Shown piece by piece: positions 1-46,695 of a stretch of 46,695 bases of DNA. This DNA is from Spirochaetes bacterium ADurb.BinA120. GTDB lineage: Bacteria; Spirochaetota; UBA4802; UBA5368. Made by a program: the position numbers and the translations under genes. The DNA lies in contig MVZN01000020.1 of the NCBI GenBank assembly GCA_002069125.1, positions 1 to 46,695 on the forward strand, read 5' to 3'. How positions within the stretch are numbered: position 1 is the stretch's first letter; each line of letters begins with the position of its first letter. The notes under the pieces are model-generated. The model did no database searches and was not told the DNA's origin. It saw only the letters and a list, made by a program, of their open reading frames with translations.

Positions 1-1597
1 CGGCACCACGCCCGACCATATCTGCGCTCTCAAAACGCGCCTCGCGGGGCTTTCCGGGCCGGTTTCCCGCGGCGCAAAGAGTTTTTCGTATATCACGAGC
101 CGCTTTGCGGCGATCGACACCCGCGCGCATGAGGGGCTTATCGTCATCGGCGAGCGGCTCAATCCCACCGCGCGCAAGAAGTTCGCCGAGGAGCTCAAAA
201 CCGGACAGTTCGCCTTTCTCCGCGAGGAGTCGCGCAAGCAGGTGGACGAGGGGGCGCACGCGCTCGACATCAACGTGGGCGTCCCCGGCATCGACGAGCC
301 GGCGGCCATGCGCGAGTGCCTCCGCATACTCTCCTCAACGGTCAAGACGCCGCTTATGATCGACTCCGACAACCCGGAGGTGCTCGAGGCGGCCCTATCG
401 CTCTATCCCGGCTCCGGCATAGTGAACTCCATAAGCGGAAAGGCGAAAAGCCTCGACTCGGTCGCGCTCCTCGTGCGGCGCTACGGCTTCTTCACCGTGG
501 CCCTCTGCATGGACGAGAGCGGCATCCACCGCGAGGCCGACAGGCGCATCGCGATCGGCGAACGCCTTATCGGGGAGCTCGAGCGGCGAGGCATAGCCCC
601 GGAGCGTGTCTTTATCGACCCGCTCATCCTTACCGAAAGCGCCGAGCCCGGCGCCGCGCTCGAGACCCTCAAGGTGATAGAGCACTTCGCGAAGATGGGG
701 ATAAAGACGAGCATCGGGCTGAGCAACATCTCCTTCGGCCTGCCGGCGCGCAGGCACATCAACAACGTCTTTCTGCGCCTTGCTCGCGAAAAGGGCCTCT
801 CCGCGGCCATAGTGAACCCCTCGGCGCTGACGGCAGAAGCAGGCTATTCGGCCGAGGAGAGGCACGCACTCGACTTTTTAACAGGCAAGGACCCCGGCGC
901 GGTGCGCTATATAGCCTTTGTGAGCGGAAGAGAGACCGATGCGGAAGCGAAGCCGGCCAAACGGGCCGAACATTCTGGCCCCATCGAAACTATCCATTCC
1001 ATGGTGGTGGATGGCGACAGCGACGCCATCGCCCCGGCCGTGGAGGCCGCCCTCAAAGAGCATGCCCCGGACCTCATCATGAACGAGGGACTAATTAAAG
1101 GGCTGGAGCGCGTCGGCGAGCTCTACTCCACGGGGGAGTACTTTCTTCCGCAGATGATAGCCTCCGCCAATGCCATGAAAAAGGGCTTCGCGCTCCTCAA
1201 GCCTTTGCTCTCCACCGCCTCCTCGCGGAAGCTTGGCAGGGTGGTAATCTGCACGGTGCGCGGCGACGTACACGACATAGGCAAGAACATTGTGGCCATG
1301 ATGCTCGAGAACCACGGATTCGAGGTCACCGACCTGGGCAAGGACGTGCCCTCCGAGGAGGTGGTCGCCGCCGCGAAGAGGCTGGACGCGGACATCGTCT
1401 GTCTGAGCTCGCTTCTTACCACGACCATGAGCGAGATGCGCGCCGTCGCGGAGCTGGTCCGCTCCGGGGGGCTGGGCGCGAAGCTCCTTATAGGCGGCGC
1501 GGTCGTAAATGAGGAGTACGCGCGCGGCATTGGGGCGCACTACGCCCCGGACGCGGTTTCGGGCGTTGCCAAAGCCAGGGAGCTTATGGGTCGCTGA
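1..1597 (+). CDS. metH: Cobalamin-dependent methionine synthase, 3' part (short form)
   Basis: Transfers a methyl group from methyl-tetrahydrofolate through cobalamin to homocysteine. The gene enters from outside the window; the reading frame starts at base 2. The first residues (GTTPDHI) are the end of the homocysteine/zinc domain. A pterin-binding domain follows (GERLNPT near bases 140-160, DINVGVPGID near 270-300), then the helical cap domain and the B12-binding Rossmann domain with the cobalt-ligand motif DVHDIG (about 1266-1283). The protein stops right after the B12 domain, so the C-terminal SAM-dependent reactivation domain of E. coli MetH is absent, as in the short MetH of Thermotoga-like organisms. 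Reactivation must therefore use a separate protein or another electron route. The domain order is visible; lack of the reactivation domain is certain because the stop codon at 1595 is inside the window. Confidence 0.93.
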   Translation, partial: GTTPDHICALKTRLAGLSGPVSRGAKSFSYITSRFAAIDTRAHEGLIVIGERLNPTARKKFAEELKTGQFAFLREESRKQVDEGAHALDINVGVPGIDEPAAMRECLRILSSTVKTPLMIDSDNPEVLEAALSLYPGSGIVNSISGKAKSLDSVALLVRRYGFFTVALCMDESGIHREADRRIAIGERLIGELERRGIAPERVFIDPLILTESAEPGAALETLKVIEHFAKMGIKTSIGLSNISFGLPARRHINNVFLRLAREKGLSAAIVNPSALTAEAGYSAEERHALDFLTGKDPGAVRYIAFVSGRETDAEAKPAKRAEHSGPIETIHSMVVDGDSDAIAPAVEAALKEHAPDLIMNEGLIKGLERVGELYSTGEYFLPQMIASANAMKKGFALLKPLLSTASSRKLGRVVICTVRGDVHDIGKNIVAMMLENHGFEVTDLGKDVPSEEVVAAAKRLDADIVCLSSLLTTTMSEMRAVAELVRSGGLGAKLLIGGAVVNEEYARGIGAHYAPDAVSGVAKARELMGR

Positions 1598-1723
1598 TGA
1601 CCCGCATGGGACGGCGGCGACTCGAAGCCTTCGGGCATAAAAACGGAGCCCCCACCGGCCCAGACATCACCAGCATCCCTTGACTTTCTATGGAACAATC
1701 CCCGTTCGAGTGAACCTTCCCAG

Positions 1724-1755
1724 GGCGCCTTGGCGGCGCCGGCCCTTCCCTTTTT
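1724..1755 (+). terminator. Weak candidate terminator of metH
   Basis: Two GGCGCC arms (1724-1729 and 1735-1740) can form a short GC-rich hairpin with a five-base loop. The T-run (1751-1755) lies ten bases beyond the stem, which is far for an intrinsic terminator, so this is only a candidate. Confidence 0.3.
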
Positions 1756-1777
1756 AGCCCTTTTCGACATATTTTTG

Positions 1778-1805
1778 TTGACATAACCCCTCCGGGCGCG
1801 AATAT
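1778..1805 (+). promoter_or_regulatory. Candidate sigma-70 promoter of the qrc operon
   Basis: A perfect -35 TTGACA (1778-1783) is followed after 16 bases by GAATAT (1800-1805) as a moderate -10. It lies about 120 bases before the qrcA start, which is the first gene of the operon. Confidence 0.4.
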
Positions 1806-1924
1806 CGGAAAAAGGCTCGATGGCCCAATTTTCCTTAATAATTCATGTTCTTTTTCATATTCAACTTGAAGCAGGCCGCCTCCCAGGCCGCCGGCGTCAT
1901 CTTTCATGATAAAGGAGACAGCGT

Positions 1925-2443
1925 GTGAAACGGCTACGATCATTGATGCTTTTCTTCCTTCCCTTTGTTGTATTTACGTACGGTTCGTTCATAGTGTTTC
2001 AGTCCGCCTGCGACAGCGCGATGAACCTGCGGGCCGAGAAACGCCTTCCTTTCAACCACAAATCCCATGTAACCAAGTACGATGCCTCCGACTGCGAGCT
2101 CTGCCACGGTTTCTACGAGGGGGGCCGGTTCAAGGGGCTTCCCACAGTCGGCGACTGCAAGATGTGCCACGACGGCGACACGGCCAAGGAGAAGGACTTC
2201 TTTAAGGACTTCAAGGACACCGACAAGCCCTGGACCGCGTGGGCCAAGCAGCCCGATCTGGTGTACTTCAGCCACATGGCCGTCATGAAGAACAACAAGA
2301 CGGCGCGATGCGCCTCGTGCCATGGCGACAAGGCCAATTCGATGACGACGGCGAAAATAAAGGGCAAGATGCCGATGGGCCAGTGCATGGACTGCCACAC
2401 CTCACTTGGAATCAGCAACGCCTGTGCGGTCTGTCACGATTGA
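1925..2443 (+). CDS. qrcA: Pentahaem cytochrome c subunit, QrcA-like
   Basis: This is the periplasmic electron-entry subunit of a Qrc-type menaquinone reductase. The 172-residue protein starts at GTG, chosen for the AAAGGAG six bases upstream. An N-terminal basic stretch and a hydrophobic segment (about residues 8-27) form a signal anchor. Five c-type haem motifs follow: CELCH (57-61), CKMCH (78-82), CASCH (129-133), CMDCH (154-158) and CAVCH (167-171). Histidines in FNHKSH (45, 48) and FSH (117) look like distal ligands as in the cytochrome c3/c7 fold. The Qrc cytochrome described in Desulfovibrio vulgaris carries six haems, so this one appears to have one fewer. It is the first gene of a tight operon with qrcB-qrcC-qrcD, and that order is what identifies it. 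ActA of alternative complex III is the nearest alternative. Confidence 0.85.
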   Translation: MKRLRSLMLFFLPFVVFTYGSFIVFQSACDSAMNLRAEKRLPFNHKSHVTKYDASDCELCHGFYEGGRFKGLPTVGDCKMCHDGDTAKEKDFFKDFKDTDKPWTAWAKQPDLVYFSHMAVMKNNKTARCASCHGDKANSMTTAKIKGKMPMGQCMDCHTSLGISNACAVCHD

Positions 2444-2492
2444 ACTAACGGCCGCGCCACGATCAAATATCGAACGAGGAGCAATTTAACCC

Positions 2493-4460
2493 ATGGAAAA
2501 GCTTGAAAGACGCGAAGTCATATTGATGGCAGGCGGCGCCGTGGCGGGAGCCGCGGTAGGTACGGTTTTCTCGGGAGCGCCCTTCCTCGGCCTCCAATGG
2601 CTGGTGGAGTGGACCCAGGACCAGCATGTGCCCGCCCCGGGCGAAGAATCATACCTGCAGGGCAAGTGCCTGCTCTGCCCGAGCGCCTGCCCCATCTCGG
2701 TCCGCATGATAGGGAACCGGGCGGTAAAGGTGGAAACAGCGAATAACGGATGCTACAGGCCGCAGCTCGCCATTCAGATGCTTTATCATCCCGAGCGTTT
2801 AAAAAGCCCGCTTAAGCGTGCGGGCAAAAAAGGCTCCGGCAAGTTTGCGCCCGTCAGTTGGGAGGAGGCCATAAAGGATATAGCCGCGAAAATCGACGAG
2901 CTGCGCTCGGGCGGCAAGGCCGCCGAGATCGCCGCGATAAACGGCGCGGGCGCCTTCGCCTCGGCCGAGGTGCTTAAGCGCCTCGTCAAATCCGCCGGGA
3001 GCCCCAACGTGTACTCCGAGCCCTGCTATTCGAGCCTTTCGGCGGCCGCTTCGGGCCTAACCCAGGGACAGTCCGCCTCGATATATTACGATTTCGAAAA
3101 CGCCGACTTCATCCTCAGCTTCGGCGCCCGGCTCGTGGAGGGCTGGGGCGGCGATCCGGGCAGGATGAACAGGGCCTTCGTGGACTGGAAGAGACGCGGA
3201 GCGCGGTACGTGCAGATCGACACAGTCTGTACACGAAGCGCATCGGCCGCCGACAGGTGGGTGCCGCTGAACGCCGGAACCGAAACGGTCCTGGCCCTCG
3301 GCATAGCCAACCAGCTTATAGCCATGGGGCGCCGCTCGGCCGGGGCCAATTTCGCCCAGTGGTCGCAGATCGTGATAAACGACTACACCCCCGAGCGCGT
3401 GGCTGAGATTACCGGCGTGGGCGTGGACGCGATAAAGGAGATCGCCGCCGAGTTCGCCAGGGCGCGCAATCCCATTGCGGTGGCCGGCAGAGGGGCCTCG
3501 GCCGTTTCCTCGTCCTCCGTGGAGTTCGCCGCCATCCAGGCGCTCAACAGCATGGTGGGAAGCCTCGGCCGCCGGGGAGGCGTGATGCTTGCCGATTACT
3601 CCGGCCTCGGCGATGTGGCCCTTAACGCGCAGGCCGCGAAGGGCCTGGACGACTTCATTAAAAACGGCTCGGCCGGGCTTCTCTTCATTAACGATGCCAA
3701 CCCGGTCCACCGCAGCGTTTACGGAAAGACGCTCGCCGACAAGATGAAAAAGGACGGGATGGTGGTGGCCCTCATGCCTCTGCTTAACGACTCCGCCGCC
3801 TACGCCGACTATGTGCTTCCAACCATCTCGTCCATAGAGGGGGAACCGATCGAAGCGCGCTTCAAGTCGATGCACCCCGTGGACGCCCTGCTCTCGATAG
3901 CCGGGGCGGTCAAGGGACTCGAAAACGCTCTCCCGTGGAAATCCTTCAAGGACGTATATCCGCTCATCGGCAGGCTTAACCTGAGGGGCGCCGGAAACTT
4001 CGCTTTTCCGGTCGGGCTCTTAAAGGACTATCTTGCCGGATTCGCAAAGAAAATCGGCGACAAGAAATATCCGCTCGCGCTGGTCCCCGTCGAGGCGCCC
4101 ATGGTGGGCGACGGCGACGGGATGGCGCTTCCCTATGTACTGAAGGGCCTCGACGGCCTTACCCTGACCGGCAGCAAGCTGTGGGTGATGATGAACCCGG
4201 ACACGGCGAAACAGGAGGGCGTTTCGGAAGGCTCGAGGATCGATATCGAGTCTTCGCGGGGCGAGATAGGCAGCGTGAAGGTCCACATCACGAAGACGGT
4301 CGCTCCCGGCGCGGTGGCGATTCCGCTTGGATTCGGCCACGAGTTCTATACCAAATACGCCGGGGACAAGGGCGTCAACGCGAAGGAAATAATGTCCGAT
4401 GATATAGATCCCATATCCGGTGCCGCCGACTGGTGGTTTACCAGGGTAAAAATCAGCTAA
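2493..4460 (+). CDS. qrcB: Molybdopterin-oxidoreductase-family large subunit, QrcB-like
   Basis: This is the large extracytoplasmic subunit of the Qrc complex. The 655 residues belong to the DMSO-reductase/formate-dehydrogenase fold. The N-terminus has a twin-arginine-like ERREVILMAGGA stretch (5-16) running into a hydrophobic segment, consistent with Tat export or anchoring. Four cysteines (C59, C62, C66, C87; CxxC-x3-C-x20-C) can bind an Fe-S cluster; the last spacing is shorter than the 26-28 residues usual in the family. The C-terminal dinucleotide-binding-like domain (about 540-655) is present. In characterised Qrc and alternative complex III this subunit has lost molybdenum and acts as a scaffold; I infer the same here but cannot show it. 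It lies 49 bases after qrcA and 14 bases before qrcC. Confidence 0.87.
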   Translation: MEKLERREVILMAGGAVAGAAVGTVFSGAPFLGLQWLVEWTQDQHVPAPGEESYLQGKCLLCPSACPISVRMIGNRAVKVETANNGCYRPQLAIQMLYHPERLKSPLKRAGKKGSGKFAPVSWEEAIKDIAAKIDELRSGGKAAEIAAINGAGAFASAEVLKRLVKSAGSPNVYSEPCYSSLSAAASGLTQGQSASIYYDFENADFILSFGARLVEGWGGDPGRMNRAFVDWKRRGARYVQIDTVCTRSASAADRWVPLNAGTETVLALGIANQLIAMGRRSAGANFAQWSQIVINDYTPERVAEITGVGVDAIKEIAAEFARARNPIAVAGRGASAVSSSSVEFAAIQALNSMVGSLGRRGGVMLADYSGLGDVALNAQAAKGLDDFIKNGSAGLLFINDANPVHRSVYGKTLADKMKKDGMVVALMPLLNDSAAYADYVLPTISSIEGEPIEARFKSMHPVDALLSIAGAVKGLENALPWKSFKDVYPLIGRLNLRGAGNFAFPVGLLKDYLAGFAKKIGDKKYPLALVPVEAPMVGDGDGMALPYVLKGLDGLTLTGSKLWVMMNPDTAKQEGVSEGSRIDIESSRGEIGSVKVHITKTVAPGAVAIPLGFGHEFYTKYAGDKGVNAKEIMSDDIDPISGAADWWFTRVKIS

Positions 4461-4474
4461 CGAGGTGATGATCA

Positions 4475-5335
4475 ATGAGCGGTCACGTAGCGCCAAAAAA
4501 GAAGGTAAGCGACATGAAGCGGCTGTGGGGCATGGCCATAGATCTCGATAAATGCACCGGATGCGGGGCCTGTCAGGTAGCCTGCAGCCAGGAAAACAAT
4601 ATGCCGATCTTCGACGACGATTCCGATCTTCCCAAGCGTGTGGTATTTCTCGACCTAATGAAGGTTACGAACGACAACGACAGGGACGCGAAGTTCGGCG
4701 ACGTAAAGGTCGCCTACCTCCCCAAGATGTGCATGCAGTGCGCCGGAAACGATCCCGACGATCCCCAGCCTCCCTGCGTTTCGGTATGCCCGGTCGTGGC
4801 GACCGACGTAGGCGACGACGGCGTGGTGAGCCAGATATGGTCCCGTTGCATCGGCTGCAGGTACTGCCAGGCCTCCTGCCCCTACGAGGCGCGCGTCTTC
4901 AACTGGTGGAAGCCCCGCTACGAAGGGAGCTTTAAGGAGGGCCTGAACCCCGACGTATCGATCGCTTCGCGCGGCACCGTGGTCAAGTGCACCTTCTGCA
5001 GCCACATCTGGAAGCGCGAGCGAGACAGGCTTATCGCTAAAGGCGTCACCGATATAAACGCCGTCCAGTACACGCCCGCCTGCGTAGCGGCCTGTCCTAC
5101 CGGGGCCATGGTATTCGGCGACCTAAAGGACCCGCAGTCGCCCGTATACGAGGAGAAGCTAAAGCGCGACCCGCGAGCCGTCCGCCTTGTTCACTCCATC
5201 GACGCGCTGAGGGACACAAACCCGGCGGAATATGAGCGCCGGACAAAGATAAAAAATTATCCGAACCCCAAGGTGTGGTATCTGACCAGCGACCAGTGGC
5301 TCAGGGAAAAACTGAGCGGATTCAAGAAATCCTAA
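4475..5335 (+). CDS. qrcC: Four-cluster ferredoxin-like subunit, QrcC-like
   Basis: This 286-residue Fe-S subunit should carry electrons between the periplasmic large subunit and the membrane subunit. Sixteen cysteines form four groups: C27/30/33/37, C86/89/101/105, C125/128/131/135 and C172/175/203/207, the pattern of the DmsB/NrfC/PsrB family. No signal peptide is seen, so it probably travels with QrcB through the Tat system. The ATG start follows a GAGGTGA ribosome-binding site ten bases upstream. The C-terminal 70 residues after the last cluster are charged and lack a membrane segment. The gene is embedded in the qrcABCD operon, which gives the specific call. Confidence 0.87.
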   Translation: MSGHVAPKKKVSDMKRLWGMAIDLDKCTGCGACQVACSQENNMPIFDDDSDLPKRVVFLDLMKVTNDNDRDAKFGDVKVAYLPKMCMQCAGNDPDDPQPPCVSVCPVVATDVGDDGVVSQIWSRCIGCRYCQASCPYEARVFNWWKPRYEGSFKEGLNPDVSIASRGTVVKCTFCSHIWKRERDRLIAKGVTDINAVQYTPACVAACPTGAMVFGDLKDPQSPVYEEKLKRDPRAVRLVHSIDALRDTNPAEYERRTKIKNYPNPKVWYLTSDQWLREKLSGFKKS

Positions 5336-5357
5336 GAGGACCACAAGGAGATCGACC

Positions 5358-6608
5358 GTGAAGAACGTAATTGAATGGATTAAAAACGAGTGGAACAGCT
5401 ACTCGAAGAACATGCGGATCGCCCTGGCCGTCCTCTTCGGGCTGGTCGCGCTTTTCGGCATCTTCGCAATCCAGATCCTGTTCTGGGGACTGGGATACAC
5501 CGACATGAACAATAATTTCGCCATGGGCATCTGGATCATCGGAGACCTGGGGCTTGTGGCGCTTGGGGGCGGGGCCTTCTTTACCGGCTTCTTCCTCTAC
5601 ATTCTCAGGGTGGACAAGCTCGAACCGCTCATCAACTCTACCGTTCTCCTGGGATTTATGTGCTATCTGTTCACCTTCATACTGCTGGTGTTCGACATCG
5701 GCCAGCCCCTGAGGGCATGGTTCGGCTATTCCTACCCCAACTGGGGCCCGGGCCTCATGCCGCAGTCGATGCTGACGGAAGTTGTATGGTGTCTGACCTT
5801 TTACTTCCTCGTGCTGTGCGTCGAGCTTATCCCCATTCCGCTGAAACACAAGATCGTCGACAAGATACCATTCTTCCATTACTTCGGGCACTACCTCCAC
5901 AAGCTCATGTGGATCATGGCCGCGGTCGGCACCTTCCTCTCGTTCTTTCACCAGGGCTCCCTGGGAGGCGGCATGTGGGGCGTTCTGTACGCCAAGCCGG
6001 GCTGGTTCCGCCCGCATTATTTCTTCCTGGCAATCGTGGCGGCGACCGCCGGGGGCACATCCTTCATGATGCTCATACCGAAGATCGCGGGCAGGATCAT
6101 GAAGAAGGAGGTCGCCCCGAAGGAGAGCTTCATGACCCTGGCGCGCATATCGGGCGTGATGTTCGTGTTCTATCTCATATTCAGGGGATACGACCTCTAC
6201 AGCCTGTTCAATACATACGCGCCGCTCGCCGACCGTAGTTACGCGGATATTCTTGGCGGTTATTACGGCTGGTGGGTCGTTATCGGGGAGTTACTCCTCT
6301 GCCTCGTCCCTATAGTCATCTTTAACGTCAAGAAACTCCGGGAGCAGGAAAAACTCCACTTCGCGGGTCTTGTTTCCGGGGTCGCCGCTATCTCACTTAG
6401 CAAGGTCGAGGCCGTGCTGCATGGTTTCTCGGTGCCGAATTTCTCCTGGAAGGGCTTCACCGCATATAACCCGACGGTACAGGAGTGGTTCATATTCCTC
6501 GGCTCGCTGGCCTGCATGACCCTCATCTATATGGCTTTCGCGCGCTTCTTCCCGCTCTTCCCGCATCTTGAAAAGGGCGGCCACGGCGAGGGCGAGGCGA
6601 CCGCCTGA
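5358..6608 (+). CDS. qrcD: NrfD/PsrC-type quinone-interacting membrane subunit, QrcD-like
   Basis: This is the integral-membrane subunit that should interact with menaquinone. The 416 residues contain about ten hydrophobic helices, beginning near residue 22. The segment around residues 190-235 (HQGSLGGGMWG, then GWFRPHYFF) matches the conserved core of NrfD proteins. The GTG start is placed by AAGGAG eight bases upstream. In Desulfovibrio Qrc this subunit is linked to energy conservation by proton movement, which is inferred here from family membership. It is the last gene of the operon and is followed after 18 bases by a strong terminator. Confidence 0.88.
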   Translation: MKNVIEWIKNEWNSYSKNMRIALAVLFGLVALFGIFAIQILFWGLGYTDMNNNFAMGIWIIGDLGLVALGGGAFFTGFFLYILRVDKLEPLINSTVLLGFMCYLFTFILLVFDIGQPLRAWFGYSYPNWGPGLMPQSMLTEVVWCLTFYFLVLCVELIPIPLKHKIVDKIPFFHYFGHYLHKLMWIMAAVGTFLSFFHQGSLGGGMWGVLYAKPGWFRPHYFFLAIVAATAGGTSFMMLIPKIAGRIMKKEVAPKESFMTLARISGVMFVFYLIFRGYDLYSLFNTYAPLADRSYADILGGYYGWWVVIGELLLCLVPIVIFNVKKLREQEKLHFAGLVSGVAAISLSKVEAVLHGFSVPNFSWKGFTAYNPTVQEWFIFLGSLACMTLIYMAFARFFPLFPHLEKGGHGEGEATA

Positions 6609-6626
6609 GCTTCTCTCAGTGAAACG

Positions 6627-6656
6627 AAAAAACCCCGCTTATAAGCGGGGTTTTTT
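6627..6656. terminator. Bidirectional intrinsic terminator between qrcD and folD
   Basis: Arms CCCCGCTT (6633-6640) and AAGCGGGG (6643-6650) pair perfectly and are flanked by A-run and T-run, so the structure ends in a U-tract whichever strand is transcribed. It lies between the converging qrcD and folD genes and can serve both. Confidence 0.85.
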
Positions 6657-6667
6657 GTGGGATCGCG

Positions 6668-6759
6668 GCGACGATGCCATCGTCTCGTACGGGCGACGAT
6701 GCCATCGTCTCGTACGGGCGACGATGCCATCGTCTCGTACGGGCGACGATGCCATCGTC
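6668..6759. repeat. 25-bp tandem repeat, about 3.7 copies, each with an internal hairpin
   Basis: Three identical 25-bp units start at 6668, 6693 and 6718; a fourth partial copy runs from 6743 to about 6759. Every unit holds the inverted repeat GACGATG-C-CATCGTC and the palindrome CGTACG. There are no variable spacers, so it is not CRISPR. It sits in the 3' region shared by qrcD and folD, beyond the terminator. A reading frame that crosses it is not a credible gene. It resembles the short intergenic hairpin repeats that spread between genes in many bacteria. Confidence 0.9.
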
Positions 6760-6788
6760 GCTTTCAGGAAGCATGAGACTCCATATAT

Positions 6789-7679
6789 CTACGATCCTTC
6801 CCGGTGCATCCTGAAGGCCTTAAGCGTGTTGGAGAGCAGCATGGCTATGGTCATGGGTCCCACACCCCCGGGCACGGGGGTTATGGCCGATGCGAGCTTT
6901 TCGACTTCGTCGAACTTTACGTCGCCCACCAGTTTCGTCTTCGAGGGGTCGTCGGGATGCGCTATGCGGTTCATGCCCACGTCGATGACCACCACACCCT
7001 CCTTTACCATTGGGCCGGTAATGGTATTGGGCCTTCCCGCCGCCACCACGAGTATATCGGCCTGGCGCGTATAATACGATATGTCTGGGGCGGCCGTATG
7101 GCAGACCGTTACCACGCAGTCGGCGTCCTTTTTCTTCTGGAGCATCATGGCGGCCATGGGCTTTCCGACTATGTTGCTGCGCCCCACCACAACCAGGTGC
7201 CTGCCCTTGAGGTCCGGCACGGCCCTGTTTATGAGGACCTTGCACCCCTGGGGCGTACAGGGCAGGAAGCCCTTCTCGTCGCCTATTAGGATTTTTCCGA
7301 CATTCGCCGGATGGAAGGCGTCGACGTCCTTTCCGGGATCGATGCGGTCGATGATGGCGGATTCGTCCATGTGCCCCGGCAGGGGAAGCTGGACCAGTAT
7401 GCCGTCCACATCGCTACGGGCATTGAGTTCGTCCACTAAGGACACCAGCTCCCGCATGGGTGTGCCCGCCGGAAGCGTGTGCTGAAACGACGCAAAGCCG
7501 ACCTCTTCGCAGGCCCTGCCCTTGTTCCGGACGTACACGGCCGAAGCCGGGTCATCGCCCACCAGTACCACCGCAAGTCCAGGGACAGCGCCGTACCTCT
7601 CCTTGAGGGCGGCCGCCTCGCTTTTTATTTCCTCCCGTATCTCGGAGGCGATCTGTTTTCCGTCAATAATCATTGCCAT
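6789..7679 (-). CDS. folD: Bifunctional methylene-THF dehydrogenase / methenyl-THF cyclohydrolase
   Basis: FolD interconverts 5,10-methylene- and 10-formyl-tetrahydrofolate with NADP in the cytoplasm. The 296-residue protein has the catalytic Y49-VRN-K53, the QLPLPGH motif (97-103), the Rossmann motif GRSNIVGKP (166-174) and the C-terminal PVPGGVGPMT signature. The start at 7679 is chosen because a clear AAAGGAG lies six bases upstream; an in-frame extension to 7739 would add twenty residues that do not resemble FolD. It is the last gene of the amrS-rtcB-archease-folD group, though a possible own promoter lies in the 126-base gap before it. Confidence 0.97.
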   Translation of the reverse strand: MAMIIDGKQIASEIREEIKSEAAALKERYGAVPGLAVVLVGDDPASAVYVRNKGRACEEVGFASFQHTLPAGTPMRELVSLVDELNARSDVDGILVQLPLPGHMDESAIIDRIDPGKDVDAFHPANVGKILIGDEKGFLPCTPQGCKVLINRAVPDLKGRHLVVVGRSNIVGKPMAAMMLQKKKDADCVVTVCHTAAPDISYYTRQADILVVAAGRPNTITGPMVKEGVVVIDVGMNRIAHPDDPSKTKLVGDVKFDEVEKLASAITPVPGGVGPMTIAMLLSNTLKAFRMHREGS

Positions 7680-7730
7680 AAAGTATCTCCTTTCACCTTT
7701 GACCCGTCGGAACCGAATGGGGATGCCGCC

Positions 7731-7759
7731 AGATTCCAAAAATAATAGCGTTCTGTCAA
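7731..7759 (-). promoter_or_regulatory. Candidate promoter of folD
   Basis: On the minus strand a perfect TTGACA (7754-7759) stands 17 bases from GAATCT (7731-7736). The -35 is good and the -10 is poor. The position, about 50 bases before the chosen folD start, is suitable. Confidence 0.35.
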
Positions 7760-7785
7760 TACTTTGTGTTGCATCAGCGAAAGAG

Positions 7786-7800
7786 GGCGCCGGAGGCGCC
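7786..7800 (-). terminator. Weak hairpin after archease
   Basis: Two GGCGCC arms (7786-7791 and 7795-7800) form a GC-rich hairpin just after the archease stop. Only a broken pyrimidine tract (CTCTTTC) follows on the minus strand, so termination would be partial at best. Confidence 0.35.
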
Positions 7801-7805
7801 GCCGT

Positions 7806-8237
7806 CTATACGTCGAACACGACGGTCGCGGTCCAGATGCCGCCCTCGCGCCGCACCGAGAACCTGTGCATGGTGACCGCCTTTACGTCCACTACGAAGC
7901 GGTGGACCGCCGGATCGATTCTTTCGGCAAGTGCATCGCAGCGCACGATGGCGTCGGCGGCGCCGAGCTCCACCTCAGCCGCGGAGGGGACGACAATGAG
8001 TCCTTCGGCATCCTTGTGGTACAGGAGCTCGTCCAGAAACAGATGCAGCAGGGCCTCGATCGATTCGGCCTGGAGTTCGAATCTCATTGGAGGGGCGCCC
8101 GAAGAAGGTCCCATGTCTTCCAACATTGCGGCCCACAGCGCGGCGCCGGCCTCGACAAAGAGGGCGCCGGGGCTCCCGGCGCTTATCTTGAAGGCGACAT
8201 CGGCCCTGGTGATATCGTCAATCCGTTCGAAGGCCAC
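7806..8237 (-). CDS. Archease, RtcB cofactor protein
   Basis: Archease speeds guanylylation and turnover of the RNA ligase RtcB. The 143-residue length is normal. The N-terminus (FERIDDITRADVAFKISA, residues 3-20) aligns with the usual EHTADIAYEISG region, but the conserved histidine is lost while the ADV aspartate remains. The middle LLHLFLDELLYHKD (about residues 64-77) and the end VKAVTMHRFSV match the family. The GTG start lies three bases after the rtcB stop, with GGG in the rtcB tail as ribosome-binding site, so the two are translationally linked. The context with rtcB makes the call secure despite the divergent N-terminal motif. Confidence 0.88.
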   Translation of the reverse strand: MAFERIDDITRADVAFKISAGSPGALFVEAGAALWAAMLEDMGPSSGAPPMRFELQAESIEALLHLFLDELLYHKDAEGLIVVPSAAEVELGAADAIVRCDALAERIDPAVHRFVVDVKAVTMHRFSVRREGGIWTATVVFDV

Positions 8238-8240
8238 GGC

Positions 8241-9701
8241 CTATCCCTTGACGTTTCCGACCGGTTTCAATCTCGCGACGGGTACGGAAAGCCCGGCCGC
8301 GGAGGCCGCGCCCACCACCGCGTCGATGTCCTTGTACGCGCCTCCGGCCTCCTCCGCAAGGCCGGAAAACGAGGCGGTCCGGACATGTATTCCGCGGCTT
8401 CCCAAGCTTTGCTGCAATTCGCGCCCGTTGAACGCCTTCCTGGCCTGCGTACGCGACATGGCCCTTCCGCTTCCATGGACCGTCGAATAAAAAGTACCGG
8501 CCGCGGAAGCCGTGCCGGCGCACAGGTACGAGCCCGATTCCATGCTTCCCCCCACGATTACCGGCTGCCCGTGCTGTGTATACCGGCCGGGTATGCCCTT
8601 CATGCCGGGGCCGAAGGCGCGTGTCGCTCCCTTGCGATGGACGAGAAGCCTTCGCGTCTTTCCGTCAATTTCGTGATGTTCGAGCTTGGCGGTGTTGTGG
8701 CAAACGTCATATATCAGGCGCAATCCGAGCTCGCGCGGGCTTTTTTTAAAATGATCGGCGAAGACTTCGCGCACACTGTGCATAATGAGCTGGCGGTTTA
8801 GAAACGCGATGTTGATGGCGCAGTTCATGGCGCCGAAATACGCCCTGCCCTCATCGGAATGAAACGGTGCGCTGGCCAGTTCGCGGTCGGGCAGGTTCAG
8901 CCCATAGCGGTGCTGGGCCGAAAGGAAGAGGCGCAGGTAGTCGGTCGCGATCTGGTGCCCCGTCGCCCGGCTCCCGGAGTGTATCATCACCATTATCTGG
9001 TCTTCTCGGTCTATGCCGAACGCATGCGCCCTGTTCGCATCGATAATTCCGGAGCTTTCGGCCACCTGAATCTCGAGAAAATGGTTGCCCGAACCGAGTG
9101 TGCCGATCTGGTTTTTTCCGCGCTCGCGGGCCCTCTGCGATACAGCGTCGGGGTCCGCCCCTTCCATACGGCCATTCTCCTCGCAGTATTCCAGGTCCTC
9201 GGGCTCACCATAGCCGTTCTGGACGGCCCAGAGAGCCCCCTTTGTCATGGCCTCTTCGAGCCTCGAGCCTTTAAGGGCAACCTCCCCGGTCGCCCCCACG
9301 CCAGATGGCACCCTGGCGAACAGTCGGTCTACCAGCGCGGGAATCTCCTTCTCTATCTCGGAAAGCGTAAGCGAGGTCGCCATGAGCCGTATGCCGCAGT
9401 TGATGTCGAAGCCTATGCCGCCCGGGGATATTACACCGCCGTCCTCCGGGTCTACGGCGGCCACCCCGCCTATCGGAAAACCGTAGCCCGAGTGGCCGTC
9501 GGGCATGCAGAGTGCGTATTTTTGTATGCCCGGGAGCATGGCCACGTTTGCGGCCTGTTCGAAAACGGCATCGTCCATCGATTTTAAAAGCGCGTCGCCG
9601 CCGTAAATCCGCGCCGGCGCAAGCATCCCTTTCCGGGAGGACGGCGGAATCTCGTGGCAATGGTCGGATATCTTACGCAGGCTTTCCCTTATCTTTCCCA
9701 T
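8241..9701 (-). CDS. rtcB: RNA-splicing ligase RtcB
   Basis: RtcB joins RNA 2',3'-cyclic phosphate (or 3'-phosphate) and 5'-OH ends using GTP and manganese. The 486-residue protein shows the metal/GTP cysteine in GFDINCG (C102), GSGNHFLEIQ, HSGSRATGHQ, the CHNTAKLEHH segment and the guanylylated histidine in TVHGSGR (H409). It ends in the family-typical VARLKPVG-VKG. The ATG start follows GGGAG eight bases upstream. Its direct neighbour is archease downstream, while the AmrS radical-SAM gene lies 46 bases upstream. RNA repair is the inferred role; the natural substrate in bacteria is often unknown. Confidence 0.97.
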   Translation of the reverse strand: MGKIRESLRKISDHCHEIPPSSRKGMLAPARIYGGDALLKSMDDAVFEQAANVAMLPGIQKYALCMPDGHSGYGFPIGGVAAVDPEDGGVISPGGIGFDINCGIRLMATSLTLSEIEKEIPALVDRLFARVPSGVGATGEVALKGSRLEEAMTKGALWAVQNGYGEPEDLEYCEENGRMEGADPDAVSQRARERGKNQIGTLGSGNHFLEIQVAESSGIIDANRAHAFGIDREDQIMVMIHSGSRATGHQIATDYLRLFLSAQHRYGLNLPDRELASAPFHSDEGRAYFGAMNCAINIAFLNRQLIMHSVREVFADHFKKSPRELGLRLIYDVCHNTAKLEHHEIDGKTRRLLVHRKGATRAFGPGMKGIPGRYTQHGQPVIVGGSMESGSYLCAGTASAAGTFYSTVHGSGRAMSRTQARKAFNGRELQQSLGSRGIHVRTASFSGLAEEAGGAYKDIDAVVGAASAAGLSVPVARLKPVGNVKG

Positions 9702-9747
9702 TCGCGCTCCCGCATGGGGCCTTAGCCTTGTTCGGCATTTGGCGGAT

Positions 9748-10743
9748 TTACATCCTGATTTTTAGGTCGGCCCCGCAGCGCGCGCAGCGGCCGCTATCGA
9801 GCGCCGTAATTTCGGTCGAATATCCCCTGCGGCTAATAACCGTCGCGCCGCACGACGGGCAGTGGGTGTCGGTGCCGTTTCGGGCCCCTGCGATGTTTCC
9901 GCAGTACACGAAGTCGAGCTTACGACGCGCCTCCTCGTATACCTTCATGATAAAGGCTATATCGGTCGCGGGGGCGTCGTAGCGATGGCTTGGATGATAT
10001 CGCGAGATATGCCAGGGTATGGTCCTGTCGATAGAGGCTATCCAGTCCATTATCTCGCGCATCTCGGCCATGTCATCGTTGATGCCTGTTACGATGAGGG
10101 TCGTGAGCTCTATGTGGCAGGCGCCGTGCGCGCGTTTTATAGTGTCGAGCACGGGCTTAAGCCTTCCCTTCTGGTACTTTTTATAGGTCTCGTCCCTGAA
10201 GGTCTTGAGGTCGATGTTCATGGCGTCGACGAGCCCCAGAAGCTCCTCGAGCGGATCGGGGTTTACGAACCCATTGGTAACCATGACGTTTTTAAGCCCT
10301 GCCGAGCGCGCCTCCTTCGCGCAGTCCATAACGTATTCGAACCATACTATCGGTTCAGAATATGTGTAGGCGACCCCCATGGAGCCTTCGCGAGAGGCGC
10401 TTCGAACCACAGCCGACGGCTCGTAATACGAAGTTGAGGCCGCCGTGTTCTGCGAGATGTGCCAGTTCTGGCAATAGGAGCACTTCATGTTGCAGCCGAC
10501 GGTGCCTATGGAGAGGATAAGGGATCCGGGGTGGAAATGATACAGCGGCTTTTTCTCGATGGGGTCCATGGCGATCGAGCTTACGCGGCCGTAAATGTCG
10601 GAGTAGAGAGCGCCGCCCAAGTTCGTTCGTATATCGCATATGCCGGACCTGCCCTCGGCGATGGAGCAGTTATGCGGACAGAGCAGGCAGTCGACCCTGC
10701 CTCCGCGCCCCTTTTTGTAATGACGTGCCTCTGTGCGATTCAT
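9748..10743 (-). CDS. amrS: AmmeMemoRadiSam-system radical SAM enzyme AmrS
   Basis: This 331-residue protein is a radical SAM enzyme of the AmrS family, related to PflA-type activators. The SAM-cluster motif C84-x3-C88-x2-C91 (CNMKCSYC) is followed by the family signature QNWHISQ. An N-terminal CLLCPHNC (19-26) and C31-36 region and a C-terminal pair CPSCG / CARCG may bind metal. The start at 10743 is chosen because GGAGG lies upstream of this ATG; the first in-frame GTG falls inside that site. Memo and AMMECR1, the partners that name the system, are not in this window. The function is unknown in general; the nearness of rtcB and archease is unexpected. Confidence 0.93.
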   Translation of the reverse strand: MNRTEARHYKKGRGGRVDCLLCPHNCSIAEGRSGICDIRTNLGGALYSDIYGRVSSIAMDPIEKKPLYHFHPGSLILSIGTVGCNMKCSYCQNWHISQNTAASTSYYEPSAVVRSASREGSMGVAYTYSEPIVWFEYVMDCAKEARSAGLKNVMVTNGFVNPDPLEELLGLVDAMNIDLKTFRDETYKKYQKGRLKPVLDTIKRAHGACHIELTTLIVTGINDDMAEMREIMDWIASIDRTIPWHISRYHPSHRYDAPATDIAFIMKVYEEARRKLDFVYCGNIAGARNGTDTHCPSCGATVISRRGYSTEITALDSGRCARCGADLKIRM

Positions 10744-10786
10744 GGTCCCCACCTCCGAAGCGCGTTGCGCGCGCCGTCTCCGTTGG

Positions 10787-10818
10787 AAATCGAAAGGCGG
10801 CGATACCCTGTCGCCGCC
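10787..10818 (-). terminator. Intrinsic terminator after the bactofilin gene
   Basis: Eight-base arms GGCGGCGA / TCGCCGCC (10796-10803 and 10811-10818) with a seven-base loop are followed on the minus strand by TTTCGATTT. This closes the bactofilin transcript before amrS. Confidence 0.55.
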
Positions 10819-10842
10819 CCGAAACGCTGGAGATGATGGAGC

Positions 10843-11259
10843 TCAGGCGCTCTCCAGCTTTTGGCCGTCGTTCTTGCGTTCGGGGGCGGACGATGGCTTG
10901 ACCATCTCGCATTTACCCTCGAACACCACGCCGTCGGCGATCTTGAGCTTGGAGGTCCGTATGTTGCCGTACAGCTTTCCGCTGGACTGTATTTCGAGCC
11001 GATCGACGGCCTCGATATTGCCGTGAACGGTCCCATGTATTATGACCGTCCTCGCCTTGATGTTCGCCTTTATCGTGGCCCCCTCGCCGACCACAAGGAA
11101 GCCCTCGGAGACGATCTCGCCCTCGAAATACCCGTTGATCTGAAGGGACTTTTGAAAGGAGAGGTCGCCATAGAACTCCGTGTCCTTCGCGAAAACCGTG
11201 CCGATCATCCCGTTTTCGTAGACGGGGTTTGTGTTGACCTGGATGATCTTTTTTGTCAT
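10843..11259 (-). CDS. Bactofilin
   Basis: Bactofilins are polymer-forming cytoskeletal proteins, often membrane-associated and tied to local peptidoglycan synthesis. The 138-residue protein is built of a right-handed beta-helix with regularly spaced hydrophobic and glycine residues (about 20-115), flanked by a short N-terminal tail and a charged C-terminal tail. No membrane segment is seen. It is preceded at 13 bases by a small TPR gene, and the wider minus-strand region is rich in envelope genes, which fits a morphology role. The start at 11259 follows a GAAGGAAG site. Confidence 0.93.
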   Translation of the reverse strand: MTKKIIQVNTNPVYENGMIGTVFAKDTEFYGDLSFQKSLQINGYFEGEIVSEGFLVVGEGATIKANIKARTVIIHGTVHGNIEAVDRLEIQSSGKLYGNIRTSKLKIADGVVFEGKCEMVKPSSAPERKNDGQKLESA

Positions 11260-11272
11260 GCGCTTCCTTCTT

Positions 11273-11494
11273 TTATTTTGTCGTCATCACGAAAACCCCG
11301 TCCCAGTCCGCCGGCGGCGGGTTTTCCCTGTATTCCTTCGCCCGGTTCAGGTAGAGCGCCGATGGGCCGTCTTTGGGATCGAAGCGAAGGGCCTCCTGGA
11401 AGGCTCTAATGGCCTCGTCCCATTTGCGCTGTTTGTACGCGGCAAGGCCCGCGTTGTAATGGTTAAGGACTTCCTGTTTCTCCCTTGTAATCAT
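11273..11494 (-). CDS. Small TPR protein resembling the C-terminal tail of adenylate/guanylate cyclases
   Basis: A 73-residue protein with about one and a half TPR motifs (YNAGLAAYKQRKWDEAIRAF and a following helix) and an end (NPPPADWDGVF-MTTK) that closely resembles the C-terminus of class III cyclases with a TPR tail. No cyclase catalytic domain precedes it: the bases upstream encode the end of the polyprenyl synthase in another frame. The start at 11494 is chosen because GGAGGG lies seven bases upstream; a longer in-frame start at 11587 overlaps the synthase. It sits 13 bases before the bactofilin gene and is probably cotranscribed with it. It could be a stand-alone adaptor or a relic of a cyclase gene. 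Confidence 0.75.
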   Translation of the reverse strand: MITREKQEVLNHYNAGLAAYKQRKWDEAIRAFQEALRFDPKDGPSALYLNRAKEYRENPPPADWDGVFVMTTK

Positions 11495-11570
11495 GAGATC
11501 GCCCTCCGGTTGGCCTAAGAGCTTCCGCCTGGCCATAGAATGCGCGCGGCCCGGCAGTATGATCGCGGTT

Positions 11571-12575
11571 TTAGTAATTTCTTTCAACTAAAAATTTGGA
11601 AAGCTGAAGAATTATATCTTTATAGGGAGATGATGGGAAAGCGTCCATGGCCTCAAGAAAGCGTCGATTGTAATCCCGGGCGGCCTCCAGCGCATACTCC
11701 ACCCCTCCCTCATCGCGGATCCTGCTTCTTACATAGCCCCATCCCTCGGCTGATGGGCTTTTGGAGTATTCCACGAGCCGCGCCCTCTCCGCGGAGTCGG
11801 CCTTTTCGAGGAGATGAAGGAACGGCAGGGTCACCTTGCCCTCGAAGAAATCGTTCCCTCCGTCCTTTCCGGTAAGCTCGCTGTCGTCCATTACATCCAG
11901 CGCGTCATCGACAATCTGAAAGGCGAAGCCCATGTTTAGCCCGGCGCCGTAAAGAACATCGCTTTCCTCGCTGGAAAAACCTCCCTTCGCTCCGCCCATT
12001 TTCATGCAGGCCGCCATAAAGCGCGCGGTCTTCAGCTCGATGATGGTAAAGTAATGCCGCTTGTCAATGCGGTCGATACCCGAATATTCGAGCTGATACA
12101 GCTCTCCCTTTACCATATCGCTGGTCGCCGCCACGAGAACCGGAAACAGGCTGTAGGCGCCTTCGCCCACAGCCACCTTGAGCGCGGTGGTATACATGTA
12201 ATCCCCCACCAGCACCGCGACGCGGCTTCCCCACCTGCGGGATACGGTCGGCACGCCGCGACGAAGCAGGGACTGGTCGATGATGTCATCGTGGATCAGG
12301 CTGGCGCAGTGGACTATCTCGGCCGCCGCGGCAAGGTCGATGGCCTCGTCCGATGGTTCCACACGCATTCCGGCGCTAAGAATGACCAGCGAGGCGCGTA
12401 TCTTCTTCCCTCCTCCCTCGAAGAGGTACAGGGCGCTCTCGTCGATGAGCGGAACGCCCGTAGACAGCTTCAACCTTATCTGTTCGTCGACCTTTTTGAG
12501 GTATGGATCTATGGGATCGAGAATCCGGGCAAGATCGGATTTAAGCCGCTTCTGCATATCGGGAACCGGGACCAT
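11571..12575 (-). CDS. Polyprenyl diphosphate synthase (IspB-like)
   Basis: This trans-prenyltransferase elongates isoprenyl diphosphates with IPP, giving the side chain of menaquinone or another long polyprenyl product. The 334 residues include GGKKIR (55-60), the first aspartate-rich motif DDIID (96-100) and the second FQIVDDALD. The fifth residue before the first motif is alanine, which in this family goes with medium or long products rather than FPP. The start at 12575 overlaps the stop of the STAS gene as TAATG, indicating coupled translation; an upstream in-frame ATG at 12596 is less likely. The menaquinone use of the Qrc complex makes a quinone-tail role plausible. Confidence 0.9.
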   Translation of the reverse strand: MVPVPDMQKRLKSDLARILDPIDPYLKKVDEQIRLKLSTGVPLIDESALYLFEGGGKKIRASLVILSAGMRVEPSDEAIDLAAAAEIVHCASLIHDDIIDQSLLRRGVPTVSRRWGSRVAVLVGDYMYTTALKVAVGEGAYSLFPVLVAATSDMVKGELYQLEYSGIDRIDKRHYFTIIELKTARFMAACMKMGGAKGGFSSEESDVLYGAGLNMGFAFQIVDDALDVMDDSELTGKDGGNDFFEGKVTLPFLHLLEKADSAERARLVEYSKSPSAEGWGYVRSRIRDEGGVEYALEAARDYNRRFLEAMDAFPSSPYKDIILQLSKFLVERNY

Positions 12576-12904
12576 TAATCGAAGGCATTCATGCACTCCC
12601 GCTGAGATTCGAATATCTCGAATACCTTGTCAAGCATTGTTGTCTGAAAAAGCTTGAGCAGATTCTCGTTCACTATGACGAGTTTGATGTCCCCGTCCTT
12701 GTCCCTGATCTTTCTTTTTACCGCGACCAGCACACCAAGGGCGGAGCTGCAGATGTGTTTGACGTTGATCATGTCTATGCAGATGTTGTAGCTTCCGCTT
12801 TTAATGCAATCCTTCAGAGCCGTTTCGAGCTCTTCCGAGGCGTCCTGGTCTATCCGCCCATCCAGGACTATCATTTCCGCGTTCTCGTGTGAAATCCGCT
12901 TCAT
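12575..12904 (-). CDS. STAS-domain protein, anti-sigma-factor-antagonist type
   Basis: A 109-residue single STAS domain like SpoIIAA/RsbV. The segment VKHICSSALGVLVAVKRKI (about 48-66) holds the serine pair where partner-switch kinases phosphorylate the family (DSSGLG in SpoIIAA), with cysteine in place of aspartate. The start at 12904 is chosen because GGGGGA lies upstream; the earlier in-frame ATG at 12925 lies in the terminator hairpin. No anti-sigma kinase or sigma factor gene is adjacent, so its partners are elsewhere. The gene overlaps the polyprenyl synthase start by one base. Confidence 0.87.
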   Translation of the reverse strand: MKRISHENAEMIVLDGRIDQDASEELETALKDCIKSGSYNICIDMINVKHICSSALGVLVAVKRKIRDKDGDIKLVIVNENLLKLFQTTMLDKVFEIFESQRECMNAFD

Positions 12905-12926
12905 GGGTAAAAATCCCCCGTACATT

Positions 12927-12952
12927 AAAAATGGCGCGATCGTGGCGCCATT
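12927..12952 (-). terminator. Intrinsic terminator or attenuator between comF and the STAS gene
   Basis: Arms AATGGCGC (12945-12952, minus strand) and GCGCCATT (12930-12937) pair perfectly over eight bases with a seven-base loop and run into TTT on the minus strand. It can end the queC-comF transcript. Because a promoter candidate lies just upstream (12964-12991), the same hairpin would also lie near the start of the STAS messenger. Confidence 0.65.
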
Positions 12953-12963
12953 CGCGACTACTT

Positions 12964-12991
12964 ATAGTATATCACGGTCAGAGGATTTCAA
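12964..12991 (-). promoter_or_regulatory. Candidate promoter of the STAS-polyprenyl synthase-bactofilin operon
   Basis: On the minus strand TTGAAA (12986-12991) is 16 bases from TACTAT (12964-12969), with an overlapping TATACT. It overlaps the last codons of comF. Its transcript would begin close to the hairpin at 12930-12952. Confidence 0.4.
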
Positions 12992-13715
12992 GTTTTTTTA
13001 TTCCGGCCCTGGCGACCGTTGCGGAAATTACTCCGGCCGCCCCGCCTTCCGTGAGCATCCTGGCACACTCGTTTATGGTGGCGCCGGTTGTGAGTACATC
13101 ATCTACCAGCAGCACCCGCTTCCCCAGGGCGGCGGCCCGGTTTATCGCCCTATAACGGCCCAGAACGTTCAGAAACCTCTCTCTAATGTGGAGCTTTCTC
13201 TGGGTCCTGGAGCGTGGGTTCTCCTTGAGAAGCGGGACAAAAGGGCGGCCGAGCTCCCGGGCCATGTGCCTCGCTATAAGCTCGGACTGGTTGTATCCCC
13301 TTTTCCATTTTTTGGCCCTGTTCATAGGGACCGCGGTAACCACATCCACTTCGCAGGCCGCTTTGGTTATAGAGGCAAGCAGGAGCTCGGCAAGCGGGAG
13401 ATGCAGGCGCCTCCGCCCGGAGAATTTGAGACCGTGCAGGGCCTTCTCGACCGGCCCGTCGTATTCGACGGCCGCGATGTGCCTGATCGGATAGAACCTC
13501 CTGTTTCCGCAAAAGCCGCAGCCGTCCGCCGTCTCCACGCCGGAGCAGCGGTCGCAGTGGTCACCGAGCGGCCCGATGGCGTCCCTGCATTCCCGGCACA
13601 ACAGGTTTGATGCGTACGGCGCCGGACGGCCGCAGGAGGAACAGCGCGCCGGAAACAGCACGTCAGCCAGCGCCATGAGAAACGCGCCGATCCGAAGCCT
13701 CGCTTTTCCGATCAT
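12978..13715 (-). CDS. comF: ComF-family phosphoribosyltransferase-like protein
   Basis: ComF proteins take part in DNA uptake or processing during competence and occur in many non-competent bacteria. The 245-residue protein has N-terminal zinc-finger cysteines (CSSCG, CREC, CDRC and CGFCG), then the phosphoribosyltransferase domain with RGYNQSE, the SRTQRKL stretch and the PRPP-binding loop VLLVDDVLTTGAT. The start at 13715 is chosen because it overlaps the queC stop in an ATGA quartet; a longer frame would run deep into queC. It is followed by a terminator. No other competence gene is in view. Confidence 0.93.
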   Translation of the reverse strand: MIGKARLRIGAFLMALADVLFPARCSSCGRPAPYASNLLCRECRDAIGPLGDHCDRCSGVETADGCGFCGNRRFYPIRHIAAVEYDGPVEKALHGLKFSGRRRLHLPLAELLLASITKAACEVDVVTAVPMNRAKKWKRGYNQSELIARHMARELGRPFVPLLKENPRSRTQRKLHIRERFLNVLGRYRAINRAAALGKRVLLVDDVLTTGATINECARMLTEGGAAGVISATVARAGIKKLEIL

Positions 13716-14404
13716 TTCGCGTACCTCGTAGGGTCCGCTATCCCCGCGTCCATGAATCCTTTCCTTCGCAACCGGCAACTGTCGCATTCCCCGCATGATG
13801 ACGCGTCTTCGCCCGGGTCGTAACAGCTGTGCGTAAGGGAATAATCGACACCGAGCTCTGTCCCGAGCTTGATAATCTCCGATTTACGCATGGAAATAAG
13901 CGGCGCCCGAATGCTAAAAGCTCTCCCCTCAACGCCCGCCCGCGTGCCCAGATTCGCCATCCTCTCGAAGGCGGCGATATACTCGGGCCGGCAATCCGGA
14001 TAGCCGCTGTAGTCGATCGAGTTCACTCCGATATATATTGCCCGAATGCCCCTGGATTCCGCGAAAGCCAGGGCGTAGGCTAAAAACAGGGTATTGCGCG
14101 CCGGAACATAGGTATCCGGGATGGAACGATCGAGATCCGGCTCCCTTTTCCTTGGGATATCGATACCCGATAGTGGGTTCAAGGCGGTCCGCCCGAAAAT
14201 ATCCACCGGTATATCGACAATGATGTGCTCTTTAATGCCGAAGAACGATACCAGGCGCCGGGCGAATTCGAGCTCCACCAGGTGGCGCTGGCCGTACCGG
14301 AACGTAATGGCATGGCAGCTCGAAGACTCCCTTATCGCCACAGCGGCGGCGGTCGCCGAATCGAGACCGCCGCTTAAAAGGATCAATCCCGCATCACTTC
14401 CCAC
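13712..14404 (-). CDS. queC: 7-cyano-7-deazaguanine (preQ0) synthase
   Basis: QueC makes preQ0 from 7-carboxy-7-deazaguanine with ATP and ammonia in the queuosine pathway. The 230 residues show the PP-loop SGGLDS (11-16) and a C-terminal zinc site: a cysteine in SCYDPG followed by CGECDSC and RRKGF. The probable start is GTG at 14404; its ribosome-binding site is weak, and coupling with the preceding small gene 16 bases upstream may help. comF follows with a four-base overlap. queD, queE and queF are not in the window. Confidence 0.95.
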   Translation of the reverse strand: MGSDAGLILLSGGLDSATAAAVAIRESSSCHAITFRYGQRHLVELEFARRLVSFFGIKEHIIVDIPVDIFGRTALNPLSGIDIPRKREPDLDRSIPDTYVPARNTLFLAYALAFAESRGIRAIYIGVNSIDYSGYPDCRPEYIAAFERMANLGTRAGVEGRAFSIRAPLISMRKSEIIKLGTELGVDYSLTHSCYDPGEDASSCGECDSCRLRRKGFMDAGIADPTRYAK

Positions 14405-14420
14405 TGCCGGGCCGGAACGA

Positions 14421-14663
14421 TTAGTCTTTGACCACGACGTTCTTCATCGGGAAGTAGTCGTAGGGTTTCATCCCAAAGACCTTTTCGAAGTCCTTTGCGA
14501 ACGGGCACATGGTACAGCTTGCGCGGTAGATGCCCTCCAGGGTAATTACCGCCTCATCGAAGAGAACGCTGTTCTTGTCGATTTCCATATTTCTGATTTT
14601 AAGAAAAGCGCAGCGCTTGCACTTTTCGGCGTTTTCCTTAATCTTGTCGGTGATCAATGGCAT
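14421..14663 (-). CDS. Small protein with two CxxC pairs, unknown function
   Basis: I do not recognise this 80-residue protein. It has two paired cysteines, C15-x2-C18 and C50-x2-C53, each followed by a small residue and phenylalanine (CKRCAF, CTMCPF), which suggests one metal site or redox pair. There is no membrane segment or signal peptide. The start at 14663 is chosen for the GGGGGT upstream; a longer in-frame start at 14780 would add forty unlikely residues. It lies 16 bases before queC and is likely cotranscribed with it. Confidence 0.65.
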   Translation of the reverse strand: MPLITDKIKENAEKCKRCAFLKIRNMEIDKNSVLFDEAVITLEGIYRASCTMCPFAKDFEKVFGMKPYDYFPMKNVVVKD

Positions 14664-14946
14664 GGCCAACCCCCATAAGAAGATATTGAACCGCGGATCG
14701 TATAGTCGCCCCGAAAACTCCGGGACATCTCCAGAAACCGGACACTCCTGTCCTAAACAATCCATCCACGATAAATACAACTTATTTTGATTACTCGAAA
14801 AAATCCACTAATATTTATTCCCGGCCGTTCGCAAAAGTCCCTGGGCTGTTTGTCCCCTTCCGCGATTCCGGGTTTTCCGGGGCCCGAAAGCCTGTAAAAA
14901 CGGTTCATGCGCATCCCACGGGCCCGTATGTCGGCGCGGCTCGATA

Positions 14947-15405
14947 TCAGAGCTGCCCGAACATCAGTAGATTAACAAGACGCGCGAAAAAATAGGCCCC
15001 GCAGAAAAGAAAGAACGGTATCGTGAAAAGGAAAATATAGATTTCCTCCTGTAAAACGACCTTCGAATGAAGCACCTTCTTTCCGAAAAAATTGAAATGA
15101 TAGTTGGCCGGGTCCTTGGATCGGCGGTACATGTTCCTCAATATCGTTATTTTTATCATGACCATGATGACCATTATAAGGCCGGCCATTATCCACAGTA
15201 GATACTGCAGGTTGACGTTGCGTATGAGATCCGGACGGAAAATGACAATGATCGTGAGGGCGCCGGCCAGCGAGATATTGCTGATAGCGGTGTTTATAAA
15301 GCGCCGCAGCGACTTCCCCTCTCTTCTAAGCACGTACTGAATAAGGAAATAGATGTGTGCGGTGAAGGATATCTGCAGCAGCAATAATAGGATCCTTATT
15401 ACCAT
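14947..15405 (-). CDS. Unknown four-helix membrane protein
   Basis: I do not recognise this 152-residue protein. Four hydrophobic segments are visible (about residues 5-25, 42-60, 68-90 and 123-146) with basic loops (RREGKSLRR, RRSKDP), so it should be an inner-membrane protein. It has a weak ribosome-binding site, and a promoter candidate lies about 130 bases upstream. It is separated from the small CxxC gene by 283 bases, so it may be a single-gene transcript. Confidence 0.7.
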   Translation of the reverse strand: MVIRILLLLLQISFTAHIYFLIQYVLRREGKSLRRFINTAISNISLAGALTIIVIFRPDLIRNVNLQYLLWIMAGLIMVIMVMIKITILRNMYRRSKDPANYHFNFFGKKVLHSKVVLQEEIYIFLFTIPFFLFCGAYFFARLVNLLMFGQL

Positions 15406-15721
15406 ATCCCGTCCGTAACCAATAGGATGAGTGAGTCTGCCGCGCTCGCCTCGTCCGGCATGCCGCAGGCCGTAAGACCGTGCGAATTATGGATTTGTCT
15501 CCATGCCTCGCTACATACGGCCTTAGCAAAATGTATAACAGAATGGCATTAATTGTGAAAGTTTCAATTCTTTTTTATATTAAAATATGCCATATTGGCG
15601 GTATGATTCCGGGATCATCGCCGGCGAAGCCCATCATTCGACGGCCCGAGGTCCGAATCGAAGCATAAAGGCGTACAGGCGCATTGCGCAGCCCGTGGTC
15701 CTGGTTAATCCCTTTGGGCAG
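15406..15721. other. Intergenic region between rodA and the four-helix membrane protein gene
   Basis: These 316 bases have no credible gene. The middle (about 15525-15600) is strongly AT-rich and holds the promoter candidate at 15532-15559. Near the rodA end there is the motif GCGTACAGGCGC (15671-15682), which recurs at 23541-23552. Confidence 0.5.
15532..15559 (-). promoter_or_regulatory. Candidate promoter of the four-helix membrane protein gene
   Basis: On the minus strand TTCACA (15554-15559) is 16 bases from TATACA (15532-15537), which is preceded by TG as in an extended -10. Confidence 0.42.
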
Positions 15722-17038
15722 TCAGTAGACGAATTTGTTCATTCGAATATTGATGAGGATGCCTATGGATATCATCCCGACCAGAAGGCTTGAACCGCCA
15801 TAGGAAACAAAGGAAAGCGGAAGTCCGGTGACCGGCATGATTCCAAGCACCATTCCCACGTTTATCAGGATATGGAAGAAGAAGATCGATGAGATGCCGG
15901 CGGCGAGAAGTGAGCCGAACTTGTCCTTCGCCTCAAGCGCGATCTGCGCTCCGCGCATTACTATGAGACACAAAAGTCCCAGGACGATCGTCGCGCCCAG
16001 AAAGCCCCATTCCTCGGCGATTACCGGGAAGATGAAATCGGAAGATTTCTCCGGAAGGAACCCGAGCTGTGCCTGCGAACCGCTGAGGAAGCCTTTCCCG
16101 AAAAAGCCCCCGGAACCTATGGCAATTTTCGACTGAATGACGTTATATCCGGATCCGTGCGGATCGAGGTCGGGATTCAGAAAGACCAGAATCCTCTTCT
16201 TCTGGTAATCTTTAAGAAAGCGCATTATAAAAACCGAGAAAAAGAGGCCGAGCGAAAGGACAACCGACGGGATGTAAATCTTTCTGAAGGCCTTTTTGAT
16301 CATGAAAAAGTGCATCGCATAGGCCGCTATCGCGATTAGCATAAGGAAGCCGGCCACCGAAAAGAGCAGGTTGTAATCCTTGAAGAAATTCACTATGATG
16401 CTTTCGTCCTGCGCCGCGACCCATTCCCTGTAGGTGAGGAACATCGGAAATACCAGCGCTATCGCGGCGATGCTGATAATCGCGACAAGGTGGGAGACGT
16501 CCGCGCCGCCTATTAAAAGCATCGTGAAGAGAAGCGGAATGAAGACCATGGCGGTCCCGAAATCCGGCTGCATTAGGATGAAAAGTACGGGCACGGCGGT
16601 GGCAGCGGTCGGCACGAGGAGTTCGCGAAGATGCCGCATATCGCGCTCCCGCAGCTCGAGGTATCTCGCGAGTACGATGACCACGGCCAGTTTCATAAAC
16701 TCGGAGGGCTGGATGGAGAAGTAACCGAAGGTAAGCCAGGCGCGGGTGTTGCGGATGGGCGTTCCGAAAAACGTGGTTGCGATGACTATCGTCAATAGAA
16801 AGAAATATATATACAGGCAGTAGTCCCCCAGCGACTTGTAGCGGACGAATGTCATTATTATCATCAGTATAAAGCCTATTATAAACCAGACGATCTGGCG
16901 CTTGTATAGGCCGCTGTTTGTGCGGTCGATGGGGTCGAAACCGGCGGAGTAAATCATGAGTATGCCCACTATGATTACCGCCAGCACCGCCGATACCAGG
17001 ACATAATCGACCCTGTAAATTTCATTCTTTCTAAACAT
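15722..17038 (-). CDS. rodA: Rod-shape SEDS glycosyltransferase RodA
   Basis: RodA polymerises lipid II into glycan strands during cell elongation with its partner PBP2. The 438-residue protein has about ten membrane helices and SEDS signatures: QPSEFMKLA (about 111-119), QPDFGTAMV, a long central loop region and the C-terminal GLPLSFVSYGGSSL. Its ATG overlaps the mrdA stop as TGATG, so the pair is coupled. It is the last gene of the mreBCD-mrdA-rodA operon, which separates it from the second SEDS gene, ftsW, further along. A longer-than-usual loop near residues 190-260 is seen. Confidence 0.96.
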   Translation of the reverse strand: MFRKNEIYRVDYVLVSAVLAVIIVGILMIYSAGFDPIDRTNSGLYKRQIVWFIIGFILMIIMTFVRYKSLGDYCLYIYFFLLTIVIATTFFGTPIRNTRAWLTFGYFSIQPSEFMKLAVVIVLARYLELRERDMRHLRELLVPTAATAVPVLFILMQPDFGTAMVFIPLLFTMLLIGGADVSHLVAIISIAAIALVFPMFLTYREWVAAQDESIIVNFFKDYNLLFSVAGFLMLIAIAAYAMHFFMIKKAFRKIYIPSVVLSLGLFFSVFIMRFLKDYQKKRILVFLNPDLDPHGSGYNVIQSKIAIGSGGFFGKGFLSGSQAQLGFLPEKSSDFIFPVIAEEWGFLGATIVLGLLCLIVMRGAQIALEAKDKFGSLLAAGISSIFFFHILINVGMVLGIMPVTGLPLSFVSYGGSSLLVGMISIGILINIRMNKFVY

Positions 17039-18864
17039 CAGAAATACCCCAGGGACAGCATCTTCGAAAATACGCGCTCCGCTATTGGGACGGCGCCTAC
17101 CGCGCCGGCCACCCCATACTCGATCATCACGACCACTGCAACCGCGTTTTCAACGGGACCGTCAAAGGGCGCGTATCCTACGAACCAGGCGTGCTGGGAA
17201 TAATCGTCCGTCCTTTTCGAACGCGTCTGGGCGGTTCCGGTCTTTCCCGCGATCGGCACCTTGAGATACGACAACCTGGCGGCTGTCCCGCTCTTTACCG
17301 CAAGCCTCATTCCCTGCCGCAGCGTATCGAGCGTCATGGGAGAAAGCGGTATCTCGCGGATTTTTTTGGGCTCGATTTTCCTTAGGACCTTCTTGTTGTC
17401 CGGCGAGAGAACCTCTCTTACGAGATATGGCCGCATGATTATGCCGTTGTTCACGATTCCGCAGACAAGGTTGGCCATTTCAATGGGGGTGACGCTTACA
17501 AATCCCTGGCCAATGGACAGATTCACCGTGTCGCCGTCAAACCACTGCTGGCCGAAAGTCTTTAACTTCCATTTTTTTGTGGGCAGAAAGCCCTGTATTT
17601 CCCCGGGCAGATCGATTCCGGTTTTTCCGGAAAGCCCGAAATAATCCGCATACTTCAATATGATGGTCGGCCCGATCTTGTAACCGAGCTGGTAAAAATA
17701 AACACTGCACGACCTGGCGATGGCCCAGTACATGTCGAGCGTACCGTGCGAGGCGTAACAGTAGAAGTCCTTGTCGATGAAGCCCTTAAGCGTGTATTTT
17801 CCGGGGCAGAAGAAGGTATAATTGGGATTCCACTTATCTTCCTCCAGCGCGGCTATCGAGGTCACGATTTTGAAAGTGGAAGCGGGCGGGTACTTCGATT
17901 GTATGGCCCTGTTCAAAAAGGGCTTGTTCTTGTCGGCGTTGAGTTCCTCTATGATCTTTGCGTTGTTCTTAGATATGATCATATTCGGATCGAAATCCGG
18001 TCTGCTTACGAGCGCGATGACCTCGCCGGTGTGCGGCTTGAGGACCACGCAACTGCCCTTCACGTCATTCATCGCCTCCCAGGCGGCCTTTTGCACTTCG
18101 AAGTCCATGGACAGGACTATATTGTTGCCCGCGACGGCCTGAAGGCCCACCTCCTCCCCCTCGATTCGGTTCCGCACGTCGACCACACGCCGGTAATGGC
18201 CGTCGACTCCGCGGAGCAGGCTGTCGTATTCGCCCTCGAGGCCGGACTTCCCTATTTTCTGATAATGCCGGTAGCCCGAGTCGCGCAGCCTTTTATACTC
18301 CGCAGGGCTTATCGTTCCGATATAGCCCACCGCGTGGGAAAACATATTGCCGTAATTGTAGACCCGTACCGGCGCGTCCTCCCAGTCGATGTTCGGGAAA
18401 AGGTGCTGGTTCGAGGCGATCAGCACGATCGTATCGAACCCTATATCCTCGCGTATCACGACGCGCTCCCAGGGGTTCCGCGAACGTATGTCGGCCATCA
18501 CGTCGTCGTACGATATTTTAAGGAGACGGCACAGCGGCCGGATCACCGCGGCCATCTCCTCCTTGTTTTTAAAACTTGCCGGAATGGTCGTAATATTAAA
18601 CGAGGGCCTGTTTGAAACGATAACCTCATTGCGCCTGCCTATTTTGAAATTGCGGTCGTACATTTCGCCCCTCGAGGCGGGGATGGGTATGTAGTTTTCC
18701 ATGTTCATCCGGGCGCGCTGCCTGTAGGTCTCCCCCTGAATGATCTGAAGATTGACCATCTGGCCGAGCAAAATGATGAAGACCGCGGCCATCATTCCCA
18801 TTACGATTAACATGCGGCGCCTGAACGCCTCCAGCATTCTGGTTCGAAGGGACGTCTGGGACAT
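17038..18864 (-). CDS. mrdA: Penicillin-binding protein 2, elongation transpeptidase
   Basis: PBP2 cross-links peptidoglycan in the periplasm during elongation. The 608-residue protein has a short cytoplasmic tail, one membrane helix (about 19-36), the dimerisation domain (RGEMYDRN, 65-72) and the transpeptidase domain with the active-site motif S329-TFK and KTGTAQ (541-546). The second motif, normally SxN or SxD, reads S385-C-S387 in RSCSVYFY, an unusual third residue. It lies between mreD (three bases away) and rodA (overlapping). The start follows a GAGGGA site. Confidence 0.95.
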   Translation of the reverse strand: MSQTSLRTRMLEAFRRRMLIVMGMMAAVFIILLGQMVNLQIIQGETYRQRARMNMENYIPIPASRGEMYDRNFKIGRRNEVIVSNRPSFNITTIPASFKNKEEMAAVIRPLCRLLKISYDDVMADIRSRNPWERVVIREDIGFDTIVLIASNQHLFPNIDWEDAPVRVYNYGNMFSHAVGYIGTISPAEYKRLRDSGYRHYQKIGKSGLEGEYDSLLRGVDGHYRRVVDVRNRIEGEEVGLQAVAGNNIVLSMDFEVQKAAWEAMNDVKGSCVVLKPHTGEVIALVSRPDFDPNMIISKNNAKIIEELNADKNKPFLNRAIQSKYPPASTFKIVTSIAALEEDKWNPNYTFFCPGKYTLKGFIDKDFYCYASHGTLDMYWAIARSCSVYFYQLGYKIGPTIILKYADYFGLSGKTGIDLPGEIQGFLPTKKWKLKTFGQQWFDGDTVNLSIGQGFVSVTPIEMANLVCGIVNNGIIMRPYLVREVLSPDNKKVLRKIEPKKIREIPLSPMTLDTLRQGMRLAVKSGTAARLSYLKVPIAGKTGTAQTRSKRTDDYSQHAWFVGYAPFDGPVENAVAVVVMIEYGVAGAVGAVPIAERVFSKMLSLGYF

Positions 18865-18867
18865 GAG

Positions 18868-19368
18868 TCAGTATCCCTCCCTCGCCAGTTCCTTCTCGAA
18901 AAGCTTGTCGAACAGGTAAAACAGGGGCGGAGCGAGGAGCGCGTTATAGAACGATTCGGGAAACACAACGTACACCAGGGATGAAACCGAGGCTGTATGA
19001 AACAGGTACGCGAGGAAGAGCGTAACCACCCCCTTTATTATGGAGGAGAGGAAGATGAGCACGGCGACGGTCAGAATGTTGAGCCGAAAAACCGACCTGC
19101 CGAAAAAGCCCACCAGGTACCCCAGCAGCATTTTCGGAAACGCCAGGAGGCCAAGCGGCGAATTGGAAATTGCGTCGTGGAATATGCCCGCGATAAATCC
19201 GGTCGTTTCCCCGTAGAACGAGCCAAAGTTATACGCCATATATACGATAACGATGAAAATGATGTCCGGTTTGCACCCCGCGATGCGCAGGATGTCGAAG
19301 GAGGAGTGCCCCTGGATGATAAGCGAAGCGAGCACGAGGGCCGCCGTCAATATATAGGTGACGATCAT
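18868..19368 (-). CDS. mreD: Rod-shape-determining protein MreD
   Basis: MreD is an inner-membrane member of the elongasome. The 166-residue protein has five to six hydrophobic helices, with the family's conserved central region ([17 protein letters not shown], about 57-73). Its start overlaps the mreC stop in ATGA, and mrdA follows three bases after its stop. Identification rests on topology, length and position in mreBCD. Confidence 0.9.
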
Positions 19369-20231
19369 TGTTCCTCTGATTCGAGCATCTTGAGTATCTC
19401 GGCATCCGGCTCTTTATTGATTACATATACGTTTTCGACCTGATTAAAATCGATGATGGGGCGCACCAGGGCCTTCTGATAGGCGCTCGTATCGGTCACG
19501 AGGGTCTTGATGACCTTGCCGACGAGCAGCCCCTGGGGGAATACGCCCCCCTGGCCCGAGGTAATAACCACATCGCCGAACTTGATGGTCGCTGATTTGC
19601 TGACATAATCCATAAGCAGGAGCGTGGAATTCGGCGCGTACCCAAGGCTTAGGCCCGGAAACCTGTTCTCCTGGAACATTACACCGAGCCTCATGTCCGT
19701 GGATATAATCGGAAGCACCCTCGATATTCCGCCCCGCACCTCGATGACCTTGCCAACAACGGCCTTCTCTTCGCCCTTAAAGGCGATGACGGGCATATTT
19801 ACCCGTATTCCGTCGGCCTCCCCTCGATTGATGACGATCGTTCGGAACCAGTTGTCCGGGTCCTTGGATATAACGATGGCGGGAATGGACTTGTACTCCA
19901 CGCGCTGCCGCATGTCAAGAAGCCGGCGAAGGCTCTCGTTCTCCTTTTTGATTTCGCCCAGCTCCTCGGCGACCGCCTCGTAATGCTGCAGCTTCTCCCT
20001 GGTGCGAACGAGCTCGTCCCGAACGTCGCCGAGTTCCGTGAAGCCCGCCCACAGCATGTGAACGCCCTGTTGCAGGCTGTAATAGGCCTTCTGAAACGGC
20101 ATCAGCGCAAGGCTCCCCACTCCCTCCAGGCTGAACGTCAGCGCGGAAGAACGGACCGAGAGCGATATGAAGCAGAACAGGGAGAACGCGCAGAACGCCA
20201 CTATCGATTTATGTCTGACGAAAAATTCCAA
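19365..20231 (-). CDS. mreC: Rod-shape-determining protein MreC
   Basis: MreC is a membrane-anchored periplasmic scaffold that activates PBP2-RodA. The 288 residues show an N-terminal membrane helix (about 9-29), a coiled coil (about 70-110, rich in E, L and R) and two beta-barrel-like lobes with the family motifs [25 protein letters not shown] and [16 protein letters not shown]. It follows mreB after a 66-base gap with a hairpin and overlaps mreD by four bases. Confidence 0.95.
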
Positions 20232-20263
20232 TTGGATCCAGCGCCTTTACCCTCAATCAACGA

Positions 20264-20281
20264 GCGGCCCCTTGGGGCCGC
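20264..20281 (-). other. Hairpin between mreB and mreC
   Basis: A perfect inverted repeat GCGGCCCC/GGGGCCGC with a two-base centre lies in the mreB-mreC gap. There is no U-run, so it is more likely a messenger-stability or partial-attenuation element than a full terminator. This could let mreB be made in excess of mreCD. Confidence 0.45.
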
Positions 20282-20297
20282 CGTTTATCTGCCGATG

Positions 20298-21320
20298 CTA
20301 TTTTAAGTTCGCCCGATAGAGGTTCTTCAATTCCTCCAGGAACTTCCCGGCCCCCAGCACGACGCATGTGAGGGGGTTCTCGGCCCGAATAACCGGAACG
20401 CCCGTCTCCTTGCTGATAAATTTGTCGATCCCCTTGAGCAGGGAGCCGCCCCCTGTCATTACGATGCCTCGCTCAACAATATCAGCCGCAAGCTCTGGAG
20501 GCGTTTTTTCGAGTATCCGCTTTATGGCGTCGAGTATCTGATCCACGGGCTCTTTCAGGGCCTTGCGAATTTCGGAATTGTCGATTTCAAGGGTTCGGGG
20601 GAGACCCGATATCGCGTCCCGGCCCTTTAGATCCATGGTCTCGGCCTTCTTCTCCGGAAACGCGTTCCCAAGGCGGAACTTGACCTCCTCGGCCATTCGC
20701 TCCCCAATTACCAGGTTATATTGCGTCCGCATGTATTTTATTATGGCCTCGTCAAATTCGTCGCCGGCCACCCTCACCGAATCGGACGTAACCAGGCCGC
20801 CGAGCGATATGACGGCGATCTCCGTGGTTCCGCCGCCGATATCCACGATCATATGGCCGGCCGGCTCGTGGATCGGGATATTCGCCCCTATGGCGGCCGC
20901 GAGCGCTTCTTCGATAAGAAAGATCTCGCGCGCTCCCGCCTGCTCCGCGGACTCGCGCACGGCGCGCTTCTCCACCTCGGTGATCCCGGACGGGACCCCT
21001 ATCACCACCCGCGGGCGAACAAGGGTCTTGCGCTTGTGCACCCTGGTGATGAAGTAGCGGATCATCTTCTCGACAGTTTCGAAATCCGCGATAACCCCGT
21101 CCTTCATGGGTCTTATCGCGACGATATCGCCGGGGGTCCGCCCGAGCATCCGCTTGGCTTCATGGCCCACCGCAAGCACCTTGCCTGTGCCGCTCTGCAC
21201 GGCCACGACCGACGGCTCGCTGAGCACGATCCCCTGGCCCTTCACATGCACAAGCGTGTTAGCCGTCCCCAGGTCGAACCCCATATCGTTGGAAAACATT
21301 CCATAGATGGAACTGAACAT
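20298..21320 (-). CDS. mreB: Actin-like cell-shape protein MreB
   Basis: MreB polymerises on the inner membrane and steers the elongation machinery. The 340-residue protein has the phosphate-1 motif DLGTANTLV (16-24), the phosphate-2 region [13 protein letters not shown] and the adenosine motif [12 protein letters not shown]. The N-terminus ([14 protein letters not shown]) is the short amphipathic membrane-binding tail. The start is supported by AGGAGA eight bases upstream. It opens the mreBCD-mrdA-rodA operon. Confidence 0.97.
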
Positions 21321-21720
21321 AATACCGATCTCCTCTTTCCGGCTTACCGGAATAAATAGAGGCGCCGTTGGCTACTGAAACCAGCCGCTCAGATCGAGGG
21401 CCCGGCCGCCCGCCTTATGATCTTCGGCACGCCTCTTTATCGACAGTATTCCACATTGACACTTAAAATCCGGCACTGCACATTTCGACCGTTTTTGTTC
21501 CTTTTACCGGAAGTGGAAATCCGCCGGCAACCGGAAAAACCCCGCACTACTCACGGCAATAAACCCCACGTAAAATCCTCTGGGATGTCTTCTGGCGATA
21601 TTACAGGATTCACCATTCGCGGACGCGGCTTATGCAGGCCCGTCTCCATTCACTTATTATAACAGAATTTTTTGTCAAGCGATAATATCCCAAAACACGA
21701 TTGCGGGCGAGGGGATGCCG
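21321..21720. other. 400-bp region upstream of mreB
   Basis: No credible gene is present. The region holds an extended -10 promoter candidate at 21656-21664, and a small CCGG-TAAG-CCGG inverted repeat just before the mreB ribosome-binding site. A transcript from that promoter would have a leader of about 330 bases. I see no known riboswitch in it. Confidence 0.45.
21656..21664 (-). promoter_or_regulatory. Candidate extended -10 promoter of the mreB operon
   Basis: On the minus strand the bases read TGTTATAAT, a consensus extended -10. A perfect TTGACA (21673-21678) is nearby but only 11 bases away, too close to act as the matching -35. Confidence 0.4.
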
Positions 21721-22722
21721 TCACATTGTGGGGGCCAAGAGCTTTTTTACCTCTTCGTTGGCCGAGTCGATGGCCAATACCTCGCTCCATACCGCCCGCG
21801 CCTTCGCCTTATTACCCAGCGCCGAATAGTTCTTGCCGATCCAAATCTTAAGCTCGTTGTCGCGTTCGTCGATCGCGAGAGCGCTTGAAAAGTGCGCGAG
21901 CGATTCATTGTACAGGGACTGGTTATAATACAATTTCCCGAGATTGAAATGCACGAGCTTCAGGATTGCGCTGTCGGAGGTCTTCTGGAATATTTCCTGA
22001 TAGCTCTGGATCGCGTTTGTAAACCGCTTCGATATCGCGTACAGCGACGCCTGAAAGAGGCGGCCCTCCAGGGTGTCAGTGGTCTTGCCATGTCCGGCGA
22101 GTATATCGAATCCCTCCTCGTTCTTGCCGGCCAGTATGTGCATAAGCGCGCAGAAGCGGGCATCGTCCACGGACTGGAGGGAGGAGGCAGGCCCCGCTTC
22201 CTCGATGATGGAGCGCAGCGTATCCCCTCCATAATAGCCGGCGTAGAAGCCCGCCTTCGCAAGGATAAGGGCCTGCCTGGGCTCCATCCCCCCCGAAAGA
22301 GCGCGCCCCTTGTTTATACAGCGTATGGCCGCTATGAAATGAGGCCTTGCGGCATCCCCCACCAAAACGGGAAGTCCGTCGTGGATAAGAGCCTCCGAAA
22401 AGCTCCTCCCCATTACCGCCTCGCCGAGCAGACAATTCGCCTCCCCCGCCAGAAAAAAGGCCTCATGTGACAACTGATTGTCGCCGTCGAGGTCCTCACA
22501 GTTCGACGCGATATTTTGAAGAAGCTTCTCGCGCGCCTCGGGCGACCTAATATTCATCGCCTCCGTGATCTCGCGGGCGATCCGATTCTGTGTATATCTC
22601 CAGAAAAATATGTATTGCTTGAAGTTCGCAAACAGGAAAACCACGGCGCCCGCCAGGACCAGAAGGCCCAGAATTCTGAACATCCCGTTGTTTCTTTTCC
22701 GTGTTTTATAATAAGAGTACAT
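21721..22722 (-). CDS. Membrane-anchored TPR protein, unknown function
   Basis: A 333-residue protein with an N-terminal basic tail (KTRKRN) and one membrane helix (about 14-31), then helical repeats to the end. The clearest TPR units lie at about 250-325 (LGKLYYNQSLYNESLAHFSSALAIDERD and the following WIGKNYSALGNKAKARAVW). The bulk should face the periplasm or act as a scaffold. Its start is one base after the stop of the upstream acidic protein gene, so they form a pair. No specific family is recognised. Confidence 0.82.
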   Translation of the reverse strand: MYSYYKTRKRNNGMFRILGLLVLAGAVVFLFANFKQYIFFWRYTQNRIAREITEAMNIRSPEAREKLLQNIASNCEDLDGDNQLSHEAFFLAGEANCLLGEAVMGRSFSEALIHDGLPVLVGDAARPHFIAAIRCINKGRALSGGMEPRQALILAKAGFYAGYYGGDTLRSIIEEAGPASSLQSVDDARFCALMHILAGKNEEGFDILAGHGKTTDTLEGRLFQASLYAISKRFTNAIQSYQEIFQKTSDSAILKLVHFNLGKLYYNQSLYNESLAHFSSALAIDERDNELKIWIGKNYSALGNKAKARAVWSEVLAIDSANEEVKKLLAPTM

Positions 22723-22723
22723 A

Positions 22724-23449
22724 TCAACCCGCGCCGCGGAAGTAGTCCTCTACCGCCGCCTGGATTTCGAATCTGAGCTCGGGATTATCGTCAACCAGGA
22801 AAAGCCTCACCGATTTTCCGTTTCTGGGATACAGCGCGATGAAATTATCACCTATCCTGTAATCGCGCACCTTGTGGAAATCGAAGCGGTGGATGGCCCT
22901 CCCGATCCTTATGACAAGCCCCTCACCGGCGATCTGTACCTCGCCCTCTCCAATCCGCTTGAGCCTAGAGTACGCCTCGAGAGAAGGATCGATCGAGCTC
23001 TCCCCTCCCTCATAATCGACGAGCCCCGAGGCGTCCTCGAAGAATACCGCCCGGCCGGACCCCGGACGGCTCTCCGGAGGGGCCTCTTCCGCTTGCGCCT
23101 CTTCGGTATAATTATCGTTAAAATGATCATCGAGTTCGCCTAAAATTCCCGATGGTTCGTCGGAAAGTTCCTCCGAAGCGATGTCGCCGTCCCCCATAAA
23201 GTCTTCCAGTGGGGAGTCGGGTCCGACAGCCTCACGTTCCGGGGACACCGCCTGCCGGCCATGGTTCGAAAAATCCGTCCGCCCGCTTTCGGCTTCAGGC
23301 AGCCGATGGTCCATCGAATAATTGAAATCGTCGTTCGGCACGAACCGATCGCCCAAATGGATGCCGCGCGGCTTGTTCTGAGTGAAGTAAATGGAGGATA
23401 CGACCAGGAAAAGACCCGAGGCGAGGAGTATCAGCGAAAGATAGAGCAT
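22724..23449 (-). CDS. Membrane-anchored protein with acidic linker, unknown function
   Basis: I do not recognise this 241-residue protein. A membrane helix at the N-terminus (about 2-22) is followed by a long acidic, proline- and glycine-containing linker (about 40-155) and a compact beta-rich C-terminal domain (about 165-235; VIRIGRAIHRFDF, FIALYPRNGKSVRLFLVDD). The C-terminal part looks like a small PH-like fold, but this is only an impression. It is followed after one base by the TPR gene and has its own promoter candidate upstream. Confidence 0.72.
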   Translation of the reverse strand: MLYLSLILLASGLFLVVSSIYFTQNKPRGIHLGDRFVPNDDFNYSMDHRLPEAESGRTDFSNHGRQAVSPEREAVGPDSPLEDFMGDGDIASEELSDEPSGILGELDDHFNDNYTEEAQAEEAPPESRPGSGRAVFFEDASGLVDYEGGESSIDPSLEAYSRLKRIGEGEVQIAGEGLVIRIGRAIHRFDFHKVRDYRIGDNFIALYPRNGKSVRLFLVDDNPELRFEIQAAVEDYFRGAG

Positions 23450-23480
23450 GAACTTTTTTTCATCCCACTTTAGTCACCGC

Positions 23481-23508
23481 ACTCTACGCGGATTTGGAGC
23501 CCTGTCAA
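23481..23508 (-). promoter_or_regulatory. Candidate promoter of the acidic-linker/TPR gene pair
   Basis: On the minus strand a perfect TTGACA (23503-23508) is 16 bases from TAGAGT (23481-23486), about 32 bases before the start of the first gene. Confidence 0.5.
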
Positions 23509-23593
23509 GAATTTTATTTCTCATCCCGTAAAACCCGCAAGCGTACAGGCGCGGCGAAGCGCATTGGACGGACCCGGAGCCGGTCGGAACTGT

Positions 23594-24547
23594 CTACCCC
23601 GGTATCCTCCACAACCCCGCCTTAAGATAGGGCCTAATTTTATAGACAAAATCAGAAGATTCGTTGGAATAAAAAATCGGCTCCCATCCGGCGGGATGAA
23701 ATGAACGGTATTCCCTTTCGGTGACCGATTCCGCGTTTATGGTGGTAAGCGCCATCCCCCCCGGGGCGCACGACCGGATAGCCTCGAGAGCGGCTCGGTA
23801 ATCCCTTTTGACCGAGAAGCTCCTGCGCCTGTTCCGGGAAAACGTGGGCGGGTCGAAGATCACCATATCGAAAAGCCTGTCCTTTTTGCCGAAACGCCGC
23901 AGCCACTCGAAGGAATCCCCGCGAACGAAGTCCCTGTCGTCGCACTCCAGGCCGTTGGCGCGATAGTTCCGGCGCGCCCTTTCGAGTACGGCGGCCGACA
24001 GGTCCACGTTTACGGCCGAGAGCGCGCCATTGAGGAGGGCATGCACGGAAAATACGCCCGTGTACGAGAAGAGGTTGAGGAAGCGCCCCGCGCCTCCATA
24101 AAAAGGCCTAAGCTTTCCCCGTATCTCGCGCATATCGAGGAACAGCCCTGTATGCTGCCCGTGCAGCAGGTCGACAAGCACCGTTGTGCCCGCGTGCCTG
24201 ACCCGGTATTGCGGCGGCGGAGCGTCTCCCCAGACGGTTTCACTGGTACGCCGGAGCGCGAATCCATCGCCATCGTTGAGTTTACGCCTGTCTTTTACAA
24301 GCAGGGCAAGGGGCGAACGGGGAAGCCGGGCAATGGCCGGCTCCATGGCCCTGATAATCTCCTGGGCGCGGGCGCAGGTCTCGTCGAAATACATCTGCGC
24401 CAGCAGGTATTCCCCATAGAGGTCTACCGTAAGGCCGTCCAGCCCATCGCCCGAGGCGTTGAAAAGCCTGAAGCATCCTTCATCCGGAAGCCCGAACAGC
24501 TCCGCCCGCGATTCGAAGGCGCCGATAAATAACGGGGTAAGCGACAT
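23594..24547 (-). CDS. Class I SAM-dependent methyltransferase, RlmI-like without PUA domain
   Basis: A 317-residue protein of the RlmI/RlmK (COG1092-type) rRNA cytosine methyltransferase group. The family signature GQHTGLFLDMR (about 130-140), motif I LNLFSYTGVFSVHAL (about 157-171) and motif IV DPPTFS (about 231-236) are visible. The usual N-terminal PUA domain is missing: the chain begins close to the EEA-like linker domain (GLDGLTVDLYGEYLLAQ). The target RNA base cannot be named. It is preceded by eda at 19 bases, in an operon with a VOC protein. Confidence 0.87.
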   Translation of the reverse strand: MSLTPLFIGAFESRAELFGLPDEGCFRLFNASGDGLDGLTVDLYGEYLLAQMYFDETCARAQEIIRAMEPAIARLPRSPLALLVKDRRKLNDGDGFALRRTSETVWGDAPPPQYRVRHAGTTVLVDLLHGQHTGLFLDMREIRGKLRPFYGGAGRFLNLFSYTGVFSVHALLNGALSAVNVDLSAAVLERARRNYRANGLECDDRDFVRGDSFEWLRRFGKKDRLFDMVIFDPPTFSRNRRRSFSVKRDYRAALEAIRSCAPGGMALTTINAESVTEREYRSFHPAGWEPIFYSNESSDFVYKIRPYLKAGLWRIPG

Positions 24548-24566
24548 GTCTCGATGACGCGGCGGC

Positions 24567-25205
24567 TTAGATGCCTGCCGCCTTTTTCATTCGATCGATT
24601 TTCCGGGCGAGAGAGTCATAATCGCCGGCCTTTACGAGGGAGGGATCCACTATGGAGGAGGCCCCGCAGGCAATGACGAATTGGTTGGCGAGATAATCCG
24701 CCACATTGGACTCGTCCACGCCGCCGGTGGGGATGAGCCCGAAGCGCCGCATTCTAAACGGGGCCGTTAGCGCGTCGATATACTTCACGCCGCCGAGAGC
24801 GCCCGCCGGAAACAGTTTGACGAGCTCGCAACCGCTTTTGAGGGCCTGGTTGAGTTCGGATGGGGTCGCGATGCCGGGTATGAAGTCAGCGCCGAGCGCG
24901 GAGGCGTATTCCATGATCTCGAAATCCAGGCACGGCGCAACGAAGAAGCTCGCTCCGGCATCGGAGGCCTTTTTAAGGGATTCCACGGTAAGCACGCTTC
25001 CCGCCCCCACCGTTACGCCTGGCAGAGCACGGGCGATCTCGCGGATGCAGTCGAACGCCGCTTCGGTGCGCAGTGTCACCTCAACAAGCGGAAGGGAGGC
25101 CTCTTCGAGCACGGCGACGGCCTTTAGAGCGCTTTCCGTGTCTTGGAAAACCGCGACGGGGACTATTCTCGCCTTATGGAAGAGTTCCCTGGTCCGGGCA
25201 TCCAT
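24567..25205 (-). CDS. eda: 2-keto-3-deoxy-6-phosphogluconate / 4-hydroxy-2-oxoglutarate aldolase
   Basis: This class I aldolase cleaves KDPG or KHG to pyruvate. The 212 residues hold the catalytic glutamate in VEVTLRT (E42, with R46) and the Schiff-base lysine in VKLFPA (K130), with GAGSVLT and PTGGVDESN phosphate-binding loops. The start at ATG 25205 is the simplest choice; an in-frame TTG nine bases earlier (25214) is possible, and neither has a strong ribosome-binding site. No edd gene is nearby, so an Entner-Doudoroff role is not shown. It lies between a VOC protein gene and the methyltransferase gene. Confidence 0.93.
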   Translation of the reverse strand: MDARTRELFHKARIVPVAVFQDTESALKAVAVLEEASLPLVEVTLRTEAAFDCIREIARALPGVTVGAGSVLTVESLKKASDAGASFFVAPCLDFEIMEYASALGADFIPGIATPSELNQALKSGCELVKLFPAGALGGVKYIDALTAPFRMRRFGLIPTGGVDESNVADYLANQFVIACGASSIVDPSLVKAGDYDSLARKIDRMKKAAGI

Positions 25206-25217
25206 TGCCGCCAACGC

Positions 25218-25595
25218 CTATATATTCATCCTCGGATAGCAGAGCTCCAACTGGTTGCCATCCGGATCGAGGAATACCACGGATTTCCCTCCCCGGAGGT
25301 TCTCCGGGCCGAATACGATGGTTATATCGTTCTCGCGGAGCTCGTCCACCGCGTCATCGAAGTCCTCCTCGTCGATGAAGAGGCTGATATGGTTCTTGCT
25401 GCCCTGCTGATTCGCGTATCCCTCGATCTCGAAAAGACCTATCATGACCTCTCCGACCTTGATGAAGGCCTCACGAGCATTGCTCATCTTTTCCACGACC
25501 TCGAAGTCGAAAAGCTCCCGGTAGAATTCTATCGAGCGATCGAGATTCGATACCGTTATCCCGATATGGTCTATGCTTTCAATTACTATCATCAT
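25218..25595 (-). CDS. VOC-superfamily (glyoxalase/bleomycin-resistance-like) protein
   Basis: A 125-residue protein with two beta-alpha-beta-beta-beta modules of the VOC fold: IDHIGITVSNLDRSIEFYRELF (about 8-29) and the second half ending FLDPDGNQLELCYP. Metal ligands would be His 10, the glutamate in LFEIEG, a histidine in KNHIS and the glutamate in QLELC. Methylmalonyl-CoA epimerase and glyoxalase I share these features, so the substrate is open. It begins an operon with eda and the methyltransferase; GAGAGGGA precedes the start. Confidence 0.87.
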   Translation of the reverse strand: MMIVIESIDHIGITVSNLDRSIEFYRELFDFEVVEKMSNAREAFIKVGEVMIGLFEIEGYANQQGSKNHISLFIDEEDFDDAVDELRENDITIVFGPENLRGGKSVVFLDPDGNQLELCYPRMNI

Positions 25596-25700
25596 TCCCT
25601 CTCAATTCGACGAATATGCCTCGTTCCGGGCCATCGAAGTCCCGCACGGTTAGACAGGCGGACTTCAACGTGGCCGGATTATTCGATCCTGACTGAATTT

Positions 25701-25729
25701 CTGGTACACCCCGCTTTTTATTATGTCAA
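25701..25729 (-). promoter_or_regulatory. Candidate promoter of the VOC-eda-methyltransferase operon
   Basis: On the minus strand TTGACA (25724-25729) is 17 bases from TACCAG (25701-25706); the -35 is perfect and the -10 weak. Confidence 0.33.
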
Positions 25730-25856
25730 TCATTATTGAGCGGCAGGGGCCAAAAAGTTCCATTATGTCCCGCCGGGGCATCTCTTTATAACTTCCCAGG
25801 GTGAATTGCCCGCCTCACCACGATACGACATCCGGCAGGTGTCATGAATATTTTAA

Positions 25857-25885
25857 TTGAAAAATAAGGGCGGGTCTTGTATTTA
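25857..25885 (+). promoter_or_regulatory. Candidate promoter of the HD-GYP gene
   Basis: TTGAAA (25857-25862) is 17 bases from TATTTA (25880-25885) in an AT-rich stretch, about 105 bases before the chosen start. Confidence 0.43.
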
Positions 25886-25990
25886 TAACCATTGTTTTCC
25901 GGAGTGGTTTTTCGGGCCGGTGTCCCTGTACAGGCGCCTCCCGGTGTTTCATCGGGCCGCCCACTTATCGGAAAAACGGAAAAGACATCA

Positions 25991-27253
25991 ATGGAAAGCA
26001 ACATCCTGCCCCAAAATATCCTCCTCGAGGGAATCAAGATCGACCTGAAGAGCGTCAAGCCCGGCGCCATTTACAGCCATAACGTGTACGACGAGTTCGG
26101 CTCCCGTATTGTGGCCGCCGATTCCCCCCTGACGGAGCGGATAATCCAATCATGCCGGGAGCGCGGGCTCAGATATCTCTATTACAGCAAATCCTTCGAG
26201 GCGGGCGCGAACCCCGCCGGCCTCGACCTTGGCAGAAACGCGGTCTCCGACCGGACCCAGGCCCGTGCCAGGGAGACGTCCAGGGCCATTCTGGAAGAAA
26301 TCGCCGAGCGTCTCCAGCTTGGACAGGAAATCGACATATCCCGCGCGAAGATTATCAGATCCAGGGAGCTCATCGAGGGAATCATCGACGAAGTGGCGCA
26401 CAACGACGACGCGGTTCTCATCACCCTAAAGGAGCTAAGGAACTATGACGAGTACACCTTCGTGCATTCCGCCAACGTAGCGGTAATCGCGTCCACCCTG
26501 GCGGTTCGTCTCGGCTACAGCCGCGACCGCATTATCGAGATAGGCGTGGGCGGTCTGCTGCACGACATCGGCAAGGCGATAGTCGGATACCAAATCGTGA
26601 ACAAGCCCACCGAGCTCACGGCGGAGGAAATCAAGAGCCTGATGGAGCATCCCCATTACGGCTACAAGATCGCCGAAAACAACAGGAACATTACCAGGTT
26701 CCAGAAACAGGCGATCCTGTTCCACCACGAGCGTCCCGACGGGATGGGATATCCCTTCGGTTTCGACGCCGAGGGCTTCATCGAAAAGGTCCCCAGGGAC
26801 GTGCGCCTCATCAGCCTGTGCGACGCGTTCAGCGCGCTCACGACCGAGCGGGCCTACAAGCCCGCGTACACCCAGAAGCGCGCGCTTCGCATCATGCAGA
26901 ACGGGGTGCACGCGGCGTTCAAGAAGCACTCACAGTTCATATATGACGATTTCCGCGATTTCATCAAGGGAATCGGGTTCATGATCAACATGGGCGATTA
27001 CATCTTCGAGACGGAGGAGATGGTCAGGCTGAACACCGGCGAGATCGCCCGGATTCTCGAGCTCAGAAAGAACAACTCACTCAACCCCATAGTGCGGCTG
27101 CTGACCGACAAGAAGCTTCAACCGCAGAAGCGCGAGATTATAATCGACCTGGAGAACGATTTCTCCGTCTATGTGGCGAATATCCTCGACAAAACCTCGG
27201 TCGACACGCACATGCTTTCGCTGCGGACCCAGGCATACCCTACTCCACCGTAA
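25991..27253 (+). CDS. HD-GYP domain protein, probable cyclic-di-GMP phosphodiesterase
   Basis: The 420-residue cytoplasmic protein has an N-terminal DUF3391-like region (about 1-75, VKPGAIYSHNVYDEFG) and an HD-GYP domain (about 150-320). Catalytic residues are all present: HS (159-160), the HD pair H191-D192 in LLHDIGK, HHERPDGMGYP (245-255) and SLCDAFSALT. That supports hydrolysis of c-di-GMP or a related dinucleotide. The start at 25991 gives the natural N-terminus. There is no receiver or membrane domain. Its last 14 bases overlap the 3' end of the converging glmS gene. Confidence 0.92.
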   Translation: MESNILPQNILLEGIKIDLKSVKPGAIYSHNVYDEFGSRIVAADSPLTERIIQSCRERGLRYLYYSKSFEAGANPAGLDLGRNAVSDRTQARARETSRAILEEIAERLQLGQEIDISRAKIIRSRELIEGIIDEVAHNDDAVLITLKELRNYDEYTFVHSANVAVIASTLAVRLGYSRDRIIEIGVGGLLHDIGKAIVGYQIVNKPTELTAEEIKSLMEHPHYGYKIAENNRNITRFQKQAILFHHERPDGMGYPFGFDAEGFIEKVPRDVRLISLCDAFSALTTERAYKPAYTQKRALRIMQNGVHAAFKKHSQFIYDDFRDFIKGIGFMINMGDYIFETEEMVRLNTGEIARILELRKNNSLNPIVRLLTDKKLQPQKREIIIDLENDFSVYVANILDKTSVDTHMLSLRTQAYPTPP

Positions 27254-29069
27254 CGCTCTTCGCCAGATTGCGCGGCCGATCCACGTCGCATCCGCGCAGG
27301 ACGGCGATGTGGTATGCCAGGAGCTGCAGCGGCACCACCGTCAACAGCGGAGAGACTATTTTCTTCGTCGGCGGCACGTATATGACATGCTCCGCGAGCG
27401 AGCGGATTTCCTCATCACCCTCGTTCGCGATGGCGATGATATGCCCGTTACGCGCCTTTACCTCCTGCATATTGCTTACGATTTTATCGTACACCTCGTC
27501 GCGCGGCGCGATGAACACCACCGGCATGTTCTCGTCGATAAGGGCGATCGGGCCGTGCTTCATCTCGGCCGCGGGATAGCCCTCGGCGTGCACATAGGAG
27601 ATCTCCTTGAGCTTGAGCGCCCCCTCGAGCGCAACTGGGAAATGAATTCCGCGCCCTAAATACAGAAAATTGCGGCTCTTCCGGTAGATGGAGGCTATCT
27701 CCCTGACGCGCTCGTCGGCGTCCAGTATACTCCTCACATATTCGGGAATCCTGACGAGGTCTTCTATGATCCCTCTGCCCTTCTCGGCCGTCATGTCCCT
27801 TCGACGCGAGAGCAGAAGGGTGATGAGTATGAGCACCGTTATCTGAGAGGTGAAGGCCTTGGTCGAAGCCACCCCTATCTCGGGCCCGGCGTGAATGTAC
27901 ACTCCGCCGTCGCTCTCGCGCGCTATTGTGCTTCCGACAACATTGGTGATGCCAAGGACCCGGACGCCCCGCGCCTTGGCCTCCCTGAGGGCCGCAAGCG
28001 TGTCCGCGGTCTCACCCGACTGGCTTATCACGATAACCAGGTCGCCTTTTCGGAGTATAGGGCGGCGGTAGCGGAATTCCGAGGCGTATTCCACCTCCAC
28101 CGGTATCCGCGCGTACTGTTCTATGAGGTATTCGCCCACCAGCCCGGCATGCCAGGATGTACCGCAGGCGATAAAGATGATCCTCTCGATCGAGTTGAGC
28201 TCCTCATCGGAAAGCCTTAGTCCGTCGAGCCTGGCGGCGCCCGAATCCGGAAGCGTTCTTCCGCGGAAGGCGTTCCGGATGGTTTCGGGCTGCTCGAAGA
28301 TCTCCTTGAGCATGAAGTGGTCGTAGCCCTGCTTTTCGATAAGGGCCAGGTCCCAGTCGATTGCCTCGACGGTTTTGTTTTTCCTGTTCTTTTCGAGGTC
28401 GTAGCCTCGGTACTCCGAGCCGGTTATCTCGAGCATCTCGTTGTCTTCGAGGTAGATGACCCTGCGCGTATGCTCCACGATGGCGCTGGCGTCCGAGGCG
28501 AGTATCATCTCGTCATCGCCGATCCCGAGAATGAGCGGGCTTCCCCTTCGAGCGGCTATTATCCTGTCGGGCTCGTCGCTGGACACCACCGCAATGCCGA
28601 AGGTCCCCTCTATCTTCGACAGCGCCTTCATCACCGCGTCGATGAGCGTGTTGTTAGCGTAATAATACTCAATGAGGTGGACCGCCACCTCCGTGTCTGT
28701 TTCGCTCAGGATGGCGTGCCCCTTGTCGAGTAGGGTCTTTTTGATCGAAGCGTAATTCTCTATTATTCCGTTATGCACCAGCGCGATTTTTCCGGCGCAG
28801 CACAGGTGCGGGTGCGCGTTTCTGTCCGAAGGCGCGCCGTGGGTCGCCCAGCGGGTATGGCCTATCCCGGTCCGGTAGCGCTCGAGCGACGCGTAATCCA
28901 GGGCATCCTCGAGGTCCGCTATTCTGCCCTGTTTTTTAAGGCAGAAAAGCCCGCCGTCAACGAGGGCAATTCCGGCCGAATCATAGCCGCGGTACTCGAG
29001 CCTCTTCAGTCCGCGAACGACAATCTCCGCGGCCCCGCGCCTTCCAATATAGCCTATAATTCCACACAT
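27240..29069 (-). CDS. glmS: Glutamine-fructose-6-phosphate aminotransferase (isomerising)
   Basis: GlmS makes glucosamine-6-phosphate from fructose-6-phosphate and glutamine, the first step toward UDP-GlcNAc. The 609-residue protein starts MCGIIGY so that, after methionine removal, Cys 2 is the Ntn nucleophile. Two SIS domains follow (SQSGETADT), and the end LAKSVTVE carries the catalytic lysine K604. The start at 29069 is set by AAGGAG eight bases upstream; a much longer open frame upstream is not part of the protein. No glmS ribozyme was recognised in the 32-base gap before it. It is the last gene after two unknown envelope-type genes and overlaps the HD-GYP gene tail to tail. Confidence 0.97.
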   Translation of the reverse strand: MCGIIGYIGRRGAAEIVVRGLKRLEYRGYDSAGIALVDGGLFCLKKQGRIADLEDALDYASLERYRTGIGHTRWATHGAPSDRNAHPHLCCAGKIALVHNGIIENYASIKKTLLDKGHAILSETDTEVAVHLIEYYYANNTLIDAVMKALSKIEGTFGIAVVSSDEPDRIIAARRGSPLILGIGDDEMILASDASAIVEHTRRVIYLEDNEMLEITGSEYRGYDLEKNRKNKTVEAIDWDLALIEKQGYDHFMLKEIFEQPETIRNAFRGRTLPDSGAARLDGLRLSDEELNSIERIIFIACGTSWHAGLVGEYLIEQYARIPVEVEYASEFRYRRPILRKGDLVIVISQSGETADTLAALREAKARGVRVLGITNVVGSTIARESDGGVYIHAGPEIGVASTKAFTSQITVLILITLLLSRRRDMTAEKGRGIIEDLVRIPEYVRSILDADERVREIASIYRKSRNFLYLGRGIHFPVALEGALKLKEISYVHAEGYPAAEMKHGPIALIDENMPVVFIAPRDEVYDKIVSNMQEVKARNGHIIAIANEGDEEIRSLAEHVIYVPPTKKIVSPLLTVVPLQLLAYHIAVLRGCDVDRPRNLAKSVTVE

Positions 29070-29101
29070 CGAGGTGCTCCTTTTCCACGTTATTACGCCA
29101 T

Positions 29102-29653
29102 TCAGGGGGTGTGCGGCGGTTCGCCCCTGGGGGAGACCGGCCGAAGATCCTCGAGAACGATAATCACGGTGCGCGGCGGCCCGTCGTCCAGCCTGAATCG
29201 CCGAAGCCTCCCCTCCAGGGAGACCAAGAGCGGCAGGCGCCACCATCGTGACGGCCGGGAGGCCTCCCCCCCGGCAAGCGCCATCAGATCGGCTTCGGAC
29301 ATCTCCCCCCGCACCTCCAGCCAGGCGCCATATCGAAACCCGCACCTAAAACTCCCAGCGCTCAACGCCTCCGGATGGACAAGCGGATAATCGAATCCCG
29401 TGGCGATTTTTTGGCCGACCCTGGCCGCAAGAAAGCTCTCAAGCTCACGCCGGTGGAAGCGCCTGCTGCCGAAAAGTCCACGATCCCAGTTCCGAAAAAG
29501 CGTTTCCATCCTCTCATGAATACGTCGCGCTTCGGAAGCGGCGCCCTCGTCGCCCCTCGAGGTCGCCCATTGGGCCGCGGAAAAAAGCGCCAGCGTTATG
29601 GCCATTGCGCGCAACAGGCGAATGGTTCGATTAGTGGAGGTCCCGCCGGACAT
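29102..29653 (-). CDS. Unknown exported or membrane-anchored protein
   Basis: I do not recognise this 183-residue protein. It starts with a basic region and a hydrophobic stretch (about 14-30; RLLRAMAITLALFSAAQW), a signal peptide or anchor. The rest is rich in arginine and short helices, with a more beta-like C-terminal half (RRFRLDDGPPRTVIIVLEDLRPVS). The start at 29653 is chosen because AGGGG precedes it; a longer open frame overlaps the upstream gene. It lies 32 bases before glmS and 85 bases after the tail-anchored protein gene. Confidence 0.65.
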   Translation of the reverse strand: MSGGTSTNRTIRLLRAMAITLALFSAAQWATSRGDEGAASEARRIHERMETLFRNWDRGLFGSRRFHRRELESFLAARVGQKIATGFDYPLVHPEALSAGSFRCGFRYGAWLEVRGEMSEADLMALAGGEASRPSRWWRLPLLVSLEGRLRRFRLDDGPPRTVIIVLEDLRPVSPRGEPPHTP

Positions 29654-29738
29654 GGCATCCCCTAAAAATTTCCCAACACTATTATCGGAAGGCCCGGGGT
29701 CAAATATAATTTTTCGGCCGGATGGCGCGGTCGTTCTT

Positions 29739-31172
29739 CTATAGAAACAGGAATACCAGGACCACGATGAGCAAAACGATGACCCCCGCCACAATGCCGA
29801 TTACCATACTGCTCGACGCCTGGCGCATTTTTTCCTCGACCACCGGGTCTCCGGTCTTGATGCGTATGTCCTGTTCCTCTTCCGCCTTTCCGAGAATTCC
29901 CTTTGCGATGTGAACGAAAACCTTGTAGCCTTCCTTCTGGTTGAACTTAATGGAATAGACTGTGGCGCCTACCGGCTTTACCCTGTCGGCCGTCATAAGA
30001 TTGAGCTGTTTCAAAATCTTATAGGCCACCGGATTGGAGCTGTCGAGCATTACCTGCACATGGTCCCCCGGTTTGAGGCTGGAAATGTTGCGCCCCCGGG
30101 TCGGCGAGAGTATAAGGTCGCAATTTAGAAGCTTCATGCCGCCCGGCGTCTCCTCCTTTGCGGGCGCCTCCTGGGCCTCGGCTGAACGTCTGCGGGCCCT
30201 TGTGCCCGGCTTCAGGAGAAGCTCCATCCTGAGCGAATTCATAAGCAGGGAATCGGCCTCGGCGTCAACCCCGTCGCCTATGGCGGCCGCGAGCAGGGCC
30301 TCGACCGCCTTGCCCGCGATGGCACGGTCGCCTTTGGAGGCCGCGTCGGCAAGCTGTGCCGGATTCGCGCGGCGCATCACGCTCTCTATTCTAACCGCCG
30401 CCTGGTCATCGAAGGATTCGGCATTGACGAGAGGTTCGAGATCGTCCAGAAACTCGGAAACCGGTGCCGACATGTCCGTGTCCCGAAACGCCCGCTCCGG
30501 GCCCGCCACTACGAAGACGGTGTTGACCGACTTGCTTACCATTCCATATATGATGAGACCCCGCCCGAATAGCCGCTCGCCGCGCTCGAAAGCGAATTTT
30601 ACGAGGGCCACGTCGTTCACCGCGCCCTTTACCACGCTCTCGGCGATATCGTTTCTGTTGTTCACATACGGCAATACGAGCTTGATCTTCTGGGCAAAGG
30701 TCATCTTTTCGACCTCGTCCTCGACCATAAGCTCGGAGTACTGCCCGTAGCTTACCGGCTCGAAATCGAGCAGGGCCTCGGTTTTATCCAGTGTAAGGGA
30801 TTTTTCGATCGCCTTTTTAATGTAATTTTCCGCGGTCCCGATGTCCTTCGCCTGGATGTTCGCCACGATGGAGCGCATCGTCTCCTGCGTTATCATGCCT
30901 TCGATGTTCGCCTTCAACTTGCCGTGGAGATCGACGTTGAGCTCGAGGCGGGAGATGCCCTGCATGATAGTCTTTACCAGCTCGCCGTGGGGACGGGCGA
31001 GCTTTTCGCGCGCCAGTTCCTGTCCCACGGCGATGATCGAAAAGGAACCGAGATAGTTGAGCCGCGCGGCGTCTATATACGCGACGAGAAGCCCCGACGA
31101 GGACTGCCTCGGAAGGTTGATCTTGACCTTGAGCGCTATTATCTCATGTGTGATTTTGTTATCTTCGGACAT
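29739..31172 (-). CDS. Unknown 477-residue tail-anchored protein
   Basis: I do not recognise this protein. It lacks a signal peptide and ends in a single strongly hydrophobic segment (about 453-477; VIGIVAGVIVLLIVVLVFLFL), so it is probably cytoplasmic with a C-terminal membrane anchor. Residues 1-320 are mixed helical, with a low-complexity linker near 325-345 (RARRRSAEAQEAPAKEE), and residues 350-430 form a beta-rich domain (SSLKPGDHVQVMLDSS, SIKFNQKEGYKVFVHIAKG) that may bind a ligand. A promoter candidate with 17-base spacing lies 48 bases upstream, so it begins the transcript that includes the exported protein gene and perhaps glmS. Confidence 0.8.
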   Translation of the reverse strand: MSEDNKITHEIIALKVKINLPRQSSSGLLVAYIDAARLNYLGSFSIIAVGQELAREKLARPHGELVKTIMQGISRLELNVDLHGKLKANIEGMITQETMRSIVANIQAKDIGTAENYIKKAIEKSLTLDKTEALLDFEPVSYGQYSELMVEDEVEKMTFAQKIKLVLPYVNNRNDIAESVVKGAVNDVALVKFAFERGERLFGRGLIIYGMVSKSVNTVFVVAGPERAFRDTDMSAPVSEFLDDLEPLVNAESFDDQAAVRIESVMRRANPAQLADAASKGDRAIAGKAVEALLAAAIGDGVDAEADSLLMNSLRMELLLKPGTRARRRSAEAQEAPAKEETPGGMKLLNCDLILSPTRGRNISSLKPGDHVQVMLDSSNPVAYKILKQLNLMTADRVKPVGATVYSIKFNQKEGYKVFVHIAKGILGKAEEEQDIRIKTGDPVVEEKMRQASSSMVIGIVAGVIVLLIVVLVFLFL

Positions 31173-31219
31173 TGGCGGCGCTTTCCGGACATGTATTCAG
31201 AGTCTTCTTGAAAGCGCAT

Positions 31220-31248
31220 ATATTACACCTGCCGACCGGGGCAGTCAA
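31220..31248 (-). promoter_or_regulatory. Candidate promoter of the tail-anchored protein gene
   Basis: On the minus strand TTGACT (31243-31248) is exactly 17 bases from TAATAT (31220-31225), with the start codon at 31172. Confidence 0.5.
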
Positions 31249-31319
31249 CCATTTTGTGGACAGAACGCCGCCCGGTGCCCACGACACGTTCCGGACGGCG
31301 CCCTGTTAGGAGGAAGATC

Positions 31320-32564
31320 CTACATGCCGTATTTTTTCCTGACGACCTTAAAGGCCTCGTCCACCACATTCCAGGTTTTTTTGATATCGGCGTCGGTATG
31401 GGCGGTCGAGATGAACCAGTTGTGGTGCGAGGTGAAGTACACTCCTCGCTTGGTGCATTCGGCGCACCAGTCCTGATGCAACATCAGGCTCTCGTCGTCG
31501 GTGATATAGACCGACGGCATGGACGGGATTCCGCTCACATTGAGGGTATACCCGTGCGAACGCGCGATGTCGATCATTCCGTCCAGAAGCTTCTTTCCGC
31601 GCGCCATCATGAGCTCGGGGGCTTTGAGGCGCTTGAGCTCCTTTAGCGTGGCCAGTGACGCGGCCATGGCGACGGCCGAGAACCAGTAGCTGCCGGTATA
31701 GAAGACCTTGGCGGCCGCGGTCTTCAGCGCCTCCGTGCCGACCAGGGCGGATATTGGATATCCGTTCGCAATCGCCTTGCAGTAGCATGCGAGGTCGGGT
31801 TTGAATCCGAAGTATTCGCTCGATCCGCGCATATCCAGCCTGAATCCGCAGCGCACGTCGTCTATTATCAGGACGATTCCGTTCTTTTTACACAGCGCCT
31901 CCACCCTGCTCCAATAGCCGACAGCGGGCAATTCACTGTCCACGAATGTGGGGTGGTGGTAGGGCGTGGCCATAAAGGCCGCGATCTCCCCGGGGTGTTC
32001 GTTTACCAGCCGCTCCAGCCCCTCGAAATCGTTCCATTCCACGTACATTATAGTGGAATGGTCCTCGTCGATGACGCCGGGATGCCCGGCCGCCTGAGCC
32101 CAGGGAGCGACACCGTGATAGCCTCCGCGCACAAGCACTATCTTCTTTCTGCCGGTCGCGGCGCGAGCGGTCATAAGTGCGTACGAGGTCACGTCGCCCC
32201 CGTTTTTCGCGAAAAAGGCCCAGTCGGCTATGGCGATGGTGTCGACCATGTGCTCGGCGAGCTCCACCATTATCGGCGCCGGAGCTGTTATGCAATTGCC
32301 GCTTTTAAGCTGTTTCATCGCCGCCGCGTCCACCTTCGGGTCGTTGTAGCCGAGCACCATCGGCCCGTACGCGCACATGTAATCGATGAATTCGTTTCCG
32401 TCCACGTCCCAGAAGCGCGCCCCCTTTGCCCGCGAGGCGTAAAAAGGATAATCGGTCGCCGGCACGAGCGGAGCGGGACTTAGATGCCCGTAAATACCGC
32501 ATGGGATAACCTTAGCCGCGCGCTTGAACAGAGCCACCGATTTTTTATAGGTATAGGTCTTCAT
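31320..32564 (-). CDS. Class III PLP-dependent aminotransferase, glutamate-1-semialdehyde-aminomutase-like
   Basis: The 414-residue cytoplasmic enzyme follows the class III fold: DVDGNEFIDYMCAYGPMVLGYNDP (about 52-75), the PLP-phosphate region KNGGDVTSYALMTARAATGRKKI, the aspartate in IIDDVRCGFR and the Schiff-base lysine in YCKAIANGYP. The region that follows (TGSYWFSAVAMAAS) differs from the GTLSANPLA of true HemL, so I would not call it haem biosynthesis. Its substrate is unknown. The start at 32564 fits the GGGAGG seven bases upstream. It lies 13 bases after an SCP2-like gene and shares its promoter and operator. Confidence 0.88.
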   Translation of the reverse strand: MKTYTYKKSVALFKRAAKVIPCGIYGHLSPAPLVPATDYPFYASRAKGARFWDVDGNEFIDYMCAYGPMVLGYNDPKVDAAAMKQLKSGNCITAPAPIMVELAEHMVDTIAIADWAFFAKNGGDVTSYALMTARAATGRKKIVLVRGGYHGVAPWAQAAGHPGVIDEDHSTIMYVEWNDFEGLERLVNEHPGEIAAFMATPYHHPTFVDSELPAVGYWSRVEALCKKNGIVLIIDDVRCGFRLDMRGSSEYFGFKPDLACYCKAIANGYPISALVGTEALKTAAAKVFYTGSYWFSAVAMAASLATLKELKRLKAPELMMARGKKLLDGMIDIARSHGYTLNVSGIPSMPSVYITDDESLMLHQDWCAECTKRGVYFTSHHNWFISTAHTDADIKKTWNVVDEAFKVVRKKYGM

Positions 32565-32577
32565 TGGCGTCCTCCCT

Positions 32578-33339
32578 TCAGCCAAGGTACAGTGGAATTC
32601 TATCGAGAATAAGGCTCAGCGAGTCGACCATCCCTATCCGGCCGCGCGGCATCACATCGCCTGTCGCTATTGCGGTAAAGGCGTCGAGTTTCTGGTTGAG
32701 AATGTCGTTCGCCGTCTTGAGATTGCGGAAAAGCATGGCCGACATCGGTTTTGCCGTATCCCCCTTTTCCGCCTCTATCCCCCCGTCCTGGAAGCGCAGC
32801 ATGGCGGCGGGCCCCTCCGGATTGACCTTCATGAGGACCACCCCGTTTCCGATATGAGAAGAGATCGCCCGCGCCACCGGATCCAGAAGGCCGAGCTCCC
32901 GCACCGCGAAGGCCGCGGTGGTGATGGTGAAGCGCGTATTGAGCGCGAGGTATTTTTTATCGGCCAGGAGTTCCGGCGTGGGCTTTAGATAATGCTCGAG
33001 ACGGGCGGTGAGTTTGGGAAAGTCTTTCAGGAGAAATCCGAGCTTTGTAAACCCTTTCAAGAGCACCGGCTGCGCCTTGCCGTCGAACATCCTTACCAGA
33101 TGCCGCGGCGAAAAAAAGTAGAGGATAATGGAAGGTCTTTTACGCCTGCCCCTGCCCACCGTGCACTTTCCGTTTTCGAAGGTTATGTGCGCGCGCGGCC
33201 CGTTCCGCACGATAAACTGGATGGAGAGGGCCCAGTTCTTCGACAATGCCGCCATCTCCTCGTCGTACACAACGAGGTCCTCTAGGTTTACCAGCACCGC
33301 GTTGAGATTGAGATGAGCCTTGACCAGATCGGTATTCAT
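32578..33339 (-). CDS. SCP2-like lipid-binding protein, possibly two repeats
   Basis: This 253-residue soluble protein resembles the sterol-carrier-protein-2 fold. Two halves look related: a first with VNGxPHITFENGKCTVG-type and DGKAQPVLLKGFTKLGFLLKDFPKL elements, and a second with VNPEGPAAMLRFQDGG and FTAIATGDVMPRGRIGMVDSLSLILDRIP. The last element is typical of the SCP2 C-terminus. Such proteins bind acyl or steroid-like lipids in a tunnel. The start at 33339 has AAGGAG six bases upstream. It is the first gene of a two-gene operon with the aminotransferase, controlled by a strong promoter with a TetR-like palindrome. Confidence 0.72.
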   Translation of the reverse strand: MNTDLVKAHLNLNAVLVNLEDLVVYDEEMAALSKNWALSIQFIVRNGPRAHITFENGKCTVGRGRRKRPSIILYFFSPRHLVRMFDGKAQPVLLKGFTKLGFLLKDFPKLTARLEHYLKPTPELLADKKYLALNTRFTITTAAFAVRELGLLDPVARAISSHIGNGVVLMKVNPEGPAAMLRFQDGGIEAEKGDTAKPMSAMLFRNLKTANDILNQKLDAFTAIATGDVMPRGRIGMVDSLSLILDRIPLYLG

Positions 33340-33378
33340 AATCGGCTCCTTTACGCTTGAGGTCGCCCACAAAACGAG

Positions 33379-33392
33379 TGAGTGCTTACTCA
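33379..33392. promoter_or_regulatory. Candidate TetR-type operator
   Basis: A perfect inverted repeat TGAGT-GCTT-ACTCA lies just downstream of, and touching, the -10 of the SCP2 promoter. TGAGT/ACTCA palindromes of this size are common for TetR-family repressors. No TetR gene is in the window, so the repressor would be encoded elsewhere. Confidence 0.5.
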
Positions 33393-33420
33393 TTATGGCG
33401 GCGGAGCGGTATTGTGTCAA
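33392..33420 (-). promoter_or_regulatory. Promoter of the SCP2-aminotransferase operon
   Basis: On the minus strand a perfect TTGACA (33415-33420) is 17 bases from CATAAT (33392-33397), the best sigma-70-like promoter in the window. The palindromic operator overlaps its downstream edge, and the leader to the start codon is about 45 bases. Confidence 0.62.
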
Positions 33421-33480
33421 TCATAATTTTGCACCGTGCATGTATTAAATGAGGGCGTAAATTAAATTTCGGGATTAAGC

Positions 33481-33596
33481 ACTGTCATCGCGAGCCTCGG
33501 CCTTATCGAGGCGAGGCAATCTCTTTTTCTAAACTCTACGGGCTAATTTCTTGCCTTTTGAGATCGCCGCGTCGCCGCGCTCCTCACGATGACAGT
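33481..33596. repeat. REP/MITE-like palindromic intergenic element
   Basis: The element is bounded by perfect 10-base inverted ends, ACTGTCATCG (33481-33490) and CGATGACAGT (33587-33596). Inner arms (GAGGCAATCTC and GAGATCGCCGC) are also complementary with mismatches. It has no reading frame. Elements with ATGACAG ends and GCAATCTC cores are widespread between genes in diverse bacteria. Confidence 0.72.
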
Positions 33597-33675
33597 ATGT
33601 TCACCCGGGTTTTAATTCACACCCTTAAATGATCGGCGGTACACCCTGGAGCGGGCGATCGGCGCGGCGGCCGCC

Positions 33676-33860
33676 TTATCGGACAAGTTGAACTATCTTT
33701 CGATAGAGGGCCTGAATGTTTACCGGTTTGGCTATATACCCGCCGAAGCCTTCGGCGATAAAGCGCTCCTGGTCCCCATTTATGTCCGCTACAAGGATTG
33801 TGTCGACGGCTCTTTCCATTAAAGCGCAAGAAGCGCCTTCATTGAAGGGCGCCGTTCTCG
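33676..33860 (-). pseudogene. Remnant of a response-regulator receiver domain
   Basis: On the minus strand the frame ending at TAA 33676-33678 encodes about 47 residues from an ATG at 33819 (the frame stays open a little further upstream). The segment DTILVADINGDQERFIAEGFG and then GYIAKPVN matches the second half of a receiver domain: the ALTA-like strand, the GDxERxxxxGxxGY helix and the conserved KP pair, followed by a final helix (LYRKIVQLV). The phosphoacceptor aspartate half is not found upstream, where cysE begins after a short gap. It appears to be a decayed 3' fragment. Confidence 0.6.
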
Positions 33861-33933
33861 TGTCGCGGCGCCGCCTTTGTCGTGCGCGTTCCTGCCATAT
33901 CCGCTTAAAGTCGGTCCGCGGTTTAATTTACAA

Positions 33934-33956
33934 TAAAAAAGACTCCTGAACGCAGG
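33934..33956 (-). terminator. Short terminator after cysE
   Basis: On the minus strand CCTG-CGTT-CAGG is followed by AGTC and then TTTTTT. The stem is only four pairs, so efficiency is uncertain. Confidence 0.45.
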
Positions 33957-33961
33957 CAGGG

Positions 33962-34915
33962 CTACTCGTCCTCCCTGCCCTGGTACAGCCTTGCGCCAGG
34001 CGGAACGTCTCGCGTTACCCATACGTTTCCGCCGATCTCCGCACCGCGCCCTATGGTGACGCGCCCGAGGATCGTCGCGCCCGAATATACTATTACATCG
34101 TCCTCCACGACCGGATGCCTCGGGATCCCCTTGATGGGCCTTCCAGCCTCGTCGAGCGGAAAGCTTTTAGCGCCGAGAGTCACGCCCTGATATATGCGGA
34201 CGTTGTTGCCTATAATGCAGGTTTCGCCGATGACAACGCCGGTGCCATGATCAATAAAGAAACGCTCGCCGATACGGGCGCCCGGATGGATGTCGATTCC
34301 GGTGGTGGAATGGGCCATCTCGGTGATTATCCGAGGGATGAGGGGCACGTCGAGGCGGTACAGCTCGTGCGCGATGCGGTAGTTAGTGAGGGCGGTTATG
34401 CTCGGATAGCAGAATATGGCCTCTCCCGGACTTTTAGCCGCAGGATCGCCCTCGTAGGCCGCCTGCACGTCCGTTGACAGCACCCGCCTTATCTCCGGAA
34501 GGGCCCCGATGAACGCAAGCGTGGTTTCGCGGGCCCTGGTCTCGCACAGCGCGCAATCGAGCGTCCCCTCCCTTTCGCACGAGAAGCACAGTCCCCTGTT
34601 TATCTGCTCGGCGAGGATGAGGAATATCCGGTCGATCGCCGAGCCTATGTAAAACCTCATGGTTCCCGGCTTAAGCTCGGGGTGTCCGTAGAATCCGGGG
34701 AATAAGACCGCGCGCAGGAGGTCGACTATCTCCCCGAGCGCCTCGATCGAGGGCATGGCGACCTCGTGGTGCCCGCCGTGAAATACCGGCTCGTACGATT
34801 CCGGCCGGCAGAGGGCGCCTACCACCGACTCGAGCAGCCGCACGTATTTTCCGTTTATCTCCCCGTTTTCGCTCGAAAGCCTCTTCGCCGCGCCCGCGCG
34901 GCATGACTTTTCCAT
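33962..34915 (-). CDS. cysE: Serine O-acetyltransferase
   Basis: CysE acetylates serine for cysteine synthesis. The 317-residue protein has an N-terminal helical domain and a C-terminal left-handed beta-helix of hexapeptide repeats (DIHPGARIGERFFIDHGTG onward, about 205-305), with the catalytic histidines in IDIHPGA and FIDHGTGVVIGE and the GVTLG loop. Its length and extended N-terminus match the EpsC/SATase-like branch. An insertion CFSC-x7-CALC (about 109-123) gives a four-cysteine group that could bind zinc. A promoter candidate lies upstream with a leader of about 125 bases. It has no cysK neighbour here. Confidence 0.93.
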   Translation of the reverse strand: MEKSCRAGAAKRLSSENGEINGKYVRLLESVVGALCRPESYEPVFHGGHHEVAMPSIEALGEIVDLLRAVLFPGFYGHPELKPGTMRFYIGSAIDRIFLILAEQINRGLCFSCEREGTLDCALCETRARETTLAFIGALPEIRRVLSTDVQAAYEGDPAAKSPGEAIFCYPSITALTNYRIAHELYRLDVPLIPRIITEMAHSTTGIDIHPGARIGERFFIDHGTGVVIGETCIIGNNVRIYQGVTLGAKSFPLDEAGRPIKGIPRHPVVEDDVIVYSGATILGRVTIGRGAEIGGNVWVTRDVPPGARLYQGREDE

Positions 34916-35045
34916 GTTTCTAAACCCCTTAACCCGCGATTACGCGCCGCAACGCCTCCACCGTTTAGACGCCCGGAAACACGATCGCGCCTGTTTGGGA
35001 CGGTTTCGGCGGGCCGAAGCGCCCGACGGCCGCCGTCATCCATCC

Positions 35046-35074
35046 GATATAACGCGGAAATATCATTATTTCAA
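35046..35074 (-). promoter_or_regulatory. Candidate promoter of cysE
   Basis: On the minus strand TTGAAA (35069-35074) is 17 bases from TATATC (35046-35051), in the AT-rich part of the 178-base gap after namZ. Confidence 0.45.
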
Positions 35075-35093
35075 ATATTATTTTTACGGGCGG

Positions 35094-36260
35094 TCAATCA
35101 TATAGTTGGTGGGCATTCGCCTGATCCCTGAATTCATCTTCCTCCGAAGCCCAACTCGCTGCGATCGCCTTCAGATCGGCGCCGGCCTCTATCATGCCGC
35201 GCAGCGCGTCGTTTCCGGCGAGAAGATCGAAGGCCGGACGGCCCGAATTGAACTCGTACACCCCGTGCGGGAAGCCGCATCCGTCCCCGTAAAGCCTTCT
35301 CGCCGCCCAGACCACGGCCACGCCCGCAAGGAACGGGCGAAACGATCCGGGGTCGCCCAGGTGCAGGAAAACGCCTCCCACGGTCCGGCCCGCAAACTTG
35401 TTGAATGTAGGCCGGAAATATGTCGGCCGGAATCGGACGCCGGGAATGTTCTGGGCGTTCAGCATGGCGGCGTATTCCTCCGGCTCTATGAACGGGGCCC
35501 CGCAGAGCTCAAACGGCGTAGTGCTTCCGCGCCCTTCGGATAGGGTGGTGCCTTCGAGGAGGCACATCCCCGGGTACACAAGGGCTGTCCCCGGCGTGGG
35601 CATGTTGGGGGAAGGGGCCACCCAGGGGAGACCGGTCTTTGCGTAGAGCATGGAGCGACGCCATCCCATCATCCTCGTTATCTTTAGATTTACGTCGAGC
35701 CGGTGACGCTTGCGGTACCACAGCGCGAGCTCGCCCGCGGTAAGTCCGTGCCGTACGGGCAGATGGAAAACCCCGACGAAGGACTCAAAGCCCGGTCCAA
35801 GCGAAGGGCCCTCCACGGCAAGCCCCCCGAGAGGGTTGGGGCGGTCGAGCACCACAAACTCGAGATCGCGCCCCGAGACGGACTCCATAAACATGGCCAT
35901 GGTGTTCACGTAGGTGTAGTACCGCGAGCCCACGTCCTGAATATCGAAGATAACCGTATCGATTCCATCCAGCACCTCCTCGAGCGGTCGCAGCGAGTTT
36001 ATGGAATCCCCGTAAAGGCTTATGATTTCCGGCCCCGCCCCGGGCTGCCCGGCGACAGGCACCTGGTCCTGCTCCGTGCCGTAGAGGCCGTGTTCCGGCG
36101 AGAACACCCGCCTGAGGCGAAGGCCCAAACGCGAGAAGGCCCGCCATGAGTATTCGAGCGAGGGAGTAATCGAGGTCTGGTTGGCGATGAGCGCAATGGA
36201 GCGTTTCGCGTAACGCCCGCTTTCGGAAAGAAAAATATCGAGCCCTGTACGCACATTCAT
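35094..36260 (-). CDS. namZ: Exo-beta-N-acetylmuramidase, NamZ/DUF1343 family
   Basis: NamZ removes MurNAc from the non-reducing end of peptidoglycan fragments. The 388 residues show the family motifs FSPEHGLYG (about 53-61), VIFDIQDVGSRYYTYVNTM (about 104-122), DRPNPLGG and PSPNMPT. The chain starts directly with the catalytic domain (VRTGLDIFL, residues 3-11): there is no signal peptide or lipobox, unlike the secreted B. subtilis enzyme, so it is probably cytoplasmic. Its ATG overlaps the murU stop as ATGA, and the upstream genes are the MurNAc-1-phosphate route enzymes, which supports intracellular salvage. Confidence 0.92.
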   Translation of the reverse strand: MNVRTGLDIFLSESGRYAKRSIALIANQTSITPSLEYSWRAFSRLGLRLRRVFSPEHGLYGTEQDQVPVAGQPGAGPEIISLYGDSINSLRPLEEVLDGIDTVIFDIQDVGSRYYTYVNTMAMFMESVSGRDLEFVVLDRPNPLGGLAVEGPSLGPGFESFVGVFHLPVRHGLTAGELALWYRKRHRLDVNLKITRMMGWRRSMLYAKTGLPWVAPSPNMPTPGTALVYPGMCLLEGTTLSEGRGSTTPFELCGAPFIEPEEYAAMLNAQNIPGVRFRPTYFRPTFNKFAGRTVGGVFLHLGDPGSFRPFLAGVAVVWAARRLYGDGCGFPHGVYEFNSGRPAFDLLAGNDALRGMIEAGADLKAIAASWASEEDEFRDQANAHQLYD

Positions 36261-37180
36261 GCCTTAAGCACCTCCCCGCCCAGGACAACGGCGTTTTCGA
36301 TACGCGCGCCGGCTTCCACACTGGAACCCGGCAGCAGGAGCGATGAAACGACCCGCGCGCCTGGGCCCACAGCACAGCCCTCCCCTATCACCGAAGCCAC
36401 TACCTTTGCGTCGTCCGCCACCCGTGCACTGCGCGCGACGGGAGAGGCGTCGAAGCCGCAGCCTGCGGCGGCCCTCTTAGCAAGGGGCGTATCCGCCAGG
36501 CCGAGTGATGCCGTGCGAAGCGAGCCTATCGAGCCGATGTCGAGCCAGAGGCCCTCGTGCTCGTAGAAGTCGAGCCGTTCGTGCGTTATGAGCCCCGTGT
36601 AGCCCGTGTACACTATGCTCGAAAAGCCCTCCTCGAGATAGCGGAAAATCGACGGGGAGAGCACCGCCGCCCCGGTATAGACCAATCCCGAAGCCACGCC
36701 CGTGCCCAGAAAATTCTTAAAATCGACCACACGCCCATCCCGAACTCCGGCCTGTCCTATCGACGCGGCCCCGGCTGCGCGATATAGAACAACCGTTCCG
36801 GGCGATGAGCTTTCACGATGCCGCCGGACGAGCGACGCCACATCCAGGTCCATTACGACATCGCTGTTAACAAGCAAAAAGTCGTCCCCCTCGAGCTCCT
36901 TCCTGCAATTCATCAGGCCGCCGCCGGTGCCCAGAATCTTTGGCTCGTACGAGAACGATACCTTAAGGCCGAAATTGTCCCGCTCCTCGAAGAAAGAGCG
37001 TATTATTTCGGGCCGGTAGTGCAGGTTTACGACCGCCTCCTTTATTCCGGCCGAGACGAGAATAGATATCGCATAACATATCGAGGGGACGTTGGCGACC
37101 GGAACGAGGGGCTTGGGGAAAATGTCGCTTACCGGCCTCAGGCGCTCCCCATATCCAGCGGCCAGTATGAAGCCCTTCAC
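36257..37180 (-). CDS. murU: MurNAc-1-phosphate uridylyltransferase, MurU-like
   Basis: This nucleotidyltransferase should form UDP-MurNAc from MurNAc-1-phosphate and UTP. The Rossmann-like N-terminal domain has LAAGYGERLRP (6-16), PKPLVPVAN (22-30), GTGGG and the metal aspartate in VNSDVVMD. Beyond it, about 80 residues (from 225) show hexapeptide-like repeats (ARVADDAKVVASVIGEGCAVGPGARV), an addition not found in the 220-residue Pseudomonas MurU. The GTG start at 37180 makes a GTGA overlap with amgK; an in-frame GTG at 37198 is possible. Other sugar-1-phosphate nucleotidyltransferases are similar, so the call leans on the amgK and namZ neighbours. Confidence 0.82.
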   Translation of the reverse strand: MKGFILAAGYGERLRPVSDIFPKPLVPVANVPSICYAISILVSAGIKEAVVNLHYRPEIIRSFFEERDNFGLKVSFSYEPKILGTGGGLMNCRKELEGDDFLLVNSDVVMDLDVASLVRRHRESSSPGTVVLYRAAGAASIGQAGVRDGRVVDFKNFLGTGVASGLVYTGAAVLSPSIFRYLEEGFSSIVYTGYTGLITHERLDFYEHEGLWLDIGSIGSLRTASLGLADTPLAKRAAAGCGFDASPVARSARVADDAKVVASVIGEGCAVGPGARVVSSLLLPGSSVEAGARIENAVVLGGEVLKA

Positions 37181-38190
37181 GCCCGGCCGCCTGCACACTC
37201 TAAGAGCAGCTCGAACACGCGCGAAAGCTCCGAGCGCCTCGAGGCGTACCCGCCGAGGTATGAGAGCGTGGAGGCTATGTTGGGCTCGTACCTCCGGCGG
37301 CCCAGCACGCGCGACTGGTAGGCGAAGGTGCCGACCGCCTTCACGTTGCGCTGGAAGGCCGAAAGATCGAAGAGCCGGTCGAACTCCGCGCGATCCATGG
37401 AGTGAATGCCCGCCTCCCGCGCCGATCGGTAATAGCGGTCCATAAGGCGCTCGAATAGCGGCGCATCGAGGACGAGATAAGAGTCCCTGAGAAGCGAGGC
37501 CAGGTCGTACTGGGGAAGCCCCATGCGCGCGTCCTGGAAATCGATGATGCAGGGCCTGCCGTCGCGTAACATGATGTTCCGAGAATGGAAATCGCGATGG
37601 TTCAGCACGAAAAGTTCCGGGCGTTGGAGCGCGCCGGCCACGCCGAGAAATTCGGCGCGGAGCTCGCGGAAAAAGGACGCGGGCGCGGAAAAGCCAAAGT
37701 AGTTTTTTACGGCGTGTTCGATGAAAAAATCGAATTCGAACATTAGCTTTTCCATGTCGAACGAACGCCCGAAGGGCACCGGCGAGCCGTCGGGGGGGAT
37801 GGACTGAAGGCGCGCCAGAATGTCGAGGATGGCCCCATAGAGCGCTTCCGCTTCATCGGCCGGGAGGGATGGGAAGCTCTCCTCCACAAGCGTGTCGCCC
37901 AGGTCCTCGAGGAGCAGAAGTCCGCGCGCACGGTCCAGGGCAAGTACGCGCGGAACCGGCACTCCATAGCGTTCGAGAAGGGAATGCACCACGAGGAACT
38001 GGTGCTCCCCGTCCGCCGATAAGGAAATGGTTTCGTCGTAACAAACCATAACGGGCCCGCCGGGCGCATAAGCGCGGTAATACCGGCGCATGGAGGCGTC
38101 GCCTGCGAGCGGGATAAGGGCCGCGCAATCTCCCGCGTTCCCGCGCACGAATTCGCGGATGATGTCGTCGTTCGGCCCGTCTACCGGCAT
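37177..38190 (-). CDS. amgK: Anomeric MurNAc/GlcNAc kinase, AmgK-like
   Basis: AmgK phosphorylates MurNAc at C1 in the cytoplasm. The 337-residue protein belongs to the aminoglycoside-phosphotransferase fold: LEDLGD (95-100) hinge region, the catalytic loop H198-RDFHSRN (198-205) and the metal motif IDFQD (216-220). An APH-type antibiotic kinase is unlikely because the next two genes are a MurU-like uridylyltransferase and a NamZ muramidase. ATG 38190 follows GAGG. The gene begins 151 bases after the ftsZ stop on the same strand, with a GC-rich hairpin between them. Confidence 0.85.
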   Translation of the reverse strand: MPVDGPNDDIIREFVRGNAGDCAALIPLAGDASMRRYYRAYAPGGPVMVCYDETISLSADGEHQFLVVHSLLERYGVPVPRVLALDRARGLLLLEDLGDTLVEESFPSLPADEAEALYGAILDILARLQSIPPDGSPVPFGRSFDMEKLMFEFDFFIEHAVKNYFGFSAPASFFRELRAEFLGVAGALQRPELFVLNHRDFHSRNIMLRDGRPCIIDFQDARMGLPQYDLASLLRDSYLVLDAPLFERLMDRYYRSAREAGIHSMDRAEFDRLFDLSAFQRNVKAVGTFAYQSRVLGRRRYEPNIASTLSYLGGYASRRSELSRVFELLLECAGGRA

Positions 38191-38295
38191 GGCCGCGCCT
38201 CATCGGCCTCGACCGGCCATGGGCCGCCCGGCCGCGTCGTTCGTCCCGTCCTCGAAGGGCCGGGCCGAGAGATGCCGCCCCCCGCGAACGGAGCG

Positions 38296-38324
38296 GCGGC
38301 CCGTCCCGTTTCGGGGCGGGCCGC
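38296..38324 (-). other. GC-rich hairpin between ftsZ and amgK
   Basis: Two 13-base arms (38296-38308 and 38312-38324) pair with one mismatch around a three-base loop. There is no U-run on the minus strand, so it may weaken rather than end transcription from ftsZ into the salvage genes. Confidence 0.5.
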
Positions 38325-38341
38325 AAGGGAGGGGGAGGGGG

Positions 38342-39520
38342 CTATTCAATGTGACGCCGCAAAAAGGCGGGTATCTCCAGGTCTTCCGTGGAGGGGTCCC
38401 TGCCATAGTCCTTAAGCCTCCGCCGCTCGTAATCGAGCGAGAAGGTCTGCATGCTCGCGGGCACCTTTTTCTCTATCCTGCTCTTGCCCTCTATCAGGGT
38501 AAGCGAGGCGCCGTTTTTCACTCCCGCCTCGGCCTCGGGCTTTCTGTTCAGCATGTTCTTCTTTCTGTCGAAGCCCGTGGCGATAACCGTAACCCGAACC
38601 CTGTCGTTCAGGATGGGATCTATCGTCGTGCCGAAGATGATGTTGGCCTCCGGGTCGACCTGGCTTGTGATTAGATCGGTCACCTCGTTCACCTCGTGCA
38701 GCGACAGATCGTTTCCTCCGGCTATGTTTATCAGCACCGCACGCGCGCCTTCTATACTCGACTCCTCCAGAAGCGGGCTGTTTATGGCCATCTGGGTCGC
38801 CTCGAGCGCCTTGTTCTCGCCGCTTCCCAGGCCCACTCCCATGAGGGCGTCACCGGTCTCCCTCATAACGGTTCTGACGTCGGCGAAATCCACGTTTACA
38901 AGGCCGGTAATCATAATAAGGTCCGAAATGCCCTGCACGCCCTGTCTCAGGATGTCGTCGGCCAGCTTGAACGCGTCGTCTATAGGCGTGCGGCGGTCGA
39001 TAATCTTTAAAAGCAGATCGTTTGGGATGGTGATGAGCGTATCCACCTTTTCCTTGAGATTGCGGATTCCCTCCTCGGCGCGCTCGGCGCGTTTGCGCCC
39101 CTCCACCCTGAAGGGCTTCGTGACGACCCCGAGCACCAGCGCGTGCTGCTCCTTGGCCACCTCGGCGACTATCGGCGCGGCGCCGGTGCCTGTCCCTCCG
39201 CCCATTCCGGCCGTAACGAAAACCATGTCGGCGCCCTTAAGGGCCTTCTGGATTTTGTCCCGGTCCTCGTTGGCCGCCTCGCGGCCTATGTCCGGGTCGG
39301 CGCCCGCCCCGAGGCCGCGCGTAAGCTTGTTTCCTATCTGGATCTTCACGGGGGCCAGAGACTCCCTTAGTTGCTGGGCGTCGGTGTTGCACACGATGAA
39401 CTCCACCCCCTCCATGCCCGTTGCGATCATTCGGTTGACCGCGTTGCAGCCGGCGCCCCCGACGCCGACTACCTTGATGATGGTGACCAACGGTTTTTCC
39501 TCTTCCAATCTGAACATCAT
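38342..39520 (-). CDS. ftsZ: Cell-division GTPase FtsZ
   Basis: FtsZ polymerises into the division ring. The 392 residues contain GGAGCNAV (21-28), the tubulin signature GGGTGTG (107-113), the catalytic T7-loop NVDFADV and the conserved C-terminal peptide [10 protein letters not shown] for FtsA and other partners. The linker between core and tail is short (about 50 residues). AGGAG stands nine bases before the first ATG; a second ATG follows directly. It ends the dcw cluster and is preceded by ftsA. Confidence 0.98.
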
Positions 39521-39565
39521 TCCCCCCCTCTCCTAATGTTATGTCTCATTACCGGATAAAAAGAG

Positions 39566-40795
39566 CTAAAAATAATTGTCCACAAACTTCCTGAATCTCT
39601 TTCCGAACGATCCCAGCCTGCCGGAACGGTCCGATTTCGACCTGGTCCGAAAGCGGCTCATCTTGATTCCGTATTTTAAAAGCCCCACTCCGTTGGCGTA
39701 CTGCGGCGTAGCCACCACGTCCTTTAGCCCGGCTATGTCGCGTGGAAGGCCGACGCGCACCGGCATGTTGAAAACACGCTCGGCCGCCTCGACACAGCCC
39801 TCCATCATCGCCGCCCCGCCGGTCAGCACTATTCCCGCCGCCAGTATCTCCTTCTTCCCGCTGCGGGCGAGCTCGCGGTCCACCATCTCCATTATTTCGA
39901 GCATGCGAGGCTCGATGATCTGCGCGAGCTCCTGCCGGAATATTCTCCTCGGCGCGCGGCCGCCGACCGACGGCACCTCGATGGTCTCCGAGGCGTCGAC
40001 TATGTCCACCACCGAACAGCCGTGTTTCTTCTTGATCACCTCGGCCGACTCGATGGGCGTCCGCAGGCCTATGGAGATATCGTTGGTAACGTGGATGCCG
40101 CCGATGGACAACACCGACGAATAGGCCACACCGCCCTCTATGAACACCACTATGTCGGTGGTGCCCCCGCCTATGTCCACAAGCGCGACCCCCAGCTCCT
40201 TTTCGTCCCTGGAAAGCGCGGCCTCGGCCGATGCCAGCGGCGCGAAGATGACATCGGAACACTGATAACCGGCACGGTTCGTCGATTTCAACAGGTTCTG
40301 GATCGTCGTCGTCGAACCGGTTATAATGTGCACCTCGGCCTCGAGTCGCACTCCGCTCATCCCTATGGGGTCCTTTATGCCGGTCTGGTCGTCGACCGCA
40401 AACTCCTTCGACAGCACGTGGATTATCTCGCGGTCCACCGGAATCACCACCGCCTGCGCGGCCTCTATGACCCGCTTTATCTCGACCGGCGTTATGGTCC
40501 GCTGGCGGTTCGAGACCGCCACCACGCCCTTCGAATTCTCGCCCTTTATGTGCTGTCCCGTAACCCCCACGTAGGCCGTGCCGACCTCGGTTCCCGCCAT
40601 GAGCTCGGCGTCCTCTATGGCCTTTACGACCGAAGAAACGGTATTGTCGATGTTGATGATGACGCCGTTCTTAAGCCCGCGCGAGGGCGCGATCCCGACA
40701 CCGGTAACCTCTATCTGGTTGTTCTCGTTAACGAAACCGATCACCGCGCAGGTCTTCGTTGTGCCTATGTCGAGTCCGACGATTGTATCTTCCAT
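39566..40795 (-). CDS. ftsA: Cell-division actin-like protein FtsA
   Basis: FtsA tethers FtsZ to the membrane and recruits later division proteins. The 409-residue protein has GLDIGTTKTCAVIG (about 7-20), the 1C domain region and GGGTTDIVVF. The C-terminal region (RLGSFGKRFRKFVDNYF) forms the amphipathic membrane-targeting helix. ATG 40795 is chosen because AAGGAG stands seven bases before it; GTG 40798 just upstream is an alternative. It lies between ftsQ and ftsZ in the standard dcw order. Confidence 0.96.
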   Translation of the reverse strand: MEDTIVGLDIGTTKTCAVIGFVNENNQIEVTGVGIAPSRGLKNGVIINIDNTVSSVVKAIEDAELMAGTEVGTAYVGVTGQHIKGENSKGVVAVSNRQRTITPVEIKRVIEAAQAVVIPVDREIIHVLSKEFAVDDQTGIKDPIGMSGVRLEAEVHIITGSTTTIQNLLKSTNRAGYQCSDVIFAPLASAEAALSRDEKELGVALVDIGGGTTDIVVFIEGGVAYSSVLSIGGIHVTNDISIGLRTPIESAEVIKKKHGCSVVDIVDASETIEVPSVGGRAPRRIFRQELAQIIEPRMLEIMEMVDRELARSGKKEILAAGIVLTGGAAMMEGCVEAAERVFNMPVRVGLPRDIAGLKDVVATPQYANGVGLLKYGIKMSRFRTRSKSDRSGRLGSFGKRFRKFVDNYF

Positions 40796-40813
40796 CACTG
40801 GGCTCCTTGCATT

Positions 40814-41530
40814 TTACTTCAGTACCGCCGCTTCGGGGCGGACCTTCGCCTTCGCCGGGTAATACCTCGCCGCGTCCAGGTATCCCGCCAGGACGCTCAG
40901 GGTCCGGAAACTCGCCCCGCCGATATCGAGCGTAAACACGGTGGGCCTTCCCTTGAGCCTGATACGTATTTGCGGGTGCGAGGTCATATCGACCTCCTCT
41001 ATCTCCCGCATAACCGGAAGGCCTTCGGCCTCCAGCCTCGAGAGCGTCGAGATTATACCCCTCAACCTGGCCGAGGGCGCGCCCCCGGCCATATCGCCCG
41101 CGCCGGCCAGAATGAGCGGCCGCCCGACCGCGTGTATCGTCCCCGTGGAAAGCACCCGCATCCCTCCGTCGAGCTCAAGTGGCATCAGCGGGCCGCCCCC
41201 ATCGAGAAGCACCACGTGCGCGGGGACATTTTCCTCGACCGTTACCGAAAGCCGTCCGTCCTTCTCCTCCAGCGCGTACCTCCGCACCATGGGCATTTTA
41301 TCCAGGCCTTCACGGAGCGAACCGATATCTATGACGAGCGAATCCCCTTCGACCCGGTAGGCCGCAAGGGCCAGTATCTCCCATCGGCTGAGATATTTTA
41401 GCCCCTGGAATTCGACCCCCTTCACCGTCCGGACATCGCGCGAGGCCTCCAGACCTCCCTCCGGAAGCGCGGCGGCCAGTATCGCGCAAACCATCACCGC
41501 CGCGGCCTGTCGAAACCCGCGGGCCGTCAT
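40814..41530 (-). CDS. ftsQ: Cell-division protein FtsQ/DivIB
   Basis: FtsQ links the cytoplasmic ring to the periplasmic division synthases. The 238-residue protein has an N-terminal hydrophobic segment (about 8-24), then a POTRA-like domain (VRTVKGVEFQGLKYLSRWEI, about 34-53) and a beta domain (SVTVEENVPAHVVLLDGG; LIEAGDMAG-like GRPLILAGAGD). The cytoplasmic tail is very short. Sequence is divergent, so position between murC and ftsA is a large part of the call. Its start overlaps the murC stop in ATGA. Confidence 0.83.
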   Translation of the reverse strand: MTARGFRQAAAVMVCAILAAALPEGGLEASRDVRTVKGVEFQGLKYLSRWEILALAAYRVEGDSLVIDIGSLREGLDKMPMVRRYALEEKDGRLSVTVEENVPAHVVLLDGGGPLMPLELDGGMRVLSTGTIHAVGRPLILAGAGDMAGGAPSARLRGIISTLSRLEAEGLPVMREIEEVDMTSHPQIRIRLKGRPTVFTLDIGGASFRTLSVLAGYLDAARYYPAKAKVRPEAAVLK

Positions 41531-42909
41531 CTGCTCGGGCCCCGCTCTTTGAGCAGCTCCAGCACCGCCGGGCCCATCTTGTATATATCGCCGGCTCCGA
41601 GCGTAAGGACGACGTCGCCCTCACGCGCCTCTTCCGCGACCCTGCCGGCGATCTCCTCGAACCGGCCGATTACCCCGGCCTCACGCCCGGTATGCTTCAT
41701 TATTGCCTGACGTATCATGTCCGAGGACACGCCCTCGATCGGTTCCTCGCCCGCCGGATAGATCTCGCTTAAGAATAGGACGTCGGCGCGCGAGAAGCAC
41801 TTTCCGAACTCCTCCCAGAGAAGCTGCGTGCGTGAATAGCGGTGGGGCTGAAACACGACGATAAGGCGGCGCCCAAGGTTCGAGAGAGCGTCCAGGGTCG
41901 CCCTTATCTCCGTCGGATGGTGCCCATAATCGTCCATTACCAGCACGCCCGACTCCTCGCCCACGCGCTCCATCCTTCGGCTGACGCCGCGAAAGCCCGC
42001 CAGGCCCTCGCTTATCACTCCAAAGCTAAGCCCCAGGTCCATTGCGACCGCGACGGTTGAAAGCGAGTTAAGCGCGTTATGGCGCCCCAGGATGCCCAGG
42101 GATATCTCGCCAAGCGAGCGGCCCCTGTAGAGGCATTCATACCTCGTCATGCCGTTCTCCACGCGCACGTTGACGGCGCGAAAATCGGCGCTCTCGGAAA
42201 AGCCGTAGGTGACGTAGGGCCGCTCGACCCGCGGCAGAAGCTCGGCGACCGTAAGATCGTCCACGCAGAGCACCGAGTAACCGTAAAACGGAACCGCGTT
42301 TATATACTGCAAAAAGGCGTCCTTAAGCCCCTCGAAATACCGGTAATGATCGAGGTGGTCGGCGTCTATGTTGGTCACCACCGCGATGGAGGGCAGGAGC
42401 TTGAGAAAGGAGCCGTCCGATTCGTCCGCCTCGAAGACTATGTAATCGCCCTGCCCTATCTTGGCGTTGGAGCCGAAATTTAAAACCTTGCCGCCCACGA
42501 TCGCCGTGGGGTTTATCCCGCCGTGATAGAGCAGGCAGGCCAGAAGCGACGAGGTCGTCGTTTTGCCGTGCGTGCCGGCCACGCCGATTCCGTGTTTAAG
42601 GCGCACGAGCTCGGCCAGCATTTCGGCGCGGTGGATTATTGGAATACGCCGCTTGCGCGCTTCGATGATCTCCGGGTTCGACGGGCTTATGGCGCTCGAA
42701 CTCACGACCACGTTGTAGTCCTCTATGTTCGAGGGATAATGACCAATGAATATTCTGGCGCCGAGCATTGAAAGCCGCCTGGTTTGCTCCGATTCGCGGA
42801 GGTCCGATCCGGAAACCGCGTACCCCAGGTTAATCAGGATCTCGGCGATACCGCTCATTCCGATGCCGCCGATTCCGATGAAATGCATTCGTTTGGATTT
42901 TCTAAACAC
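41527..42909 (-). CDS. murC: UDP-N-acetylmuramate-L-alanine ligase
   Basis: MurC adds L-alanine to UDP-MurNAc in the cytoplasm. The 460 residues show the N-terminal Rossmann motif IGIGGIGMSG (11-20), the ATP P-loop GTHGKTTT (112-119), HPTEIRATL and FQPHRYSRT. It is fully consistent in length with the family. Its substrate UDP-MurNAc could also come from the amgK-murU salvage genes downstream. It overlaps murG by eight bases and ftsQ by four. Confidence 0.98.
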   Translation of the reverse strand: MFRKSKRMHFIGIGGIGMSGIAEILINLGYAVSGSDLRESEQTRRLSMLGARIFIGHYPSNIEDYNVVVSSSAISPSNPEIIEARKRRIPIIHRAEMLAELVRLKHGIGVAGTHGKTTTSSLLACLLYHGGINPTAIVGGKVLNFGSNAKIGQGDYIVFEADESDGSFLKLLPSIAVVTNIDADHLDHYRYFEGLKDAFLQYINAVPFYGYSVLCVDDLTVAELLPRVERPYVTYGFSESADFRAVNVRVENGMTRYECLYRGRSLGEISLGILGRHNALNSLSTVAVAMDLGLSFGVISEGLAGFRGVSRRMERVGEESGVLVMDDYGHHPTEIRATLDALSNLGRRLIVVFQPHRYSRTQLLWEEFGKCFSRADVLFLSEIYPAGEEPIEGVSSDMIRQAIMKHTGREAGVIGRFEEIAGRVAEEAREGDVVLTLGAGDIYKMGPAVLELLKERGPSR

Positions 42910-44035
42910 GTCCCGCCTGCCTCTCCGAAAGAATCTCCATTACCGACTTCACCACCGCGGCCGCCGCGGCCGGCCTGGCGGCCTCCCGGGCGCGGGCGGA
43001 CATCCTCGAAATCCGCGTTGGGTTTTCCAATAGCTCAGAGAGCACCGGGAACACCTTTTCGGGCACGGCGTCGGAGTTAGCTATCTTTACAGAGGCTCCC
43101 GCCTTCACGAACTCGTCCGCGTTCTTGTCCTGGTGGTCCATCGCCGCGTAGGGAAACGGTATAAGGATGGACGGGATGCCCATGGCCGCAAGCTCCACCA
43201 TCACCCCCGAGCCCGACCGGCTGATGGCGATATCGCTTGCCATGTAGGCGGCCCCCACCTCGTCTATAAACGGCGACATGTAGAGTGATCCAGCGTCGCC
43301 GATACTTTGCGCCGCCTTTCTGTATTTTTCGTAAGAGAGGTCTCCGGTGCTCCAGATGATGCCGATGTCCTTCAACTCGACCGGATAGGCGGCCTTTAGC
43401 CCCAGCACGAGCTCGTTGATCGTCATGGCCCCCTGGCTTCCTCCGATCGCCAGAATGACCCTTTTACAGTGGCGCATATTGAAGGCCCGGCGAGCGCTCT
43501 CCCTGTCGGGCGCGGCGAGAACCTTTTTACGAATGGGATTGCCCGACATCTGGATCCTGTCGCACAGCTCCTTTTTCAAATAATCGCGGGTCGACTCGAA
43601 TGTGGTGAAAATGGCGCGGGCCCTCCCCGCAAAGAACGCGGTTACCTTTCCGGGCACGGTGTTCTGCTCGCAGAGGAAAAACGGCAATCCGGCCATTCCC
43701 GCCGCGATGAGCGCGGGCGCCGAAACATAGCCGCCCATTCCGATGACCGCCTCCACCCGTTTTCTTTTAATGAGGATATACGCGCGGAATACCGCCGCGG
43801 CGAATCCGAGGGCGAAAAAAGGAAGCTTAAGGATGTTCCGGGTGAATGATGGCGCCCTATAATAGCAGAGATCCTCACCCGCCACGTCTCGCAGCGAGGA
43901 GAAGCGCGCGTCCTTTTTCCCCGTCAGGAACAATGCGCGGGCCCCGGCGGCGACAAACTCCTCATAAAGCGCAACGCCCGGGCTTATATGGCCGCCGGTC
44001 CCTCCGCCGACGATGAGCAGCGTGGTTGAATTCAT
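42902..44035 (-). CDS. murG: UDP-GlcNAc:lipid I GlcNAc transferase
   Basis: MurG converts lipid I to lipid II at the inner face of the membrane. The 377 residues have GGGTGGH (10-16), the central IGGSQGA loop and the C-terminal donor-binding stretch ISRSGSGVMVELAAMGIPSILIPFPYA. It is soluble and membrane-associated. It follows ftsW with an ATGA overlap and overlaps murC by eight bases, in usual dcw order. Confidence 0.97.
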   Translation of the reverse strand: MNSTTLLIVGGGTGGHISPGVALYEEFVAAGARALFLTGKKDARFSSLRDVAGEDLCYYRAPSFTRNILKLPFFALGFAAAVFRAYILIKRKRVEAVIGMGGYVSAPALIAAGMAGLPFFLCEQNTVPGKVTAFFAGRARAIFTTFESTRDYLKKELCDRIQMSGNPIRKKVLAAPDRESARRAFNMRHCKRVILAIGGSQGAMTINELVLGLKAAYPVELKDIGIIWSTGDLSYEKYRKAAQSIGDAGSLYMSPFIDEVGAAYMASDIAISRSGSGVMVELAAMGIPSILIPFPYAAMDHQDKNADEFVKAGASVKIANSDAVPEKVFPVLSELLENPTRISRMSARAREAARPAAAAAVVKSVMEILSERQAGRV

Positions 44036-45192
44036 CTCCAGACCTCTTCAGAGAGTTTTAGCCCTTCCTGCACCACCTCTCTGTATCGTGAAATATTCAA
44101 TAATATACCCATGGCAGCAAGCGATGAAAGAAGCGACGACCCTCCGTAGCTTATGAACGGCAAAGGAATGCCGGTTGTGGGCAGGCTGCCCGTAACGACC
44201 CCGAAGTTTAGAAAGGCCTGAAGCACCACGAGCAGGGTGAGCCCCATGGCGAGCAGACGCCCGAACTCGTCCGGGGCTCCCTGGGCGATCCTCATGCCCT
44301 TGTAAAAGAGCGCGCAGAAAAGCCCCAGCACAAGAACGGTCCCTAAAAGCCCGGCCTCTTCGGCGATTACCGAGAAAACGAAATCCGTATGCGGTTCCGG
44401 AAGGCGCTTTATCTTCTGTGTGCCGTAGCCCAGGCCAACCCCGAAGAAGCCCCCGCGCCTGAACGCGGCGATGGACTGTATTACGTGATAGCCGGTCCCG
44501 TAGGGGTCCCTCCATGGGTCCAGGAATGCGAGCATGCGGTCCTTCCGGTAGCCCACCTGGTAGACCAGCAGATAGAACATCGGGATGCTAACGACAAAGA
44601 GCGCGGCGATATAGAAGAACGGGAAGCCGGACACAAAGAGCACAAAGACCGCGACCAGAAGAATATCGATCGCGGTTCCGAAATCCGGCTGCATCATGGC
44701 GAGGATGAAGATGAGGGCCACCACCAGAACCGGAACAAGAAGCTGGACGACCTGGTTTCCCCTCCCCTCCGGCTCGGAAGAAAAGACCTTCGCGAGATAA
44801 ATGACGACGAATATCTTTACGAACTCGGAGGGCTGAAAGGCGAGCGTGCCGCCGCCAAGCCAGCGTGTCGAGCCCTTTACGCTGTGTCCTATTCCGGGTA
44901 TGAGGACGAGTACAAGCAATACGAGTGAAACGAGAAGCATTATCTTGGTGTGCCTGGCGTAATTGCGGTAATCGAAACGCTGCACCATAAATAGAAGCGC
45001 AAATCCGGCGGCAAACCACACCGCCTGGCGCTTCAGGAAATGGAATGGATCGTCGAAGCTGCGCGCAGCGACGACGGCGCTCGCGCTGTAGCTCATTGCG
45101 ACTCCGATGGCCGCGAGGAGTAGGACGATTACGAAGAGCGCCATGTCGGGCTCGCCGCGCCTGCGCGTGTCGATTACCGATTTTAGGTCCAC
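44032..45192 (-). CDS. ftsW: Division SEDS glycosyltransferase FtsW
   Basis: FtsW polymerises septal glycan. The 386 residues have about ten membrane helices and SEDS motifs: FQPSEFVKIF, QPDFGTAIDI, the RRGGFFGVGLGYGTQKIKRLPEPHTDFVFSVIAEE region and GIPLPFISYGGSSLL. Start GTG 45192 is chosen because GGAGG lies five bases upstream inside the murD end; a longer frame from 45282 has no support. It overlaps murD by ten bases. Confidence 0.95.
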   Translation of the reverse strand: MDLKSVIDTRRRGEPDMALFVIVLLLAAIGVAMSYSASAVVAARSFDDPFHFLKRQAVWFAAGFALLFMVQRFDYRNYARHTKIMLLVSLVLLVLVLIPGIGHSVKGSTRWLGGGTLAFQPSEFVKIFVVIYLAKVFSSEPEGRGNQVVQLLVPVLVVALIFILAMMQPDFGTAIDILLVAVFVLFVSGFPFFYIAALFVVSIPMFYLLVYQVGYRKDRMLAFLDPWRDPYGTGYHVIQSIAAFRRGGFFGVGLGYGTQKIKRLPEPHTDFVFSVIAEEAGLLGTVLVLGLFCALFYKGMRIAQGAPDEFGRLLAMGLTLLVVLQAFLNFGVVTGSLPTTGIPLPFISYGGSSLLSSLAAMGILLNISRYREVVQEGLKLSEEVWR

Positions 45193-46571
45193 GAAATCCT
45201 CCCCGACACGAGCCTGTCGAACGATTCCCTGAAGGCCTCTCCGCGCTCCTCGAAATTCCGGAACATGTCGTACGAGGCGCACGCCGGCGAAAGCAAAATG
45301 ACATCCCCTTCGACGCTCGCTCCCATTGCCCGGATTAGGGCTTCGTCCATATCGCCGGCCATCGAGGCGGGGATCTCCGCGAATATACGGGCGAACTCGC
45401 CGCTCGATTCTCCGATCAGCACAAGGTGCTTGACCCGCTCCTTTACCGTGGGGAGCAGCCGGGTATAGTCGTCCCCCTTGGTTCGCCCGCCCAGTATAAG
45501 AATCACTCCGCCGGGCAGGCTTTTTATGGCCATCTCGACCGCGCCGACCGTGGTGGCCTTGGAATCGTTGATGAATCGGCGCCCCTCGAAGGAGCCGATC
45601 CGCTCCATGCGGTGAGCGAGCCCCTCGAAGGAATAACAGGCCTCCGCCAGCAGGGGATAATCGGGCTCGCCGCCCGCCATGCGCACGAGGGCGACGACCA
45701 TGAGCAGGGCCGCCATCGAGTTCTGCACGTTATGCGCGCCTATAATGCCCATGCGCGAGGGATGAAGGACGCCCTTCACGGCGCCCGCCTCGCGGACAAA
45801 GACGGTGTCCTTTTCCATGAAGGCGGCCGCGTCGGTGTTCGTCATGGAAAAGCCGAGGCGGCGGGCGCTCACCCCGCCGATCCCCGCGGCGAGCACGGGA
45901 TCGTCCATGTTGTAGACGAAACAGTCGTCGGGAGTCTGGTTCATCGCTATGCGAAGCTTGGCCTGGAAATAATCATCCATCGACTCGTAGCGGTCCAGGT
46001 GATCGGCGCCTATGTTCAGGAAGGCCGCCACGTGCGGCCTGAAGCTCTCTATGGTTTCGAGCTGGAAGGAGGAAAGCTCGATCACGCTTACCGTGTCGTC
46101 CGAGCTCTCGTCCACCAGCGAAACGAGGGGAATGCCGATGTTGCCGCCGACGAGCGCCCGGAACCCCAGCGCGCGGAGCAGGCGCCCCACAAGGCTCGTG
46201 GTGGTCGATTTGCCGTCGGTACCGGTTATCGCGACGATCCTGCCCCGAAGAAAACGATACGCCAGCTCTATCTCCGCGATAACCGGAACGCCCCTCCGAC
46301 AGGCCTCGACAATAAGCGGAACGCCGGCCGGCACGCCCGGGCTCAGCACGATTAGGTCCACGCCGCGGTCGAGAAGCGCGGGCTCCTGGTCCCCCGCGAA
46401 CACCTCCACGCCCGAGTCGAGGCGTGAGATCGTGTCGGCGAGTTCCTCGCGCGTCTTTATGTCGGACACAAGCACCCGGCAGCCCTTCGCCGCGAGGAAA
46501 TTCGCGGCGGCAAGCCCGGACCTGTCTCCCAGGCCGACGACGAGTACCGAATTTTCCGGACCGATATTCAT
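45183..46571 (-). CDS. murD: UDP-MurNAc-L-alanine:D-glutamate ligase
   Basis: MurD adds D-glutamate to UDP-MurNAc-L-alanine. The 462-residue protein shows the N-terminal VVGLGDRSG (11-19), the P-loop GTDGKSTTT (117-125), GGNIGIP and NDSKATT and the carbamylated-lysine region typical of the Mur ligases. ATG 46571 lies 13 bases after the mraY stop. It overlaps the ftsW start. Confidence 0.97.
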   Translation of the reverse strand: MNIGPENSVLVVGLGDRSGLAAANFLAAKGCRVLVSDIKTREELADTISRLDSGVEVFAGDQEPALLDRGVDLIVLSPGVPAGVPLIVEACRRGVPVIAEIELAYRFLRGRIVAITGTDGKSTTTSLVGRLLRALGFRALVGGNIGIPLVSLVDESSDDTVSVIELSSFQLETIESFRPHVAAFLNIGADHLDRYESMDDYFQAKLRIAMNQTPDDCFVYNMDDPVLAAGIGGVSARRLGFSMTNTDAAAFMEKDTVFVREAGAVKGVLHPSRMGIIGAHNVQNSMAALLMVVALVRMAGGEPDYPLLAEACYSFEGLAHRMERIGSFEGRRFINDSKATTVGAVEMAIKSLPGGVILILGGRTKGDDYTRLLPTVKERVKHLVLIGESSGEFARIFAEIPASMAGDMDEALIRAMGASVEGDVILLSPACASYDMFRNFEERGEAFRESFDRLVSGRISWT

Positions 46572-46584
46572 TCCACAAAGCTTC

Positions 46585-46695
46585 CTACAGTATTTTGAGC
46601 GAACTCAAACCGAAGATCGCGAGAATGATGCCCAGTATCCACATGCGCACCACAACCTTCTGCTCGGGCCAGCCGGAGAGCTCGAAGTGGTGATG
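46585..46695 (-). CDS. mraY: Phospho-MurNAc-pentapeptide translocase, C-terminal end only
   Basis: The last 36 residues begin [11 protein letters not shown], the MraY-specific histidine motif, followed by a final membrane helix ([19 protein letters not shown]). The rest of the gene lies beyond the right edge of the window. MraY makes lipid I. It directly precedes murD, as in normal dcw clusters. Confidence 0.93.

Follow-up and report, generated by a model that had tools for sequence, protein, structure and literature searches.

A leaderless NamZ encoded with AmgK and MurU: a probable cytoplasmic route of MurNAc salvage in an uncultured spirochaete

Introduction

In Escherichia coli, cell-wall MurNAc is recycled in the cytoplasm by the MurQ route, in which MurNAc-6-phosphate is degraded through MurQ. 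Tannerella forsythia is devoid of MurA and MurB and depends on MurNAc from outside. Its salvage set comprises NamZ1/NamZ2, AmpG, AmgK, MurU, MurK and MurQ; MurNAc is fed to AmgK and MurU (PMC7670621), and the species is known to possess two NamZ enzymes, NamZ1 and NamZ2 (from a title cited in PMC10465942). In Pseudomonas, AmgK and MurU convert MurNAc into UDP-MurNAc and bypass MurA and MurB (PMC5371407), within an anabolic recycling pathway that runs NagZ-AnmK-MupP-AmgK-MurU. NamZ itself has been described in a review as an extracellular enzyme (PMC13204101). The NamZ of Bacillus subtilis (GH171, PF07075/PF20732) belongs to the same two-domain family as the protein presented here.

This report addresses a locus of an uncultured Spirochaetota genome (G000), in which amgK, murU and a namZ gene for a protein without signal peptide form one operon. 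The window is the whole stretch of DNA that was analysed, 46,695 nucleotides in length. Absences of genes in G000 are to be read as the outcome of family searches of a 3.5-Mb draft that is 96% complete and lies in 216 contigs. The AmgK-MurU step would be common to this locus and to Pseudomonas, but here a cytoplasmic NamZ, encoded in the operon itself, would supply the MurNAc; G000 gave no match to AnmK, and its NagZ-like enzyme looks exported. Like T. forsythia, G000 possesses two NamZ together with AmgK and MurU, whereas it differs in having MurB. It shares with E. coli a recycling of cell-wall MurNAc that would take place in the cytoplasm, but MurQ, present in both E. coli and T. forsythia, was not found in G000.

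The locus and its neighbourhood

The three genes lie on the minus strand and overlap end to end (38190-35094). The first, amgK-like (37177..38190, minus strand, 337 aa), encodes a predicted anomeric MurNAc/GlcNAc kinase of the APH fold. The second, murU-like (36257..37198, minus strand, 313 aa, GTG start), encodes a putative MurNAc-1-phosphate uridylyltransferase domain followed by a C-terminal left-handed beta-helix, and the third, namZ (35094..36260, minus strand, 388 aa), an exo-beta-N-acetylmuramidase of the GH171/DUF1343 type. The overlap is 22 nt between amgK and murU and 4 nt (ATGA) between murU and namZ. The original prediction had taken the three overlapping genes for a sugar kinase, a nucleotidyltransferase and an exo-MurNAcase, and both the coordinates and the Pfam and NCBIfam matches agree with it. 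The kinase scores 99 bits with APH in Pfam, and its best NCBIfam matches are AmgK models, at 133 and 84 bits against curated cut-offs of 550 and 500. It matches a solved relative, 3csv_A, with an E value of 6.5e-30, and its HRD, RN and IDFQD motifs are invariant in nine relatives.

Immediately upstream of amgK, across a gap of 151 bases, lies ftsZ (38342..39520, minus strand; TIGR00065, 448 bits), and the operon forms the end of the cluster murD-ftsW-murG-murC-(ftsQ position)-ftsA-ftsZ. The window also contains glmS and mreB-mreC-mreD-pbp2-rodA. Part of the gap between ftsZ and amgK (38191-38341) is very rich in G+C and may fold into a hairpin, cccgccccgaaacgggacggg, for which attenuation between the division and the salvage genes is a possible role; promoter and terminator scans gave nothing beyond chance. 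Downstream of namZ is a cysE-like serine O-acetyltransferase gene (33962..34915, minus strand), whose product scores above the cut-off of an EpsC-type model and, at 175 bits, just below that of CysE. A cysE-like gene also stands 3' of namZ in seven relatives of family f1, and it is probably a unit separate from the salvage operon. The cysE-like protein has a long N-terminal part, its matched acetyltransferase domain beginning near residue 147.

A NamZ without a leader

Both Pfam domains of the family, NamZ_N (237 bits) and NamZ_C (167 bits), are found in the window's NamZ far over their cut-offs and cover residues 22-387. An AlphaFold model, built from 14 sequences with a pLDDT of 80.5, matches the DUF1343 protein of Bacteroides fragilis (4k05) with a TM score of 0.88-0.89. 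The residues that are invariant over 136 aligned NamZ proteins (H57, G58, D106, T116, G151, E177, S217, S241, R244 and F250) are kept here, and so is E56, the glutamate of the PEHG motif. This motif reads PQHG in 21 of the 136 proteins, including L154, L167, L170, L178, L179 and L182, a group that takes in all Nitrospirota NamZ linked to MurU or MurU-AmgK. Should the characterised enzyme use the PEHG glutamate in catalysis, the PQHG subgroup would work differently or use another residue.

The protein begins MNVRTGLDIF. On the minus strand its start reads TAA GGC ATG, in a frame that is open for only 389 codons, and an upstream start of any kind is impossible because an in-frame TAA (36264..36266, read on the minus strand as 36266-36264) stands two codons 5' of the ATG. 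The original prediction held that this NamZ has no signal peptide and would fall if a true upstream start supplied one; such a hidden start was looked for and is ruled out by the stop, and the N-terminus itself agrees with the prediction. We infer that the leaderless NamZ is located in the cytoplasm. The Bacillota relatives, 41-43% identical over the window's NamZ among the best 80 of 586 NamZ relatives, carry an N-terminal extension, mostly with a clear hydrophobic leader, whereas the window's NamZ is leaderless and joined to amgK-murU. These leaders, together with the review that describes NamZ as extracellular (PMC13204101), are in line with the contrast drawn earlier to a secreted Bacillus enzyme.

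The genome G000 has a second namZ gene on another contig (C22, L072:8725-10029), encoding 434 aa with an N-terminal hydrophobic stretch that ends in the lipobox-like LLFLDCASQ; from these features the second NamZ looks exported. The pair of NamZ kinds recurs throughout the order, and most of these genomes encode a second NamZ with an export or lipoprotein signal at its N-terminus. A tree of 136 NamZ proteins recovers the clade of the window's NamZ as a single group with support; its 37 rows comprise 28 spirochaete rows (two of them duplicates, and the placement of the divergent L081 unsure) and 9 from Chlorobiaceae. Within the order, 22 of the 25 complete or near-complete members of this leaderless clade begin no more than 30 residues before the domain and without a strongly hydrophobic stretch, and the proteins of the clade mostly begin at M-V-x-T-G-L or nearby. 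The other three (L037, L044 and L045) are first-start calls with longer N-termini, and their starts are uncertain. In the clade of the second NamZ, a hydrophobic N-terminus is present in nearly every complete member, in most with a lipobox. Further NamZ proteins in G005, G009, G013 and G018 have hydrophobic N-termini and fall outside both clades; they were left out of the count of the leaderless kind.

Co-occurrence and linkage

In the spirochaete order, to which this count is confined, 26 of 46 genomes have AmgK as well as a leaderless NamZ, 18 have neither, and one genome departs from the pattern in each direction (26/1/1/18; Fisher p 1e-10, ignoring kinship). The exceptions are G011, with AmgK-MurU and no leaderless NamZ, and the incomplete genome G045, with a leaderless NamZ and no AmgK. 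Presence of the leaderless clade was assigned by best match and tree position, and G043 was counted as having both, because its namZ lies in two parts at two contig ends, of which one adjoins amgK-murU. Genomes with neither turn up repeatedly, in several families and inside one genus. In family f1 the amgK, murU and namZ genes are adjacent; in most genomes of the order that have AmgK, amgK sits right after ftsZ, whereas the positions of murU and namZ vary, and in other families these two can lie elsewhere. The co-occurrence is independent of adjacency, because it is kept where the genes lie apart.

The linkage extends to other phyla, as seen in the loci of named genomes, which represent the best 80 of 586 NamZ relatives. 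Nine loci of that set are from Chlorobiaceae, and eight of these share the order amgK-murU-namZ. The Chlorobiaceae NamZ are nested within the spirochaete clade of the 136-protein tree with strong support, and their AmgK fall among spirochaete AmgKs with weaker support; together these tree positions suggest that the whole operon passed into Chlorobiaceae (L110-L113, L115, L116, L119 and L120) from a relative of the spirochaete order. Five of the six Nitrospirota loci in the same best 80 of 586 have namZ near a protein of 620-684 aa with nucleotidyltransferase and APH parts; in the sixth, the neighbour of namZ is a MurU that is truncated where the contig stops. The Pfam analysis covered two of the Nitrospirota fusions and a similar fusion in an unclassified bacterium (L182). 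The Nitrospirota NamZ beside the MurU-AmgK fusion is leaderless. A WOR-3 contig among the best 80 shows the order namZ-murU-amgK, and the Acidobacteriota and Myxococcota loci of this set have no such neighbours within up to about 5 kb on each side.

Pathway context in the genome

The sole match to MurQ in G000 is the SIS domain inside the window's GlmS. MurQ matches in the relatives were rejected, since most of them cover this SIS region only in part, within proteins about 610-700 aa long. AnmK has no match in G000; in the relatives its matches are weak and partial, mostly within proteins of about 1,450 aa, and were likewise discarded. One NagZ-like GH3 protein is encoded in G000, outside the window, and looks exported by its N-terminal hydrophobic export segment; it is the sole GH3 protein found, and a cytoplasmic NagZ was not found in this genome. 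The earlier remark that murQ and nagZ are missing here holds for the window, and the genome search for MurQ, NagZ and AmpG that had been proposed with it found neither MurQ nor AmpG in G000, with the NagZ-like GH3 gene lying elsewhere. AmpG homologues in the family members G005-G007 score about 250 bits, below the cut-off of 350. The PF01832 glucosaminidase, a possible maker of MurNAc-GlcNAc ends, was found in none of 12 genomes.

The occurrence of AmgK and MurU together, with MurQ not found, is as in the Pseudomonas type of anabolic recycling. MurB is present in G000 and in 12 of 12 genomes, which rules out MurNAc auxotrophy; the genome thus has de novo synthesis, and the operon would serve as a salvage route and not as the only source of UDP-MurNAc. 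A Mpl-like ligase encoded outside the window scores 358 bits against a cut-off of 388.7, as compared with 186 for the MurC of G000.

The proposed route

We consider it probable, at about 0.78, that the operon is a three-gene cytoplasmic route of MurNAc salvage. The original prediction that the module turns MurNAc fragments into UDP-MurNAc gains support from comparative genomics, through the co-occurrence and the linkage in other phyla. The substrate that enters the cytoplasm would be a fragment free of peptide whose non-reducing end is MurNAc, in its smallest form MurNAc-GlcNAc; characterised NamZ prefers a peptide-free MurNAc end. The leaderless NamZ, judged by its family and fold, would remove the MurNAc and leave GlcNAc. 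AmgK would phosphorylate the MurNAc at C1, giving MurNAc-1-phosphate, and could take the released GlcNAc too, as the name MurNAc/GlcNAc kinase, given to characterised AmgK, suggests. MurU, as its family implies, would use UTP to form UDP-MurNAc, which would then feed the MurC pathway or be joined to recovered peptide by the Mpl-like ligase. Such a route would bypass cytoplasmic NagZ, AnmK and MupP, and it adjoins ftsZ, where the wall precursor would be used.

A broader proposal, to which we give even odds, is that anabolic MurNAc recycling has a third form, distinct and widespread, of which this is an example. In it, a cytoplasmic NamZ would be the obligate partner of AmgK and MurU and would replace NagZ, AnmK and MupP, fed by the apparently exported NamZ paralogue. 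It would have been assembled more than once, as the Spirochaetota operon that spread to Chlorobiaceae, as the MurU-AmgK fusion of Nitrospirota and in the other gene order of WOR-3.

Anabolic MurNAc recycling could also operate with NamZ as a side activity, in the scavenging or clean-up of MurNAc-glycosides, most MurNAc being freed outside by the exported NamZ and the GH3 enzyme and imported as a monosaccharide. The apparently exported NamZ paralogue and NagZ-like GH3 protein of G000 could free MurNAc outside, and AmgK-MurU occurs once, in G011, without a leaderless NamZ. However, AmgK and the leaderless NamZ have almost the same distribution within the order and are linked in several phyla, and we regard the side-activity explanation as unlikely.

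Within the route, the least secure assignment is that of the second enzyme to a particular sugar. The nucleotidyltransferase scores 83 bits with NTP_transferase in Pfam, along with hexapeptide repeats. In NCBIfam, it scores 138 bits with a mannose-1-phosphate guanylyltransferase model and, within residues 8-229, 125 bits with the MurU model, whose curated cut-off is 250; neither match reaches its curated cut-off. An AlphaFold model of the protein has a pLDDT of 91.5. When the whole chain is compared, the beta-helix brings GDP-mannose pyrophosphorylases to first place. Sequence identity within the 50 best PDB fold matches is highest for the MurU structures, which match the catalytic domain (31-32%, with target TM scores of 0.86-0.90). 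The beta-helix is encoded at 36257-36500, and shorter homologues from the same order (L050, L057 and L060) are devoid of it. The kinase and the nucleotidyltransferase might instead lead to a different nucleotide sugar, starting for instance from GlcNAc or from a sugar of the mannose type, which NamZ would free from a different glycoside. The beta-helix domain and the mannose-1-phosphate guanylyltransferases at the top of the whole-length fold and profile matches speak for this, but the catalytic domain is closest in identity to MurU structures, the short homologue L060 scores best with MurU, MurU is also the best match of the Chlorobiaceae enzyme, and ftsZ, murC and murG are the neighbours. 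Neighbours and closest identity favour MurU, and a product other than UDP-MurNAc seems to us improbable.

That three unrelated genes are neighbours by chance could be argued from the families of the order in which murU and namZ lie apart from amgK, but it is very hard to credit, as the co-occurrence holds even with the genes apart and Chlorobiaceae, Nitrospirota and WOR-3 show the linkage too; the comparative data already contradict it.

Significance of the cytoplasmic salvage operon

AmgK-MurU recycling, its use by T. forsythia and extracellular NamZ were already known, and the operon looks like a new combination of known enzymes. No paper joining NamZ with AmgK/MurU in one operon was found in a literature search that ran without the primary NamZ papers. 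The salvage operon offers a testable wall-recycling route for groups without MurQ and AnmK, an absence that was seen for G000; judged by gene linkage, the route is shared by other phyla. From the route one would expect NamZ, hitherto reported as secreted, to act in the cytoplasm, and a MurNAc-GlcNAc importer to exist. The route predicts, furthermore, that recycling would contribute to the tolerance of MurA inhibition.
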